Part shown: positions 1 to 64,000 of the stretch, piece by piece
How positions within the stretch are numbered: position 1 is the first letter of the stretch
Layout: each line of letters begins with the position of its first letter
Source: Verrucomicrobiaceae bacterium
GTDB lineage: Bacteria > Verrucomicrobiota > Verrucomicrobiia > Verrucomicrobiales > Verrucomicrobiaceae
Assembly: GCA_027489965.1 (NCBI GenBank)
Contig: JAIXZA010000162.1
Coordinates: 186,001-250,000 of the forward strand
Length of the DNA: 64,000 nt
Direction of reading: 5' to 3'
The notes under the pieces: model-generated
Told to the model about the DNA's origin: nothing
Databases searched by the model: none
The model's input: the letters and a program-made list of their open reading frames with translations, nothing else
Translations under genes and position numbers: made by a program

Positions 1-368
1 TGAATGGCCACACCCGCAGACTCAGCTGCGGATAATAGCACATCGAGCAAAGTAGCCCTATGAGTGCCCGCACCATAAAGATCCTGCCCAAGTTCACTGT
101 AAGGTAAGTTGAGCAAAACGCGCCCCGAATGTGTTCGGCAATAGAGTTTGCTAATGGGTGCGATGTGAGGCAGCAACGCCTCACTTAGTCCCAACTGATG
201 TAACACGGCGAGTCCTGTGGGCTGCAAAAGAAAGCCAGCACCGACGCTTAGCTTTTTCTCAGCCCGCTCAAACAAAGTGACCTCATGTCCAGCGCGCGCG
301 AGAAAGATCGCCGCTGCCGGCCCAGCAGTGCCCGAGCCGATGATGCCAATGCGAAAAGAAGCAGACAT
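1..368 (-). CDS. FAD-dependent monooxygenase/oxidoreductase, N-terminal part (runs off the window's left edge)
   Basis: Reverse-strand reading from CAT at 366-368: MSASFRIGIIGSGTAGPAAAIFLARAGHEVTLFERAEKKLSVGAGFLLQPTGLAVLHQLGL..., a Rossmann GxGxxG FAD-binding start typical of PHBH-like monooxygenases. Confidence 0.8.
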   Translation of the reverse strand, partial: MSASFRIGIIGSGTAGPAAAIFLARAGHEVTLFERAEKKLSVGAGFLLQPTGLAVLHQLGLSEALLPHIAPISKLYCRTHSGRVLLNLPYSELGQDLYGAGTHRATLLDVLLSAAESAGVAI

Positions 369-451
369 TCCTGTTGTTCCACCGCATGACTGCTTTTAGC
401 AACAAAGGGAATCACTTTCGTCAGGGTTTAAGAGGAAATTCCACTGAGTTT

Positions 452-1186
452 TTATCGCGGCGGATTGTCTGAATCCAGGAAGTAAATCCAATGCTGCACA
501 AAGAAGCGTTTCTCAGTGGGTAGCAGTTCGTCCGCTGTGCCGATGAGCGGCCGCAGGGAAGTGGACATTTGCAGTGTGACTACGGTGAAAAGGATGATCC
601 ATAGCTTCAGGTAGCTTTTGCTTTGCAGGCCTAGACTGCCGGCCGCGTTAAGGAGCAGACGTGTGCCGAAGTACATGCCGATGACCCAAAAGATGAGGGC
701 TAAAAAGCCCATGAAACCAATGGAATCTGTTGAGGTGCTAAACACCCAGATAACCGGTGCAAAGCCGAGCATTAAGAGTCCGCTTAGTGCGACCATGCTG
801 AGCAAAACGGAGACGATTTGATGCAGGCGTGCATTCAGTCCGTCAAGGGCGCTGAAGATGTAAAGGCTCGGCAAACAAATCATCACGGCAACGATCATTC
901 CGACCGTGATTTTCAGCGGTGCCGCCCAAAGCTGGGTGCCGCCGGAGAAGCTGCCTAAAAGAAGACCAAAGACGGAGAGAGATACGATCATGATGATCAG
1001 CAGGCGTAGTGCGACAGCACTGTTTCCTGACTGACAGGCATGCAACAAACGACCTGGATGTTTGAGCAGGTTTTCCATGATGTTAGCGAGAGTCGTTGGA
1101 CCTTCCATAGGCTCGATTGCAAAGTTCGAGACTTGTTTTGGCAACGCAGATGGCGAAGCCGATTCTGGTGTGGGTTCTGTATTCAT
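452..1186 (-). CDS. Multi-pass membrane protein, related to the adjacent upstream gene
   Basis: ORF 244 aa, about five hydrophobic segments, shares LRP[LF][IF]G-type C-terminal motif and overall layout with 1232..2023. Confidence 0.65.
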   Translation of the reverse strand: MNTEPTPESASPSALPKQVSNFAIEPMEGPTTLANIMENLLKHPGRLLHACQSGNSAVALRLLIIMIVSLSVFGLLLGSFSGGTQLWAAPLKITVGMIVAVMICLPSLYIFSALDGLNARLHQIVSVLLSMVALSGLLMLGFAPVIWVFSTSTDSIGFMGFLALIFWVIGMYFGTRLLLNAAGSLGLQSKSYLKLWIILFTVVTLQMSTSLRPLIGTADELLPTEKRFFVQHWIYFLDSDNPPR

Positions 1187-1231
1187 AGGGTTATGATGTT
1201 ATGGTTTATGGGATGTTTGAGCTGAGGAAAG

Positions 1232-2023
1232 TTAGCGTGCATTCAAGCGCCTTAGCGCCAAAAACATGGGCACGATGAGGGCGATCAGGAAGAGCCAGAG
1301 CATTAGACTGGTGATGGAACCGGAGGCCCCAGAAAGCATAGTCCAGACGGACTCATAAAAATTGCCATTAAAGGGATCAGCCCGCAGAAATTGAACCGGT
1401 AATTGAGGGTTCCCAAAAAAGGGACGCAGATTGTAAGAAAGCTGTGCTCCGACAAAAAGGTTGCCAGCTAGCCAAGAAATGAGCGTTCTCCAGCCGATGC
1501 TGACATTGCCGGAGAAGGTTTGGATCAGACGTAGCAGTTTGTGATTGGCCACGATGCCCGCAAAGGCAATGATGGCGGTGTTAAATAACAGAAACAGCCG
1601 ATACCAATCCGAGGCACCTGTTTGACCAGGTCGTGGTGAATCGATGACAAGAGCTATGATGATCGGGCTGAGCGAGCCAACGATGAGACCAAAGATGGCA
1701 AAGCTCATCAAGCAGGCAGTCATGGTTTGCTTAAATGACATTCCAGAGCCTAGCAACTGCCCCAACATGCCATTGATCATCCCATTCACGGCTAGAGTCA
1801 GAAAGATCAACAGGGGCATTTTTATAGCCACAAAAACACCTTGAAGTGGAGCCCTCCAAAGTCCGAGACCAAAGCCATAAGCCGCACATCCGGCGATGAT
1901 CGCCAGGATCAGTGGAGCCGCCGAATGGACAGTCAACGGCTCACGTAACCAAGCCGCTAATAGCGCAGGCTCACCACGTGCCAAAGTCTTCAGCTTGGAA
2001 AGAATGGCGGCTGGCGATCTCAT
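1232..2023 (-). CDS. Multi-pass membrane protein; start reassigned to MRSPAAIL
   Basis: ORF track gives 1232..2068, but the first 15 codons lie in a promoter/operator region; ATG at 2023-2021 fits a promoter directly upstream. Confidence 0.65.
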   Translation of the reverse strand: MRSPAAILSKLKTLARGEPALLAAWLREPLTVHSAAPLILAIIAGCAAYGFGLGLWRAPLQGVFVAIKMPLLIFLTLAVNGMINGMLGQLLGSGMSFKQTMTACLMSFAIFGLIVGSLSPIIIALVIDSPRPGQTGASDWYRLFLLFNTAIIAFAGIVANHKLLRLIQTFSGNVSIGWRTLISWLAGNLFVGAQLSYNLRPFFGNPQLPVQFLRADPFNGNFYESVWTMLSGASGSITSLMLWLFLIALIVPMFLALRRLNAR

Positions 2024-2024
2024 A

Positions 2025-2063
2025 ACTTTGTTGTGCAAAGTTATATACTTTGTGAAACAAAGT
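2025..2063. promoter_or_regulatory. Twin palindromic operators ACTTTGTTGTGCAAAGT (2025-2041) and ACTTTGTGAAACAAAGT (2047-2063)
   Basis: Two perfect 6-5-6 inverted repeats, same arms, 22 bp apart start to start. Confidence 0.7.
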
Positions 2064-2068
2064 GTCAA
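2040..2068 (-). promoter_or_regulatory. Sigma70-like promoter TTGACA-17bp-TATAAC
   Basis: Reverse strand: TTGACA (2068-2063), 17-bp spacer, TATAAC (2045-2040), ATG at 2023. Confidence 0.65.
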
Positions 2069-2255
2069 GACAAATAGATTTGAACACAGTTTCTGAAGCC
2101 GTGGTCAAAGCAGGCCACTCACAAAACCATCAAAAACGAACGAGAATTTAGTTATACTTCGCCGGCCGTTTGCTTGCTTATAAAAAAACTTGCGGAGTAA
2201 AGACTTAATAAAGAATTTAAATCGACAGAGTTCGTTAGGCCATGAGATAGAATGT

Positions 2256-2381
2256 TTACTGCAATGGAGTCGGACGCGAGGTCTGGAAGCCATAGGCCGG
2301 AATATTTCCTTTAGGGCTTTTGCAGGAAACGACCAAGAGAGAAGAGGCCACGATAAGGACGAGTGTGATGAGGGTTTTCAT
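2256..2381 (-). CDS. Small lipoprotein (41 aa), not in the ORF track
   Basis: Translation MKTLITLVLIVASSLLVVSCKSPKGNIPAYGFQTSRPTPLQ*: positively charged N-end, hydrophobic stretch, lipobox-like LVVSC; 49 bp after the pabB stop, same strand; no strong SD. Confidence 0.5.
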   Translation of the reverse strand: MKTLITLVLIVASSLLVVSCKSPKGNIPAYGFQTSRPTPLQ

Positions 2382-2430
2382 GACTAGGAGTGACCGTGAG
2401 CGAGATGACAGCAAACGCAAGTCCAAGCTA

Positions 2431-3705
2431 TTAGGACCATGCTTTCAAAAGGCCAGACGCCTTGTGCAGCGTTTCCTCCCATTCACGCTCGGGAATGCTG
2501 TCAGCGACGATGCCAGAGCCGACATGAAAGCAAATCTGATCTTTATGTTTGACGGCTGTGCGGATGGCAATGTTCCACTGGCTGGTGCCATCAAAACCGA
2601 AGTAACCTATAGCGCCGGTATAGAGACCGCGCGGATGGGTTTCAAGCTCGCTGATGATTTCAAGTGCCCGCTTTTTCGGTGCACCACTGATACTGCCGCC
2701 TGGGAAACAGGCGCGGAAGGCATGGGCGTGATTGATCTCAGGTCTTAAGGTGCCAGTGACGGTTGAAACGAGATGGTAGACCTGTGCAAAGCATTCGACA
2801 CGCCAGAGATCAGGTGTCTGTACGCTACCGAACTCGCATACTTGGCCTAAATCATTCCTTTCAAGATCGGTAATCATGAGCAGTTCAGCGCGTTCTTTGT
2901 CGCAAGCAAGAAGATCGCGGGCCGATTGGGCATCCCGATGCAAATCATCGGCAAATCTGGGTCGTGTTCCTTTGATGGGTCGGGTGGTGATGTTGCGGCC
3001 TGACATTTTGAGAAACAATTCAGGGGATGCTGAAAAGATGGTCGTCCCAGCCTGATTCAAACAAGCAGCATATGGTGCCGGAGAGATTTGTCGGAGGCGC
3101 TCGTAAACAGCGAGAATGCTGGCTTCTTCTGCCCAATGAGCTAGCCAAGGATACGAAAGATTGACCTGATAAATGTCCCCTGCGGTGATATAATGCTGGG
3201 CGGCTTTCACACGGCTCAAGAATTCTTGCCGAGAGACCCGTGGCTCAAAGGGAAGAGAAGTGATTGATGGCGCTGGAGAGATGGAGCCAGCCTTAGGCAG
3301 ATCAAAATGACCTGTTTCAAACCAAGAACCAGAGGCATGATCATACTTCAGGACAGCTGGATAAAGCCCAAGCTGAAAGAGTCCGTCAAAATTGACCCAG
3401 CCAAACAATCCTCCCGTTCTTCCCTTTGATTGGCCATTTTCAAGAGCCTCCACCACTTTAGACCAATCCTGATCAATGTGGCCAGATAGTAAAAAACTAG
3501 GCTGAGCGGTGAGATAAGAGTAAGAACCTGGTTCAGAAGTGGCGGTGTCTAGCCATATGAATCCTTCATTTTCAGCCAATTGAGCGGCCATTTGAGATGG
3601 CGTTAAGGCTGAAGAAAGGGGAATCCAGCCGCTTTGGCTCACTGGGTCTTCCTCGGATGCAGCAGAAAGCTGAGCAAGAGAATGGGAGGAAGAGTTTTGG
3701 AGCAT
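2431..3705 (-). CDS. pabB: Aminodeoxychorismate synthase component I
   Basis: Chorismate-binding family; PIKGTRPR motif characteristic of PabB, FPGGSISGAPKKRALEII, YTGAIGYFG. Confidence 0.85.
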   Translation of the reverse strand: MLQNSSSHSLAQLSAASEEDPVSQSGWIPLSSALTPSQMAAQLAENEGFIWLDTATSEPGSYSYLTAQPSFLLSGHIDQDWSKVVEALENGQSKGRTGGLFGWVNFDGLFQLGLYPAVLKYDHASGSWFETGHFDLPKAGSISPAPSITSLPFEPRVSRQEFLSRVKAAQHYITAGDIYQVNLSYPWLAHWAEEASILAVYERLRQISPAPYAACLNQAGTTIFSASPELFLKMSGRNITTRPIKGTRPRFADDLHRDAQSARDLLACDKERAELLMITDLERNDLGQVCEFGSVQTPDLWRVECFAQVYHLVSTVTGTLRPEINHAHAFRACFPGGSISGAPKKRALEIISELETHPRGLYTGAIGYFGFDGTSQWNIAIRTAVKHKDQICFHVGSGIVADSIPEREWEETLHKASGLLKAWS

Positions 3706-3717
3706 TGACAGTATGGA

Positions 3718-4944
3718 GTGTGGACCGTACCATACGATTTTCCTGCGGCAATCGGCATGGCTTTCCCATTCTCCATTTTCAACGCTGATCGGGGCCGTGC
3801 AAGTCAGACGGCTCTTGGGATCCTATGCGCGCTTGTCCTCCTGCAAATGGGTTTAATGGCGCGCTTGTTATTGAAGGATGCTCCAATTGTCTCGAAAGAG
3901 CAGATCCCCGTAGCATCGCCAGGCTGGACTGCCCCGCCAGTGACGATCAGTCCACCTCCGGTGGGTCAGTTGGCTGCGTCCCCTGCTACTGCACCAGCGA
4001 CTAGCGCGCCCACGCCAGGCTTTGGGCCTCCACCCATTGGTAGCTTTCAAGCTCCGACGGCACCTGCTCCAGCGCCCACGTTTACTGCGCCACTAGCCTA
4101 TTCAAAACCTGCGGCAGCAATTCCGGCACCCGCGATAGCAAAGTCTGCTCCGGCGCCGAACAAAGGGAGCGATTCGGCTTCCAATATGCCCTTAACAGAA
4201 ATGGTGGATCTAGCAAAACAAGTGCGTGGTCTAGGAGACATGCAGGGTGCTTTGGAAGTGTTGAAACGAGCTGATCTGCAATATCCGGCATCTCCAGAAG
4301 TGATGTCCGAGACGGCTCAGTGCTATGAGCAAATGGGCTTGGGAGAGAAAGCTTCGACGCTGTGGATGCAGCTGGCCGGCATGGATGCCGTGCGTTCGGC
4401 TGGCTTTGGTGACCTGGCCAAACGTAAGCTCAAGGCTACGACGGGCTTGGACACGGCGGTTGCTCCGACAAGTGACTTTGCGCCGAAGATGTTATCTTTG
4501 GGCGCATGTCAGGCCAATCGTGATCTCTCAGTCAGCAATGGAGAAAAAGTCGTTCTGCGAGTTCCCATTTTGCGTCAGGGTAATGCGGTAATCGATCCTT
4601 CACAGGTCGATATTGATGTGTATTTTTTTGACCGAGTGAATGGCGAGAAAGTTGCCCAAACCATTGCCGATGAACCGCTCTCCACCTGGGGTGCGTTGCC
4701 AGTGGATTGGAGCGGTGTGGGTGAAGAGCCGCTCGATGTCGCCTATTTTCTGCCGGCATTGACGCCGGGTGAGATTGCAGCTCACGGACGCCGTTCCTAT
4801 CACGGCTACGTGGTCCGCCTCTACTACCAGCATAAGCTTCAAGATGTCGCCGCCGAGCCGCGTGACCTTTTGGACTTTGGTTCACACTCTGCCCCGACCG
4901 TGCCGGGCGGCGTGAATCCGCTGCTTCCACCCGTAACGAACTGA
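3718..4944 (+). CDS. Membrane-anchored Pro/Ala-rich protein with TPR-like segment (true start possibly MAFPFSIFN)
   Basis: N-terminal TM (ALGILCALVLLQMGLMARLLL), PAPAPT-rich linker, TPR-like 'LAKQVRGLGDMQGALEVLKRADLQYPASPEVMSETAQCYEQMGL'. Confidence 0.6.
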   Translation: MWTVPYDFPAAIGMAFPFSIFNADRGRASQTALGILCALVLLQMGLMARLLLKDAPIVSKEQIPVASPGWTAPPVTISPPPVGQLAASPATAPATSAPTPGFGPPPIGSFQAPTAPAPAPTFTAPLAYSKPAAAIPAPAIAKSAPAPNKGSDSASNMPLTEMVDLAKQVRGLGDMQGALEVLKRADLQYPASPEVMSETAQCYEQMGLGEKASTLWMQLAGMDAVRSAGFGDLAKRKLKATTGLDTAVAPTSDFAPKMLSLGACQANRDLSVSNGEKVVLRVPILRQGNAVIDPSQVDIDVYFFDRVNGEKVAQTIADEPLSTWGALPVDWSGVGEEPLDVAYFLPALTPGEIAAHGRRSYHGYVVRLYYQHKLQDVAAEPRDLLDFGSHSAPTVPGGVNPLLPPVTN

Positions 4945-4965
4945 CGGCCTGCCCAGCAAGCCAAG

Positions 4966-6942
4966 ATGACCATTCTTTTTCTCGATTCTCAAACCACCAC
5001 TCGTGCAGAACGCTCCAGTGCCCTTAGCCGTCAGCTCGATTGGGATGTCACCACTGTGGCATCCCTCGCCGAGGCCCGTACCTGGCTGGCACAAACGAAG
5101 ACGCTCGATCTCCTGATCACAGAAGCCATCATTGATGCGCAAAATAGCGGCTTCGACTTACGTGATGCTGCACTAGCTCGCTTTCCAGAAGCGCGCGTGC
5201 TTTTCACCACACGTTATGATCTCAAAGGTTATGAGGCCAGCATCGCTGGCTGGCCAGTGCTACAGGACGCGCCTTATTCCGTTGGGAAGCTCATGATCAA
5301 AGCTCAGGCTGCTATGGAAAGCGCCGCGCCGACAGAGGCCTTACAAGCTGAGCCGCCTGCCTTTTTAGCACCAGGTACCATGCTAGGCAATTATCAGGTC
5401 CTGGAAAGGCTAACCTTAGAGAACGAATCTGAAACCTACCGCGCCATTCAAGTGACGGTGCAGCGCCCAGTGGCCTTGGTTTTGATGAGGCCTGAATTAC
5501 TCAGTCAGGTTGATTTGGTCGAGAATTTTAAAGCCCGCGAGCGCTTAAAAGCTTCCGTTTCGCATCCTCGTATAGCACCGCTTTATGAGGCAGGATCGGT
5601 GAATGGATACCTATTTTATACGCGTGAGTTGCCGCGTGGCCGAAGCTTGGACGAGATCTATGAGGCGGGCGAGACCCTTTCAGAACGACAAATCACGGAA
5701 CTCATCTATGGCGTCGCTGAAGCGATGGATTATGCCGTCGAACGTGGCTGCAATCATCGTCGTCTGAATGAGCGTGACATCTTTATCGATGCTGAAAATC
5801 AAGCAAGCATCGTGAATGTGTTCCGCCCAGGCGATAGACGCACGCGTGATCCAAAAGAAGAAGTCGCAGCCCTCATGCGCATGGTTGCACCCTTAGCTAG
5901 CGAAGGAAAAGCTCGAGGTCTGGTAACATCGCTCATTTCAGAATCTCGGGATTGGACTGGTATCTTGGAAGCTCTCGATGAAGTCCGTGATGCCATGAGA
6001 GATCGATCGATCATGCGTCGGATCGAGAAAGAAGAAATCTCACCTCAAGGAACAAGCGGTGCCCCATGGTGGCTTTGGACAATCGCTATTGCCTCATTGT
6101 TTGTGGTTTTTGGACTTGGTAATTTTATTGGTAAAGTGACTCCGACAACGACCACGAAATTGTCGATTACGAGTCAGGAAATGATCGCTATTCCTGCTGG
6201 ACCCTTTCAATATCAAAAGAAAGAACGACGTAACTTACCAGCTTTCTGGATCAGTCGCGATGAAGTGACCATCCATCAATATGCAGAGTTTTTGGCCGCG
6301 TTGAAGAAGCAACCGAACGCCAATTTCGATCATCCCGATCAACCGAAAACAAAGATCAGTCACACACCACCGAAGTGGACTGAAACCTACGCCGCGGCGA
6401 AGGCTGGCAGCACCTTTAACGGCCAAGTCATGAGTCTAAACACTCCTGTTACTCAGGTGGATTGGTGGGATGCTTACGCCTATGCAAAGTGGAAGGGTCA
6501 ACGTCTTCCGACCGAAGAAGAATGGGAAAAAGCGGCTCGTGGCGATAAAGGTTTGCTCTTTCCCTGGGGAGATCAACCCTCCAAAGACAACGCCAATCTG
6601 GGTGATGATTATGACGCCAACGGCACCAAAGGTGGAAACAAAGATGGTTATAATTTATGGGCACCCACGGACCGTAATTCTGAAGACATCAGTCCCTATG
6701 GCATCCGAGACATGGCGGGCAACGTCTCTGAGTGGACAGCTAGTGAGTTTAAGAATGAGCCGTGGCCCGCGCACCCCGATTACCCTGACTTGAGAGTTCC
6801 GGTCGTTCGCGGTGGCCACTTCGCTCTAAAAAGTAATAACGATTTACTCACTGCACGTTTCTTTGCTGAATCAGCTAATGAAACAACCCTTGCGCGCGGT
6901 TTTAGAACAGTGAGCGATACCGCACCTGTAGGACGTAAGTAA
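4966..6942 (+). CDS. Receiver-like / pseudokinase / TM / FGE-sulfatase-like fusion protein
   Basis: Receiver-like N-terminus; Ser/Thr kinase-like region LGNYQVLERLTLENESETYRA...HRRLNERDIFID; TM WWLWTIAIASLFVVFGLGNFIG; FGE/SUMF1-like IPAGPF...WISRDEVTIHQYAEFL...TPVTQVDWWDAYAYAKWKGQRLPTEEEWEKAARG...GIRDMAGNVSEW. Confidence 0.8.
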   Translation: MTILFLDSQTTTRAERSSALSRQLDWDVTTVASLAEARTWLAQTKTLDLLITEAIIDAQNSGFDLRDAALARFPEARVLFTTRYDLKGYEASIAGWPVLQDAPYSVGKLMIKAQAAMESAAPTEALQAEPPAFLAPGTMLGNYQVLERLTLENESETYRAIQVTVQRPVALVLMRPELLSQVDLVENFKARERLKASVSHPRIAPLYEAGSVNGYLFYTRELPRGRSLDEIYEAGETLSERQITELIYGVAEAMDYAVERGCNHRRLNERDIFIDAENQASIVNVFRPGDRRTRDPKEEVAALMRMVAPLASEGKARGLVTSLISESRDWTGILEALDEVRDAMRDRSIMRRIEKEEISPQGTSGAPWWLWTIAIASLFVVFGLGNFIGKVTPTTTTKLSITSQEMIAIPAGPFQYQKKERRNLPAFWISRDEVTIHQYAEFLAALKKQPNANFDHPDQPKTKISHTPPKWTETYAAAKAGSTFNGQVMSLNTPVTQVDWWDAYAYAKWKGQRLPTEEEWEKAARGDKGLLFPWGDQPSKDNANLGDDYDANGTKGGNKDGYNLWAPTDRNSEDISPYGIRDMAGNVSEWTASEFKNEPWPAHPDYPDLRVPVVRGGHFALKSNNDLLTARFFAESANETTLARGFRTVSDTAPVGRK

Positions 6943-6946
6943 TTGC

Positions 6947-7588
6947 ATGGCCACTAAACCGACGACCATCATGCTAGCCGATGACCATGCCGTGGTGCGT
7001 CAAGGCTTCCGCATGATCCTCGCTGCTCAGTGGGATATGGAAGTCGTCGCCGAAGTTTCCAATGGCCGTGAGGCGGTAGAGAAAGCCGAGGAACTCCAGC
7101 CTGATGTCTGTGTGATGGATGTGACGATGCCAGAGCTCAATGGCATTGAGGCGACTCGGCGGCTCACCAAGGTATCACCAAAGACGCGCGTCTTAGCGCT
7201 CTCGATGCATAAGGACAGCGTCTATGTGCGGGAGATCCTGCGGGCTGGAGCAAAGGGCTATCTGCTCAAAGATAGCAGCGAGACAGACTTCTTGAAGGCC
7301 GTGCGGGCGATAGCCCAGGGTAAAGGCTATCTCAGCCCAGAAGTCAGTGATGCTGTTTTAGAGGATTACCGCAAACATGTCACTAACCCTATTGACCTGC
7401 TTTCCACTCGTGAGCGTGAAGTGCTGCAAATGATTGCGGAGAGTAAGACGAATAAGGACATTGCCAATACTCTGAACTTGAGCGTTTACACCGTTGAAGC
7501 CCATCGTGGCCGCATCATGGAAAAGTTGAATTTGCACAGCATCGGCGAGCTCGTGCGTTTTTCTGTCCGCAATGGCTTGATCGATTGA
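6947..7588 (+). CDS. NarL/FixJ-family response regulator
   Basis: REC with ADDHAVVRQGF, VCVMDVTMPELNG; C-terminal LuxR HTH LSTREREVLQMIAESKTNKDIANTLNLSVYTVEAHRGRIMEKL. Confidence 0.95.
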   Translation: MATKPTTIMLADDHAVVRQGFRMILAAQWDMEVVAEVSNGREAVEKAEELQPDVCVMDVTMPELNGIEATRRLTKVSPKTRVLALSMHKDSVYVREILRAGAKGYLLKDSSETDFLKAVRAIAQGKGYLSPEVSDAVLEDYRKHVTNPIDLLSTREREVLQMIAESKTNKDIANTLNLSVYTVEAHRGRIMEKLNLHSIGELVRFSVRNGLID

Positions 7589-7620
7589 GGCTTTAATTCG
7601 CCTAGCAAGGCCAACATCCG

Positions 7621-8931
7621 ATGACTTTTACGTTCTTTCGTATTACTCAAACCAACGTGTTACGCGGTCTAGCGCTAGGCTTTGTGTTGGTCATGGCATT
7701 GCTCGGTGCAGCGGGTCTGATTGCAGTAAGACAGAGTCAGCGCATTCGGCAGAGCGTGGCGCAGTTGGCAAGGGATCAACTGTTGATTGCCCGCTTGATA
7801 CATGATGTGCAGATGGAGGAAAATGCCATGACGGAGGTGCTGCACCAGTTGGCACAAGTTCAGGCCCAACAGCCAGATCAGGTCGTGCTTTTGGAAGACT
7901 TGGATAAGAGTGATCGGCAGCTAGCACGGCTATCGCAGGAGGCTCAGGAGGCGGCTGGCCAAGAACTCTGGCAGGATCTAGAGACTAGTTTCAGGTCGTT
8001 TACGGAAGAGGCCCACCGCGTACTGGAAACGAAGACAGCTGTGCCAAGAGAGAATTTAGAATCTTTGTTCAAGCATCATGATCATGTCGTCGATCTGGTG
8101 AACCAGCTCATCAAAGCAAGTTCTGAACGTCTAGCCGCAGCGGAGCGTGAGATCGAGCAGCAATCCAAGGATTTAGGCGATGATGCGGCGCTGCTTTTAG
8201 GGTCAAGTTTCATCCTTGCTGCTATCTGCGCTTTGCTCACGGTTGGCTTTGCACGACTGAGCATGCAGCGCATTCAGTGGCAATCGGAGGAACTCAATCG
8301 CGTGTCATGGCACATGCTACAGACGCAGGAAGAGACGGCACGGCGTTTTTCTCATGAACTTCACGACGAATTGGGGCAGTCACTGGCAGCGCTGCGCTCC
8401 AATTTGACCAAAGGAGCCACACGTGACTTTGACGCGCTACGGGCGGACTGCCTGCATCTTGTGGATGAATCCATCACCAATGTACGGGAGCTGTCGCAAC
8501 TTTTGCGGCCTGTGATTCTAGATGACTTTGGCCTGGATGCAGGTCTGCGCTGGCTGACTGAGAAATTTGGTCAGAGGGCGCGTGTCAGCGTTGAATACAC
8601 CTCCAATCTGACAGAGCGACTGCAAAGCGAGACGGAAACGCATCTCTTTCGCATTGCCCAGGAGGCATTAACAAACATTGCACGCCACTCTCAAGCGACA
8701 GAGGTTCAGATAGTCTTGGAAAAAAACCCTTCCAAAGTCCGCCTGAGTGTCCAGGACAATGGTTGCGGCCTGCCGCATGAGCGCCTTGAATCTTCGTCAA
8801 GTCTAGGACTCATTGGCATGAGAGCCCGAGCCCGTGAATGTGGCGGCACACTCGATCTCCAAATGGCACAGCCTAACGGCCTACGTATTGTCGTTGAGGT
8901 GCCGCTGCGGCTGGTAGAAACGGAAGAGTAA
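7621..8931 (+). CDS. NarX-type sensor histidine kinase (HisKA_3)
   Basis: N-terminal TM, helical extracytoplasmic region, second TM, FSHELHDELGQSLAALRSNL, HATPase DNGCGLPHERLESSSSLGLIGMRARARECGGTL. Confidence 0.93.
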   Translation: MTFTFFRITQTNVLRGLALGFVLVMALLGAAGLIAVRQSQRIRQSVAQLARDQLLIARLIHDVQMEENAMTEVLHQLAQVQAQQPDQVVLLEDLDKSDRQLARLSQEAQEAAGQELWQDLETSFRSFTEEAHRVLETKTAVPRENLESLFKHHDHVVDLVNQLIKASSERLAAAEREIEQQSKDLGDDAALLLGSSFILAAICALLTVGFARLSMQRIQWQSEELNRVSWHMLQTQEETARRFSHELHDELGQSLAALRSNLTKGATRDFDALRADCLHLVDESITNVRELSQLLRPVILDDFGLDAGLRWLTEKFGQRARVSVEYTSNLTERLQSETETHLFRIAQEALTNIARHSQATEVQIVLEKNPSKVRLSVQDNGCGLPHERLESSSSLGLIGMRARARECGGTLDLQMAQPNGLRIVVEVPLRLVETEE

Positions 8932-8946
8932 AGGCAATGCCCGGCC

Positions 8947-9684
8947 CTATTTACCGCTAAAAAACGGTGCGCTAGAAAGAAGCCAAATACTGATGGTGTG
9001 GTTTTGTTCCCATTTGTCACCACCGCGTTTTTGGATGGTTTGCTCCATGAAGCCGACCTCTAAACGTGTGAATGGTGTCAATTTGCGACCAATGCCAATG
9101 AAAGCACGGTTTTGGTCAAAATTGTTCTTTTTGACGTTACCGCCAAAGTTAAAGAAGACTTCATCCCAAAGGGAAAGGTAGGTTTTCTTGTCCTGTGTCA
9201 GTGGGATGCTGGTGCGTAGCATGTAGCGGATGCGGTTCTCACCGCGCCAGTTGATGGTCTCTCCGCTAACCTTAGCCTGCTCTTCAATCCAGCGCTGTTC
9301 CAGGCGGACGCGGTGCTGCCATTCGAGCCCGAAGAGATTCATTTTATAAACGGCTTGCTCCCAGATGCGGTGCTCGTCGAATTCGTGGAGAGAAGGAAAC
9401 TCACCGTAAGGGTAAGTTTTTACGTAGCCATAGCCTGCGCTGACAGTCAGTGTAGGACTGATGGTATAATTGATACCGGGACGAATGAGTAACTGTTGCC
9501 ATTCATTCCCCCAGTCTTCTCGTCGATTTTGAATTTCAAGGTGGAGGCCCCAAGGAGAATTGAGCAGAGGATGATCCCCCACATAGTTCAGCCAGAGATG
9601 GTATTGGTCTGCATGTTGATCAGCTGCATGAGCACTTACAAGGCTAGCGAGCGCGAGCCATAGATAAAGAAAACGGCTTTTCAT
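8947..9684 (-). CDS. DUF2490-type outer-membrane beta-barrel-like protein (start reassigned to MKSRFLYLWL)
   Basis: Signal peptide MKSRFLYLWLALASLVSAHA; QYHLWLNYVGDHPL...WQQLLIRPGINYTISPTLTVSAGYGYVKTYPYG. Confidence 0.75.
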   Translation of the reverse strand: MKSRFLYLWLALASLVSAHAADQHADQYHLWLNYVGDHPLLNSPWGLHLEIQNRREDWGNEWQQLLIRPGINYTISPTLTVSAGYGYVKTYPYGEFPSLHEFDEHRIWEQAVYKMNLFGLEWQHRVRLEQRWIEEQAKVSGETINWRGENRIRYMLRTSIPLTQDKKTYLSLWDEVFFNFGGNVKKNNFDQNRAFIGIGRKLTPFTRLEVGFMEQTIQKRGGDKWEQNHTISIWLLSSAPFFSGK

Positions 9685-9697
9685 GGAAGAAGATGGG

Positions 9698-11383
9698 TTA
9701 AGCATGAAGACGGGCTGCGTGCGGGTGAGCTGATACAGGTTTAAATTCTTCAAGGCCAGCTAGATAAAGTTCACGATTTTCGAGTTTCCAATCTTGGGCA
9801 AGTTCTTCAAGCTTCTTGATCACGCTGTGATCGATAAAACTAGCAGATGAAAGGTCCACCGTCACTTTTTTGTGTGTGGACAATGTCACGATCACACCAC
9901 GTAAACCTAACCAGTTGCTGAAAATGGCGGCTTGCTCAATCTTAACGACGGGATGATCACCAGACTCATCCACGGAGGATTTGTGACTGAAAAGGTTCGA
10001 GATGCCTACTTTACCAGCAATGACATGCAGGATCAGTTTCATTAAAATCCCGACGGCTACTCCAATGAGAAGATCTGTGGCCAGGGTGGCGATTAAGGTG
10101 GTCACAAAGACGATCAGCTGACCTTTGCCGACTTCTAACATGTGCATAAACTCTTTTGGCGAGGCTAGATTGTAGCCGGTAAAGACGAGCATCGCTGCGA
10201 GTGCAGGGAGCGGGATCTTGTTTAGCAGGAAAGGAACGCTAGCTACCATGATGAGAAGGAAGGCACCATGCCAAAAATTTGCCCAGCGAGTGCGGGCACC
10301 GTTGCTTTTATTGGCGGAAGAACGGACGATTTCTGAGATCATGGGTAGGCCACCAATGCAGGATACCAGGGTATTGGCCGCGCCGACACCCAGAAGGTCA
10401 CGGCTCAGATTCGTGCGGCGTTGCCATGGGTCGAGTAAGTCGATAGCCTTTGCGCTCAGGAGTGACTCCAGGCTGCCGATAAGGGCAAACATGGCGATCC
10501 AGTAAATACCTGTGCTGCTAGCGATGCGGGAGAAATCAGGGAAGGCAATGCCATCTGCCATGTTAAGAGGCAGACTGACCAAGAAAGCCGAATCTAGTTT
10601 CAAATACATGCTCATGGGAATGCCATAAAGCAGCGCCCAAACCGGGCCAGGAATGAGCTGAACGATGCCCACTTTGATCCAAGGGCGCAGGAAGAGAATG
10701 GCCAGACAGCCCAGACCGACGATGGCTGCGCTTACATTCATATGGCTGAGGCTATCAGGGATTTTGCCGAGAAGTTCAAAAGCCTCACCGTGGGGATGAA
10801 GCGCCTTAATGGAGTTGCCCAACAGCATGACATGCACCTGTTTGGAAATGATGATGACGCCAATAGCCGCAAGCATGCCGTGAACGGCGGCGACTGGGAA
10901 AAACTCGGCCAACTTGCCCATTTTGAAGAGACCGAATAGCATCTGAATGACGCCAGCAACGACGCCCACTGCTAACATGCAGCGGTACCCCACTTGGTCG
11001 GGCTCACCAGGGACGGTGCTGAATGCAGCCACAGTTCCCAAGACAATCGCGATCATGCCAGCTGCCGGACCCTTAATGGTCAGTTCAGAATCACTCAAAA
11101 AGGTGGCTAGTAGTCCACCCACAATGGCTGTGAAAATACCTGCAATGGGTGGGCAGCCGCTTGCTTTTGAAATGGCGAGGCACAATGGCAACGCGATGAG
11201 GAAGACCAAAAATCCTGAAAGGATATCCTTGCTGAAGTAAGTTCTGAAGCCAGCTAGGTTGCCGATGGGTGTCGGGCCTTCGGGTTTTGAGGTGGGTGCA
11301 GGTGCAGACATGAGGGCAGTGTTGGTGAGGGTTATTCTGAACGTTAATATTGACGCCCAGACTTCAAAGAAAATACATCCCAT
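9698..11383 (-). CDS. SulP-family inorganic anion transporter with C-terminal STAS domain
   Basis: [36 protein letters not shown]...[15 protein letters not shown]-terminal [26 protein letters not shown]; likely start MSAPAPTSK. Confidence 0.9.
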
Positions 11384-11494
11384 CGGCAGGTTATAATAAA
11401 CCCCAGATCAGGGGTACTTCTCTTCAGGGCCGTAATACCCCCCGTGGAAGGGATGGCGCAGAGGCTGTAAGCCGTGTTCATTAGGCGTTACTAA

Positions 11495-14419
11495 ATGAGC
11501 ACGCATTCCCATTCCGACACCTGTGGCCACGATCATACCCATGACGCTCATACGCCTGGGAATACACTGACGCACCTCCGCCATGTGGTGGATCATGCGG
11601 CGCATTTTTTACCTACACAGGGCCCTATCGGGGTCTTTGTTCATCATAACACTCTCCATTCTCTCCAGCACAAGCGCTTTGAGGAAGCTGTGAAGGAGGC
11701 AGCAGATATTTTTCAAGCCGAACCCTTCCTTTCCGAAGAGACTTATCAAGCCGAGCGTCTTCGCCATCGCATCCATGCTGAGGATATTGACGATATTCTC
11801 AATCACCAGCCAGATACGGAGATCCTTCCCGGTACACTCACTCGGCGTCAACTTCGGCGGGCCATGCTGATCCCCGGCGTGCGCAGAGTGAATGGCATTA
11901 ATATTTCATGGCAAATCGAAGAGGGCGACTGGCTCACGTCCTTTAGAGAAGATCTGTCAATGGCTGCTGCCGATATGCTCGGAGCGGATACACCGAAGGC
12001 GCTTTGGGATGCTTGTCTGGAGAGGGTAAAGCCGCAACCCGCTCCAGTCGCTGGAAAGCCTATTCGTCCGCGTGATGCTTTGCTTGCTAAGTTTGGGATT
12101 GATATGGATCTTATCATCCATCCACCGTTGATCCGCCTCACGGGAGCCTACCTTGATCAGGGTATCGCTTATTGGCCCATGCCTTTGCGGGAGAAAGGCT
12201 TGCTCGTGGCAGCACGTCAAATTATGCCACAAGCGCTGGCCATTTTTCCTGCGTATCTTACGGGCGTTCGTCAGCTGTTTCTGGATCAAGAGGCCAAAAA
12301 CATGGATGCTGAATCCGTCGTTTTGGAGGCCTTGCAGCAGCTAGCTATACCTGAAATAGAATGGGAGAAATTCATTACCGAAGAACTCGTCGCCCTTCGT
12401 GGTTGGGCTGGTATGATTCGAATGTTGGAAAACGACATTACTTTATGTCCTCATGATCGCGTGCGTTGCTCAATCATGGAGTTCCTTGCTTTACGGCTTA
12501 CTTACACGGTGGCTGCCCTTCGCGACATTGCTGGAGATACCACGAGCTGGCATAGCTTCGCTTTACCCAACCCAAGTTTTGATCCGCTTACCCACGTCGC
12601 TCGTGTGTTTGATGTCGCTCAACTTCTCGGCATCACGAGTCATATGATGCGTGTGCTTTCAAGCGAGGATCTCGTTCGATTAGATCACGAAATTCTTGAG
12701 TGCAATGAAATCGAGCGGCGCCGCATCCTGCACCTTGCCTACGAGCGCCGCCATGAACGTCGGATTTTGATTCCACTGGCTAAACACCGTGCCATGCCAC
12801 CTTTAGAGCCGATCAGTGACCGTCTGGCAGCTCAGGTTGTTTTCTGCATCGATGAACGTGAGGAATCTATTCGCCGTGCTCTTGAAGAAGTCGATCCGCA
12901 GATTGAAACTGTAGGTGCCGCCGGTTTCTTTGGCGTCGCCATTGATTATGCAGGGATCGATGATGCTGGGGGTGTTTCTCTCTGCCCAGTCGTCGTCAAA
13001 CCGGCTCATTCAGTGCGTGAGGTGCCGATCACCCAGGATACCCATTTGGATGAAAAGCGACAGAGCCTGCGTCGTGCCTGGGCCAAGCTGGTCCGAAATG
13101 GATTCATTTCATCACGCACTCTCGTTCGTGGTTGGATAAGCACGGCTTGTCTGGGCTTTCTCAGCCTCTTCCCTCTCGCGCTTCGTGTGCTTACGCCGCT
13201 TGGGTATGGACGCTTCATCAAGCGTCTCAATCGTGCCTTTCTGCCAGAGCCGAAAACGGAGTTCACCTTTATGCAGGACGATCTGGCATCTCGTAATGCC
13301 ACCAGTGGCCTTGTGAGTGGCTTCACCACACAGGAAATGGCGGATCGTGTGTACTCAGTGCTCGGACCCGCAGGCTTGCACAAAGCTCACGCGCGCCTTG
13401 TGGTCATTCTGGGTCACGGCTCGACTAGTTTGAACAATCCTTATGAATCAGCCTACTGTTGTGGAGCCTGCGGAGGCCGCACAGGTGCTCCAAATGCACG
13501 TTTGTTTGCCATCATCGCTAATCGTCCGGCCGTGCGTGAAGCCTTGCGACTTAAAGGTGTCATCATTCCCGAAGATACATGGTTCTTGGGCGGTTATCAT
13601 GATACTTGCAGCGATGACGTAGAATTCTTTGACATGGATCTAATGCCCGAAACTCACCGTGGCGATCTGATTCGCGTGCGTAAGTCTCTGGACAAAGCAC
13701 GCACGCTTAGTGCTCATGAGCGGACGCGGCGGTTTGAAGCAGCAAGCTCTGACTTTACCCCTGAACTTGGATTGCGGCATGTACAAGAACGTGCTGAGCA
13801 CATTGGTGAACCAAGGCCGGAATATGGTCACTGCACCAATGCCGTGGCATATGTGGGGCGTCGTGAGTTCACTCGTGGGCTGTTTATGGATCGTCGTGCT
13901 TTCCTCATCTCGTATGATGCGACGAAGGATCCAGACAATGGGGCACTTGGACGCGTGCTGGGTGCGGTGATTCCTGTCTGTGGCGGGATCAATTTGGAAT
14001 ATTACTTTTCGACCGTTGATAACGAAGCTTATGGTAGCGGTACCAAATTACCGCATAATATCAGCGGGCTCGTCGGTGTCATGAATGGATTTCAAGGTGA
14101 TCTACGCACCGGTTTGCCGGTGCAAACGGTCGAGATCCATGAGCCTGTTCGTATTCTTTTTGTTGTAGAATCAACTCCTGAGCGGCTGATGAGTGTGATC
14201 CAAAAAAATCCTGAGCTAACAGAGTTTGTTTGCAATCAGTGGATTCGTTTAGCCACCATGGATCCAGAGGATGGTCATATGGAAGTTTATCGTGACGGCG
14301 TTTTTGAAAAACTAGAAGGCAACGAAGAGCCGCTGCCAATTGCCCAAAACTCCAGGGCCTGGTATCGAGGCAAGATGGAGCACCTTGCACTGGCACGGAT
14401 CGACCCTAAAGCCGCCTGA
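11495..14419 (+). CDS. dabA: DabA, probable inorganic carbon transporter subunit (DUF2309)
   Basis: 974 aa; VFCIDEREESIRRALEE, YCCGACGGRTGAPNARLFA, His-rich N-terminus. Confidence 0.92.
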   Translation: MSTHSHSDTCGHDHTHDAHTPGNTLTHLRHVVDHAAHFLPTQGPIGVFVHHNTLHSLQHKRFEEAVKEAADIFQAEPFLSEETYQAERLRHRIHAEDIDDILNHQPDTEILPGTLTRRQLRRAMLIPGVRRVNGINISWQIEEGDWLTSFREDLSMAAADMLGADTPKALWDACLERVKPQPAPVAGKPIRPRDALLAKFGIDMDLIIHPPLIRLTGAYLDQGIAYWPMPLREKGLLVAARQIMPQALAIFPAYLTGVRQLFLDQEAKNMDAESVVLEALQQLAIPEIEWEKFITEELVALRGWAGMIRMLENDITLCPHDRVRCSIMEFLALRLTYTVAALRDIAGDTTSWHSFALPNPSFDPLTHVARVFDVAQLLGITSHMMRVLSSEDLVRLDHEILECNEIERRRILHLAYERRHERRILIPLAKHRAMPPLEPISDRLAAQVVFCIDEREESIRRALEEVDPQIETVGAAGFFGVAIDYAGIDDAGGVSLCPVVVKPAHSVREVPITQDTHLDEKRQSLRRAWAKLVRNGFISSRTLVRGWISTACLGFLSLFPLALRVLTPLGYGRFIKRLNRAFLPEPKTEFTFMQDDLASRNATSGLVSGFTTQEMADRVYSVLGPAGLHKAHARLVVILGHGSTSLNNPYESAYCCGACGGRTGAPNARLFAIIANRPAVREALRLKGVIIPEDTWFLGGYHDTCSDDVEFFDMDLMPETHRGDLIRVRKSLDKARTLSAHERTRRFEAASSDFTPELGLRHVQERAEHIGEPRPEYGHCTNAVAYVGRREFTRGLFMDRRAFLISYDATKDPDNGALGRVLGAVIPVCGGINLEYYFSTVDNEAYGSGTKLPHNISGLVGVMNGFQGDLRTGLPVQTVEIHEPVRILFVVESTPERLMSVIQKNPELTEFVCNQWIRLATMDPEDGHMEVYRDGVFEKLEGNEEPLPIAQNSRAWYRGKMEHLALARIDPKAA

Positions 14420-14457
14420 TCGTCTCAACTGTTATCACCCCAAATTCGATTTCCGCA

Positions 14458-15798
14458 ATGTCACTGCAAAACCTTATCCTTATCCTCATTGCCACTCCTG
14501 GCATGCTTTTCCTTGGCCTGAGTATCGTCTGGCTTTTAGGGGGGAATATTCCAGAGCGTGCCATGTCACGCTTGACGAAGGCTGTCTATTCCTTGCTTGC
14601 CGTCATCACGGCTTTAATCGGCTATCAAATGTGGAGTCAAGATTTGACGTCGGTCCATGTTTCGCTTGGAGATTGGTTTACCGTGGCGCACTACGGTTTT
14701 CCCCTCTCACTCTTAATAGATAAGCTTTCACTCCCATTGGTCGGAATCACCGTAGTACTCGCTGGCATTGTCGGATCATTTTCCGTCCGTTATCTGCACC
14801 GCGATCCAGGATTTTTTCGCTTTTTTCTGTTACTGCATCTTTTCACATTCGGCGCACTTCTTGTCTTCATTGCGGATTCACTTGATCTATTGATCGGTGG
14901 TTGGGAGCTTGTCGGGATTACCTCTGTGATGCTTATCGCTTTCTTTCAGTATCGTCCTGATCCGGTTCGGAATGCGCTTCGTGTTTTTGGTACTTATCGC
15001 ATTGCAGATTTATTCATGTTGGTGGCAGTCTTTCTTGCGCATCATTGGTTTGGCACAGCCTCCTGGGGTGGCATGTTTAGCGGAGATTGGCCAGGACACA
15101 TGAATAAGCTCGATGGTGGTGCGGCCAGTTTCATTGCCGTTCTCCTTGTTTTTGCCGCGAGTGGCAAAGCCTCACAAGGCCCCTTCTGTGGCTGGCTTCC
15201 GCGTGCCATGGAAGGCCCGACTCCATCAAGCGCTGTCTTTTATGGCGCTATCTCTGTCCACGCGGGGGCTTATCTACTGCTTCGCGTTCAGCCTCTCATT
15301 CATTCATCATGGATTGCTACGAGTTTAGTAATCTTTATTGGCCTGACGACAGCTTTTCTTGGCACAATGGTTCATCGCACGTGTGCAGATGCGAAGACTT
15401 CACTCGCCTATGCTTCGCAGACGCAGTTGGGTCTCATCTTTGCCGAGATCGGCTTTGGCTGGACGACCTTCGCAGTGATTCATCTCGTCAGTCATGCGAT
15501 GCTGCGCACCCTGCAGTTCCTGCGCTCCCCATCCATGTTGCGTGACTACAATCGTGTCCACGCAGCTGCTGGCGGCAAGATTGATCCCACAGGCGAATAC
15601 TTTGAATCATTGTTACCAAAATCGATTCAAATCTGGCTCTATCGCTTTGCCCTCGGTCGTGGTTTTTATGATGCCATTTTAGATCGCTTCATCATAGCCC
15701 CCGTAATGGCCGTTGCTCGTTTTCTAGCCATTTTTGATCCCGATATTTCGCCCCCCAAAGTTGAGCCGATTACTCAGCCAACGACTTTGAAGAACTAG
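14458..15798 (+). CDS. dabB: DabB-type proton-conducting membrane subunit (NuoL/MrpA-like)
   Basis: Polytopic; GGWELVGITSVMLIAFFQYRPDPVRNALRVF, SGKASQGPFCGWLPRAMEGPTPSSAVFYGAISVHAGAYLLLR. Confidence 0.88.
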   Translation: MSLQNLILILIATPGMLFLGLSIVWLLGGNIPERAMSRLTKAVYSLLAVITALIGYQMWSQDLTSVHVSLGDWFTVAHYGFPLSLLIDKLSLPLVGITVVLAGIVGSFSVRYLHRDPGFFRFFLLLHLFTFGALLVFIADSLDLLIGGWELVGITSVMLIAFFQYRPDPVRNALRVFGTYRIADLFMLVAVFLAHHWFGTASWGGMFSGDWPGHMNKLDGGAASFIAVLLVFAASGKASQGPFCGWLPRAMEGPTPSSAVFYGAISVHAGAYLLLRVQPLIHSSWIATSLVIFIGLTTAFLGTMVHRTCADAKTSLAYASQTQLGLIFAEIGFGWTTFAVIHLVSHAMLRTLQFLRSPSMLRDYNRVHAAAGGKIDPTGEYFESLLPKSIQIWLYRFALGRGFYDAILDRFIIAPVMAVARFLAIFDPDISPPKVEPITQPTTLKN

Positions 15799-15802
15799 CC
15801 CA

Positions 15803-17224
15803 TTGAAGCCCTTTCCCATGCAATTCCTTTCGTTACCATACATCTCCATTGGCATTGGCTCCTTAATCATAGGTGCCTGCATTTCATTGCGTTCAAAAAG
15901 CCCACGTATGGGTGCCGTTTTGTCATCCATCATTGCCTTTTTGAGCTTTCTTTTAGCCGCACGTGAAGTGGCGCTCATCAATCATGGGCGCTTATTTGAC
16001 CCTTTCTTAACTTGGTTTGATGCCGATGGTTTAGATGCGGTCCCGATGGCGTTCTTTGCCGCATTAACCGTTATGTTTGTCACCGTTGCACCCAAACGCG
16101 ATGCGGGGGGGCGTTCTCTTGCGGGGATGCTGATCATCGCAGCCGCGACGCAGATTTCGTATGCTGGAGCAAATTTAGCTGTCTTGGCTACCGGCTGGTG
16201 GCTCACTTGCGCGCCTTTTATTCTGGGGATGTTTGGCAAATATCCCGGTCGGCGGTTTGAAAATACGTTTCTGATTGCTAGCTCCATCGCTCTGACTGCC
16301 GGCATTCTACTTTTGCACCACATTGAAATCGATGAACTTTCCCACACCTCCATGCTGGCCTTTGGGTTGCTCATCATAGCGGTTGTCTTGCGGAAAGGAG
16401 TGTTTCCTTTTCATGGCTGGATGGTGCACGCTTTTGAGTATGGCCCGCTTCTTCCCACCGCGCTTCTTTTTAATGGACATCTCGGGGCATTACTCATCGC
16501 CAGATCTGAGACGACGGCTTTACCAGTGACTGCCAAACATGCTCTTGATATTCTCGGTATGGTGGCCTTAGCAACCACGGTGATTACAAGTGTCCGCGCT
16601 TTTGCAGAGAAAAAGCCACGTCGTCTTCTCGCCTATCTATGTCTCAGTCAGGCTAGCTTTATTCTCGTTGGGTTTGCCACTGCGAATGTGCAGGGTATCA
16701 CTGGCGGACTGATTCACTGGCTTGTGGTCTCCACAGCGTCGGCGGGTCTCATCTGCATCGTTCGTATGCTGGAAGTGCGTTTGAGTGTGATTGATGATCC
16801 ATCTGGTCATCTGGGTCTTGCTACGAAAGCGCCAAGACTCGCCACTTTCTTCCTCGTATGTGGACTCGCTTTGATTGGCTTGCCAGGCACGCTTGGCTAC
16901 TGCGCAGAGGATCTGCTCTTTCACGGCGCTTTGGAAAATCATCCCTGGGTCGGTCTTTGTTTGCCTATAGCTACGGCCTTCAATGCCATCAATATCATGC
17001 GCCTCTTCAGCATCCTCTTCCTTGGCGTATTGCCGAAGCATGTCATTGATATTCCCGATGCTCTGCCAAGAGAGCGCTGGCCACTGGTGGCATGCGTTCT
17101 CTTTTTAGTGATAGGTGGACTGCTTCCTGCACGCATCGTCTCGTGGCGGTCTGATGCTGCAGATCAGATCTCTGGTGCTCTTGATTACCAAGAACCGCAT
17201 ACACCCTCTGCATCAGGGCATTAG
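15803..17224 (+). CDS. Second, divergent NuoL/NuoM-like membrane subunit of the dab locus
   Basis: Polytopic; RKGVFPFHGWMVHAFEYGPLLPTALLFNGHLGALLIAR resembles the antiporter quinone/proton channel motif; 4 bp after dabB stop. Confidence 0.75.
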   Translation: MKPFPMQFLSLPYISIGIGSLIIGACISLRSKSPRMGAVLSSIIAFLSFLLAAREVALINHGRLFDPFLTWFDADGLDAVPMAFFAALTVMFVTVAPKRDAGGRSLAGMLIIAAATQISYAGANLAVLATGWWLTCAPFILGMFGKYPGRRFENTFLIASSIALTAGILLLHHIEIDELSHTSMLAFGLLIIAVVLRKGVFPFHGWMVHAFEYGPLLPTALLFNGHLGALLIARSETTALPVTAKHALDILGMVALATTVITSVRAFAEKKPRRLLAYLCLSQASFILVGFATANVQGITGGLIHWLVVSTASAGLICIVRMLEVRLSVIDDPSGHLGLATKAPRLATFFLVCGLALIGLPGTLGYCAEDLLFHGALENHPWVGLCLPIATAFNAINIMRLFSILFLGVLPKHVIDIPDALPRERWPLVACVLFLVIGGLLPARIVSWRSDAADQISGALDYQEPHTPSASGH

Positions 17225-17234
17225 AACATCTAAC

Positions 17235-17867
17235 TCACTTTTTCTTTGTCTCCAGCTTATGCTTGATCACTTCAATGGCGATGGGTAGCACAGAGACAAA
17301 GATGATGAGTAAGGAGACGAGTTTGAAATTGCTTTTGATGATGGGGATGTTTCCAAGGGCGTAGCCGAGCATTGAAATACTGACCACCCAGAGCAATCCG
17401 CCACCCAGACTGAAAGTGAGAAACCGACCATAATCCATTCGGCCAAAGCCAGCCGTGAAAGGTGCAAAGGTGCGGACAATCGGCACAAATCGAGCAATGA
17501 TAATGGCGCGGCCACCGTGTTTCACAAAGAAGTGTTCGGTTTTGGCTAGATAGTCACGTTTGAACCAGCGCTGGGTGACGATCCAGGCACCTGATTTACG
17601 ACCGATCCAGTAATTCAAATTGTCACCAATGATCGCTGCCAGCATCAGTAGAGGAATGATGATCTCAATACGAAGCAGTCCCTGAGCAGCAAGGGCACCG
17701 ACGGCAAACAGGAGTGAATCTCCCGGAAGAAAGGGAGTAACGACCAGACCCGTCTCACAGAAGACGATGGCAAACAGCAGGATGTAAATGGCCGTGCGAT
17801 GCTCTTCGGCAAAGCCTTGGAGATGTTTATCCACATGGAGAACGTAATCAATGAACTGACTAATCAT
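17235..17867 (-). CDS. DedA-family membrane protein
   Basis: FCETGLVVTPFLPGDSLLFAVGALAA, GDNLNYWIGR, FVPIVRTFAPFTAGFGRMDYGRFL. Confidence 0.93.
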   Translation of the reverse strand: MISQFIDYVLHVDKHLQGFAEEHRTAIYILLFAIVFCETGLVVTPFLPGDSLLFAVGALAAQGLLRIEIIIPLLMLAAIIGDNLNYWIGRKSGAWIVTQRWFKRDYLAKTEHFFVKHGGRAIIIARFVPIVRTFAPFTAGFGRMDYGRFLTFSLGGGLLWVVSISMLGYALGNIPIIKSNFKLVSLLIIFVSVLPIAIEVIKHKLETKKK

Positions 17868-17966
17868 GAGGCCGCGACTGTCCGTTCTTTGTGCTTAGCA
17901 GCAAATGGAAAAGTACAAGCATATTCACACTTGCAGAACCCTTGTATTCCGTCCCAAGATGAGAGT

Positions 17967-18464
17967 ATGGAATCCCACGAAGTCATTCGCAACGCTTTAT
18001 CCAAGGCCCACGTTAAGGAAGTCGCTGAAAAGATGGGCGTGTCCCTTTCACTCGTTTACAAGTGGGGTGAAGGAGCTGATCCCAAAAGTGGCAGCGGCAC
18101 GAGTAATCCTTTAGATCGTGTCCATGACCTCTACGAAAACACGCAGGATGATCATTTGATCCAATGGCTATGCAATAAAGCCGATGGATATTTTGTCAAA
18201 AATCCGCCTACTAATAAAAAGCCAGGTAGAGAGGTCATGCCAGCAACCCAGGAGATCGTACAGCAATTCGCGGACCTGCTTTCAGCTATCAGTCACGCTG
18301 CTTCTGATAATAGCATCAGCGTCGCCGAATCAGGCCACATTCGTCATGAGTGGGATGAACTAAAGCGTCTGACTGAGCGCTTTGTCAAATGGTGTGAGGT
18401 GGGTGATTTCGTTCACCTCGCCGATGATCTTAAAGTGAATCGCAGCAGTGGATCAAAGCTTTAA
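17967..18464 (+). CDS. Phage CII/CP76-like helix-turn-helix regulator (start reassigned to MESHEVIRN)
   Basis: MESHEVIRNALSKAHVKEVAEKMGVSLSLVYKWGEG... HTH followed by helical C-terminus. Confidence 0.6.
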   Translation: MESHEVIRNALSKAHVKEVAEKMGVSLSLVYKWGEGADPKSGSGTSNPLDRVHDLYENTQDDHLIQWLCNKADGYFVKNPPTNKKPGREVMPATQEIVQQFADLLSAISHAASDNSISVAESGHIRHEWDELKRLTERFVKWCEVGDFVHLADDLKVNRSSGSKL

Positions 18465-18525
18465 ATCGTTTGGTCATTCTTTGAGACGTACGTGTTAAGT
18501 AACTTCTTCTTGGTACAAGAGACTC

Positions 18526-18897
18526 TCACTTCAGGCCTTTGACCTCAAATCCTTCGGCTTCAAGAACAGTTCGTATTTTGGCAGGTTGATCGCCTTGGAT
18601 TTCGATGCGTTTATCTTTGACGGTTCCACCACAACCACAAGCTGAACGCACGCGTTTGGCAATCTTTTCTATGACTGAAACAGGTAGATGGGTGGCGAAG
18701 TCTTTGATTACAATGACCGTTTTTCCCCCACGATGCGCTGTCTCACGTTGGAGAGTGACGCGGCCCATTTTCCACAGTCTCTGTGGAGAGCCTTCAGTGC
18801 CCTTCTCTGGTGGGCCAGGAGGCAAATCAGGGATGCTAAGATTGGCGAATGGATTGATGCTGGAGTCCGGTTTCATGGCTTTGGATTGGCTAACCAT
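18526..18897 (-). CDS. SUI1/YciH-family translation initiation factor-like protein
   Basis: VTLQRETAHRGGKTVIVIKDF...CGCGGTVKDKRIEIQGDQPAKIRTVLEAEGFEVKGLK. Confidence 0.9.
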   Translation of the reverse strand: MVSQSKAMKPDSSINPFANLSIPDLPPGPPEKGTEGSPQRLWKMGRVTLQRETAHRGGKTVIVIKDFATHLPVSVIEKIAKRVRSACGCGGTVKDKRIEIQGDQPAKIRTVLEAEGFEVKGLK

Positions 18898-19012
18898 TCA
18901 CTTCAAGTTTAAGCCAAATCGGTTCAAGAGAGAAACATTTCATAGGCATAAAAATGGCAATGACCGATCTTCTGGATCCAATCATTGCCGCTTTCGAAGA
19001 TTAAAGGCGTCT

Positions 19013-19807
19013 CTATTTCATCAATTCGGCCACTTTAGGACCGATGGCATCTGCCCAGATTTGGTAGCCCGCAGCTGATAGGTGCAGGAAGTCGGGCATG
19101 ATGTCTTTTGTCAGACTGCCATCAGGTTTCAGAAACTTTTCGCCGATATCCAGGAAGTGGATGTTTTGACCATCATGCAGTTTGGCAATGATCGCATTCA
19201 CCTGTTTCAACTTATCGCGCCCTGGATTGGGAGCAGCCTTTTCTCCACGAGGAAAGACAGCGAGCAACAGGATCTTTGCCTGGGGTTGCTTGGCGCGAAT
19301 GGTTTCCACAATGACGGTTACACCTTTGGCGATTCCATTAGCCGGATCGCTGCCAGAATTGTTGGTGCCGATCATGAGTACAACGGCCTTTGGTTTAATG
19401 CCGTCTAATTCGCCATTAGTGATGCGCCAAAGGACATGCTGAGTGCGGTCGCCACCGATACCGAAGTTGGCGGGCTTGTATGGACCAAAGGCTTTGTCCC
19501 AAATGTCTTTCTTACCTCCCCATCCTGCGGTGATGGAGTCTCCCAGAAAAATCAATTCTGCTTGGCCTTCCTGGGCTATTTTCACGAAGCGCTCGTGGGC
19601 AGCTTTGAAGCCGGGATTCACTTTGCCATCAGCACCGAATTTTTCGGCTGCGATATCTGGAGCCTGTGCTGGTAAAACGACGATCGGTTTGGCTACAGGC
19701 TTGATGGCTGGAGACGTGGTCTCCGCCTGTAAGCTAGTGGCGATTAAAAAAACCGAGGCAAGAGTAAGGGTGCTTTTTTTCATGCAAAACCCAGTGTGAT
19801 CAGCCAC
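19013..19807 (-). CDS. GDSL-type esterase/lipase (PAF-acetylhydrolase IB-like), secreted
   Basis: ELIFLGDSITAGWGG, NFGIGGDRTQHVLWRI, VLMIGTNNSG, DFLHLSAAGYQIWADAI; signal peptide. Confidence 0.9.
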   Translation of the reverse strand: MADHTGFCMKKSTLTLASVFLIATSLQAETTSPAIKPVAKPIVVLPAQAPDIAAEKFGADGKVNPGFKAAHERFVKIAQEGQAELIFLGDSITAGWGGKKDIWDKAFGPYKPANFGIGGDRTQHVLWRITNGELDGIKPKAVVLMIGTNNSGSDPANGIAKGVTVIVETIRAKQPQAKILLLAVFPRGEKAAPNPGRDKLKQVNAIIAKLHDGQNIHFLDIGEKFLKPDGSLTKDIMPDFLHLSAAGYQIWADAIGPKVAELMK

Positions 19808-19966
19808 AGAATCACTGACAAGGCTATTTTCATCCGAGGGTGAACTTATTCATGAAACTCTTTTCCGAGTTGTGACAAGACTACGTGGCTGGCGTCTTTT
19901 TGAAGACTTACTTGCATGAGTCAGGCTAACAGTTGCTAATGCGGCAGAATGCATTGAATTGGCAGC

Positions 19967-21631
19967 ATGCGATTCACTTTCATTCTGTGTTATGCAGTCA
20001 TGATGCTGACGGCAGTGGTGGGAGCTTGTTTTGGGCAGGTCTCGGTACAACCAGCGCCGGTAGTATTGCCTGCACCTCTTTCGCAGGAGGCACCGCCTGA
20101 TAAAAAGGAGACCCTGCGTGCGCTTTTACAAACACGAGATGGCATCCGAGCCGCCATGGATGAACAGCGAAAAAAGATCCAGACGACCATGGGTGACTCT
20201 GCGAAGTTGGAGATTCAGCAGCAAATTGAAATTTTAGACAAGCGGCGACAAGAGGTAGAGCGGGACTTCACGGTGTTGGTTACAGGTCTGCAATCCACCA
20301 ATGCTTCAGGTAGTCCCACACAAAAAGTGACACCCTTAAGCATCCAGGATGAGATGAGTCAGCTGCTAACGCCGATTTTTACCGATTTGCGAGCCCTGAC
20401 ACAGAAGTCGCGTGCCTTTCAGGAGTTGGCGGAGGAGTTGGTCAGGCTCAAAGAGCGGGAGGAGCAAGAAAAACGAGCGGTGGCAGAAATTGATAAATTG
20501 TTAGCTGAGGTCAAAGCTTCAAAGACACCGGATCCAGTTTTGCGTTCTGCTTTAAATGAAACGCGCAAGGCATTTCAAGGACGTCTCGATGAGGTAACGA
20601 GTCGAACCGCCGCCGTGCAGCACCAACTAGGTGAGTTGAAAATTACGGGGGTGTCATTTTGGAAAGATCTTGGGTTGCAGGTAAAGCACTTCGTCTTCAT
20701 TCGCGGCACAAACATTCTTTTGGCGCTGCTCGTGTTCATGGTGATTTTCTTCGGACTGCGTACCGCGTATGCCTATTTCATGAAAGTCATCGCAGTGCGT
20801 AAATATCAGCGTCTGAGCTTTATGCTGCGTGTCCTAGATGTTGCGCATGAAGGTGGTGCCTTGTTGTTGGGTCTTTCTGCTGCGCTTTTGGTTTTGTATG
20901 CGCGGGGTGATTGGTTGCTTGGCGGCTTAAGCCTCCTAGCTTTGGGTGGTCTGCTAATGACTGCAAAGACAGGCATCGCTAGGCATTTAGAGCAGTTGCA
21001 ATTTCTTCTGAATCTCGGTCAGGTGCGTGAAGGTGAGCGGGTCATCATTGCGGGTGTGCCTTGGCGTGTGGGCACCATTTATATGTTCACTCAGCTCACA
21101 AACCCAGCCATGCCAGGAGCCAGTTTGCGACTTCCCTTGCAGACTTTAGCTGCCATGACCTCCCGGCCGAGTAAGCTGGGCGAAGCTTGGTTTCCCTGTG
21201 AGATAGGTTCTTGGATTTTAGTCAATGGCAGCACGCTAGCTCAGGTGACTGACATCACACCAGAACATGTCGTCATCTCTTATCAGGGAGGATTAAAGCG
21301 ATGGATTCCCTTGGCTACTTTCATCACTATGGACACAGCTTCTCTAAGTGGAGGCTTCTCCCGCAGTATTACTCTCGATTATCATGTCAGCGATGAATCG
21401 ATGGGAACAGTTGATGTCGTGAAGCGTCTGAAAACAGCTATCCGTGAGTGTTTACTTCGAAGCATCAGATCCGAAGAATTGCGTGATTTGAAGGTTGAGT
21501 TACAAAACAGCCAAGGGGCCACTCATGTTTATGAGGTGACCGCGCAGTTCACAGCTGCTCTAGCCCCACAATACCAAAGTCTCCAAGCAATGCTTCAGCA
21601 TGCAGCGGCAGAAGCGAGCAACCGACTTTGA
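19967..21631 (+). CDS. MscS-like membrane protein with coiled-coil periplasmic N-terminus
   Basis: Signal peptide, long coiled coil, TM segments, beta-domain IAGVPWRVGTIYMFT...WILVNGSTLAQVTDITPEHVVISYQGG. Confidence 0.6.
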   Translation: MRFTFILCYAVMMLTAVVGACFGQVSVQPAPVVLPAPLSQEAPPDKKETLRALLQTRDGIRAAMDEQRKKIQTTMGDSAKLEIQQQIEILDKRRQEVERDFTVLVTGLQSTNASGSPTQKVTPLSIQDEMSQLLTPIFTDLRALTQKSRAFQELAEELVRLKEREEQEKRAVAEIDKLLAEVKASKTPDPVLRSALNETRKAFQGRLDEVTSRTAAVQHQLGELKITGVSFWKDLGLQVKHFVFIRGTNILLALLVFMVIFFGLRTAYAYFMKVIAVRKYQRLSFMLRVLDVAHEGGALLLGLSAALLVLYARGDWLLGGLSLLALGGLLMTAKTGIARHLEQLQFLLNLGQVREGERVIIAGVPWRVGTIYMFTQLTNPAMPGASLRLPLQTLAAMTSRPSKLGEAWFPCEIGSWILVNGSTLAQVTDITPEHVVISYQGGLKRWIPLATFITMDTASLSGGFSRSITLDYHVSDESMGTVDVVKRLKTAIRECLLRSIRSEELRDLKVELQNSQGATHVYEVTAQFTAALAPQYQSLQAMLQHAAAEASNRL

Positions 21632-21657
21632 GATCCTGCATTCAAAGCTGGCTGCCT

Positions 21658-21895
21658 TCAAGGCTTCGAAAGTTCGGTGATGTTGGAAGCAAGCGCATCG
21701 AAAGAGAGGCGGTCACTGTTGTTCTTACCGACGTAGCGAATGACTTCATTGCCACTTGGATCGAGCAGGAAAGTGTGCCGTTTGACCGTGAAAGGCATAG
21801 CCATCCGGAATGTCGAAGTCCTTGGCTAGTCTGGCCTTGGGATCACGATCTACAGTGCAGAAGATGCCGACTGGAGAGTCACGCTGGTCGAGTTA
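21658..21895 (-). pseudogene. Truncated, frameshifted peroxiredoxin (AhpC/TSA) remnant
   Basis: Reverse strand: DSPVGIFCTVDRDPKARLAKDFDIPDG, then a frame change into MAMPFTVKRHTFLLDPSGNEVIRYVGKNNSDRLSFDALASNITELSKP*; N-terminal half missing. Confidence 0.6.
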
Positions 21896-21904
21896 GTCTT
21901 GAGG

Positions 21905-23185
21905 CTAAGCAGCATTGCGCTCGATGCGCTTTTTCAGTATTGGAGGCCGCTCGCCTTTAACGACGGCTTCATTGATGGAGACTGATTTTACATCCGCACG
22001 GCTGGGCACCTCATACATCACGTCCAGCATGATGCGCTCAAAGATGCTGCGCAGTCCACGAGCACCTGTGCCGCGCTTCACGGCCTCGCGGGCCATTGCT
22101 AGTAGGCCGTCTTTATTGACGGAGAGATCCACGCTCTCCATGCTCAGCAGCTTTGCGTATTGTTTTAGCAGGGCGTTCTTTGGCTCAGTCAAGACGCGCA
22201 CTAGCTCCTGCTCGGTCAGCTCTAGCAGCGAGCAGACAACTGGGATACGACCCACAAATTCTGGGATCATTCCGTAACTTACCAGATCCTCAGGCTCCAC
22301 TTCCAGCGGGCCGTCTGTTTTTGATTTAGTCTCGGTTATTGGAGGATTGCTAAAACCCATGGTGCGGCTGCCTTTACGGCGCTTCACGACTTGGTCCAGG
22401 CCGACAAAGGCACCGCCGCAGATGAACAGGATGTTTTCTGTGTTTACCTGAATGTATTCCTGCTGCGGATGTTTCCGTCCTCCCTGTGGTGGCACATTGC
22501 AGACGGTGCCCTCAATGATTTTTAGCAGTGCTTGCTGTACGCCTTCACCAGACACGTCACGGGTGATGCTGACATTGCCTGTGCTGCGGCCGATCTTGTC
22601 GATCTCATCAATGTAGATGATGCCGATCTCTGCACGAGCCACATCAAAGTCCGCAGCCTGGAGCAGGCGCAGGATGATGTTTTCCACATCTTCACCGACG
22701 TAACCTGCCTCGGTCAGCGTTGTGGCATCGGCGATGCTGAAAGGTACATTTAATATCTTGGCTAGGGAGCGGGCGAGCAATGTCTTCCCGCAGCCGGTCG
22801 GGCCGAGCAGCAACACGTTGCTCTTTTCGATGTCCACTTCATGGGCATCTGACATCTTGCGCGGGCTGTTGTCTCGGCGCATGGCCTGCTGGCGACTGTG
22901 GACAATACGTTTGTAATGATTATGCACGGCCACGCTGAGCACCTTTTTTGCCTGAGCTTGGCCGATCACATGTTGATCTAGAATGGCAGCGATGTCCGCC
23001 GGTTTGGGTACAATGAGGCCCTGAGGTTGATCGGCCTCCTGAGCGTTTTCTTTATCCAGGATGTTTTTACACACCCCGATGCAGCTATCACAAATGAAGA
23101 CCCCAGGTCCAGCGATGAGCTTTCTCACCTCGGCATGACTTTTACCGCAAAAGGAGCAGAGGGTGACAGTGGAGGTGCGTGGCAT
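21905..23185 (-). CDS. clpX: ATP-dependent Clp protease ATP-binding subunit ClpX (start MPRTSTV)
   Basis: N-terminal zinc finger [27 protein letters not shown], Walker [32 protein letters not shown]. Confidence 0.97.
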
Positions 23186-23297
23186 GTGAATGGTCGCAAT
23201 CTCGCACGCGTCAGCTCGTATCGTCAAGACAAGACAAGCCGTGAAACATTTTCGCGACGTAATCCATGGATATGCTCTACATTACCACTTTAATTCC

Positions 23298-24902
23298 ATG
23301 AATGACTTCGACTTTATTATCGTCGGCAGCGGCGCAGGCGGACTTAGCGCGGCGCTGCATGCTAGCGAACACGGACGTGTGGCCGTGGTCACTAAGCGTG
23401 GCGCGCTGGACTCGAATTCAAACTGGGCACAGGGTGGGATCGCCTGTGTGACGAGTGAGGTGGACAGTATCGAGCAGCATGTGAGTGATACCTTGATCGC
23501 TGGGGCCGGTCTGTGTAACGAGGAGGCCGTGCGCGTCATCGTGACCGAGGGGCCGGATCGGATCGCTGAGCTGGTGAAGTGGGGAGTGGACTTCGATCAG
23601 CGTCCTGCTTCAGATGGACATTTGGAGTTTGATCTAACTAAAGAAGGCGGCCACTCCCAGAGACGCGTGCTTCATGCAGCTGATGCCACGGGGCGGGAGA
23701 TCACAGAGAAGTTGCTGGCGGAGGTGCGCACGCGGCCAAACATCACGCTTTATGAAAATCACTTCGCCGTGGACATCATCACCACGACAAAGCTCGGCTT
23801 TGTTTCTGAAGATCGCGTCCTGGGACTTTATGTGCTGAATGAGGAGACGCGGGAAGTCCTGACTTTCCGCTCGGACCGCGTGGTGCTGGCCACAGGTGGC
23901 TGCGGACGCGTGTATCTTTATACGACAAATCCCCGTGTGGCCACTGGTGACGGCGTGGCCTTGGCCTGGAGAGCAGGTGCCAGCGTGGCAAACATGGAGT
24001 TCATCCAATTTCACCCTACCTGCCTCTACCACCCCGAAAAGCGCTCCTTCCTCATCACTGAAGCCATGCGTGGAGAAGGCGCACGTTTGATCGGCGCGGA
24101 TGGGAAGGACTTCATGCAAAATTACGATAAACGCGGAACATTGGCGCCCCGTGACATCGTGGCTCGTGCGATCGACCACGAGATCAAGCGTACGGGCGGA
24201 CCTTGTGTGTATCTCGACATTTCTCACAAGCCTGCGGACTTCATTCTTAGCCATTTCCCCAATATTCATAAAGCCTGCCTGGAGGTGGATATTGACATTA
24301 CCAAACAGCCAATTCCGGTCGTCCCCGCCGCGCATTATCAGTGTGGTGGTGTGGTCACCGATGTGAATGGAGCGACTCGTATCCGCGGCCTTTGCGCTGT
24401 GGGAGAAGTCGGCTGCACGGGCCTGCATGGCGCGAACCGACTGGCCAGCAATTCATTGCTGGAGTGCTTGGTCATCTCTCACCGAGCCGTCGAGCACATG
24501 CTGCGGAAGATGCCCATCGGCAAAGAATCCGAGCAAGTGTACACCGTGCCGCCCTGGCAAAGTGGCGTGGCGGTGGACAATGACGAACTCGTCGTCATTT
24601 ACCATAACTGGGATGAAATCCGCCGCCTGATGTGGGACTACGTCTCCATCGTCCGCACTGGCAAACGTCTGCAACGCGCCGCCGCTCGCTTGCGCAATCT
24701 GAAGCGAGAAGTGCAGGAGTTTTACTGGAACTTCCGCATTACCAGCGAGCTTCTAGAGCTGCGTAATTTGGTAGAAACAGCCTCCCTCATCGTCGAGTGC
24801 GCCATCCGTCGTCATGAAAGTCGCGGCCTGCATTACACGCTGGATTTCCCAGACAAAGACGAAACCCGAGCGCCGGTAGATACGACACTGAGGCGGTATT
24901 AG
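23298..24902 (+). CDS. nadB: L-aspartate oxidase (start MNDFDFIIVG)
   Basis: FAD motif FDFIIVGSGAGGLSAAL, NWAQGGIA, MEFIQFHPTCLYHPEKRSFLITEAMRGEGARL, HYQCGGVVTDVNGATRIRGLCAVGE. Confidence 0.96.
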   Translation: MNDFDFIIVGSGAGGLSAALHASEHGRVAVVTKRGALDSNSNWAQGGIACVTSEVDSIEQHVSDTLIAGAGLCNEEAVRVIVTEGPDRIAELVKWGVDFDQRPASDGHLEFDLTKEGGHSQRRVLHAADATGREITEKLLAEVRTRPNITLYENHFAVDIITTTKLGFVSEDRVLGLYVLNEETREVLTFRSDRVVLATGGCGRVYLYTTNPRVATGDGVALAWRAGASVANMEFIQFHPTCLYHPEKRSFLITEAMRGEGARLIGADGKDFMQNYDKRGTLAPRDIVARAIDHEIKRTGGPCVYLDISHKPADFILSHFPNIHKACLEVDIDITKQPIPVVPAAHYQCGGVVTDVNGATRIRGLCAVGEVGCTGLHGANRLASNSLLECLVISHRAVEHMLRKMPIGKESEQVYTVPPWQSGVAVDNDELVVIYHNWDEIRRLMWDYVSIVRTGKRLQRAAARLRNLKREVQEFYWNFRITSELLELRNLVETASLIVECAIRRHESRGLHYTLDFPDKDETRAPVDTTLRRY

Positions 24903-25816
24903 TTAAAGAAGACTTTCTCGGCAGTCTTTCGTAACATCCAGGCTTTGTCGCTTTCGCTGAGAAAGTCTAGGCGATCGCGGATGAGCGAGATGGAGTCATG
25001 GTAGTTATGTCCTGGATCGACTTGAAAGGGGCAATCACTGGCCCACATGAGTCGATCCGAGCCGAAAGAGCCGCGACACTCTCGGATCATCTGGCCAAGA
25101 TCCAAGTACGGCGCTGTTTTTTTACCCAGTGCATAAAAGGCGGAGGTTTTCAGAGTGACTTTCGGATACTTGGACAAATGCAGCAGGCGATCCAAGTGCG
25201 CACGTGTGACGGGACCTGCCATGCCAACCCGTGCGAAGTGGTCGATAACGACGGGTGTCTGCGGATGCTTGGCGCACATTTTCGCGACCGGACCGAGTGC
25301 CTCAGGATTGATTAGCAGGCACAGGTTGAGTCCTTCTTCGGCACCCACGCGCCACATCTCTTCTATGCCAGGAGAAGCTAACCAAGCCGCTACGTCTTTG
25401 CCTTTGGGAGACAGTCTGAAACCACGTACACCTTGCTTTGCCAGCAGCTTCATCTGAGCTCTTACATCGGCTGCTGTTTCATCAATGATGGCTACGCCGG
25501 AAAAAATGCCCGGATGCGCGGCCATCATGTCCAGCATGTAGCGGTTATCCGTTTTGTAATAACTCATCTGGATGAGCACGATACGCGTCACGCCTTCAGG
25601 CTTGGTATACGCAAAGAGCTGATCTGGCGTGAAGCTGGGCGGAGCCATGTCCTTTTGCTCAAAGCCTGCTGCGAGTGGATAGGTCTGCGTGTCAGGCGTC
25701 CAGACATGCACATGGGCATCAATAAACGAACTTTTCATCGTCGTGGCGCAGGTGGCCAATGGAGCGCTCAATACGGAACTAATACTGGTAGTGATGAAGT
25801 GACGACGGCTGGTCAT
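24899..25816 (-). CDS. TIM-barrel amidohydrolase (amidohydrolase_2 family) with Tat-like signal
   Basis: MTSRRHFITTSISSVLSAPLATC; FIDAHVHVWTPDTQTYPL, VVIDHFARVG, LMWASDCPFQV. Confidence 0.88.
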   Translation of the reverse strand: MTSRRHFITTSISSVLSAPLATCATTMKSSFIDAHVHVWTPDTQTYPLAAGFEQKDMAPPSFTPDQLFAYTKPEGVTRIVLIQMSYYKTDNRYMLDMMAAHPGIFSGVAIIDETAADVRAQMKLLAKQGVRGFRLSPKGKDVAAWLASPGIEEMWRVGAEEGLNLCLLINPEALGPVAKMCAKHPQTPVVIDHFARVGMAGPVTRAHLDRLLHLSKYPKVTLKTSAFYALGKKTAPYLDLGQMIRECRGSFGSDRLMWASDCPFQVDPGHNYHDSISLIRDRLDFLSESDKAWMLRKTAEKVFFN

Positions 25817-25828
25817 GTGATTCAGCTA

Positions 25829-26956
25829 TTACTCGAAGTTTAGCAGGAATCTTCTCTGAAACTCTAGGGCCTGCTCCACCTGATCTAACTCCACAGACTC
25901 ATCGGCGGTGTGTGCCCGGTCGATGCTACCCGGTCCAAACACGATACTCGGAATGCCAGCACGGGAAAGCTTACTGGCATCACAACCGAAGGGTACGCCG
26001 CAGGGTTCAGGGTTTAAGCCGAGATCACGTAAGATTTGGGAAGCTGTCTGAGCCACGGCTGATTCAGCGGGTGTATCCAGCGCCTCATCGACGAGAAGAA
26101 GCGGCTCTTCAATCTCGGCTGAGATTCCAGGCAATTGATTCAAAAGCTGCTCATAGTGTGCCACAGCGCTGGCTGCAGTCTCGCCTGGCAGCAGGCGGCG
26201 GTCGATCTCGATAGCACAGCGATCGGGTACAAAATTCACCTGCACGCCACCGCTGATCACCCCCACATTGCAGGTGCCGAAGCCGACCAAAGGATGCTGG
26301 ATTCCTGCTAACCGCGCATTGTCTGCTTCAATGGCGGCAAGGACCTGCATCATGTGCGTGATGGCATTCACTCCAAGATGTGGTTTTGAACTATGCGCTG
26401 ATTTTCCATGCACCACAATCCGGCAGCGTAGCACGCCTTTAGTAGCGATCACGGCCCGCATTTCTGTGGGTTCGGCCACAATGGCCGCGTCTGCTTTGAG
26501 GCTTTGGCAAAGCTTCACCACGCCACGATAGGAGTGCTCTTCATCCACGACAGCCGCTAAGACCACTTCACATGGCGGTGTGATGCCAGCTTCTTTCAAA
26601 GAAAGCATGGCGTGCATCATCGTGGCTAAGCCTGCTTTCGTATCGCAAGAACCCCGACCATACATTTGACCATTCCTGATGATGGGATCAAAAGGCGGGA
26701 TAGTCATGCCTTTGACGGAAACGGTGTCTGTATGGGCTTCAAGTAAAAGACGCCGATGCAGTTGGCGGCCAGGAAGGCGTGCCATGATGTTGGGACGTCC
26801 TGGGAAGACCTCTTCTTCCCAGGTCTCGATCCCATGCAACTGGAAAAAGCGCCGCACATAGGTCGCCACTTCCCGCTCACCTGGCCCGCCCTTATAGGAC
26901 GAGTTCACGCTGTTGATGCGGACTAGCTCTGCGAGGGTTTTGACAAGGGGCGACAT
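25829..26956 (-). CDS. M20-family peptidase/deacetylase (ArgE/DapE-like)
   Basis: LLLEAHTDTVSVKGMTIPPFDPI, GRGSCDTKAGLATMMHA, VVDEEHSYRGV, VFGPGSIDRAHTADESVEL. Confidence 0.92.
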   Translation of the reverse strand: MSPLVKTLAELVRINSVNSSYKGGPGEREVATYVRRFFQLHGIETWEEEVFPGRPNIMARLPGRQLHRRLLLEAHTDTVSVKGMTIPPFDPIIRNGQMYGRGSCDTKAGLATMMHAMLSLKEAGITPPCEVVLAAVVDEEHSYRGVVKLCQSLKADAAIVAEPTEMRAVIATKGVLRCRIVVHGKSAHSSKPHLGVNAITHMMQVLAAIEADNARLAGIQHPLVGFGTCNVGVISGGVQVNFVPDRCAIEIDRRLLPGETAASAVAHYEQLLNQLPGISAEIEEPLLLVDEALDTPAESAVAQTASQILRDLGLNPEPCGVPFGCDASKLSRAGIPSIVFGPGSIDRAHTADESVELDQVEQALEFQRRFLLNFE

Positions 26957-27004
26957 GGCTCGATGATGAGCCGTAGCCATCGCGATGGCAACTTTTAGCG
27001 GAAG

Positions 27005-28189
27005 TTATTCACTGACCAAGGCATCGAGTAGATACTTCGAGGGCTGGAAGTGCTCGATGAGGATCTCCTGCTGACTGCCGCGATTCATGCGAACCTGACG
27101 GATGTCAAAGTTAGGCGTTTTATGCGGAGCAAAGAGGATGTCGTCGTGAGTCGCGTTTTGATGCCGCTTGAACTGAGCCGGAGTGATGTGACCCCCGAGA
27201 TGGTCGTCGCGACCGGTAGCCAGATGGCAGGTGCCGAGCACTTTTTCATCTTGGATATCAGAACCAGAAACAGGCAGCACTTGGGTGCCGAAACCAAGTT
27301 CACCTAGAACGCCTGTCATAGGATCGTCCAGCAGCTTGGCGTTATGCGCATCAATGGTGGCCTGATCTCCGCCGATCAGCTCGCTCTTGATGATGCAGCC
27401 ACCGGTAACGGTGAGTTTCCCCAGCGTGCCGTCCTCATATTTCATGGGGAAGAAGCCCTCAGCTCCAGTCGGGACGAAGTACACCTCGCCAGCGGGCAGA
27501 TTGGCCACGTCTGGTGTGGTGCCACGGCAGAGTCCATGAGACTTTTGAGCCTCTTGAGCACTGAGTTCCAGCTTAGCAGTGAGCACTTCACCGGTTTCCA
27601 GCGCAAAGTCGATCTCCACACTGTCAGCGCGTGTCATGGCAAGACGCAACTTCTCAGCATCACGGCTGACTTCTTCGTAATCGACAGCGAGTCCGCTATT
27701 TAAAATCACCTCATTGACGCCATGTAGTGTCGCCCCACGGAAGCCATATTTTTTGGCAAATGCCGTCAGGGGTGCCGTGGCAGAGAAGGTCGAGATGCAG
27801 AGGATGATGTCGTAATTCGTGTAGATATCCCCTTCTAGGCTGAGCTTGTTACCGTGCATGTCCACGCATTCATCAGGCATGTCCAGATTGCTGCCAGTGG
27901 TCTGGGTATAGGCAAACATCTCGCCGCCCTTCAATGCTAGCTCATCCAGGACGCCATTTTGCAGGCCCTGATAAAAGTATTTGTAGGCGCGGCCTTGGAT
28001 TGCGCGGGCTGGATTTTGGAGAAAAGCCATGCCTTTGGCTTCAGCTAGGTCTGGCAGGTCGATCAAAATGCAGATCTTGCAGCCGAAGGTGGGCTGAAAC
28101 ACGGTGTGCAGGAGACGATAAAGGTCGAACTTCGGGAACTTACGATTGTCGGCAGTAGTCTGAACGGTTGGCATTGGGGGGTGCATCAT
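27005..28189 (-). CDS. M29 aminopeptidase / NicX-like metalloenzyme family protein
   Basis: FRGATLHGVNEVILNSGLAVDYEEVSRDAEKLRLAMTRADSVEIDF, LPAGEVYFVP, ATGRDDHLGGHITPAQF. Confidence 0.65.
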   Translation of the reverse strand: MMHPPMPTVQTTADNRKFPKFDLYRLLHTVFQPTFGCKICILIDLPDLAEAKGMAFLQNPARAIQGRAYKYFYQGLQNGVLDELALKGGEMFAYTQTTGSNLDMPDECVDMHGNKLSLEGDIYTNYDIILCISTFSATAPLTAFAKKYGFRGATLHGVNEVILNSGLAVDYEEVSRDAEKLRLAMTRADSVEIDFALETGEVLTAKLELSAQEAQKSHGLCRGTTPDVANLPAGEVYFVPTGAEGFFPMKYEDGTLGKLTVTGGCIIKSELIGGDQATIDAHNAKLLDDPMTGVLGELGFGTQVLPVSGSDIQDEKVLGTCHLATGRDDHLGGHITPAQFKRHQNATHDDILFAPHKTPNFDIRQVRMNRGSQQEILIEHFQPSKYLLDALVSE

Positions 28190-28351
28190 GTCGGGGATAA
28201 TTGCAATTTGGTAGAGCTTTTTACGGCGGTCGTGCGAAAATCAGCTGCTCTTTTCTTTTTTGAAATTTTGACGGAATCGTTGTAAATGGTCAAAATAGTC
28301 TGAATACAGCGGTCGCCGCTCTCGTCTCTACCCTCTGCCATCCTCTAAAAC

Positions 28352-28963
28352 ATGCCCGCCTCCACTGCGCCTGAATCTGGCGAAGTCTCGGACTCCGACC
28401 TGGTCAAGCGCTGCCAGGCGGGCGACACCCGTGCGTTCGACGTGCTCGTGAACCGTTACCGAGGGAAGGTCTATGCTATGACTTACCACATGATCCAGAA
28501 TGAGACAGAGGCCTGGGACCTCGCGCAGGAGGCTTTTATCAAAGCCTGGCGCGCCATGCCGAATTTCAAGCTGGACTCAGCCTTCTACACCTGGCTCTAC
28601 CGGATCACGCACAACGTGACCTACGATTGGCTGCGGAAAAAAAAGATTCAAGGTGACGGAGAGTTTGATGACTCCCACACCGACCATCGTGTGGCCGCTG
28701 GCGCTGAGGCTGTGGCCCGCCATGAACCCGCACCCGACACGGCTTTAAAAAATGCTGAACTGGGTGCCCGAATCCACGAAGCCATCGCTAAACTAAGCCC
28801 AGATCATAAGCAGGTGATCCTGCTCCGTGAGGTGGAAGGCATGGCTTATGAAGAGATTGCGGAGATCATCCCCTGCACGCTCGGCACAGTGATGAGTCGA
28901 CTCTTCTACGCCCGCAAGAAACTGCAAGAAATGTTGAAAGACACTTATGAAAACGCCCTCTGA
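28352..28963 (+). CDS. RpoE-type ECF RNA polymerase sigma factor
   Basis: LVKRCQAGDTRAFDVLVNRYRGKVYAMTYHMIQNETEAWDLAQEAFIKAWRAM; sigma4 LREVEGMAYEEIAEIIPCTLGTVMSRLFYARKKLQEML. Confidence 0.95.
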   Translation: MPASTAPESGEVSDSDLVKRCQAGDTRAFDVLVNRYRGKVYAMTYHMIQNETEAWDLAQEAFIKAWRAMPNFKLDSAFYTWLYRITHNVTYDWLRKKKIQGDGEFDDSHTDHRVAAGAEAVARHEPAPDTALKNAELGARIHEAIAKLSPDHKQVILLREVEGMAYEEIAEIIPCTLGTVMSRLFYARKKLQEMLKDTYENAL

Positions 28964-29582
28964 AGACCATGATCTGATCCGTTTCCTGGACGGTGAAATG
29001 AGCGACGCTGAACGCGCCAGCTTCGAAGCACGCATGGCAGCTGACCCAATGCTCAATTCGGAAGTGACCATGATGCAGCGCATGAGTGCTGATCTACGCA
29101 CTCACTTACCTGCGGAGATGCCAGTACCCTATGCTGACTTCTTCAATAGCCAAATCCAGGTTCGTATCGCCCAGGAAGAGCCAGTGACTCTGCCTGCCGC
29201 GCGCTCTTCATGGCTCGACTGGCTGCGCATTCCGACCCTGATCACCGCAGCAGCAGCGGTGGCCATTGGCGGATTCATGATTTTGCAAAAGCAGAATCAG
29301 CCGGCAAACAACAGCGTCGTTCACAGCATTTATGTGCCGAATCCAGCTGTTCAGGCTCGCAGCTTCCATTCAGCCGAAGCCCAAGCAACAGTGCTGATTC
29401 TAGATGGCGTCGAGGCCATGCCTGCAGATCGCAAGATTGTCGGTTTCCACGTCGAGCGCACAGAGTCAGACCAAGAAGTGGCGACCACCACGCTGTTTGG
29501 CGAAAGCGGTCAAATCCTGGCCGTTGTCGCCAAGGATGCACGCAATCAACCCCGCTTGCTGTCAGCGAATCCACGCGGATGA
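28947..29582 (+). CDS. Anti-sigma factor-like membrane protein
   Basis: Overlaps the sigma gene; DLIRFLDGEMSDAERASFEARMAADP, single TM TLITAAAAVAIGGFMIL. Confidence 0.8.
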   Translation: MKTPSEDHDLIRFLDGEMSDAERASFEARMAADPMLNSEVTMMQRMSADLRTHLPAEMPVPYADFFNSQIQVRIAQEEPVTLPAARSSWLDWLRIPTLITAAAAVAIGGFMILQKQNQPANNSVVHSIYVPNPAVQARSFHSAEAQATVLILDGVEAMPADRKIVGFHVERTESDQEVATTTLFGESGQILAVVAKDARNQPRLLSANPRG

Positions 29583-30088
29583 AATTGGCCTCTACTCTAG
29601 CTTTATGGATTCTTACGCTTGGCTGCGTCAAGGCCCAGCAACCCGTCGCTCCGCCAGTCGAATCATTGCCCGCAGTCAAGCCTGCCACTGATGGTAAAGT
29701 CTGGGGCGCGCTCGTGTATGCCACAAATGACATCAAAGGGCTCACGGGTTCCACGGAGGTCGCACCTATTGACTTCGCTGATATTCCAGGCAGACTTGGA
29801 ATGGTCTTTCCCTTTCAGCGGTTCGAGATCCTCGGCCAACACCTTCAAGACGTCTTCCGTGAATATGAATCCTGGGTCGTACCGACAAAGGATCTGTTTT
29901 TGAAAGTGGACTCTAAAGGCCCTGCTGATGGTGGCGGCATGAATTTGCACCTGCAATTCTGGCGAGATCAGCAGGTGCTGGTAAAAACAGACGCCGTGCT
30001 CAAAGAAGGCAGCCCCCTTTTCATTGGTGGTCCAAAGTGGCGAGAAGGTCAGCTTTTATTCGTACTTGTGCTCCAAAAGAGCCGCTGA
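29579..30088 (+). CDS. Secreted hypothetical protein (169 aa) translationally coupled to the anti-sigma gene
   Basis: ATGA overlap at 29579-29582; MKLASTLALWILTLGCVKAQQPVAPP signal peptide; embedded within the track's 29210..30088 ORF. Confidence 0.75.
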   Translation: MKLASTLALWILTLGCVKAQQPVAPPVESLPAVKPATDGKVWGALVYATNDIKGLTGSTEVAPIDFADIPGRLGMVFPFQRFEILGQHLQDVFREYESWVVPTKDLFLKVDSKGPADGGGMNLHLQFWRDQQVLVKTDAVLKEGSPLFIGGPKWREGQLLFVLVLQKSR

Positions 30089-30682
30089 TCAGTCGATATC
30101 GTTCACATTCGGTTCCTTGCCCAGGAACATAGCCAGCACGAGTCCGACGAGCGTCCACTCAATGAAGTGATCGGCCACGTTAACGATGAGATCACGCAGA
30201 GGTAGCTCAAACCAGATCCACTGTTGTGCATCCACCGCTAATCCAGCAAAAGCACCAAAAGCAGCGGCAAAACAAACGCGTCCAGGAAAGGCGAGTACGA
30301 GCGGATTCATAAGTGCACCAATGAGCAGACAACCGATTAAAGAGCGCACAAAGCTTCGAATGAGGCTTTGTTTCATATCGCCATCTCTTTTGCCCGGCCG
30401 CACGATGGCATACATGTAAGGTCCTTCAGCATTGGCATCATCGACCTTCTTCCGCTGCTCGGCCTTTTCTTCTTCAGAAGCGATGTCTAAGGCCTCTCTC
30501 GGAAATGGCAAAACGTAGATGCCGCGGCCATTCGTTGCGTTTTCTTTGAGCACCTCAGCCACTGCGGCTTCATTTTTAAACTCGAACATGCCAGCCTGAT
30601 GCCAGCTAAGCTGCATCCAGGAAACGTAGCCCCAGGTAAAAGAAACCAGGGCAGCAAGAACAATAGCGAGAAAGAATTTCAT
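30089..30682 (-). CDS. Membrane protein of unknown function (start MKFFLAIV)
   Basis: N-terminal TM plus C-terminal hydrophobic segments; convergent with 29579..30088. Confidence 0.65.
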   Translation of the reverse strand: MKFFLAIVLAALVSFTWGYVSWMQLSWHQAGMFEFKNEAAVAEVLKENATNGRGIYVLPFPREALDIASEEEKAEQRKKVDDANAEGPYMYAIVRPGKRDGDMKQSLIRSFVRSLIGCLLIGALMNPLVLAFPGRVCFAAAFGAFAGLAVDAQQWIWFELPLRDLIVNVADHFIEWTLVGLVLAMFLGKEPNVNDID

Positions 30683-30949
30683 CCACGCAATCGTGCAACC
30701 CATTGCCACAATCGCAAGCATTCATCTGCATTGAAAGTCTATGCGAAGGCTTAATTAGGCACTTTTTCAAAGGCCAACGACTGTCCAATTTTAGATGATC
30801 CTGGAGATGCTTTGCTGGATCCCTCATCGCATTCCTTCTGTTGCTTGAGTCGCTTCAAATGAGTCGGGGATTGAGAGCTCAGGCACGGATTCCGAGAAAC
30901 CTTTCTCTTCTGTCAGAGTTGGATTGTTGCAAATCTGACTTTGATTCCT

Positions 30950-33457
30950 ATGAAAGCACTTACCGCACTTTTCATTCTGCCACTGGCCGCTCTTGCGGCT
31001 GATGAAGAGTCTATGACGATGGCCCATGCTGGTATTTCGGCTGATCAGCTGAACTTCTTTGAAAAGAACATTCGGCCAGTATTGGTGGAGCATTGCTATA
31101 AATGTCACTCTTCAGAATCAGAGAAAATCAAAGGTGGACTGACGCTGGATACAAAGCAGGGCAGTTTACTTGGTGGTGAGTCGGGGCATCCGGGCATCAC
31201 ACCGGGCAGTTTGGCGGAAAGCTCCATCTATGAGGCCATGACCTGGGCCAATGATGAGATGCAAATGCCTCCAAAAAACAAGCTGCCAGCTGATGTGGTG
31301 GCGCTCTTTAAACAATGGATCGAGATGGGTGCCCCCGATCCGCGTGGGCAAAAAGCAGCCAATGCCAGCGGTGGCAAACGTGAGATCAACATGGATGAAG
31401 GGCGCAAGCACTGGTCCCTCGTTAAACCTGTAAAAACGTCCTTGCCAGCGGTGAAAACCGAGGGCTGGGTCAAAACAGACATGGATGCTTTCATCCTCGC
31501 AGGGCTGGAAGCTCAAGGTCTTAAGCCCAATCGGGACGCTGATCGGGCTACCTTGATCCGCCGCATTGCCTTTGATCTGACAGGCCTGCCTCCGACACCC
31601 GATGAAGTTAAAGCTTTTCTAGCCGACACTTCACCTGACGCTTTAAAGCGTGTAATCGATCAATATCTAGACTCGCCTCGTTATGGTGAACGCTGGGGCC
31701 GCCATTGGCTAGATGTAGCGCGCTACGCCGAGAGCAGCGGTAAGGAAGTCAACATTCTCTACCCCCATGCCTGGCGCTATCGCGACTACGTGATTGATGC
31801 CTTTAATCGCGACAAACCTTATGATCAGTTTCTCAAAGAGCAGATCGCAGGCGACCTCATGAAATCGGAAAATAAGCGTGATCAGGCCGAGAAAATTGTT
31901 GCGACCGGCTTCCTAGCCATTGGCCCAAAAGGCCATAACAATCGTGATAAGCGGCAGTTCACCATGGATGTCGTCGATGAGCAGATCGACACCGTTTCCC
32001 AGTCCATGCTAGGACTGACTCTAGCCTGCGCACGCTGTCATGATCACAAGTTTGATCCAGTGACGCAGCGCGATTACTACGCATTGGCAGGGATCTTCAT
32101 GAGCAGTGAGACACTGTTTGGCACCTACAGCCAGCTTCAAAATGCCAACAGTAGCACACTGATTGAGCTGGACCGCGCAGCTGCTTTACCATTGGCGCTG
32201 GGCCATATCTCCAGCTCAGAATACGTGAGTTTAAAAACAAAGTATGATGAGGCCAATGCCACTGCTCAAAACATCCGCGATCAGGTCCGCAGCATGAGTG
32301 AGGACCAGCGTGGGCAACAAAACGCGCAGAATTTTCTGCGCATTCGCAGCTCTGAAGATCGTGCACAGGCGGTGAAGGCGGATTTGGATCTATTTGAAAA
32401 AGACGGCACGCCGAGGACTCTTGCCATGGGTGTGCTGGACAATGAGCGCCCCATGAATAGTCCCATTTTGGTTCGTGGTGATATCAAGCAGCCGGGCGAT
32501 ATCGTGCCGCGCGGGCTTGTTGAAGTGCTTTGTGCCAAAGGTGAGCCGCTGAACATTAGCCAAGGCAGTGGACGTCTGGATCTGGCCTATTTCATTGCTT
32601 CGAGGGACAATCCGCTGACAGCGCGAGTCATGGTGAATCGCCTGTGGTTAAAGTTGATGGGAAGTGGCATCGTCGCCACGCCAGATAACTTCGGTGTCAT
32701 GGGCATGAAGCCCTCACACCCAGAACTGTTGGATCATCTGGCTGTCACCTTCATGGAAAAGGGCTGGTCTGTGAAACAAATGATCCGCGAGATCATGCTT
32801 AGCCGAGCTTATCAAATGAGCTCCAGTTATGTGGCCCATAACGATGCGGTGGATCCTGAAAACAAGCTGCACTGGCGCATGAGTCAGCGCCGTCTGGATG
32901 CTGAAGCGATCCGAGATAGCATGCTTGCTGTTGCAGGGTCTCTGAATTTGTATCCTGTGGATGGATCACCTGTGGCGCGTGCCGGTGAAGGGAGAGAAGG
33001 CATTCTGAATATGGCCCGGGAAATGACCAAGCCCGTAACTCACCGCAGTGTCTATCTACCGATCATTCGTGATCAGGTGCCGGAAGTTTTGACGGTCTTT
33101 GATTTCCCTGACGCCAGTCTGGTGAACGGTGAGCGTGACTCGACGAATGTTCCCAGCCAAAGCCTCTTCCTCATGAACAACCCGCAGGCTATTAGTGCAG
33201 CAGATGCCTTTGCTCAAAGGTTGGCCAAGCATGAAGGAACGCCCCTGGAGCGTCTCGTGTATGCCTATCAGCTGGCCTTTGCCCGCGCACCAAAAGAACA
33301 GGAGATGGCTGCGATTAAACGTTTTTGGTTCCAATTCCCGCAGCAAGTTGCTGGCGGAAAAAGCACTCAAGAAGCCCGAGATAAATCTCAAGCCGCCGCG
33401 TTATCGGCCTTTTGCCAATCGCTCATCGCTAGCGCTGAGTTCCGTTATTTGAACTGA
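30950..33457 (+). CDS. PSD1-type DUF1549/DUF1553 protein with N-terminal cytochrome c domain
   Basis: NIRPVLVEHCYKCHSSESEKIKGGLTLDTK; LIRRIAFDLTGLPPTPDEVKAFL; YGERWGRHWLDVARYAESSG; DNPLTARVMVNRLWLKLMGSGIV. Confidence 0.93.
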   Translation: MKALTALFILPLAALAADEESMTMAHAGISADQLNFFEKNIRPVLVEHCYKCHSSESEKIKGGLTLDTKQGSLLGGESGHPGITPGSLAESSIYEAMTWANDEMQMPPKNKLPADVVALFKQWIEMGAPDPRGQKAANASGGKREINMDEGRKHWSLVKPVKTSLPAVKTEGWVKTDMDAFILAGLEAQGLKPNRDADRATLIRRIAFDLTGLPPTPDEVKAFLADTSPDALKRVIDQYLDSPRYGERWGRHWLDVARYAESSGKEVNILYPHAWRYRDYVIDAFNRDKPYDQFLKEQIAGDLMKSENKRDQAEKIVATGFLAIGPKGHNNRDKRQFTMDVVDEQIDTVSQSMLGLTLACARCHDHKFDPVTQRDYYALAGIFMSSETLFGTYSQLQNANSSTLIELDRAAALPLALGHISSSEYVSLKTKYDEANATAQNIRDQVRSMSEDQRGQQNAQNFLRIRSSEDRAQAVKADLDLFEKDGTPRTLAMGVLDNERPMNSPILVRGDIKQPGDIVPRGLVEVLCAKGEPLNISQGSGRLDLAYFIASRDNPLTARVMVNRLWLKLMGSGIVATPDNFGVMGMKPSHPELLDHLAVTFMEKGWSVKQMIREIMLSRAYQMSSSYVAHNDAVDPENKLHWRMSQRRLDAEAIRDSMLAVAGSLNLYPVDGSPVARAGEGREGILNMAREMTKPVTHRSVYLPIIRDQVPEVLTVFDFPDASLVNGERDSTNVPSQSLFLMNNPQAISAADAFAQRLAKHEGTPLERLVYAYQLAFARAPKEQEMAAIKRFWFQFPQQVAGGKSTQEARDKSQAAALSAFCQSLIASAEFRYLN

Positions 33458-33462
33458 GCGGC

Positions 33463-35850
33463 TCACCTCACCGCTACACCTGCAGCCTTCCGGATCTTCA
33501 TCAGGATCGGGAAACTCGTCTGCAATCCAGCGCTATCGTGCTCGTTCCTCGCGGAGCTGATGGCACCATGGCAGAACTTGTCTTGGTCTTTGACCCAGTT
33601 GGCAGCACGGAAGAAGATGGGGCGCTCAGTTTCACCTTCGCGGATTTGCACGCCATTGAGGCCGATGTCGTCGATGATGACGCCATGCGGCAGGCCATGT
33701 ACGTCGAGGTTGATGATTCCTTTGTCATTCAGGCGCACGGCTCGTAGCCAGGCTTTCACGCTTTGACCGGGGGCAAGGGTGAGTTCGAGCGGTTTCATTT
33801 CTTCCGCGAGATCGCGCATCACGGGCTTTCCACCCACGTCAGGCTCTAAAACAATGATGAACTTCGGTTTCGCACCGAGCGTGACCTTGCCGAAGGTGCC
33901 GGCGTCGTGGGTGATGGCTTTGCCTTTGGCTGTGATCTTGAGTTTGGACCAGTCGACGTCGGTTTTCGCTTCCGGTGCGGCATGCAGCGAGCCACTGATG
34001 AGGTCGTGACCGGCTTCGATGATGAGCGGCGAGGTGGCCCAGTAACCAGCTGGCAGGCCTGTGATCTCGATCTGGATGGGCTCGTCGAAGTTGTCCGTGC
34101 GCTCGGCGCGGAAGGAGAAGCCCACGGAGGCTCCAGGCATGACGGTGGGATTCATGCCTGCGAGTTTGACGCTGAAGTATGGCTTCTGCTCGCGGATGGC
34201 GAGCGAGTACACAAACCGCTCGCCGCCCCAGCCGCGGGTGTCGGTGACTTTGACGACAAATCGGCCATCGGCAGGCGCAGTGAAGGTGATGCTGGAGTCG
34301 CGGCCTGTTTTGCGGCTGCCGCTATCATCATTTTGATAGTTTACGGTAAAGACGGGCAGACCGTTTGGCACGATGTGACTGCCGACGGCATGTGGCTCCA
34401 CAATGTAGCAAGGTTCATCCAGCGAGTGGGAGGTGGCGCTGGTATCAAAGTAGGCTCGGCGTTTGCCATCTTTGATGTAGAAGAAGCAGCCAGCATCCGG
34501 CCCGCGTGGCATGCGGATGATCTTCATGATGTCGCCGTTGAACCAGACATACTCGTTCAGCTCCATCTCCTCCCAGTTTTGCAGGCGGATGTCCGCGTTG
34601 TTGGCATCGACGCTGCGGAAGTTGTTGTAGCTGTCGCGCACGGCCTGCATAAGCAAACGAGCGACGGGTTTGCCATCTGGGTGCAGCACTTCGAGCTTCG
34701 TATCCGCTGGTGAACCAGCCTGGGCAGCGAGCGTTTCGATGATCCACGTTTGGCCTTTTTTGGCATCAAAGGCGAAGTGATCCGCGTCGGCCTTCCCGTA
34801 ACCCAGGCTACCATTTACGTTGGCTGGCACGCTCACCACCTGCGCCTTCGTGATCTCGTCATTTTCCTCTATCTCGCTGACCTGCGGCTGCGTGCTAACG
34901 CGTAGGCTTGGACGGCTACGGTAGCGACTGTCACGCGAGCCGAGTGCTAGCGGCATCATACCTTCTTTGGTAGGCGTTACGGTGATTGTGTCTTTGCCAC
35001 TCAAATGATGGCCAATAAGCTTCACGGTGGTTGGCTCGCCCAACTTGGCAGTCAGCGGTGAGAAGGCCGTAACATACGGCAGTACACCAAGCGTGAGACG
35101 ATAGAAATGGTTCGCGCTGCCATCCATGGTGGTATTACTCACGAGCACGGTGAAATCGCCATCACTTGGGGCTTTCCAGGCGAGGAAAGGATCGCTGCCA
35201 CTATCGAGACCGCGATTCACCACGAGAACAATACCGCTGCCGTCCATGATCTCCAGTGTGGGAGCCTTGGCCGCACTGCCGACCTCGCTGATGGCGAGAT
35301 CAAACACGAGCTCCTCGCCTGCTTTGGCAGTGAAGAGATAAGCGTCATGCTGCCCAGTCTCAGTGAGCGTGCCCCAGAGGCTAGCGGGCAATTTGGCTAC
35401 CTTTACAGGTCCACCTTTAAAGTCCGCTGCTGTCCTTGTTTGCGGGGAGAGGTCGTCAGCATAGACTTTCAGCTTAGAGGTCTCGCCACTCGCTGTTTTG
35501 ACCCAAACGTCATGACTGCCACGTCCGAGCTTTTCGGGAGTTTGGAGCTTAAACACAACCTTTGTGGCTGTGCTAGCTGCCACATCAATCACGGGCTTAA
35601 TGTCTGCGTGGGAGGTGAGGATCGTCGCCCCTGTCAAATCTTTCCCCATGATGGTAAACACCTGCTCCATACCACAATGCAGCCCACGTGGAGACAGCGT
35701 GGTAATGGTCGGCAGCGCAGGCTTTGGAGCTACAGTGGGCTTTGCAGCCATCTTGGCTACTGCTGCAGGTGGCTTTGGTGTTTTTGCATTCTGAGCATCT
35801 ACAGCCGATAAGCTAAGGCCAAAAATAAGAATGGAGAGGAGATGTTTCAT
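33463..35850 (-). CDS. Secreted multi-domain protein with IPT/TIG-like and PPC domains
   Basis: Signal peptide; PTITTLSPRGLHCGMEQVFTIMGKDLTGATI; VSEIEENDEITKAQVVSVPANVNGSLGYGKADADHFAFDAKKGQTW. Confidence 0.8.
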   Translation of the reverse strand: MKHLLSILIFGLSLSAVDAQNAKTPKPPAAVAKMAAKPTVAPKPALPTITTLSPRGLHCGMEQVFTIMGKDLTGATILTSHADIKPVIDVAASTATKVVFKLQTPEKLGRGSHDVWVKTASGETSKLKVYADDLSPQTRTAADFKGGPVKVAKLPASLWGTLTETGQHDAYLFTAKAGEELVFDLAISEVGSAAKAPTLEIMDGSGIVLVVNRGLDSGSDPFLAWKAPSDGDFTVLVSNTTMDGSANHFYRLTLGVLPYVTAFSPLTAKLGEPTTVKLIGHHLSGKDTITVTPTKEGMMPLALGSRDSRYRSRPSLRVSTQPQVSEIEENDEITKAQVVSVPANVNGSLGYGKADADHFAFDAKKGQTWIIETLAAQAGSPADTKLEVLHPDGKPVARLLMQAVRDSYNNFRSVDANNADIRLQNWEEMELNEYVWFNGDIMKIIRMPRGPDAGCFFYIKDGKRRAYFDTSATSHSLDEPCYIVEPHAVGSHIVPNGLPVFTVNYQNDDSGSRKTGRDSSITFTAPADGRFVVKVTDTRGWGGERFVYSLAIREQKPYFSVKLAGMNPTVMPGASVGFSFRAERTDNFDEPIQIEITGLPAGYWATSPLIIEAGHDLISGSLHAAPEAKTDVDWSKLKITAKGKAITHDAGTFGKVTLGAKPKFIIVLEPDVGGKPVMRDLAEEMKPLELTLAPGQSVKAWLRAVRLNDKGIINLDVHGLPHGVIIDDIGLNGVQIREGETERPIFFRAANWVKDQDKFCHGAISSARNEHDSAGLQTSFPILMKIRKAAGVAVR

Positions 35851-35872
35851 AAGTTTAAATGTTTATTCTTCT

Positions 35873-37189
35873 TCACTTGGATTGATTGACCGACTCATAA
35901 ACATCCCATGTGCCATCCACCCGCCCTGCGATGAGTTGCGCCTTCTCGGTAAATGCGAGGCCTGGGGACCAATCGAGCTGTTTTTCAAGAGGTAACTTTT
36001 CGGTTAGATCAGCGGTGTTCCACAGTTTGAGCGTTTTGTCTGTCGCTGTCGAAGCCAGCAGTTTACCATCGGCAGAGAGGGCCAGATTTAAGATGCCGCC
36101 TTCATGAGCGAAGCGGCTGGTAAGGATCTTGTTCGTGCCTTCTTTGGCGCTGGCGCTGATGGCCCAGACACGGATGCGGTTATCACCACCAGCACCGAAG
36201 AGTGTTTTGCCATCGACGCTGAAAACGACGCTCGTCTGCTCCTTCGTCGGCTGCGAGAGCGTGTCGAGCCGCTGGCCTGTCGGGATGCTCCACAGCTTTA
36301 CCGTGCGGTCCGCGCTGGCACTGGCGAGCACCTTGCCATCGGGGCGGAAGCTGAGGCCGTTCACCGCGCCGTTGTGGCCTTTGAGGAGAGCGATCTCCTT
36401 GCCTGTCGAGGTGTCCCAAAGGCGGATTTTTTGATCGTAGGCTCCCGTGGCGATCCATTTGCCATCGGGCGAAACCGCGAGCGCATACGCGGCATCCGTG
36501 TGACCTTCAAACGAGCGCAGCGCCGTGCCATCGCTCGTTTTCCAACTCCGCACGATGCCCACGATGCCCGCCTCGCCACCGGCGGCATAGACCGTCTCGC
36601 CACCAGGCGAGAACGCGACGGCGTTCACCTTGCCGGTGAAGCCGGTGAGTTTCCGAACGGTGACTTGATTGACCGGATTGACGAGTTCCACCTCGCCGTA
36701 GCGTGCAGTGGCGATGAGCTGCGCCTTTGGCGAAAACGCCACGGCCTGGATCGAGCGCTTCGGTGGCACCGTGGGCGCGATTTTCGGCGTGATGACCTCC
36801 TTTGGCATCGGTTTCGCCTCCGCGACGAGCGGACCTTTCGCACCCGCGTTGATCCACGCTTTGATCAGCGCGATCTCCTCGGCCTTCAGCTTCTCGCGCT
36901 TGCCCGGTGGCATGAACTCATTCTTCCCGCCACGACCCGAGCGACCTTCGAGAAACTTCACCAGCAGCGACTCCTCTGCCTTCCCCGCCACGATCGCCGT
37001 GCCTTCCTCGCCGCCCTTCATCAGCGCCGCAAACGTGTCCAACGCGAATTCGCCATCCGAGTCGTCCGCGCTGTGGCAGTCGATGCAGTAGGTGTCCCAC
37101 AGCGGCGCGATCTGCTTCGTGTAGTCCACGGTTTGGGCGTGAGACGACGCAGCAAAGAGTCCAAACAGAATGAGAGTGATGAGGCGCAT
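35873..37189 (-). CDS. Cytochrome c (planctomycete type) fused to WD40 beta-propeller, secreted
   Basis: Signal peptide; YCIDCHSADDSDGEFALDTF; repeated WD40 motifs ...GKWIATGAYDQKIRLWDTSTG, GKVLASASADRTVKLWSIPTG, GKLLASTATDKTLKLWNT. Confidence 0.93.
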   Translation of the reverse strand: MRLITLILFGLFAASSHAQTVDYTKQIAPLWDTYCIDCHSADDSDGEFALDTFAALMKGGEEGTAIVAGKAEESLLVKFLEGRSGRGGKNEFMPPGKREKLKAEEIALIKAWINAGAKGPLVAEAKPMPKEVITPKIAPTVPPKRSIQAVAFSPKAQLIATARYGEVELVNPVNQVTVRKLTGFTGKVNAVAFSPGGETVYAAGGEAGIVGIVRSWKTSDGTALRSFEGHTDAAYALAVSPDGKWIATGAYDQKIRLWDTSTGKEIALLKGHNGAVNGLSFRPDGKVLASASADRTVKLWSIPTGQRLDTLSQPTKEQTSVVFSVDGKTLFGAGGDNRIRVWAISASAKEGTNKILTSRFAHEGGILNLALSADGKLLASTATDKTLKLWNTADLTEKLPLEKQLDWSPGLAFTEKAQLIAGRVDGTWDVYESVNQSK

Positions 37190-37222
37190 GGGACGAATTG
37201 AGTGAGGGCTGCGACTCATGGT

Positions 37223-39427
37223 TTAGTGATTAAACAAAAACTCCTTCGAGCTCATCAGGCTCCAAAACAGATCTTCCAGCGTGACGCGGCGGTCTTCGGG
37301 TTTGGCGCTCGTGAGCAGCGCGGTTGCTTTTTCGAGTTCGCGAGCGGTGGGGGTGCGGGTAAGGGTGAGTAGGTAGGCTTCTTCGATGATCTTGACGTCG
37401 GGCTGCTGGCTGGTGAGCAGGGCGTCGAGACGGTTGTCTTTTTGGGCGAGCTTGAGGTTCAGGGTGTCGCCATTCGCGATGTGGAGGGCTTGGGCCATGC
37501 TGGGCTCGTTGGTGCGCTCGCATTCGCAGGTGGCGACGCGGTCGGCGCGGCCGAAACTCTTCAAAAAGTAGCTGGCGATGTTGCTGTCGGGCAGTTGCAG
37601 GGCGCGGAAGCCCATGGGGTAGGCGTCGGCGGTGCCGCGGTTGGCGTTGCGGCGATCAATTTTGAAGGTGGTGGGCGCGGCGGTGACTTGGCTCACGGTG
37701 TCGAGCAACACCTCGGCCTTCAGTCGGCGCGGGACGTAGTGCGAGCCGTAGCGGAGGTCGGTGATGTTTTCGGGAAGGGTGATGCTGCTGCGCTGATAGG
37801 TCTCGCTTTGCAGGATGGTGCGCATGAGGGCCTTCAGGTCGAATTTTTGCTTCACGAGATGCTCGCAAGCGGCGGCGAAGAGCGGTTCGTTGCTGGCAGG
37901 ATTGGTGACGCGGAGGTCATCGACGGCTTCGACGAGGCCGCTGCCGAAGAAGTTCGCCCACACGCGGTTCACGATGGCGCGTTGGAAGAGTTTGTTGTTG
38001 GCGCTGGTGAGCCAGTTCGCGAGCGTGATGCGGCGATCCTCGGTGGAGGTCATCGAGATGTGCTGCACGGCATCGAGCGGGCGCGGTGGCTGCGGTTTGC
38101 CAGTGAGTGGCGTGATGATCTCGCCCTGCGTGTCGCTGAAAAGCACGCGCTCATTGGCCTGCGTGCCGTTTTTGGACCGGATGCGGGCGAAGAGGTTCGC
38201 GAAGGCATAGTACTGATCGTGCGTCCATTTTTCCATCGGGTGGTTGTGACACTTCGCACAGGCGATGGAGGTGCCCATGAAGGCCACGCTGACGGTCTCG
38301 GCGCATTTGGTGGGCTCGTCGTTGAGGACGAAGAAATTGCCGCCGCCATGCTCCAGCGTGCTGCCGCTGGCGGTGAGCAGATCACGCACCATGGCGTCCC
38401 ACGGCGTGTTCGCGGCGACGTGGCGGCGGATCCAGTTGTAGTAGGCCCACATGGCCTCAGGCATCAATTTGTCGCCATTGACGAGCAGTAGATCGCTCCA
38501 GCGGTGCGACCAGTAATCGACGAACTCGGGCCGTTTCAAAAGCGTGTCGATGAGGCGGTCACGTTTGTCGGCAGCTTTGTCGGTGAGAAATGCGCGAGCT
38601 TCATCGGTCGTGGGCAAAACGCCGATGGTGTCGAGAAAGGCACGTCGGATGAATTCGGCATCGCTCGCCCGATCTGACGGTGGGATGTTCAGCTCGCGAA
38701 GTTTCGTCAAAACATGCTCGTCGATGAAGTTTCGCGGCTTGAGCACGGCAAAGGCGGCAGGTTCGAGCTTGTTCGGCTGCGGCACGGTGACGGTGGTGAC
38801 GCTCAGCAGGCTCAAATACCACGCACTGACCGTTGCCTCACCGCTGCCGGTGGTCTTGATGAGGCCCGCATCATCCACGGTGGCCACGCTGGCGTTGGTG
38901 GCGTTGTATTTGCACCAGCGCGTCACGTCCTCGCTATGCCCGTCGCTGAATTTCGCGGTCACTTTGAGCTGCAGGCTCTTGCCGGCCTGCGTGACGAGAT
39001 GCGGCTCCGACACGCTGAGCGACACGATGCGCGGATCATCCGCCTTCGGCCCCGGCGCACCCGCCGCGATCCAATCCGCGATGGCTTTGTACTCCGGCGA
39101 GTTCACCTCGAAGCGCTTGTCACCCTTGTGCGGCACCGTTTTGACCGCTTTGAGGAGAAAGAGGCTACGTGCTGGATCTTCGAGTGTCAGGCGGCGGCCA
39201 TTCGCACTGCGCGTGATCGAAAGCCAGTCGCCCTCATCATCGAAGCCACGCAGCGAAAGCCGGAAGCCGCCTTGTCCTGCTGCGGCACCATGGCAGGCAC
39301 CCATCGCACAACCGTACCGCGTGAGGATGGGCTGAATGGTGTTGCGGAAGGAGGGGACTTCGGCGGCTGGCAAATCCGGTCCAAAGGACAAAACACCGGC
39401 AATAAGGCTGGTCAGGGCGCGTTTCAT
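37223..39427 (-). CDS. PSD1-type DUF1549/DUF1553 protein with Big_2-like Ig domain and CX4CH motif
   Basis: PILTRYGCAMGACHGAAAGQGGFRLSLRGFD; Ig-like LVTQAGKSLQLKVTAKFSDGHSEDVT...; FIRRAFLDTIGVLPTTDEARAFL; RAIVNRVWANFFGSGLVEAVDDLR. Confidence 0.92.
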   Translation of the reverse strand: MKRALTSLIAGVLSFGPDLPAAEVPSFRNTIQPILTRYGCAMGACHGAAAGQGGFRLSLRGFDDEGDWLSITRSANGRRLTLEDPARSLFLLKAVKTVPHKGDKRFEVNSPEYKAIADWIAAGAPGPKADDPRIVSLSVSEPHLVTQAGKSLQLKVTAKFSDGHSEDVTRWCKYNATNASVATVDDAGLIKTTGSGEATVSAWYLSLLSVTTVTVPQPNKLEPAAFAVLKPRNFIDEHVLTKLRELNIPPSDRASDAEFIRRAFLDTIGVLPTTDEARAFLTDKAADKRDRLIDTLLKRPEFVDYWSHRWSDLLLVNGDKLMPEAMWAYYNWIRRHVAANTPWDAMVRDLLTASGSTLEHGGGNFFVLNDEPTKCAETVSVAFMGTSIACAKCHNHPMEKWTHDQYYAFANLFARIRSKNGTQANERVLFSDTQGEIITPLTGKPQPPRPLDAVQHISMTSTEDRRITLANWLTSANNKLFQRAIVNRVWANFFGSGLVEAVDDLRVTNPASNEPLFAAACEHLVKQKFDLKALMRTILQSETYQRSSITLPENITDLRYGSHYVPRRLKAEVLLDTVSQVTAAPTTFKIDRRNANRGTADAYPMGFRALQLPDSNIASYFLKSFGRADRVATCECERTNEPSMAQALHIANGDTLNLKLAQKDNRLDALLTSQQPDVKIIEEAYLLTLTRTPTARELEKATALLTSAKPEDRRVTLEDLFWSLMSSKEFLFNH

Positions 39428-39462
39428 GGAATGGTACTACCTACGCACCTATTCCGATTATT

Positions 39463-41748
39463 CTAAATGGACGATTCCGCCGTTTTTTTGAGCCTATCCC
39501 GCCCCTTGGGTGAATAAGATTCGGCGAGGTAACGTGAGATCTTTGAGAGGAGCGATGACTTCTGGACCGGTTTGCTGAGGTGATCGCTCATGCCTGATGC
39601 ATAACACTCTGCGATGAATCCAGTCTCGACATTAGCGGTGAGAGCGATGATGGGGACTCGACCGCGCTTGCTCGGCAGCCTTCGAATGCGCCGTGTGGCT
39701 TCGTAACCGTCCATGCCTGGCATCTGGCAGTCCATGAGGATGGCATCGTAATGACCTTTTTTGACTTTGCTGACGGCCTCCGCACCATCGCAGGCAAGAT
39801 CCACTGTCAATCCAACAGGATCCATCATGAGCTTCGCCACGGTGCGGCTTGTCTGACTGTCATCCACCACGAGAATTCGTCCAGTGAGCCGTTCAGGAAT
39901 GGTAGCAGGCAGATCGTTTTCCGACAAAAGCGTTAATGTGCCATGGCTCGCACGGGGCAGCGTTAAAACGAATCGGAATTCAGCGCCGGCACCCTTCACA
40001 CTGGCCACCGTAATGTCACCCCCCATCAGCCGGACGATTGACTGAGAGATAGCCAGACCGAGGCCTGTGCCGGTATTAGTGCCGGTATTGGTGCGGCCGT
40101 TGTCATGCGCGTCACCTTGGTTGAACGGTTCAAACAAATGCTCCAAGGCTTGCGTTGAGATGCCGATGCCTGTGTCCGTGATGCGGAAGCTGAACGAATG
40201 CCGATTGATGGCTCCACGGCCCTTTTCCACTACAAGCTTCACACTGCCGCGGTCGGTGAACTTGATGGCATTGCCAATCAGATTGATCAGAACTTGGCGC
40301 AGCCGCCCTTCATCACCGAGAACGATGCACTCTCGTTGCTCCGGCATATGGCATTCGAGTAGGATGCCCTTGGCCTCGGCGCGGTGGCACATAAGCTCGA
40401 TGACATTTTTCACGAGGACTTGGAGGTCGAAGGGCTTCTGTTGGATCTCCACCTTACCTGCCTCGACCTTAGAGATATCAAGAATGTCGCCGATGATGTT
40501 GAGAAGCGCCGTGGCGGATTGTTCCGCAATTGTGACGAGGGAAGACTGAGCTGGTGAAAGTGTGGTATCTTGAAGTAACTGCAGCATGCCGATGACGCCA
40601 TTCATCGGTGTGCGTATCTCATGACTCATGCTAGCCACGAAGATGCTTTTTGCCTGGTTGGAGGATTCAGCTTGTTGACGTGCCTGGCGCTGAAGCTCCT
40701 CCGCTTCGCGTAGCCGTTCTTCGAGGGCCTTCTGGCGTGAGATGTCGAGATGCGTGCCGACAAAACGCCGAGCTTGACCTTTTTCATCCCGCAGAGCACG
40801 ACCACGTGCCATGATCCATACGTAATAGCCGTCCTTGTGACGAAGGCGGTGCAGATTCTCGTATGTTTCCGTCTTGCCAGCCATGTGATCAGCCACGAGC
40901 TGCAAGCTGCGGTCAATATCTTCAGGATGAATTCGAGAATGCCAAGCGTCTGGATTGTCGACGATCTCCTCATCACGATAACCTAGCATCGCCTTCCATT
41001 CGTGGGAGAGAACGATGGTGCCTTCAACCACAGACCAATCCCAGAAACCGATTTCACTGCCTTTAACGGCGAGGGTAAGCCGCTCTTCCGATTCATGTAG
41101 ATCGATCATCTGCGTCTGTATGATCGCGGCGCTGGCACGGTTCGCATGGAAGGCTGCTACCTGCGCCGTGAAGACACGGAATGACTGCGCTTCATTCTCG
41201 CTCAGCGCCTCGTGAAAATCTGCGGCCGCCTGCGTGATGCCGGTAATCAGCAGCGCAAGCGGTTTCCCGTCGGGATGCCTACAACAACCGGCGAGCATGT
41301 AAGAGAAATCAAGTCCTGCCTGCTGGAGCTCGATACTCTCCGCGGCAAAAAAGCAGCTCTTGTTCTGTTGTACCGTGATGCGCGAATCGAGCCAGGAGCG
41401 AATGCTCGCAAAGGACACATGGCCTATTCGAAAACCTGATGAGGCGACAGGCTCAGGCAGCAGGTGACCTTGCTCGTCAAAGAGCCAGAACAAGCCCACT
41501 TCCAGCTCGAAGACATCGAGGAGGGCGTCCGCCACCAGGACGGCGAATGCCTCATCAGAGGTTGCCTGCAGCGCCTGAGTGCTAAAGGCATGAATGCGGC
41601 CGAAGCGCCCTAGCTCGCAGTCAAGCCTGTTACGGGTGTCGATGAGATCCTGCTCGACCACGGAGAATCGCGTCACGCGCCGCTGCAACTCTTCGTAGCG
41701 TTGTTTCAGTGCCTCAAGGGCGGGCATTTCTTCGTTTTCAGCCATCAT
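39463..41748 (-). CDS. Hybrid sensor histidine kinase (coiled coil-GAF-like-PAS-HisKA-HATPase-REC)
   Basis: FVASMSHEIRTPMNGVIGMLQLL; TDTGIGISTQALEHLFEPFNQGD...GTGLGLAIS; C-terminal REC YDAILMDCQMPGMDGYEATRRIR; start placed at the MMAENEE Met pair to avoid overlapping the FIST gene. Confidence 0.95.
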   Translation of the reverse strand: MMAENEEMPALEALKQRYEELQRRVTRFSVVEQDLIDTRNRLDCELGRFGRIHAFSTQALQATSDEAFAVLVADALLDVFELEVGLFWLFDEQGHLLPEPVASSGFRIGHVSFASIRSWLDSRITVQQNKSCFFAAESIELQQAGLDFSYMLAGCCRHPDGKPLALLITGITQAAADFHEALSENEAQSFRVFTAQVAAFHANRASAAIIQTQMIDLHESEERLTLAVKGSEIGFWDWSVVEGTIVLSHEWKAMLGYRDEEIVDNPDAWHSRIHPEDIDRSLQLVADHMAGKTETYENLHRLRHKDGYYVWIMARGRALRDEKGQARRFVGTHLDISRQKALEERLREAEELQRQARQQAESSNQAKSIFVASMSHEIRTPMNGVIGMLQLLQDTTLSPAQSSLVTIAEQSATALLNIIGDILDISKVEAGKVEIQQKPFDLQVLVKNVIELMCHRAEAKGILLECHMPEQRECIVLGDEGRLRQVLINLIGNAIKFTDRGSVKLVVEKGRGAINRHSFSFRITDTGIGISTQALEHLFEPFNQGDAHDNGRTNTGTNTGTGLGLAISQSIVRLMGGDITVASVKGAGAEFRFVLTLPRASHGTLTLLSENDLPATIPERLTGRILVVDDSQTSRTVAKLMMDPVGLTVDLACDGAEAVSKVKKGHYDAILMDCQMPGMDGYEATRRIRRLPSKRGRVPIIALTANVETGFIAECYASGMSDHLSKPVQKSSLLSKISRYLAESYSPKGRDRLKKTAESSI

Positions 41749-41762
41749 CTGAAGAGGCCCGC

Positions 41763-42953
41763 TTAACGGCGATAAACGGCATAAATGGCGGTGGTGTAAT
41801 TGTGGTAGGTGTTGACACCACCCAATCGCGCGAACTCTCCAAAGCCGTACATACCCAGCCACGGCGGCACGACATTGTCACTGCTTAGCGGGAACTGCAT
41901 GCGGCCAACGAGTTCCTCCTTCATCACACGATCGAAGAGGTAGCGGCCACGAGCGAGGCAGTCGGCATGAAAGACGACCACTGGCCGGCGCCCACCGGCC
42001 CGCATTGTCATCGCAGCCATCATTCGGTCCATGTCGGCAAAAATACGTTCCTCATCGCGCACGGTGAGCCAAAGTCGTGTTCCTTCGCGGATCGTCGTCG
42101 CATAGTGCATGGTCCCGTCTGCGTCGCGTTTGGTCACCACGCGCAGGATGTGCGGGTTACCGTACTCCTCCGCCAGCGCAGATGGAAGTTCCTCGGCCAG
42201 CGCACCCACAGGGATGGAGTCACCACAGGTGGCTTTTTCACTATCCAGGCCCAGGCGGTTGGTGTACTCCTGCCACGCTGGGCGGCCGTTCAATTCTAGA
42301 ATGCGCGTGCCTTCGGACCGTGTCACCACCATTGGCTCGCCCACGGCTAAAAAGCCGTGCGTGGCCTGGGTGTCCACCTCCAGGGATGGATCGGCAAATC
42401 CTACAGCCCATGCACCATGCTCAAAAACCTGCTCATCGACGATCTGGTAGCTGACCAAGCCGCGCATATTGTCCGAGGAAGTCGCGCCAAAAATCGTCAC
42501 CTCTGGTCCAAAAACCGATTCTATGCCCGCGATAGCCCTGTCGTTGGCGATGTCGATTCCTGAGGCCAGGAAGTGAATCATGGTGATTCCGGACTGCTGA
42601 GCCTTGAGCTGCAGCGCCAGTTCCACCGCCTTTTCGAAAGAATTATGGCCGTTAATGCCGTCCACATGGGCGACGGCCAGTTCTGGCCCGCGGACCGCCA
42701 TCAGTGCCACGTCCTTCATCGACTCGCTCACGCCTTCGCTGCCTACGATCCCACAACAAGAGGCTCCCACTACACGTACGCCTGGGATCTGCCGCCTTAC
42801 CTCATCCGCCAAGGTTTGATAATCATGTCCGATCGAGGCATGCAGCATGACAAGGTCACATTTTTTATTGGATCCGAGTGCCGCTTCTAGGCATTCCAAG
42901 ATGGCATGCCTAGAATTGACCATGCGGGTGCTGGCGGAAAAGAATTCGAGCAC
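41763..42953 (-). CDS. FIST N/C sensory domain protein
   Basis: GVRVVGASCCGIVGSEGVSESMKDVALMAVRG; TIFGATSSDNM; VFHADCLARGRYLFDRVMKEELV; MYGFGEFARLGGVNTYHNYTTAIYAVYRR. Confidence 0.9.
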   Translation of the reverse strand: MLEFFSASTRMVNSRHAILECLEAALGSNKKCDLVMLHASIGHDYQTLADEVRRQIPGVRVVGASCCGIVGSEGVSESMKDVALMAVRGPELAVAHVDGINGHNSFEKAVELALQLKAQQSGITMIHFLASGIDIANDRAIAGIESVFGPEVTIFGATSSDNMRGLVSYQIVDEQVFEHGAWAVGFADPSLEVDTQATHGFLAVGEPMVVTRSEGTRILELNGRPAWQEYTNRLGLDSEKATCGDSIPVGALAEELPSALAEEYGNPHILRVVTKRDADGTMHYATTIREGTRLWLTVRDEERIFADMDRMMAAMTMRAGGRRPVVVFHADCLARGRYLFDRVMKEELVGRMQFPLSSDNVVPPWLGMYGFGEFARLGGVNTYHNYTTAIYAVYRR

Positions 42954-42990
42954 AGGAAGATAGGTTTGAGGATTGAACAGAAAGAAGAGC

Positions 42991-43068
42991 GTTGCAGTGA
43001 TGCAACACTCGCTAACGTGTTAACCTAGCTTAATGCAGCCTAGCTAGGTCGACATTTTTTGGGTTAAC
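42991..43068. promoter_or_regulatory. Cluster of inverted repeats upstream of the FIST gene
   Basis: GTTGCA-GTGA-TGCAAC (42991-43006); ACCTAGCT-N11-AGCTAGGT (43023-43049); GTTAACC (43019-43025) / GGTTAAC (43062-43068). Confidence 0.45.
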
Positions 43069-43123
43069 TCAATTCGGATCCGTTCTCCTCATTTGAAGTG
43101 GGGCCAGTACTTCCGTGCCGCTA

Positions 43124-44503
43124 TCATGCAAACAGTTCCTTGATCGCTTGCGTGCCGAAATCCACCACTGGGTAGGGCCTTCCCTGCGGGCCGGGAAGTT
43201 CGGTGTGGAGATCGATGCCCATAGCCTGGTAAATCGTGGCGACGATTTCTTTTGGAGCCACCGGTCGCTCAGTGGGATAGCCGCCGATGTCGTCACTTTT
43301 ACCAACGACTTCGCCGCCTTTGACGCCGCCGCCAGCGAAATTGACGGTCCAGCAGTTCGGCCAGTGGTCGCGACCACCAGCAGGATTGATTTTTGGCGTG
43401 CGGCCGAATTCGGCGAGGCAGGTGACCATGGTATCATCGAGCATGCCGCGTTGGAAAAGATCCTCGATGAGGGCGCTGTAGCCCTGGTCATACATCGGGG
43501 CGACGATGTCTCTCATGCCTTCGATGCTGGTGAAGGGTTTGGAGCCGTGAATGTCCCAGGTGATCTCGCCAAACACGGTAATGAAGGTGTTCACGGTGAC
43601 AAAACGCACGCCGCGCTCAACCAGACGACGCGCGAGCAGGCAGCTTTGGCCAAAGCGGTTCAAACCGTAGCGCTCGCGCACTTTGAGCGGCTCCTTCGTC
43701 AGATCGAAAGCCTCGCGGGCCTGCGTGCTGGTCATGATGCGGTAGGCGGATTCGAAATTCGAGTCCATGAGCTTCGCCTGCTCGCTGTATTCGAAATTGC
43801 GCACGCTGCTATCCACCAGTTCGCGCATTCCGCGGCGGCGCTCCATTCGCACCTCGCTGATCTCTCTTGGCGGCAGTAGATCGGGCACTTTGAAGTCCTT
43901 CTCCGATGGATTCGCGTTTAGGACAAAAGGATCATAGGCCTTGCCAAGGAAGCCCGCGTCTTGGCCATGCGGCATGTTGCCACCAGTGGGGCCCATCGAC
44001 TCAGGCAGAATGATATGAGCTGGTAGATCGCTGCGGCGGCCTTGGAGGAACTCAAGCGCACTGCCGACATGCGGGGTGTTCACGCCACCCGTGAAAAGGC
44101 GGCCCGTTTGCATCATCTGATGCCCGGTGTCATGCACGGCAGCGGCCGTGTGATAGCAGGAGCGCACAAGGCTGAATTTGTCCGCGATCTTCGCGTGCAT
44201 CGGCAGGATCTCGGAGATCTCGAAAGCATTGCTTTTCGTACGGATGGGTTTGAACGGGCCGCGAATCTCGCTCGGCGCATCCGGTTTCATGTCCCAGAGA
44301 TCCTGCTGACTCGGCGCACCGAGGTTGAAGATCATGATGCAGGCCTTGTTGCCCTTCTTTGGATCCACCTTGCCTTCGGCCTTCAGCTTGGCAAATCCGG
44401 GCATTGTAAGACCGATAGCGCTCAAAGCACCCGCAGAAAGAAAATCACGACGCGTCACTCCATCGCAGGTCGTGACGGCGGCTTTATCGGTGAAGGTGAA
44501 CAT
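43124..44503 (-). CDS. DUF1501 (sulfatase-fold-like) Tat-exported protein
   Basis: Tat-like TRRDFLSAGALSAIGLTMPG; GNKACIMIFNLGAPSQQDLWDMKPDAP; VTCLAEFGRTPKINPAGGRDHWPNCWTVNFAGGGVKGG. Confidence 0.93.
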   Translation of the reverse strand: MFTFTDKAAVTTCDGVTRRDFLSAGALSAIGLTMPGFAKLKAEGKVDPKKGNKACIMIFNLGAPSQQDLWDMKPDAPSEIRGPFKPIRTKSNAFEISEILPMHAKIADKFSLVRSCYHTAAAVHDTGHQMMQTGRLFTGGVNTPHVGSALEFLQGRRSDLPAHIILPESMGPTGGNMPHGQDAGFLGKAYDPFVLNANPSEKDFKVPDLLPPREISEVRMERRRGMRELVDSSVRNFEYSEQAKLMDSNFESAYRIMTSTQAREAFDLTKEPLKVRERYGLNRFGQSCLLARRLVERGVRFVTVNTFITVFGEITWDIHGSKPFTSIEGMRDIVAPMYDQGYSALIEDLFQRGMLDDTMVTCLAEFGRTPKINPAGGRDHWPNCWTVNFAGGGVKGGEVVGKSDDIGGYPTERPVAPKEIVATIYQAMGIDLHTELPGPQGRPYPVVDFGTQAIKELFA

Positions 44504-44776
44504 AGGCGTGAGAGGTGAACTGATGAATGAGCTAAACGGAGTGAGATGCAGACTATGATTCAGAATTTGGATTCAAGTCTTCATCCTTTGCCGATAGCCA
44601 AAATCATACGCCGCCAAGATGAAATCTTGAATGGACAATCCAGCTTTCTTGAATGGTTCTTTCGAACAGGCAAAACCAATCCCAAATCGATATTTTAAAC
44701 AATTCCGCTCACATTCTAGCAGGTCGTGATACACCGACGGTTGCCAAAGATGGTCAGAGGTCGCATTCATGAAGTC

Positions 44777-45127
44777 ATGACTATTGAAGAAATCACTGCG
44801 CGCATTTGTGCCTTTCGCGATGCACGCGACTGGCAGCAATTTCATAACCCTAAAGACATGGCTGTCGCTATCGCTGCAGAGGCTGGGGAATTGATGCAGC
44901 ATTTTGTCTGGAAGACACCAGAACAGATCCCACAGGTGATCATCGATAAGCGGGCTGAACTTACAGATGAAATAGCAGACGTTGCCATTCTGCTTTTTGA
45001 ATTAGCCCATAATTTAGATGTTCCGCTGGCCGTGGCCATGCAGGCAAAGTTGGATCGTAATGAAAAGCGTTACCCAGCCGATAAGGCACGTGGCAATAAT
45101 TTGAAATACAATGAGCTCGGAGCCTGA
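44777..45127 (+). CDS. MazG-like nucleotide pyrophosphohydrolase (RS21-C6/dCTPase type)
   Basis: FAIAAEAGEL-like 'MAVAIAAEAGELMQHFVW...ELTDEIADVAILLFELAHNLDV'; start at MTIEEITAR. Confidence 0.88.
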   Translation: MTIEEITARICAFRDARDWQQFHNPKDMAVAIAAEAGELMQHFVWKTPEQIPQVIIDKRAELTDEIADVAILLFELAHNLDVPLAVAMQAKLDRNEKRYPADKARGNNLKYNELGA

Positions 45128-46172
45128 GTCTAGCCCTTCAAAAGTCCACAAACGACGTGTCCGCTACAGCGGCAAAAACCCGCGCCGGTTTGATCAGAAA
45201 TATAAGGAGCTGAATGCGGAGCAGTATCCCGATGAAGTCGCCAAAGTCCGCGCCTCTGGCAAAACACCAGCAGGCCAGCATGTGCCGATCATGGTGAATG
45301 AGGTCTTGGAATGTCTGCGCACAGAAGCCGGTGATCAAGTGGTGGACTGTACACTCGGCTACGGCGGGCACAGCCGGGCTCTGTGGCAGGCATGTCAGCC
45401 CGCTGGGCATTTGCTGAGCCTGGATGTGGACCCAATCGAACTCGCACGCACAGAAGCAAGACTGCGCACGTCGGGCCTGAGTGAAGACTCATTCAGCACA
45501 CGACGCTGCAACTTTGCTGGCCTATCCAAAGCCTTGGCTGAGCAAGGCTGGCATGAAGGAGTGAATGTCATTTTTGCCGACCTTGGGTTATCTTCGATGC
45601 AGATCGATAATCCAGCGCGCGGCTTTACCTTCAAGGCCGATGGCCCTTTGGACATGCGCATGAATCCCGAGCGCGGTGTTTCCGCCGCGCAATGGTTGAC
45701 GGATGTGTCGGTAATGAAGCTGACCTCTTTACTCCAAGAAAACGCGGATGAACCGAACGCCACACTTTTGGCGGAAGCGCTGACAAAAAGAGTCTCTCAA
45801 GCCCCCATCAACTCCACGCGGGCATTAGCAGAAGCCATCAAACAAGCTCTGCCTCTACGAACCGGTAGCGATGATGTCGATGCAACGGTGCGGCGAGTTT
45901 TTCAAGCCATCCGCATCGCAGTGAACGAAGAGTTCAGTGCACTGGACAGTCTGATGCGCGCCATTCCAGCCGCTTTAAAAAGTGGCGGACGTGTGGCCTT
46001 ACTGACCTTTCACTCTGGCGAAGATCGCCGAGTCAAAAAAGCCTTTCAGGAAGGCTTACGTTCCGGTGTCTTTTCTGCCGTCTCAGATGAAGTCATCCGA
46101 GCTAGCATGGAGGAACAACGTGCGAATCCACGCTCATCGTCTGCCAAGCTTCGGTGGGCAGTGAAAGCCTAG
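45111..46172 (+). CDS. rsmH: RsmH/MraW-family 16S rRNA (cytosine-N4)-methyltransferase with basic N-terminal extension
   Basis: HVPIMVNEVLECL, VVDCTLGYGGHSRAL, FADLGLSSMQIDNPARGFTFKADGPLDMRMNP, TFHSGEDRRVKKAF; 17-nt overlap with the MazG-like gene. Confidence 0.85.
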   Translation: MSSEPESSPSKVHKRRVRYSGKNPRRFDQKYKELNAEQYPDEVAKVRASGKTPAGQHVPIMVNEVLECLRTEAGDQVVDCTLGYGGHSRALWQACQPAGHLLSLDVDPIELARTEARLRTSGLSEDSFSTRRCNFAGLSKALAEQGWHEGVNVIFADLGLSSMQIDNPARGFTFKADGPLDMRMNPERGVSAAQWLTDVSVMKLTSLLQENADEPNATLLAEALTKRVSQAPINSTRALAEAIKQALPLRTGSDDVDATVRRVFQAIRIAVNEEFSALDSLMRAIPAALKSGGRVALLTFHSGEDRRVKKAFQEGLRSGVFSAVSDEVIRASMEEQRANPRSSSAKLRWAVKA

Positions 46173-46174
46173 AT

Positions 46175-47089
46175 TCATCCAAAGAATGGCGAAAGAACAT
46201 TACGGGCCACTTTCAGCGCCTTGATGCGACCTTCCAGCGTTTTACCGAAGGTGTCATCTTCGACTTCGATGCAAAGAGGTCCCTCATAACCGATGCGCAT
46301 CAGTTCAGCCATGAAGGCCGCCCAGTTGATGTCGCCATAGCCAGGAATACGCGGCTGATGCCAATTGAGAGGGAAATCAAAACGACCCACTTCGTTAAGC
46401 GCAGCATGGTTGATCTTCACATCTTTGGCGTGCAGATGAAAGAGCTTGGATTTGAATTCAGCCAACGGACTTAGTGGGTCCATGCCTTGCAGGATGAAGT
46501 GCGAAGGATCGTAATTCAGTCCGAAATTCGGTGAATCAATATCATTAAATGCCCTGCGCCAGATGGCCGGCGTAGTCATGAGGTTTTTGCCCCCTGGCCA
46601 TTCATCCCGCGTGAATGACATGGGACAATTTTCGATGCCGATCTTCACGTCATGCGCTTCCGCATATTCAATGATCGGCTTCCAGATCTTCAGGAAGCGA
46701 GGCCAGTTTTCATCCACCGTTTTTGTCCAGTCACGACCGACGAATCCATTGACGTTTTTTAAGCCTAGGAGTGGTGCGGCTTTGATCACCTTTTTAAAAT
46801 GAGCGACTGCTTGGCGCGAGACCTCAGGATTTGGATCCAGCATATTTGGATAATACCCGAGAGCGCTGATCTCGACGCCTTGATCCTGACAGCGTGCCAG
46901 AATGTCCTGCGCCAGGGTCTTGGTCAGTGAAGTCACATCGATATGAGTAACACCAGCGTATTTGCGTTCGGCCTTCCCAACGGGCCAACACGCCACTTCG
47001 ATGCAGTGAAAGCTTTCGTGGCGTGCAAAAGAAAGAACATTTTCGAAATCAAGTTCAGGTAGGATAGCTGTGACAAATCCGAGTTTCAT
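46175..47089 (-). CDS. Xylose isomerase-like TIM-barrel sugar phosphate isomerase/epimerase
   Basis: MKLGFVTAILPELDFENVLSFARHESFHCIEVACWP; VKIGIENCPMSF; FGLNYDPSHFILQGMDPL; LFHLHAKDV. Confidence 0.9.
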   Translation of the reverse strand: MKLGFVTAILPELDFENVLSFARHESFHCIEVACWPVGKAERKYAGVTHIDVTSLTKTLAQDILARCQDQGVEISALGYYPNMLDPNPEVSRQAVAHFKKVIKAAPLLGLKNVNGFVGRDWTKTVDENWPRFLKIWKPIIEYAEAHDVKIGIENCPMSFTRDEWPGGKNLMTTPAIWRRAFNDIDSPNFGLNYDPSHFILQGMDPLSPLAEFKSKLFHLHAKDVKINHAALNEVGRFDFPLNWHQPRIPGYGDINWAAFMAELMRIGYEGPLCIEVEDDTFGKTLEGRIKALKVARNVLSPFFG

Positions 47090-47139
47090 AGGGTTCCTGG
47101 AAGGAGGTTTGATGATAGGTGAAATGAAGCCGTTGAAGG

Positions 47140-48318
47140 TTAGATTTTCACCCAAGTCTTCGAACTGCTGCTTTGAAGAATGGCTTCACAAAGCTTCACC
47201 TCATGGTGACCGTCTTCCGCAGTGGCAAAAAGCGCAGGTGTTTTTTTACCGCTGGCGATGTGCTCATAAACGGCGCGGTAGTGCATTTTATGGGCGTCGC
47301 TGAAGCCTTCGGGATGTCCTCCCGGGTAGTCGGTGAAGTTAGCCACGTCTTCCAGGAAGCCGGGAGTGCCACGTTGAAGAATTTGATTGGGTTCATCACG
47401 GCGGCCCACGAGGATCTCATTGGGTTGCTGGAGATCCCACTGCACACTTCCCTTGGTTCCATAAATGCCAAGACCAAGGCTGCACTTCCAGCCTGCGGCC
47501 ACTTGCGAGATGCTGGCATTGGCATGGACGCCATTCACATAGCCGTGCTTGGCCTTGCCAAACTTTAAAAGCACACTGCCAAAGTCTTCGGTATCGACCT
47601 TGTAAGGAACCAAGGTCTTGGGATCGACTTTGGCAAAGGTTTTGACTTCGCCTTTCGGACGCAGACGCTCTTTGTGAAAGGTTTCAATGTGAGCAAAGAC
47701 GTTGGTCGCTTTGGCACCGAGAATGAAGCTCACCGCATCGATCCAGTGGGTGCCGATGTCACCCACGGCACGCAGTTTGCCGCCTTCACTAGCGAGGACA
47801 CGCCAGTTATAATCGGTCTGATGCAGGAGCCAATCCTGAAAGAAATGTCCCTGCACATGGATGATCTCTCCGAGGTCTCCACGCTCCACCATGGCGCGCA
47901 TTTGCAGCACCGCAGGGAAGAAGCGGCACATGTAATTGACGGCAAAGACGGGTCCGTTTTTGCCACCTTGTTTAACAGCAGCGACGACGAGGGCTGTCTC
48001 TGCCGTGGTCATGCCCAGAGGCTTTTCGCAAATGACATGCTTGCCCATTTCTAGGGCTTGCAGGCACTGCTCCACATGCACTTTATTGGGTGATGTGATA
48101 TGAACGACATCGACATTCGGACTGGCATACATGGCTTCATGATCGTAGTCGCCATAGGCTTCTGGGATGCCCCACATTTCTGCCGTTTGAACGGCGCTCT
48201 TGGATGATCCGCAAATGGCGGTGACTTGAATACCGAGACGTTTCAAAGCCTCGATATGCACTGGGCCGATAAAACCGGTGCCGATAATGCCTGCGCGGAG
48301 ATGGTGGAGTGGAGTCAT
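47140..48318 (-). CDS. Gfo/Idh/MocA-family oxidoreductase
   Basis: RAGIIGTGFIGPVHIEALKRLG; VDVVHITSPNKVHVEQCLQALEMGKHVICEKPLGMTTAE; GDIGTHWIDAVSFILG. Confidence 0.94.
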   Translation of the reverse strand: MTPLHHLRAGIIGTGFIGPVHIEALKRLGIQVTAICGSSKSAVQTAEMWGIPEAYGDYDHEAMYASPNVDVVHITSPNKVHVEQCLQALEMGKHVICEKPLGMTTAETALVVAAVKQGGKNGPVFAVNYMCRFFPAVLQMRAMVERGDLGEIIHVQGHFFQDWLLHQTDYNWRVLASEGGKLRAVGDIGTHWIDAVSFILGAKATNVFAHIETFHKERLRPKGEVKTFAKVDPKTLVPYKVDTEDFGSVLLKFGKAKHGYVNGVHANASISQVAAGWKCSLGLGIYGTKGSVQWDLQQPNEILVGRRDEPNQILQRGTPGFLEDVANFTDYPGGHPEGFSDAHKMHYRAVYEHIASGKKTPALFATAEDGHHEVKLCEAILQSSSSKTWVKI

Positions 48319-48377
48319 GAAGGAAGCTCTCCAGCTAGGATGAGATGTCGATGCAGGACAATGACGAATGCACTTTT

Positions 48378-51300
48378 TTATCGACGCATGAGGAACTCGT
48401 CCAGATTCATGACGACGTTAGCGACAGTGGTCCAGGCAGCGAGTTCTGCGATGTCGGCGTCTTTTGGCGCTGGACCGATGGGGTCTGTGGCCATTTGAGT
48501 GGCTGATGCTTGATCTTGTTTGTAGAAAGCTAGACTTTCAGCGTGGAGTTTCATCAAAGCTGCGCGCTCATTGGCGCTGGGTTCGCGGGAGACGCAGAGG
48601 CGATACATCAGGCTGATTTTGTCAGCGGCATTCATCACTTTGCGGGCCATTGCTTGATGGGTCTCGATAAAGACGGGATCGTTGAGTGTCACAAAGGCTT
48701 GCAACGGAGTGTTGGTGCGACCTCGGCGAATCATGCAGACTTCACGATTGCCAGCATCAAAGGTGGCGAAGCTAGGATAAGGGCTGTTGCGACGAATCTC
48801 GGTATATAGACTGCGGCGGTGTTTGTCTTCTCCTTCACTGAGAGCCCAATCGTTGCTGCGGCCGAAGGCGGTGCTTAAACCAATGTTCGGAGCGATGGGA
48901 CGAACGCCAGGACCGTACATTTTCGCGCTCAATAGACCACTCACCGCGAGCGCCTGATCACGCAGCAATTCGCCAGTGGGTCTGAAACGAGGGCCGCGCG
49001 CTAGCAGTCGATTATCAGGATCACGCTCGGCCAGATCAGCTGAGGTGATCGATGTTTGACGGTAGGCACGGGTCATCACCATGAGTTTGATCATGTGTTT
49101 GATATCCCATCCGCTATCCATCAGCTCGGCAGCTAGCCAATCCAGGAGTTCGGGATGAAAGGGAAGCTCTCCTTGGCTGCCAAACTCCTCGCTGGTTCTC
49201 ACAATACCAACGCCAAAAAGGGTTTCCCACAAACGATTTACTTGGACGCGTGCTGTAAGAGGATTGTCACGGCTCACAAGCCATTTAGCCATGCTGAGCC
49301 GGTTCTTTGGCGCGTCTTTAGGCAGGGGATGAAATACAGCAGGCGTTGCCTCATTCACTGCATCTCCGAGTGCCTGCCAGTTGCCGCGAAGTTGTACTTT
49401 CGTGACTCGGCGCTGTTTGGAATCAAGATCACGCATGATCGGCACGGTGACAGGTTTGATGGCAGCAAGTTCTTGGTTCGCATCCGCAAGGCGCTTGCGC
49501 TCAGGAGCGGATTCCTTGGCGATGTTCCGCAGATAGTAGTCGGTGACGAGCTTTTGCTGGTCGGGTGTGCGTTTCGGTTGTGTTAACGCCGCGATGACGT
49601 TGGCAGGTGTTTTTGCAGCCTTCTCCACGCGGGCATCACCGCTGACGCTGAGGCGGAAGTTGCCGAGTGTGTGCTGCTTGTGCTCGCTCTTCTGGTCCAT
49701 CGTGACCCGTAGCATCGCTCCTTTAGGCACGGCGATGGGTGAGCTGGTCAAAAGGGTCAGCGTGTGCGGTTTGTCGTGAGCTCCGCCGACGGCCCAGCCC
49801 TTGCTTTTTGCCGATAGGAAGTTGGACGCCTCAAAACCGCTCTGTTCATAATCCGCCAAGGCCGCAGTGAAGCTTATCGACACTGGGCCAGCAGTTGCAA
49901 AGGCTCTATCTTTTTCGGGCGCGGGCGTGGGGCCGCTCTTCCACAGAATCTGCCGCTTTTCATCAAGCAGCAGGACCTGAAAGCCGTCTAGTCGGCTGCG
50001 TGCAGCTCCGTCGGTGCGGTTCCATACCACGATGCGCTCGACGGGAGCCGTCGCATCCAATCGCACTTCCCAATAAGTCCCTGTGTCCTCACCGCCTGTA
50101 TGAGCCACGCTGCCTTTGTGATAATCGCCGTCTGTGTTGTTGTCGATGGCGCGGCGGGCCACGGCACTCGTATAGGTACTGCTTTGACTCGCCTTACCGG
50201 CCGGCGCGATGTTTTTGCCGTTGCTGAAAACTTGTACCTCAGCCAGTTGCAGCATCTTTTTCGCACCTGGCAGCTCCACGCGGACAATTCTGGCCAGCGG
50301 AGCCGCTTTCAAATCCGGCGGCACAACTTCAGCCTTGAGGCCAGTGAGCACAAAATTGCCGAAACCAGCCTGCGGAGCTGTTTCTAGTCTGACAGCACTC
50401 AGTTTATCGCCCGTGAGCGGCAGTTCGACCGTGTAGCTCGCGGTGTCTTTATTCTTTGCAATCAGGATTCGACCATCGTTTTTGATCTTCGCATCGCTTT
50501 CGCTCATTTTGGCCGGCTTCGGACTCTGCCAGCCCAAATCACGCGCAAAACCGCGATCCCAGGCTTCGAGACCTACGAGCCATTTTGCGTCCGGTTGAGT
50601 GAATTTCGATTCCAATGCAGCGATCTCGGCCTTGAGCGAGTCACGCAGTTTTTTCAGGTCTGGCGTGTCGAAGGCATGGTAGGGAGCTTCGTCCTTTTTG
50701 TCCGCATCGGCGCTTTGATTGAGGAAGGCGTAGAACTGAAAGTACTCATTGATCGTGAGCGGATCGTATTTGTGCGTGTGACACTGGGCACAGGCCATGG
50801 TGGTGCCCATCCACACGGCAAAGGTGGTATTCACTCGATCAATCACCGCCGCATTGCGGAACTCTTCATCATCCGTGCCACCTTCGTTTTGAGTCATTGT
50901 GTTGCGGTGAAATGCGGTGGCAATGAGCTGATCATCAGTTGGCTTTGGCAACAGGTCACCCGCCAGCTGCTCAATGGTGAATTGATCAAAGCGCATGTTG
51001 GAATTTAGAGCCCGAATGACCCAATCGCGATAGGCCCAGATCTCACGCGGTTGATCGCTCGGATAACCAGAACTGTCCGCATATCGGGCAAGGTCTAGCC
51101 ATTGAGAAGCCCAGTGCTCGCCGAAGGTTGGTTTGGCTAGGAAGTGATCGACGAGTTCAGTGTAAGTTTTGGGTGATAAGTTTTGAGTGTTTAAATCGGG
51201 GCGAAAGCGTGCAAGCTCATCCAGTGTCGGAGGCAAGCCGGTAAGATCGAGGGCGACACGCCGAACCAAGATAGCCGCATCAGCTTCAGGTGAGAAAGTG

Positions 51301-51770
51301 AGCTTTTCTTTGCCGAGCCGCTGCCCCAAAAAGGCATCAATGGGCGTTATATCCTCGGACTTCCCACTCGGTTTCAACACTGGTACTTCGGATCTCTTCA
51401 CTACCTCATAACTCCAGTGCTTTCCCCAGGGCGCGCCTTGTTTGATCCATTGCTTCAATAAAGCGATCTGAGCCGCTGAGATCGTTTTGTGTTGCTTGGG
51501 TGGCGGCATGATCTCGTCTGGATCTGTCGTTACAATGCGCTGGATCAGCGAACTCTTCACTGGATCACCAGGAACCACGGCAACGACGCCTTTGTTATCA
51601 GCCTTGGCCGCCGCCTCATCATCCAGCCTCAGCCCAGCCTCACGCTTCTTTTCATCGGGACCATGACAGAAGAAACAGTTCTCTGACAAGATCGGCCGGA
51701 TCTCACGAGAGAAATCAACGGCCTTGGCAAAACCAGATAGAGAGAGGAAAAGGACTAGAGCGTGGCGCAT
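48378..51770 (-). CDS. Large PSD1-type DUF1549/DUF1553 protein with cytochrome c and F5/8 type C-like regions
   Basis: ENCFFCHGPDEKKREAGLRLDDEAAA; LVRRVALDLTGLPPTLDELARF; FGEHWASQWLDLARYADSSGYPSD; discoidin-like ...WEVRLDATAPVERIVVWNRTD... Confidence 0.93.
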   Translation of the reverse strand: MRHALVLFLSLSGFAKAVDFSREIRPILSENCFFCHGPDEKKREAGLRLDDEAAAKADNKGVVAVVPGDPVKSSLIQRIVTTDPDEIMPPPKQHKTISAAQIALLKQWIKQGAPWGKHWSYEVVKRSEVPVLKPSGKSEDITPIDAFLGQRLGKEKLTFSPEADAAILVRRVALDLTGLPPTLDELARFRPDLNTQNLSPKTYTELVDHFLAKPTFGEHWASQWLDLARYADSSGYPSDQPREIWAYRDWVIRALNSNMRFDQFTIEQLAGDLLPKPTDDQLIATAFHRNTMTQNEGGTDDEEFRNAAVIDRVNTTFAVWMGTTMACAQCHTHKYDPLTINEYFQFYAFLNQSADADKKDEAPYHAFDTPDLKKLRDSLKAEIAALESKFTQPDAKWLVGLEAWDRGFARDLGWQSPKPAKMSESDAKIKNDGRILIAKNKDTASYTVELPLTGDKLSAVRLETAPQAGFGNFVLTGLKAEVVPPDLKAAPLARIVRVELPGAKKMLQLAEVQVFSNGKNIAPAGKASQSSTYTSAVARRAIDNNTDGDYHKGSVAHTGGEDTGTYWEVRLDATAPVERIVVWNRTDGAARSRLDGFQVLLLDEKRQILWKSGPTPAPEKDRAFATAGPVSISFTAALADYEQSGFEASNFLSAKSKGWAVGGAHDKPHTLTLLTSSPIAVPKGAMLRVTMDQKSEHKQHTLGNFRLSVSGDARVEKAAKTPANVIAALTQPKRTPDQQKLVTDYYLRNIAKESAPERKRLADANQELAAIKPVTVPIMRDLDSKQRRVTKVQLRGNWQALGDAVNEATPAVFHPLPKDAPKNRLSMAKWLVSRDNPLTARVQVNRLWETLFGVGIVRTSEEFGSQGELPFHPELLDWLAAELMDSGWDIKHMIKLMVMTRAYRQTSITSADLAERDPDNRLLARGPRFRPTGELLRDQALAVSGLLSAKMYGPGVRPIAPNIGLSTAFGRSNDWALSEGEDKHRRSLYTEIRRNSPYPSFATFDAGNREVCMIRRGRTNTPLQAFVTLNDPVFIETHQAMARKVMNAADKISLMYRLCVSREPSANERAALMKLHAESLAFYKQDQASATQMATDPIGPAPKDADIAELAAWTTVANVVMNLDEFLMRR

Positions 51771-51871
51771 GAGTACGGTGAGGGGCAAAAGATACGGGCT
51801 TCAGCATCTATTCTTAACTCACAAAATGATGCCCCAAGCTTGATTCGCTCAATCTTTGGTAGGATAGCGCT

Positions 51872-52309
51872 TCATTTTTTCTCAGTTTCAGGTTTGCATT
51901 TGCAGAGCCATTCGGCATTGGAACATTCCTCACAATTGGCCGTGTTGTATTCCAGACGGGCAGTGATGGCTTTGGCTTCAGTCGTGTTTTTGTATTGCAG
52001 GATGAGCCATTCACCAGCCTTGACGACTGGAAGGACGAAACCCTTGGCATCCTTTTCTACGGTCAACTTTTGAGGTGCGGCACGATCTCCGGTTACAGCA
52101 GTGAGCGTCTGCTCATTTATCGTGACGGGTTTCATGTTCTTATCCAGCACGGCGATGTGAAATTTGTCGCCCTTCACGGTGAGTTCACCATGCATGGTTT
52201 CATCTTTACTGAACTCTAAAATGCGACCGCCATTAGGGCCAAGTTCGACGCCTTCATGAGCGAAGGAGAGCGTGGTGATGAAGCTGAGGAGGAGGAGTGT
52301 TTTTTTCAT
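51872..52309 (-). CDS. Small secreted protein of metal-efflux operon with C-terminal Cys cluster
   Basis: Signal peptide, HEGVELGPNGGRILEF, C-terminus NTANCEECSNAEWLCKCKPETEKK; 4-nt ATGA overlap with the upstream RND gene. Confidence 0.75.
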   Translation of the reverse strand: MKKTLLLLSFITTLSFAHEGVELGPNGGRILEFSKDETMHGELTVKGDKFHIAVLDKNMKPVTINEQTLTAVTGDRAAPQKLTVEKDAKGFVLPVVKAGEWLILQYKNTTEAKAITARLEYNTANCEECSNAEWLCKCKPETEKK

Positions 52310-55300
52310 GGATTTTGGGGTTGGGTTTGGATGTATCTAAGCGCGGCTTTTTGGCCGAAAAGATAAAAGACAGCGGGCGTGACCATCAGATCAAGCAAGG
52401 TGCTGCTGACGAGTCCACCGACAATGACGACGGCGACAGGATGAAGAATTTCTTTGCCAGGTTCATGAGCTGCCAGCAACAAAGGAATAAGCGCAATGCC
52501 AGCACTGAGCGCCGTCATTAAAACAGGCACTAGCCGCTCAAGCGTGCCGCGCACAATCATCTGCCGTGTAAAGCCTTCTCCTTCATGCTCGATCAAATGC
52601 AGATAATGGCCGATCATCATGATGCCATTGCGGGCAGCGACACCACCCACAGCGATGAAGCCTACAATCGTGGCAATGCTGATATTATTGATCAGTATCC
52701 AGGTCAGCGCTAAACCACCCATGAGGGCTAGGGGGATGTTTAGCATGACTTGCAGGGCTAGTGATAGACTGCGGAAGTAGCTGTATAGCAGCACTGCAAC
52801 AGCGATGAGAACGAGGCTGAAGTAAAAAGTGATGCGTTGTGTCGCAGCTTGCTGGGCTTGAAACTCGCCTTCAAATCGCAGGAAGTAACCTTCGGGTAAG
52901 ATGACCTGTTCTTGCACCAGAGACTGCCATTGCTGGACGAGTGACTCCAAGTTTCGGTCGCTTGTGTTGGCTCCGATCACAATTCGACGCAGCGTATCTT
53001 CGCGATTGATGACGTTGGGTCCTTTGCCTTCGCGGATCTCCGCCACGAGACGCAAAGGGATCCGTTGCCCGCTATTCGTTTCGATGAGTAACTCGCCTAT
53101 CTTCTCGGGTGAATTCCGCGACGATTCCGGCAAGCGCATCACGAGGTCAATGGTGCGCTGTCCTTCCCGAAGTTCAGCGAGTGTTTTTCCGCCGAGCAAG
53201 GTAGAGACTTGTTCATTCAGCGCACCTGGCTGCACGCCATAGGCGAGGGCTCGTTCGCGATTAATCTCGATCTTGATTTGGGGGATCGGCACCTGTGCTT
53301 CCAAATTCACGTCCGTTAACCCAGGGATCTTTTTTGCCAAATCGCGGACCTGAGCCCCCTTCTCACGCAGCACCGATAAATCGGGACCAAAGATCTTCAC
53401 GGCGATCTTTGCCGAGACACCGCTAAGCATGTGGGAGAGGCGATGGCTGATGGGCTGCCCGACATTGAGAAAAGTGCCAGGAATCGTTTTCAGCAGAGTG
53501 CGGATCTCCGCAAAAACGATTTCACGCGATCTGCCTCCTTCGAAGAACTCGACATCAAATTCATTCACACTCACGGGCATCACATGATCGTCTTTCTCAG
53601 CACGACCAGCACGACGTCCGACACTTTTGACTTCAGGGATACTCCTTAAAAGACGGGTGCCTACTTCTCCAATTTCGTTGGATTGGGCTAAGGAGGTGCC
53701 GGGTGCGCTGGCCAGGGAGATGGTGGCACTGCCTTCATTAAAAGCTGGCAGGAACTCTTTTCCCATCATCGGATACAGCATGAATGAGCCGATCAATAAA
53801 ATGCCGGCAAATGCCAACACGAACATGGGCGCGCCAAGGGCTGCGCGTAGGAAGGTGTGGCGCACAGCCCATTTCATGCAGCGAACTAAAACTCCATCCG
53901 AATGCACGCCAATCTTTGGTTTTAAAAACAGTGAACAAAGCACAGGAATGACCGTGAGACTGACAATGAACGAAGCCGCCATGCTCGTGATCGTAGCAAT
54001 GGCGATGGGTGTAAACAGACGACCTTCAATCCCCTCTAAACCCAAGAGAGGAAGAAAGACCAAGATGATCAAAACCGTGGCATAAAGAATCGAGTTCCTG
54101 ACTTCTGCCGAGGCGCTGGCAATCACTTCAAGCATGGAACGTGGCTGTGGATCACTTCGGCTTTCACGCAATCTGCGCCACACGTTTTCAACATCGACAA
54201 TAGCATCATCGACGACCATGCCGATGGCAACAGCGAGCCCACCGAGGGTCATGGAATTGACGCTCACACCAAAGGCTTTGAAGATCAGAATCGTCACAGC
54301 AAAAGACAACGGCATGGCCATGAGAGTGATGGCCGTTGTTCGGAAGTTGAGCAAAAAGAGAAACAAAATGATCGCGACCATGATCGCGCCATCACGGATG
54401 GCTTCCTTGAGATTGCCGATGGCATGTTCAATGAAGTCGCCTTGGCGAAATAGGATCTCTGCGGTCACTCCAGCAGGCAATGTTGGACGCAGTTCAATCA
54501 AGGCTGCTTCGATACTGCGAGTGAGTAATAGGGTATCGTATCCCGGTGCTTTATCGATGCTAAGCACGACCCCCATGGTGCCATTCACGCTGGCATCTCC
54601 GCGCATGGGTTGCACGGCGTTTTTGACCTCTGCCACGTCACTGATAAGTACAGGCCGATCATCAACTATTTTGATGACGGTTTTGGCGATGTCTTCAAGA
54701 CGGGTCGTCATGCCAAGATTACGAACCATGATTTCGCGGGGTCCAGCTTGCAGGTAGCCACTGGTGGCATTGCCCGCTGACTTACTAACGGCTGCCTCGA
54801 CCTCTGCAAAGGTGAGGCCAAAGGCGGCCAGACGATTGGGAATGGGCTGCACCTGAATCTGCTTCACGCCGCCACCAATGGTCAGGACTTCGGCAACGCC
54901 GCGAATGCTTTGAAGACGGCGTTTGATGGTCCAGTCAGCCAGTGTCCGCAAATCCACTGGTGCAATCTTTCCATCCTGACTACGCAGCCCTACAAGCAGG
55001 ATCTCGCCCATCAGCGAGGAAACGGGAGTCAAGCCTGGCTTGGCCTCTTCAGGTAAGGCACTAAGTACCGATTGTATCCGCTCCTGCACCAGTTGTCTGG
55101 CCCGATAGATGTCTGTGCCCCAGCCAAATTCTGCAAACACAAGCGACAGACCCACATCCGAATTGGAACGTAAGCGATCCAATCCACCGACCCCTTGGAT
55201 AGCACTTTCCAGAGGCTGCGTGACGAGCGTTTCCACTTCTTCTGGCGCCAGCCCAGGTGCTTCTGTCAAAAGGGTGACCGTTGGCTTCGTCATGTCAGGC

Positions 55301-55416
55301 AGCACCTCGACAGGTAACTGCGTCAAAGTTTGCCAACCAAACACAAGCACGACCAAGGCCAGCATCAGAACCAGCGGTCGATGATGGAGAGAGAACCGGA
55401 TGAGATGATTTAACAT
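52306..55416 (-). CDS. czcA: CzcA/CusA-family heavy-metal efflux RND permease
   Basis: 1036 aa; EVLPDMTKPTVTLLTEAPGLAPEEVETLVTQPLE; GGLAVAIGMVVDDAIVDVENVWRRLRE; SD AGGAGG upstream. Confidence 0.93.
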   Translation of the reverse strand: MLNHLIRFSLHHRPLVLMLALVVLVFGWQTLTQLPVEVLPDMTKPTVTLLTEAPGLAPEEVETLVTQPLESAIQGVGGLDRLRSNSDVGLSLVFAEFGWGTDIYRARQLVQERIQSVLSALPEEAKPGLTPVSSLMGEILLVGLRSQDGKIAPVDLRTLADWTIKRRLQSIRGVAEVLTIGGGVKQIQVQPIPNRLAAFGLTFAEVEAAVSKSAGNATSGYLQAGPREIMVRNLGMTTRLEDIAKTVIKIVDDRPVLISDVAEVKNAVQPMRGDASVNGTMGVVLSIDKAPGYDTLLLTRSIEAALIELRPTLPAGVTAEILFRQGDFIEHAIGNLKEAIRDGAIMVAIILFLFLLNFRTTAITLMAMPLSFAVTILIFKAFGVSVNSMTLGGLAVAIGMVVDDAIVDVENVWRRLRESRSDPQPRSMLEVIASASAEVRNSILYATVLIILVFLPLLGLEGIEGRLFTPIAIATITSMAASFIVSLTVIPVLCSLFLKPKIGVHSDGVLVRCMKWAVRHTFLRAALGAPMFVLAFAGILLIGSFMLYPMMGKEFLPAFNEGSATISLASAPGTSLAQSNEIGEVGTRLLRSIPEVKSVGRRAGRAEKDDHVMPVSVNEFDVEFFEGGRSREIVFAEIRTLLKTIPGTFLNVGQPISHRLSHMLSGVSAKIAVKIFGPDLSVLREKGAQVRDLAKKIPGLTDVNLEAQVPIPQIKIEINRERALAYGVQPGALNEQVSTLLGGKTLAELREGQRTIDLVMRLPESSRNSPEKIGELLIETNSGQRIPLRLVAEIREGKGPNVINREDTLRRIVIGANTSDRNLESLVQQWQSLVQEQVILPEGYFLRFEGEFQAQQAATQRITFYFSLVLIAVAVLLYSYFRSLSLALQVMLNIPLALMGGLALTWILINNISIATIVGFIAVGGVAARNGIMMIGHYLHLIEHEGEGFTRQMIVRGTLERLVPVLMTALSAGIALIPLLLAAHEPGKEILHPVAVVIVGGLVSSTLLDLMVTPAVFYLFGQKAALRYIQTQPQNP

Positions 55417-55479
55417 TGGGATGCCTCCTGTGTCCGAATCCTGGGTTGACTTGTATTGACTGCAGAAGCAGTTTTGAAC

Positions 55480-55746
55480 ATGTCAAAGTTACTGATTGAA
55501 AATGTGGATGATGAACTGGTGCTCAAGCTGCGCAGCCAAGCCATTGAGCATGGCGTCTCGGTCGAGGAAGAGCATCTCAGCATCCTTGCCAAAGCTTTAC
55601 AATATGAGCCGCAAGCCATTGCAGCAGGCGCAAGGAGACACAGCCTTGTGGAGTTTCTGCTCAATGGAGGAGTTCCATGGCCAGAGGATTTCCTTCCAGT
55701 GCGGTCCAGTGACACGGGTGAACATCGCCAAGTGAACTTTGCATGA
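55480..55746 (+). CDS. FitA/VapB-type ribbon-helix-helix antitoxin (start MSKLLIENV)
   Basis: MSKLLIENVDDELVLKLRSQAIEHGVSVEEEHLSILAKAL; overlaps the downstream PIN toxin start. Confidence 0.85.
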   Translation: MSKLLIENVDDELVLKLRSQAIEHGVSVEEEHLSILAKALQYEPQAIAAGARRHSLVEFLLNGGVPWPEDFLPVRSSDTGEHRQVNFA

Positions 55747-56153
55747 GTTTCCTTCTGGACACAAACGTCGTCTCTGAGCTGCGAAAGAGTGCGAAGTGCC
55801 ACCCCAAGGTGCTGGCGTGGACACAGGCGAACTTGGACGTTGGGCATTTCCTCAGTGTCATGACTCTGGGAGAGATCCGAAACGGGATCGAATTGCTGAG
55901 AAGAAAGGACGTCAGCAGGGCCGAGCTCATCGAGCAATGGCTGAATCGGTTTTGTGTGGATTACGCAGACGCGATCCTGCCCGTGACGCCTGAAATTGCG
56001 GATTGCTGGGGCAGATTGAACATTCCAAAGACTTTGCCTACCACGGACAGCTTGATTGCCGCTACTGCCGTGGTGCATGAGCTGACGGTAGTCACGCGGA
56101 ACGTGGATGATTTTTTGCGATGCGGAGTCCCTGTGGTGAATCCTTTTAATTGA
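55743..56153 (+). CDS. FitB/VapC-type PIN-domain toxin
   Basis: MSFLLDTNVVSELRKSAKCHPKV, LTLGEIRNGIE-like 'VMTLGEIRNGIELLRR', PTTDSLIAATAVVHELTVVTRNVDDF. Confidence 0.92.
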   Translation: MSFLLDTNVVSELRKSAKCHPKVLAWTQANLDVGHFLSVMTLGEIRNGIELLRRKDVSRAELIEQWLNRFCVDYADAILPVTPEIADCWGRLNIPKTLPTTDSLIAATAVVHELTVVTRNVDDFLRCGVPVVNPFN

Positions 56154-56161
56154 ATCAGATC

Positions 56162-57283
56162 TCATGCTGCTACCTCCTTGCGCTTTAGAAGTTCGACGAT
56201 CAGCAGAACCAGTAGCAGGCCACTGGTGCCTGCAAAGAAGGTCGTGAGTTGTGTCCAGTTCTCGCTGTCGTGTTCATGAGCATGACCATCGTCATTGCCC
56301 TTTGCCGCGAGTTGTTCTTTGCTCATCTCCGTTCCATCTTCGTTGTGTGCGTGGCCATGAGCGGCATCCAGTGCTTCTTTGAGTGAAACACTGCCTTTAC
56401 CTGCAAAGGCAAGGGCATAAGCACCACGAGTGACCACTTCATCTCCGGGGAAGAGGCCTTTCACGACTTCAACATACTGGTCATTCTGTGCGCCGAGAAC
56501 GATGCTGATTTTGACAAAGGCGTTTTTCAAATCGTAGTCTTTGATATACACAAAACGCTCTGCGGCATCCCCCTGCACAGCTGAGCGTGGAATGGACATC
56601 ACGCCTTCACGCTGATTCACGACGAGGCTGAACTCGGCCTTCATGCCTGGACGCAGGAGCTTGTCTGGATTCGGCACATGAAAAGCGGCTTCCAACGTTC
56701 CAGACGTTTCGTCAGCGATGGCTGCGGTGTGCACGAGTTTCGCTTCAAAGACTTGCTCGGGCAGCGCATTGACGCGGATATGAGCTTTGTTGCCAATCTT
56801 TAACTTACCCGCGAGATGCTGGGGCACATGAGCTACGGCTTCGACAGTATTCAGGTCTATGATTTCGATGAGCTCCTGATCCGGCGAAATGGGCTGACCT
56901 TGGGCGATGTTTACTTTTGAAACCATGCCGCTGATAGGAGCTGTGAGCTTGATCACAGGTGGCGGATCACCTGGTTGACGGCTCTCGACCCAGGCAACTT
57001 CAGCATCCACTTCGACCTCTTGATGAGGTATGACCAATACCGAAAAGGCTCGCCCTGGAATGCGGCTGCTTACAATGGCTCGATTACCCGGCAAGACCTC
57101 AATGTGACCGAGGGAAAAGAGGGTTTCTTCAAACGTGGTTTCTTCGGCTTCGACGAACTCCAGTTGCAGATTGACCACCGCAGCGGGCTCAAGAATGACA
57201 GTATTGTCCAAGCGTGCAGAATCAGCAGCATGGAGGATGACAGCTGGTAGCAGCATTAAAAAGAAGAGCGATTTTAAAGACAT
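56162..57283 (-). CDS. czcB: CzcB-type RND periplasmic adaptor with His-rich C-terminus
   Basis: LTAPISGMVSKVNIAQGQPISPDQELIEIIDLNTVEAVAHVPQ; AHGHAHNEDGTEMSKEQLAAKGNDDGHAHEHD; C-terminal TM. Confidence 0.9.
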   Translation of the reverse strand: MSLKSLFFLMLLPAVILHAADSARLDNTVILEPAAVVNLQLEFVEAEETTFEETLFSLGHIEVLPGNRAIVSSRIPGRAFSVLVIPHQEVEVDAEVAWVESRQPGDPPPVIKLTAPISGMVSKVNIAQGQPISPDQELIEIIDLNTVEAVAHVPQHLAGKLKIGNKAHIRVNALPEQVFEAKLVHTAAIADETSGTLEAAFHVPNPDKLLRPGMKAEFSLVVNQREGVMSIPRSAVQGDAAERFVYIKDYDLKNAFVKISIVLGAQNDQYVEVVKGLFPGDEVVTRGAYALAFAGKGSVSLKEALDAAHGHAHNEDGTEMSKEQLAAKGNDDGHAHEHDSENWTQLTTFFAGTSGLLLVLLIVELLKRKEVAA

Positions 57284-57293
57284 GGAGAGACGA

Positions 57294-57644
57294 TTAAAGA
57301 TTCACACCAGCGATTTTCAGCAGGCGCATGGTGAGGAAGTAGAGAACCACGGTGAGGATGATTCCCGTGCCAAAGGCAGGCCAGAAACCGCCGAGTTTTT
57401 TGATCAGCCAAGGCATCATGATAAACATGGGTAGCGTGGGCAGGACGAACCAAAAGGTGCCGAACGCATGTCGCCCGATGAGCGCGGAATCCTTGGTCTC
57501 TGCATACAGCCAGATGAAGGCAAGCAGTGATGTCAGGGGCAATGAGTGGATGATGCTGGCCGCGGCGTTGTTACGCTTCGCAATTTCGGTCACGAGGACG
57601 ATGACTCCTGCACTGAGGAAGAGTTTGATCAGGTAGTAGGACAT
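57294..57644 (-). CDS. DUF3147-family small membrane protein
   Basis: Four hydrophobic segments; EIAKRNNAAASIIHSLPLTSLLAFIWLYAETKD. Confidence 0.8.
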   Translation of the reverse strand: MSYYLIKLFLSAGVIVLVTEIAKRNNAAASIIHSLPLTSLLAFIWLYAETKDSALIGRHAFGTFWFVLPTLPMFIMMPWLIKKLGGFWPAFGTGIILTVVLYFLTMRLLKIAGVNL

Positions 57645-57705
57645 GATGGAAAAATGACGAATGAGTAAATCCGAATGACGAAAGAATGACGAAGGCTTGA
57701 AAGTG

Positions 57706-58917
57706 CTATTTGGAGGTTCGTATTCCCACGGCGGCTTCGTAGCGAATCTTGGCGAGGTGGAAATCTCTCACCGCATCCAGAGCGGCGGATTCTAGCTGTA
57801 AGCGCTGCTCGCGAGCGCGTAGCACGGTGAGGAGATCGGTTTGTCCCGTTTCGTAGGCTTTCTCCAATTTGCTCGTTTGTTCGATAACGAGCGGCAGGAG
57901 CTTGCCCCGTGTGTCGTTGACGAGTGCTGCATTGGCCTCCATTTCACGGCGAGCAGTATCGGCTTCACTACTGATCTGAGCGGCTAGAGCGTCAGACTCC
58001 AATTTGGCCCGTTCAGCGGTGGCGGCTTTTTCGGCGATCTCTCCCTGATTGCGATTCCAAAAGGGTATAGGAATGGATAAGCGGAAGCCGACAAAGCCCG
58101 TGCGCTCGGTATGAACAGGCGTGGTGTCCTGCTGCTCGCGCGAGGCAAAAAAGCCTGCACTGACATCTGGCATACGCTTGGCTTTGGCGAGCGCTGCCTC
58201 TGTCTCTGCTGCCGCGATCTTGGTCTGGGCTAGCTGAAAATCCGCACGTTGTTGCCAGGCCTGTGATGGCGGCAGCGCTAAGGAGGGCAGCTCGCCGCTG
58301 AGCGCTAAAGAATCTTGAGGCTTCAGACCGAGCATGGGTTTGAGTTCGCCGCGCAGACTTACGCTTTCGATCTCGATGCGGCGTGCATCCAGGAGCAAGC
58401 GCTGAGCATCCACCTGAGCCTGTGCGGCATCCAGCGGTGATAGTTCACCTGCTTTGGCTCGGTCTTTGGCAAAATCGGATAACTTTTGCGCCAACGCTGT
58501 CTGCTGCTGCCGCAAAGACTGTTGTTTATCCAGGGCGTAGAGCTTCACCGCAAGGCTACGCGCGACTGCGATGTAGCGGCGCTCGACGTCACTCACCTCC
58601 TGCTCAGCGGCGGTGACGAGTTGACTGTTGAGTTTTTTCTCCAGGCTGAGGCGCTTGGTCAGTGGGAAAGATTGATCAATGCCAAACACCGTCGTGCGTG
58701 GACTGACTCGGCTTTCGTTTTGGAAGCTGGTATCCAGTGTCGGATTACTCAGCCTACCCGCCCCGAGCTGTCGCCCACGGGCCTCCTCAATACTCAGGCG
58801 TGCGGCCTTCAGGGCTGGGTGATGATTCCGCACTCGCGCAGCGATTTCCGGTAGCGAAAGGGTGGTGGCTGAGGTGGCCAAAGGGAAAAGAAGAACAATG
58901 AAAAGAGAACGAAACAT
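57706..58917 (-). CDS. czcC: CzcC-type TolC-family outer membrane factor (start MFRSLFIVLLF)
   Basis: LSLPEIAARVRNHHPALKAARLSIEEARGRQLGAGRLSNPTLD; coiled-coil repeat typical of OEP; C-terminal DLLTVLRAREQRLQLESAALDAVRDFHLAKIRYEAAVG. Confidence 0.92.
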   Translation of the reverse strand: MFRSLFIVLLFPLATSATTLSLPEIAARVRNHHPALKAARLSIEEARGRQLGAGRLSNPTLDTSFQNESRVSPRTTVFGIDQSFPLTKRLSLEKKLNSQLVTAAEQEVSDVERRYIAVARSLAVKLYALDKQQSLRQQQTALAQKLSDFAKDRAKAGELSPLDAAQAQVDAQRLLLDARRIEIESVSLRGELKPMLGLKPQDSLALSGELPSLALPPSQAWQQRADFQLAQTKIAAAETEAALAKAKRMPDVSAGFFASREQQDTTPVHTERTGFVGFRLSIPIPFWNRNQGEIAEKAATAERAKLESDALAAQISSEADTARREMEANAALVNDTRGKLLPLVIEQTSKLEKAYETGQTDLLTVLRAREQRLQLESAALDAVRDFHLAKIRYEAAVGIRTSK

Positions 58918-59015
58918 AAGGATAAGCATTGAAGAATTCAGAGCATGCAAAATCATGCCTTTAAGGTAGCCACAACATCACCTGCCATCATCGTGGATGG
59001 AGGTGTTCAGCGATC

Positions 59016-59447
59016 TCAAACTCTCAATGCAATGCTGCGCGTCATCACCTGCGGCCATCGTCGTCCCCACTCCACCTTCTGCCATGACCTCAAAAGATTT
59101 AGGGACAGAGGCTGAACAAGAGTGCGACTAAAAACGAAGGCTTCCAGATCCGTTACTATGGCTGAAATGGCGGTCAGTTGCGGAAAGGAAAGTTCCTGTG
59201 ACTCTGGGCTATCCTTGAGCACTGCATGTTCGTGAGTGTCATCGCCCTCATGTTTCTCATGAGAATGCAGAGGCTCCTCGTCATGGTGGCAGCCAAAGCC
59301 TTCCAAGCTGTGACAGTGATCAAACTGCGTGATCTCCTGCGTGCCAGAGCAACTGCAAACATAACCGCGTGTCAGGCCAAAGACTTGAGCCCAGCAAAGT
59401 GCAAACATCGCAAAAGCGATGAAGCATGAGTGGGCTTGGCGTGACAT
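59016..59447 (-). CDS. Cys/His-rich secreted protein at the head of the metal-efflux operon
   Basis: Signal-like N-terminus then VCSCSGTQEITQFDHCHSLEGFGCHHDEEPLHSHEKHEGDDTHEHA. Confidence 0.65.
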   Translation of the reverse strand: MSRQAHSCFIAFAMFALCWAQVFGLTRGYVCSCSGTQEITQFDHCHSLEGFGCHHDEEPLHSHEKHEGDDTHEHAVLKDSPESQELSFPQLTAISAIVTDLEAFVFSRTLVQPLSLNLLRSWQKVEWGRRWPQVMTRSIALRV

Positions 59448-59493
59448 TTGGCAACGATGCTAAGCTTCCAGAGTTTCGTCAATGGCTAAATCC

Positions 59494-60579
59494 TTACTTT
59501 CTAGGAGCCGGCTTGGATGCAGGCGTTAGTGGCGTTTTCACCGGCAGCTCAGGCAGCCATGCCTCTGGAGCACCCGCTTTTGTCAGCACTTCACGAATCT
59601 GAACTGCTTTACCATTTTGACGTTTGCTCTCCTGGGCAGCTTCCATGAAAGCATAGATCTCCAGTGTTTGCTTAGCCGTTAGTGGAGCCTGCTTGGTCTG
59701 GAAAAACTTCACGATCTCACGCAGCAGCGGCGTGTAGTCGCCTTGGCTCTTTTGCTCGGTGATCGTCTCCTGGCCAAAGCGTATCAGCTTGTAACTGGTA
59801 GAGCCCATTGGCAGCGTATGCAGGGCGTGAACTGTGCCGAGTCGCCCGCCTTGCCAAGTGCCGGTGCAGACGGAAGTATCAGGGGTGGAGGTGCGCTCGA
59901 CACTCAGGCAACCAGAGCCCATGACGGTGAACAGCGCCTCGACTGAATGGACGCCGTAAAAGAACAGATCTGGATGAAACGGCAGCTCAGGAGATGGACC
60001 ATAGACCAGCGCGGATCGTGCGGGAAGTGGATCTGCTGTGGCGACCTCGATCACCCCAGGCCACCAGCGGGTAGCGCTAGCGCTAAAGAAAGGCACTTTG
60101 GCTTTTTCAGCCAGTTGATAGATCTCCACCGCATCTTTCAGACTTGCTGCGACTGGCTTGTCTAAAAAGAAAGGCTTTCCACTAGCGATGACGCTGATGG
60201 CCTGATCGAGATGCGGGCGGCCATCGACGCTGAGGATCATCACCGCATCCACAGCTGCGCACACTTCCTGGATGGTTGGCATGATCTTCACACCATATTT
60301 ATCACGGAGTGTGGTGGTGAAGCCTTCGACGCGTGTGGCGCTCTCTGGCAGATCAGGACTACCACCAGCAAAGGCCGCAATGACACGCGCTCCAGGGATA
60401 TGGTTCGGATTGGCCGGATCATTCAGCCTGAGGGTGAATTGCTCGGAGTGTGAAGAATCCAAGCCCACGATGCCGATACGAAGATTGTCTGCCATGAGAG
60501 AAAGTGGGGAAAACAAACCTGCTGCCATCGTCAAGACGAGAGCAAAAGAGATATGGATGTTGAATGGCCCCAGCCGCAT
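59494..60579 (-). CDS. Secreted Gfo/Idh/MocA-family oxidoreductase
   Basis: Start MRLGPFNIHISFALVLTMAAGLFSPLSLMA (signal peptide); LRIGIVGLDSSHSEQF; CAAVDAVMILSVDGRPHLDQAISVIASGKPFFLDKPVAASLKDAVE. Confidence 0.82.
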   Translation of the reverse strand: MRLGPFNIHISFALVLTMAAGLFSPLSLMADNLRIGIVGLDSSHSEQFTLRLNDPANPNHIPGARVIAAFAGGSPDLPESATRVEGFTTTLRDKYGVKIMPTIQEVCAAVDAVMILSVDGRPHLDQAISVIASGKPFFLDKPVAASLKDAVEIYQLAEKAKVPFFSASATRWWPGVIEVATADPLPARSALVYGPSPELPFHPDLFFYGVHSVEALFTVMGSGCLSVERTSTPDTSVCTGTWQGGRLGTVHALHTLPMGSTSYKLIRFGQETITEQKSQGDYTPLLREIVKFFQTKQAPLTAKQTLEIYAFMEAAQESKRQNGKAVQIREVLTKAGAPEAWLPELPVKTPLTPASKPAPRK

Positions 60580-60586
60580 GACGTGA

Positions 60587-61684
60587 TCAGTTGAGCGGCT
60601 TGAGTTCTGGGGCCAGGAACTTGCCATCTTTGCGGATGAGCTGGTCATCAAACCAGATCTCCCCACCACCGTAATCGGGGCGTTGGATATTCACGAGATC
60701 CCAGTGAACCTGACTGCGATTGCCATTGTCAGCCACGCCTTCATAAGCCTGGCCCGGCGTGAAGTGGAAGCTACCGGCGATCTTTTCATCAAAGAGAATG
60801 TCGCGCATCGGCTCTTTGATTTCGCTATTAAAGCCAATGGCAAACTCGCCGATGTAGCGTGCGCCTTCGTCACTGTCGAAGATCTTGTTGATAGCTGCCG
60901 TGTTGTTGGCTGTGGCATTGACGATTTTCCCTTTGGAAAACTCCAGCTTCACGCTGTCAAAGGCGATGCCCTGATAAATCGTCGGCGCATTGTAGCTGAT
61001 CACGCCCTCCACACTATCCTTCACTGGGGCGCTGAAGACTTCGCCATCGGGAATGTTATGGCGGCCACCACAAACGATGGACTTCAAGCCTTTTAAGCTA
61101 AAGCGCAGATCTGTGCCGGGGCCTTTGATGTGCACGTCTTTGGCCTTATCCATCAGCTTTTTGAGCTGGTTCATGGCAGGAATAAGCGCCGCATAGTCGA
61201 GCAGGCAGACTTTGAAATAGAAGTCTTCGAAGGCTTGTGTGCTCATGCCTGCTTGCTGAGCCATGGCAGAGGTGGGCCAGCGCAGCACACACCAGCGTGT
61301 TTCATTCACACGCTGATTTTGCAAAGGTCTCAGCTTGGCCATGATCATCTTCATTTGCTCTGCTGGCACGTCGCTGTTTTCGGTGATGTTGTTACTGCCG
61401 CGAATAGCGATGTAGCAGTCCATCTTTTTCATCAGCTCCAGTTGATGCTGGCCGATCAAATCATACTGCGCCTCCTGCCCATGAATCATCATTTCCCGAG
61501 TGACGGTCGTGTCATGCAGATGGATAAGCGGATGCGCTTTGGCTGCGACCACAGCGCGGATCATTGCCTGAGCGACACTGGCAGGCACGTCAAAGCAGTC
61601 GATCCAGACAAAATCCCCCTTCTTTACCTGGGTGGAGTAACGGACGAGTTGACGGGCGAGTTGGTCGATGCGGGGGTCGTGCAT
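60587..61684 (-). CDS. M29-family aminopeptidase
   Basis: RIDQLARQLVRYSTQVKKGDFVWID; GTDLRFSLKG, CGGRHNIPDGEVFSAPVKDSVEGVISYN; NRSQVHWDLVNIQRPDYGGGEIWFDDQLI. Confidence 0.92.
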   Translation of the reverse strand: MHDPRIDQLARQLVRYSTQVKKGDFVWIDCFDVPASVAQAMIRAVVAAKAHPLIHLHDTTVTREMMIHGQEAQYDLIGQHQLELMKKMDCYIAIRGSNNITENSDVPAEQMKMIMAKLRPLQNQRVNETRWCVLRWPTSAMAQQAGMSTQAFEDFYFKVCLLDYAALIPAMNQLKKLMDKAKDVHIKGPGTDLRFSLKGLKSIVCGGRHNIPDGEVFSAPVKDSVEGVISYNAPTIYQGIAFDSVKLEFSKGKIVNATANNTAAINKIFDSDEGARYIGEFAIGFNSEIKEPMRDILFDEKIAGSFHFTPGQAYEGVADNGNRSQVHWDLVNIQRPDYGGGEIWFDDQLIRKDGKFLAPELKPLN

Positions 61685-61754
61685 GGTAGCTTATAAACGA
61701 GCCTGACCTCATGCAGCAAACATGTTTTTTACCTAGGACAGGTTTTCTACCACA

Positions 61755-62912
61755 TTATCCGCGTTTTAAGCCTGCTACCAGCTTCTCGCCAGCTGCACGG
61801 AGGGTCTCCTCTTTTTTGGCAAAGTGGAAGCGGATATAGCGGTGCTCAGGCTCGCGAAAGAAGCTGCTGCCTGGCACACCTGTGATACCGACTTCGCGGG
61901 TCATCCACTCTGCGGCCTCCGTATCCTTTTTGAAACCTAGGCTGGAGATGTCTAGCAGCGTGTAATAGGCTCCCTGCGGCTCGGTGAATGGTAAGCCGGT
62001 TTGGCGCAGGTAATCGAGAAAGAGGTCCCGCTTGTCATCATATTCACGCTGAAGGTCTGTGTAGTAGCTGTCTGGGAACTCCAGAGCGGTGACGGCAGCC
62101 TCCTGCAGTGGCGCCGCAGCACCAACGGTCAGGAAATCATGGACCTTGCGTGCACGGGCAATCAGGTTTTCTGGAGCAATGACGTGCCCAAGTCGCCAGC
62201 CCGTGATTGAATAAGTCTTCGAAAGCGACCCACAGCTCAGTGTCCGCTCCCACATGCCTGGCAGCGTGGCAAAATAAGTGTGCTCATGGGGCGCATACAC
62301 AATGTGCTCATACACCTCATCCATCAGCACAAACGCATCATATTCCTCAGCTAGTCCCGCAATGTAGAGCAGCTCGTCTCGCGTGAAAACCTTGCCGCTC
62401 GGGTTGGCTGGATTGCAGATGACGATGGCCTTCGCCCCACCAGCAAAAGCGCGGCGCAGCTCTTCACGATCAAAGGTGAACTCTGGTGCGTGAAGCGGCA
62501 CATGTACTGGGATAGCACCCGTCAGGATCGCATCAGCCGCGTAGTTTTCATAAAAGGGCGAAAAGACGATCACCTTGTCACCCGGATCGCAGGCCGTCAT
62601 CATCGAGACCATCATCGCCTCTGTGCTGCCGCAAGTGACGACGAGATGACGATCAGGATCAATCTCCAGTCCCGTGAAGCGCTGATGCTTTTTAGCCAAA
62701 GCCTGGCGAAAACGCGGCGCGCCCCAAGTCACCGCATACTGATGATACGGACCACGAATCGCTACTGCCAGCGCATCAATGAGCGCTTCTGGCGGATTAA
62801 AGTCAGGAAACCCCTGAGCCAGATTGATCGAACCATGACGGTTCGAAAGACGTGTCATCTCGCGAATGACAGATTCAGTGAAAACTTCGAGTCGGCGGGC
62901 TGGCTGAGGCAT
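61755..62912 (-). CDS. Class I/II pyridoxal-phosphate aminotransferase
   Basis: SINLAQGFPDFNPPEALIDAL; NPANPSGKVFTRDEL; DEVYEHIVY; CGSLSKTYSITGWRLGH. Confidence 0.94.
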   Translation of the reverse strand: MPQPARRLEVFTESVIREMTRLSNRHGSINLAQGFPDFNPPEALIDALAVAIRGPYHQYAVTWGAPRFRQALAKKHQRFTGLEIDPDRHLVVTCGSTEAMMVSMMTACDPGDKVIVFSPFYENYAADAILTGAIPVHVPLHAPEFTFDREELRRAFAGGAKAIVICNPANPSGKVFTRDELLYIAGLAEEYDAFVLMDEVYEHIVYAPHEHTYFATLPGMWERTLSCGSLSKTYSITGWRLGHVIAPENLIARARKVHDFLTVGAAAPLQEAAVTALEFPDSYYTDLQREYDDKRDLFLDYLRQTGLPFTEPQGAYYTLLDISSLGFKKDTEAAEWMTREVGITGVPGSSFFREPEHRYIRFHFAKKEETLRAAGEKLVAGLKRG

Positions 62913-62924
62913 AGTGGATTCCTT

Positions 62925-62996
62925 TTTAAAACAGGATTTCAGGAATAACAGGATTGAAGTTTGAACTTTTCTTCAGGTGGGCCAAAAAGACTAGGT
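62925..62996. repeat. Direct repeat, left copy (72 bp)
   Basis: TTTAAAACAGGAT + TTCAGGAATAACAGGAT + TGAAGTTTGAACTTTTCTTCAGGTGGGCCAAAAAGACTAGGT. Confidence 0.9.
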
Positions 62997-63010
62997 TCGG
63001 CGGAGACCTG

Positions 63011-63412
63011 TCAAAGCTGTTCACCGGCATCTAGCAATTCCTGCCGTAATTCGACTCGCTCATCACTGTTCATTTCCAGGAGCCAAACCGTGGTTCTGCC
63101 AATCGCCGTCTTACCAACGATCCTGGCTCCTAGATGTTCAAAGCTCTCTTGCCAATCGTCTGTGCGCGGATTGAACAAGCGCTCCAACTGATTCGAATCT
63201 GGATCAATGCCCGCCAGATTGGTTCCTTTATAGACATTACAATTGAAGCAAGCTAGGGCGAGGTTACTTAGCTCACTGAGGCCTCCATGAAACTGCGCGA
63301 TGATGTGCTCGACATGAAATTTAACAAGAGGCTCATGCTGTTGCCGAAGTCCGCAATATTCACAACGATAGTTAGCGCGCTCACGCACCAGATGCTTCGT
63401 CTCTGCCTTCAT
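63011..63412 (-). CDS. HNH endonuclease
   Basis: RANYRCEYCGLRQQHEPLVKFHVEHIIAQFHGGLSELSNLALACFNCNVYKGTNLAGIDP. Confidence 0.93.
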   Translation of the reverse strand: MKAETKHLVRERANYRCEYCGLRQQHEPLVKFHVEHIIAQFHGGLSELSNLALACFNCNVYKGTNLAGIDPDSNQLERLFNPRTDDWQESFEHLGARIVGKTAIGRTTVWLLEMNSDERVELRQELLDAGEQL

Positions 63413-63675
63413 TTGGCTTGACCGAGCTGGCGAAGATGACGGCGGGCCTTCGCTTGCAGCAAAGAAATCACAGCAATGGCATTTGCGTAACTTAAGTATT
63501 GCCGTTGCTCTTCAGCGGACAATAGGCCCTCTCGTGACCTATCGGCAAGATCCTCAATGTAGGCCTGAGTTTCATCATCCGCACGCAGCTCGACCAGGGC
63601 CTTGGCTGCATGCTCATCCAGAGAATCAGAAAATGGCGTTAACAAGCGGTCAAGAAGGCCGGTCGAGGTATTCAT
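63409..63675 (-). CDS. Small helical protein coupled to the HNH endonuclease
   Basis: 88 aa, ATGA 4-nt overlap with the HNH start; QAYIEDLADRSREGLLSAEEQRQYLSYANAIAVISLLQAKARRHL. Confidence 0.75.
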   Translation of the reverse strand: MNTSTGLLDRLLTPFSDSLDEHAAKALVELRADDETQAYIEDLADRSREGLLSAEEQRQYLSYANAIAVISLLQAKARRHLRQLGQAK

Positions 63676-63757
63676 GGCACAGAATGTAACTGGTTGATTG
63701 CTCTTGGCAATCCCACCTTAAGTCTGAATTTAAGGCGGTGGGTTCCGATGCAATCCA

Positions 63758-63812
63758 TTTAAAACAGGATTGAAGTTTGAACTTTTCTTCAGGTGGGCCA
63801 AAAAGATTAGGT
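63758..63812. repeat. Direct repeat, right copy (55 bp; lacks 17 bp of the left copy)
   Basis: TTTAAAACAGGATTGAAGTTTGAACTTTTCTTCAGGTGGGCCAAAAAGATTAGGT; one substitution relative to the left copy. Confidence 0.9.
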
Positions 63813-63814
63813 CC

Positions 63815-64000
63815 ATGCAGCGCCTTCCTATTTCAGCCATTCTCAGTGCCGTCTTTGCTTTTGGCTTCTGGGGTCTGTTGCCGATTTACTGGAAGCAACT
63901 CGGCCATCTCGGCTCCGACGTTGCCGTGGCGCAGAGGGTGATTTGGACGCTCCTGGTAGCTACTCTTTTACTCCTGTGGAAGGGCGAGACTCGGTCCTGG
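63815..64000 (+). CDS. rarD: RarD-like EamA transporter, N-terminal part (runs off the window's right edge)
   Basis: MQRLPISAILSAVFAFGFWGLLPIYWKQLGHLGSDVAVAQRVIWTLLVATLLLLWKGETRSW. Confidence 0.85.
   Translation, partial: MQRLPISAILSAVFAFGFWGLLPIYWKQLGHLGSDVAVAQRVIWTLLVATLLLLWKGETRSW

Follow-up and report, generated by a model that had tools for sequence, protein, structure and literature searches.

Insertion of a two-gene HNH nuclease cassette with a long target duplication between divergent genes of a Verrucomicrobiaceae bacterium

We analyzed a 64-kb stretch of DNA (the window) from a Verrucomicrobiaceae bacterium (genome G000) and found a cassette of two small genes between two copies of an intergenic spacer. 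Very probably, a mobile nuclease module of two genes, which encode an 88-amino-acid protein (p88) and a PtuB-like HNH protein, was recently inserted here with a long duplication of its target. The insertion duplicated 55-72 bp of its target and left the neighboring genes intact; a related genome has the empty site; similar insertions recur at other sites, with duplications of 25-395 bp; and both genes are under purifying selection. The features of the site are:

61755..62912, minus strand: flanking aminotransferase gene (class I/II), intact, with its original upstream spacer kept
62925..62996, no strand: left copy of the duplicated aminotransferase/rarD spacer, 72 bp, matching the empty-site spacer of the related genome G003 except at 3 bases that are common to the right copy
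62997..63757, minus strand: inserted segment of 761 bp, between the copies in G000 and missing from G003 (locus L006)
63011..63412, minus strand: HNH nuclease gene, 133 amino acids, with a zinc-binding HNH domain (PF01844, 8e-11) and a C-terminal region resembling PtuB
63409..63675, minus strand: 88-amino-acid partner gene (p88), predicted to be all-helical, with an ATGA overlap with the HNH start and without a family match
63676..63757, minus strand: leader of the pair inside the insert, in which two stem-loops are weakly predicted (z = -2.4)
63758..63812, no strand: right copy of the duplicated spacer, 55 bp, with an apparent 17-bp loss by slippage between AACAGGATT micro-repeats
63815..64000, plus strand, continuing beyond the window end: flanking rarD-like (EamA transporter) gene, named by eye, intact, with its original upstream spacer kept

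The two copies share a 50-bp core (62947-62996 and 63763-63812) that is identical at 49 of 50 positions, at a spacing of 816 bp. A further 14-bp identity, TTTAAAACAGGATT (62925-62938 and 63758-63771), would follow from a 17-bp loss in the right copy, between two AACAGGATT micro-repeats of the 72-bp unit. The left copy is separated from the HNH stop codon by 14 bp on one side and from the aminotransferase start by 12 bp on the other, and 2 bp separate the right copy from the ATG of the rarD-like gene (63815). A sequence-only reading of this DNA had described a repeat of 55-72 bp on either side of the pair, with one mismatch in 50 bp, lying about 12 bp from the aminotransferase start and 2 bp from the rarD start, and the coordinates bear this out. 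Because nearly the entire spacer was duplicated, the aminotransferase and rarD genes each retain their own upstream region. The spacer repeat is the sole direct repeat of its kind within the window, and when we sampled about 400 kb of G000 plus the window, the repeats that we found were mostly inside repetitive proteins. In a search of the 6.5-Mb assembly (183 contigs), the spacer repeat had just two matches, both at the cassette, which disposes of the idea that it might be a genome-wide repeat.

The sequence-only reading also proposed that the entry of a cassette of about 760 bp had duplicated an ancestral aminotransferase/rarD spacer. This is strongly supported by G003 (L006), where a single copy is continuous through both junctions. 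The aminotransferase of G003 is 95% identical and is separated from rarD by an 86-bp spacer, with one copy of the repeat and without the cassette. In a base-by-base alignment, the G003 spacer matches the left junction as far as TAGGT, and it matches the right junction from AACAGGATTG onward. At three bases the left and right copies agree with each other against G003, and a single base (and the 17-bp deletion) distinguishes one copy from the other, so the duplication most likely occurred in the G000 lineage. It is less likely that the empty site in G003 arose by loss of the cassette through recombination between the repeats. A more distant relative, G005 (L009), lacks the cassette as well, and its spacer has diverged; thus, the pair is not carried at this locus by all relatives.

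The HNH and p88 genes are the only genes in the insert and, as had been noted before, there is no transposase or integrase in the cassette. We also found no terminal inverted repeats and no short fixed target duplication, so this is not a classical DNA transposon or insertion sequence. As in type II toxin-antitoxin systems, the two small genes are co-directional and overlapping, with the putative antitoxin first. The 88-amino-acid protein does not belong to any family in Pfam, PADLOC, or PHROGs, and its match in NCBIfam is weak (E = 0.003, 16 bits versus a cut-off of 750). Its predicted structure has four helices; a fold search found no solved relative, and comparisons to known antitoxins gave no match by sequence or by fold. 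In some relatives of p88, the N terminus is extended by a segment that, by eye, looks like the DNA-binding segment of ribbon-helix-helix antitoxins, with no hit in Pfam.

The catalytic residues of the HNH protein (H36, N50, and N59) and its zinc cysteines are invariant or nearly so in the family. In structural comparisons, the model of the HNH protein (best pLDDT 85; the five models vary from 47 to 85) is similar to PtuB from Septu and retron complexes (Foldseek probability 1.00, TMq of about 0.6, most of the 133 amino acids covered), which agrees with a PtuB-type match from PADLOC (E = 1e-11). Based on this model, the fold is nearest to defense effectors and not to homing enzymes. In Septu and in retrons, PtuB works with the ATPase PtuA. 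The HNH domain and the C-terminal region align to the PtuB effectors of Septu and of retron Ec78/Eco7 over most of the 133 amino acids, but our protein is much shorter and is paired with an 88-amino-acid helical protein; neither a PtuA ATPase nor a retron reverse transcriptase is found beside the pair, whose neighbors are the aminotransferase and rarD-like genes. Nor is there a methyltransferase with the HNH nuclease of the window, so the pair is not a restriction-modification unit. Between orthologs, dN/dS is about 0.02-0.19 for the HNH and p88 genes alike, which implies that both genes are under purifying selection. G000 also encodes a second, distant HNH pair (G000:C22:27156-27518; L004 1486-2125, minus strand), which has 41% identity and a different upstream partner of 82 amino acids, and around which we did not detect flanking repeats.

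Relatives of the HNH protein, mostly 40-60% identical, are found in 36 of the 48 genomes of the genus, with up to 21 in a genome, and in 6 of 289 genomes sampled across the phylum, where the threshold was stricter than in the genus search. A single-protein scan of the genome contigs gave 7 loci. In nearly all of the loci that we fetched, a relative of p88 is directly upstream of the HNH gene. Members of the HNH family also occur in Cyanobacteria, Planctomycetes, and others. On the pSYLB and pSYLA plasmids of Synechocystis PCC 6714 (L181/L182) and on plasmids of Calothrix brevissima (L183/L184), p88-like/HNH pairs adjoin a site-specific integrase; these cyanobacterial pairs are in blocks of 1.3-3.6 kb that are common to the plasmids, which is a different vehicle. 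In an uncultured Saprospiraceae (L177 1773-5812), p88-like/HNH and Uma2-like genes are in tandem, in whole-cassette repeats that are about 80% identical.

Together with the window, the 60 fetched loci give 61 cassettes at about 49 distinct sites. We compared the upstream and downstream flanks of each cassette (threshold of at least 30 bits), and did the same for pseudo-cassettes placed in the same DNA. Direct repeats abut 6 of the 60 cassettes versus 6 of 585 pseudo-cassettes (p ~ 3e-4 if related genomes are treated as independent, or 1e-3 after merging the two hemD cassettes described below, which are a shared insertion). A seventh cassette (L130) has a 395-bp, 76% repeat further out. About 53 of the 60 have no detectable duplication, which requires either that duplications decay with age or that there is a second route of entry. 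As a separate observation, in eight loci (L096, L097, L098, L099, L100, L103, L105, and L113) the HNH pair is just upstream of one murC/mpl-like gene, and most of the upstream flanks differ, so this is a recurrent landing site.

Across the sites with repeats, the one in the window included, the duplicated pieces (25-395 bp) are gene 5' ends, gene 3' ends, or spacers. Among 30 retrieved hemD loci, only G039 and G013 have the p88-HNH pair; in both, the 3' end of hemD (about 97 bp) is repeated after the cassette, and the cassette boundaries are identical. In the other 28 loci, a single copy is present without the cassette. What lies beyond the second copy in G013 resembles the flank after hemD in the empty G042. 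At the 3' end of hisC, the site is filled in G013 and empty in G002, G021, and G039; filled and empty loci can be aligned on either side of the cassette, and the flanks meet again across about 28 bp (a duplication of about 28-30 bp). The 5' end of another gene, gD, is duplicated over 49 bp (96%). G007 shows the pre-insertion junction between a vapBC-like module and gD, without the HNH pair, while in G058 this vapBC-gD junction appears as the second copy, followed by the HNH pair and then by a third gD start. This arrangement implies that cassettes can enter one after another. Other duplications comprise the 5' part of a CHASE2 gene (395 bp, L130), 25 bp at the 5' end of a Tat-signal-like gene, and, in another genus of the family (L283), about 100 bp within the end of a gene, where one copy has an internal deletion.

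Toxin-antitoxin and Uma2 modules use some of the same sites. In two loci (L104 and L130), a toxin-antitoxin module without an HNH gene lies between serial copies of the target repeat; in L130, the CHASE2 start has two other copies, with an addiction-module-like antitoxin between them. Elsewhere, the hisC 3' position is occupied by an antitoxin/PIN pair (G012) or by a Uma2-family gene (G042, G023, and G001), with the families assigned by eye; at the hisC site, we did not detect a target duplication around these modules. In G000, we examined 20 PIN loci and 3 Uma2 loci and found flanking repeats at two PIN loci only, L264 (21 bp) and L266 (51 bp). In L266 (G000:C14), the PIN-toxin module lies between 1412-1462 and 2380-2430, an 88% repeat that is possibly dispersed. 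Because just 2 of 20 PIN loci have repeats, one of them possibly dispersed, we do not claim duplication for toxin-antitoxin modules in general. The two loci in which serial copies of one target repeat enclose a toxin-antitoxin module imply that duplication need not be specific to HNH. Toxin-antitoxin and Uma2 modules share landing sites with p88-HNH; it is less certain that a common mechanism brings them there. In another locus (L120 3466-5862, G046:C39), several repeats of 85-265 bp interleave toxin-antitoxin-like and HNH cassettes, and look like either a dispersed repeat or serial insertions.

We propose that the target would be opened by two nicks on opposite strands, or by a break with long staggered ends. 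The cassette DNA would be joined into the opened target, and fill-in of the single-stranded ends would produce the two copies. Only those insertions whose duplication leaves the neighboring genes intact would survive, which may be why the copies are gene 5' ends, gene 3' ends, or whole spacers. Once inserted, the pair would be retained as a toxin/antitoxin-like or defense module, with a nuclease effector that is restrained by the small upstream partner. By analogy, the pair is about as likely as not to be kept for such behavior.

The sequence-only reading instead saw the HNH protein and its partner as candidates for the mobility function or for homing. If so, p88 might be a specificity or regulatory partner that directs the HNH protein, which would nick gene borders at widely offset positions and insert the pair there, giving duplications of 25-400 bp; the pair would then be a new kind of self-mobile element that lacks a transposase. 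HNH proteins do include nickases, the catalytic residues are conserved, and the pair is the sole coding content of the insert. Also, the repeats tightly abut the pair at unrelated targets, and are 4-23 bp from the HNH stop codon in most cases. However, toxin-antitoxin or Uma2 modules occupy several of the sites instead, and at L104 and L130 a toxin-antitoxin module without HNH sits between serial copies of the repeat. Furthermore, no conserved cassette ends or target motif could be seen (by eye only), and the fold is closer to defense effectors than to homing enzymes. We consider self-movement unlikely, and it is more likely that the pair is toxin-like or defense-like cargo than that HNH drives the movement.

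The repeats might instead have arisen by single-crossover (plasmid-like) integration or by tandem duplication, with other sequence lost later and the selected pair left behind. Such events yield direct repeats of any length, and the cyanobacterial relatives are indeed on plasmids beside a site-specific integrase. However, at independent sites the p88-HNH pair fills the whole gap between the copies, with no plasmid remnant, and it is unlikely that erosion would time and again leave just this pair. We see only a slim chance that this explanation is correct.

Slimmer still is the chance that this is a homing cassette, in which the HNH protein cleaves the empty allele and the cassette is copied in by homologous recombination. 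As with free-standing HNH homing endonucleases, the HNH gene is small and intergenic, and the identical hemD boundaries in G013 and G039 could reflect allelic transfer. However, homing proper does not leave a target duplication, whereas here the target is duplicated; there is also a partner gene, and the cassettes are at about 49 different, unrelated sites and are mostly 40-60% identical to the window's. Finally, chance or an assembly artifact has a negligible probability, as the draft state of the assembly (183 contigs) is the sole point in its favor, while the copies are 49/50 identical at a distance of 816 bp and are distinguished by one base and a 17-bp deletion, and there is an empty counterpart in another assembly.

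The closest precedent for a long-duplication insertion is that of restriction-modification genes, which insert with long (about 100 bp), variable target duplications and without a linked mobile element (Nobusato et al. 2000 and Furuta et al. 2010, as cited in PMC3874152 and PMC1643837). Both cases feature a nuclease unit that is suspected to be a selfish module, no linked mobile element, a long and variable duplication, and an empty site in a relative. In contrast to that precedent, our cassette encodes a PtuB-like HNH protein and a small helical partner with no methyltransferase, is from another phylum, and has been inserted serially next to toxin-antitoxin modules. A ParE/ParD-type toxin-antitoxin module of Microcystis aeruginosa PCC 7806 is fenced by 152-bp direct repeats (PMC7935541). 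This module likewise has two overlapping small genes between long direct repeats and adjoins an intact gene, but it is of the ParE/ParD type, its repeats contain inverted repeats, and the passages that describe it mention no empty site. In the literature that we searched, which leaves out most subscription journals, we found no paper on the p88-HNH pair or its mobility.

In 2000, restriction-modification genes were described as inserting with a long target duplication, and the mechanism is still unsettled in the literature that we searched. Here, one genus and one protein family offer several events of different ages, with their empty sites; at two loci, nuclease and toxin-antitoxin cassettes seem to have inserted successively at one position. 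With this system, one can ask if the duplication is the work of the nuclease or if the nuclease is only a passenger. Our results also give a first functional handle on an unannotated gene pair, as mobile, conserved, and PtuB-like, and a way into the poorly understood movement of selfish nuclease genes without a transposase.
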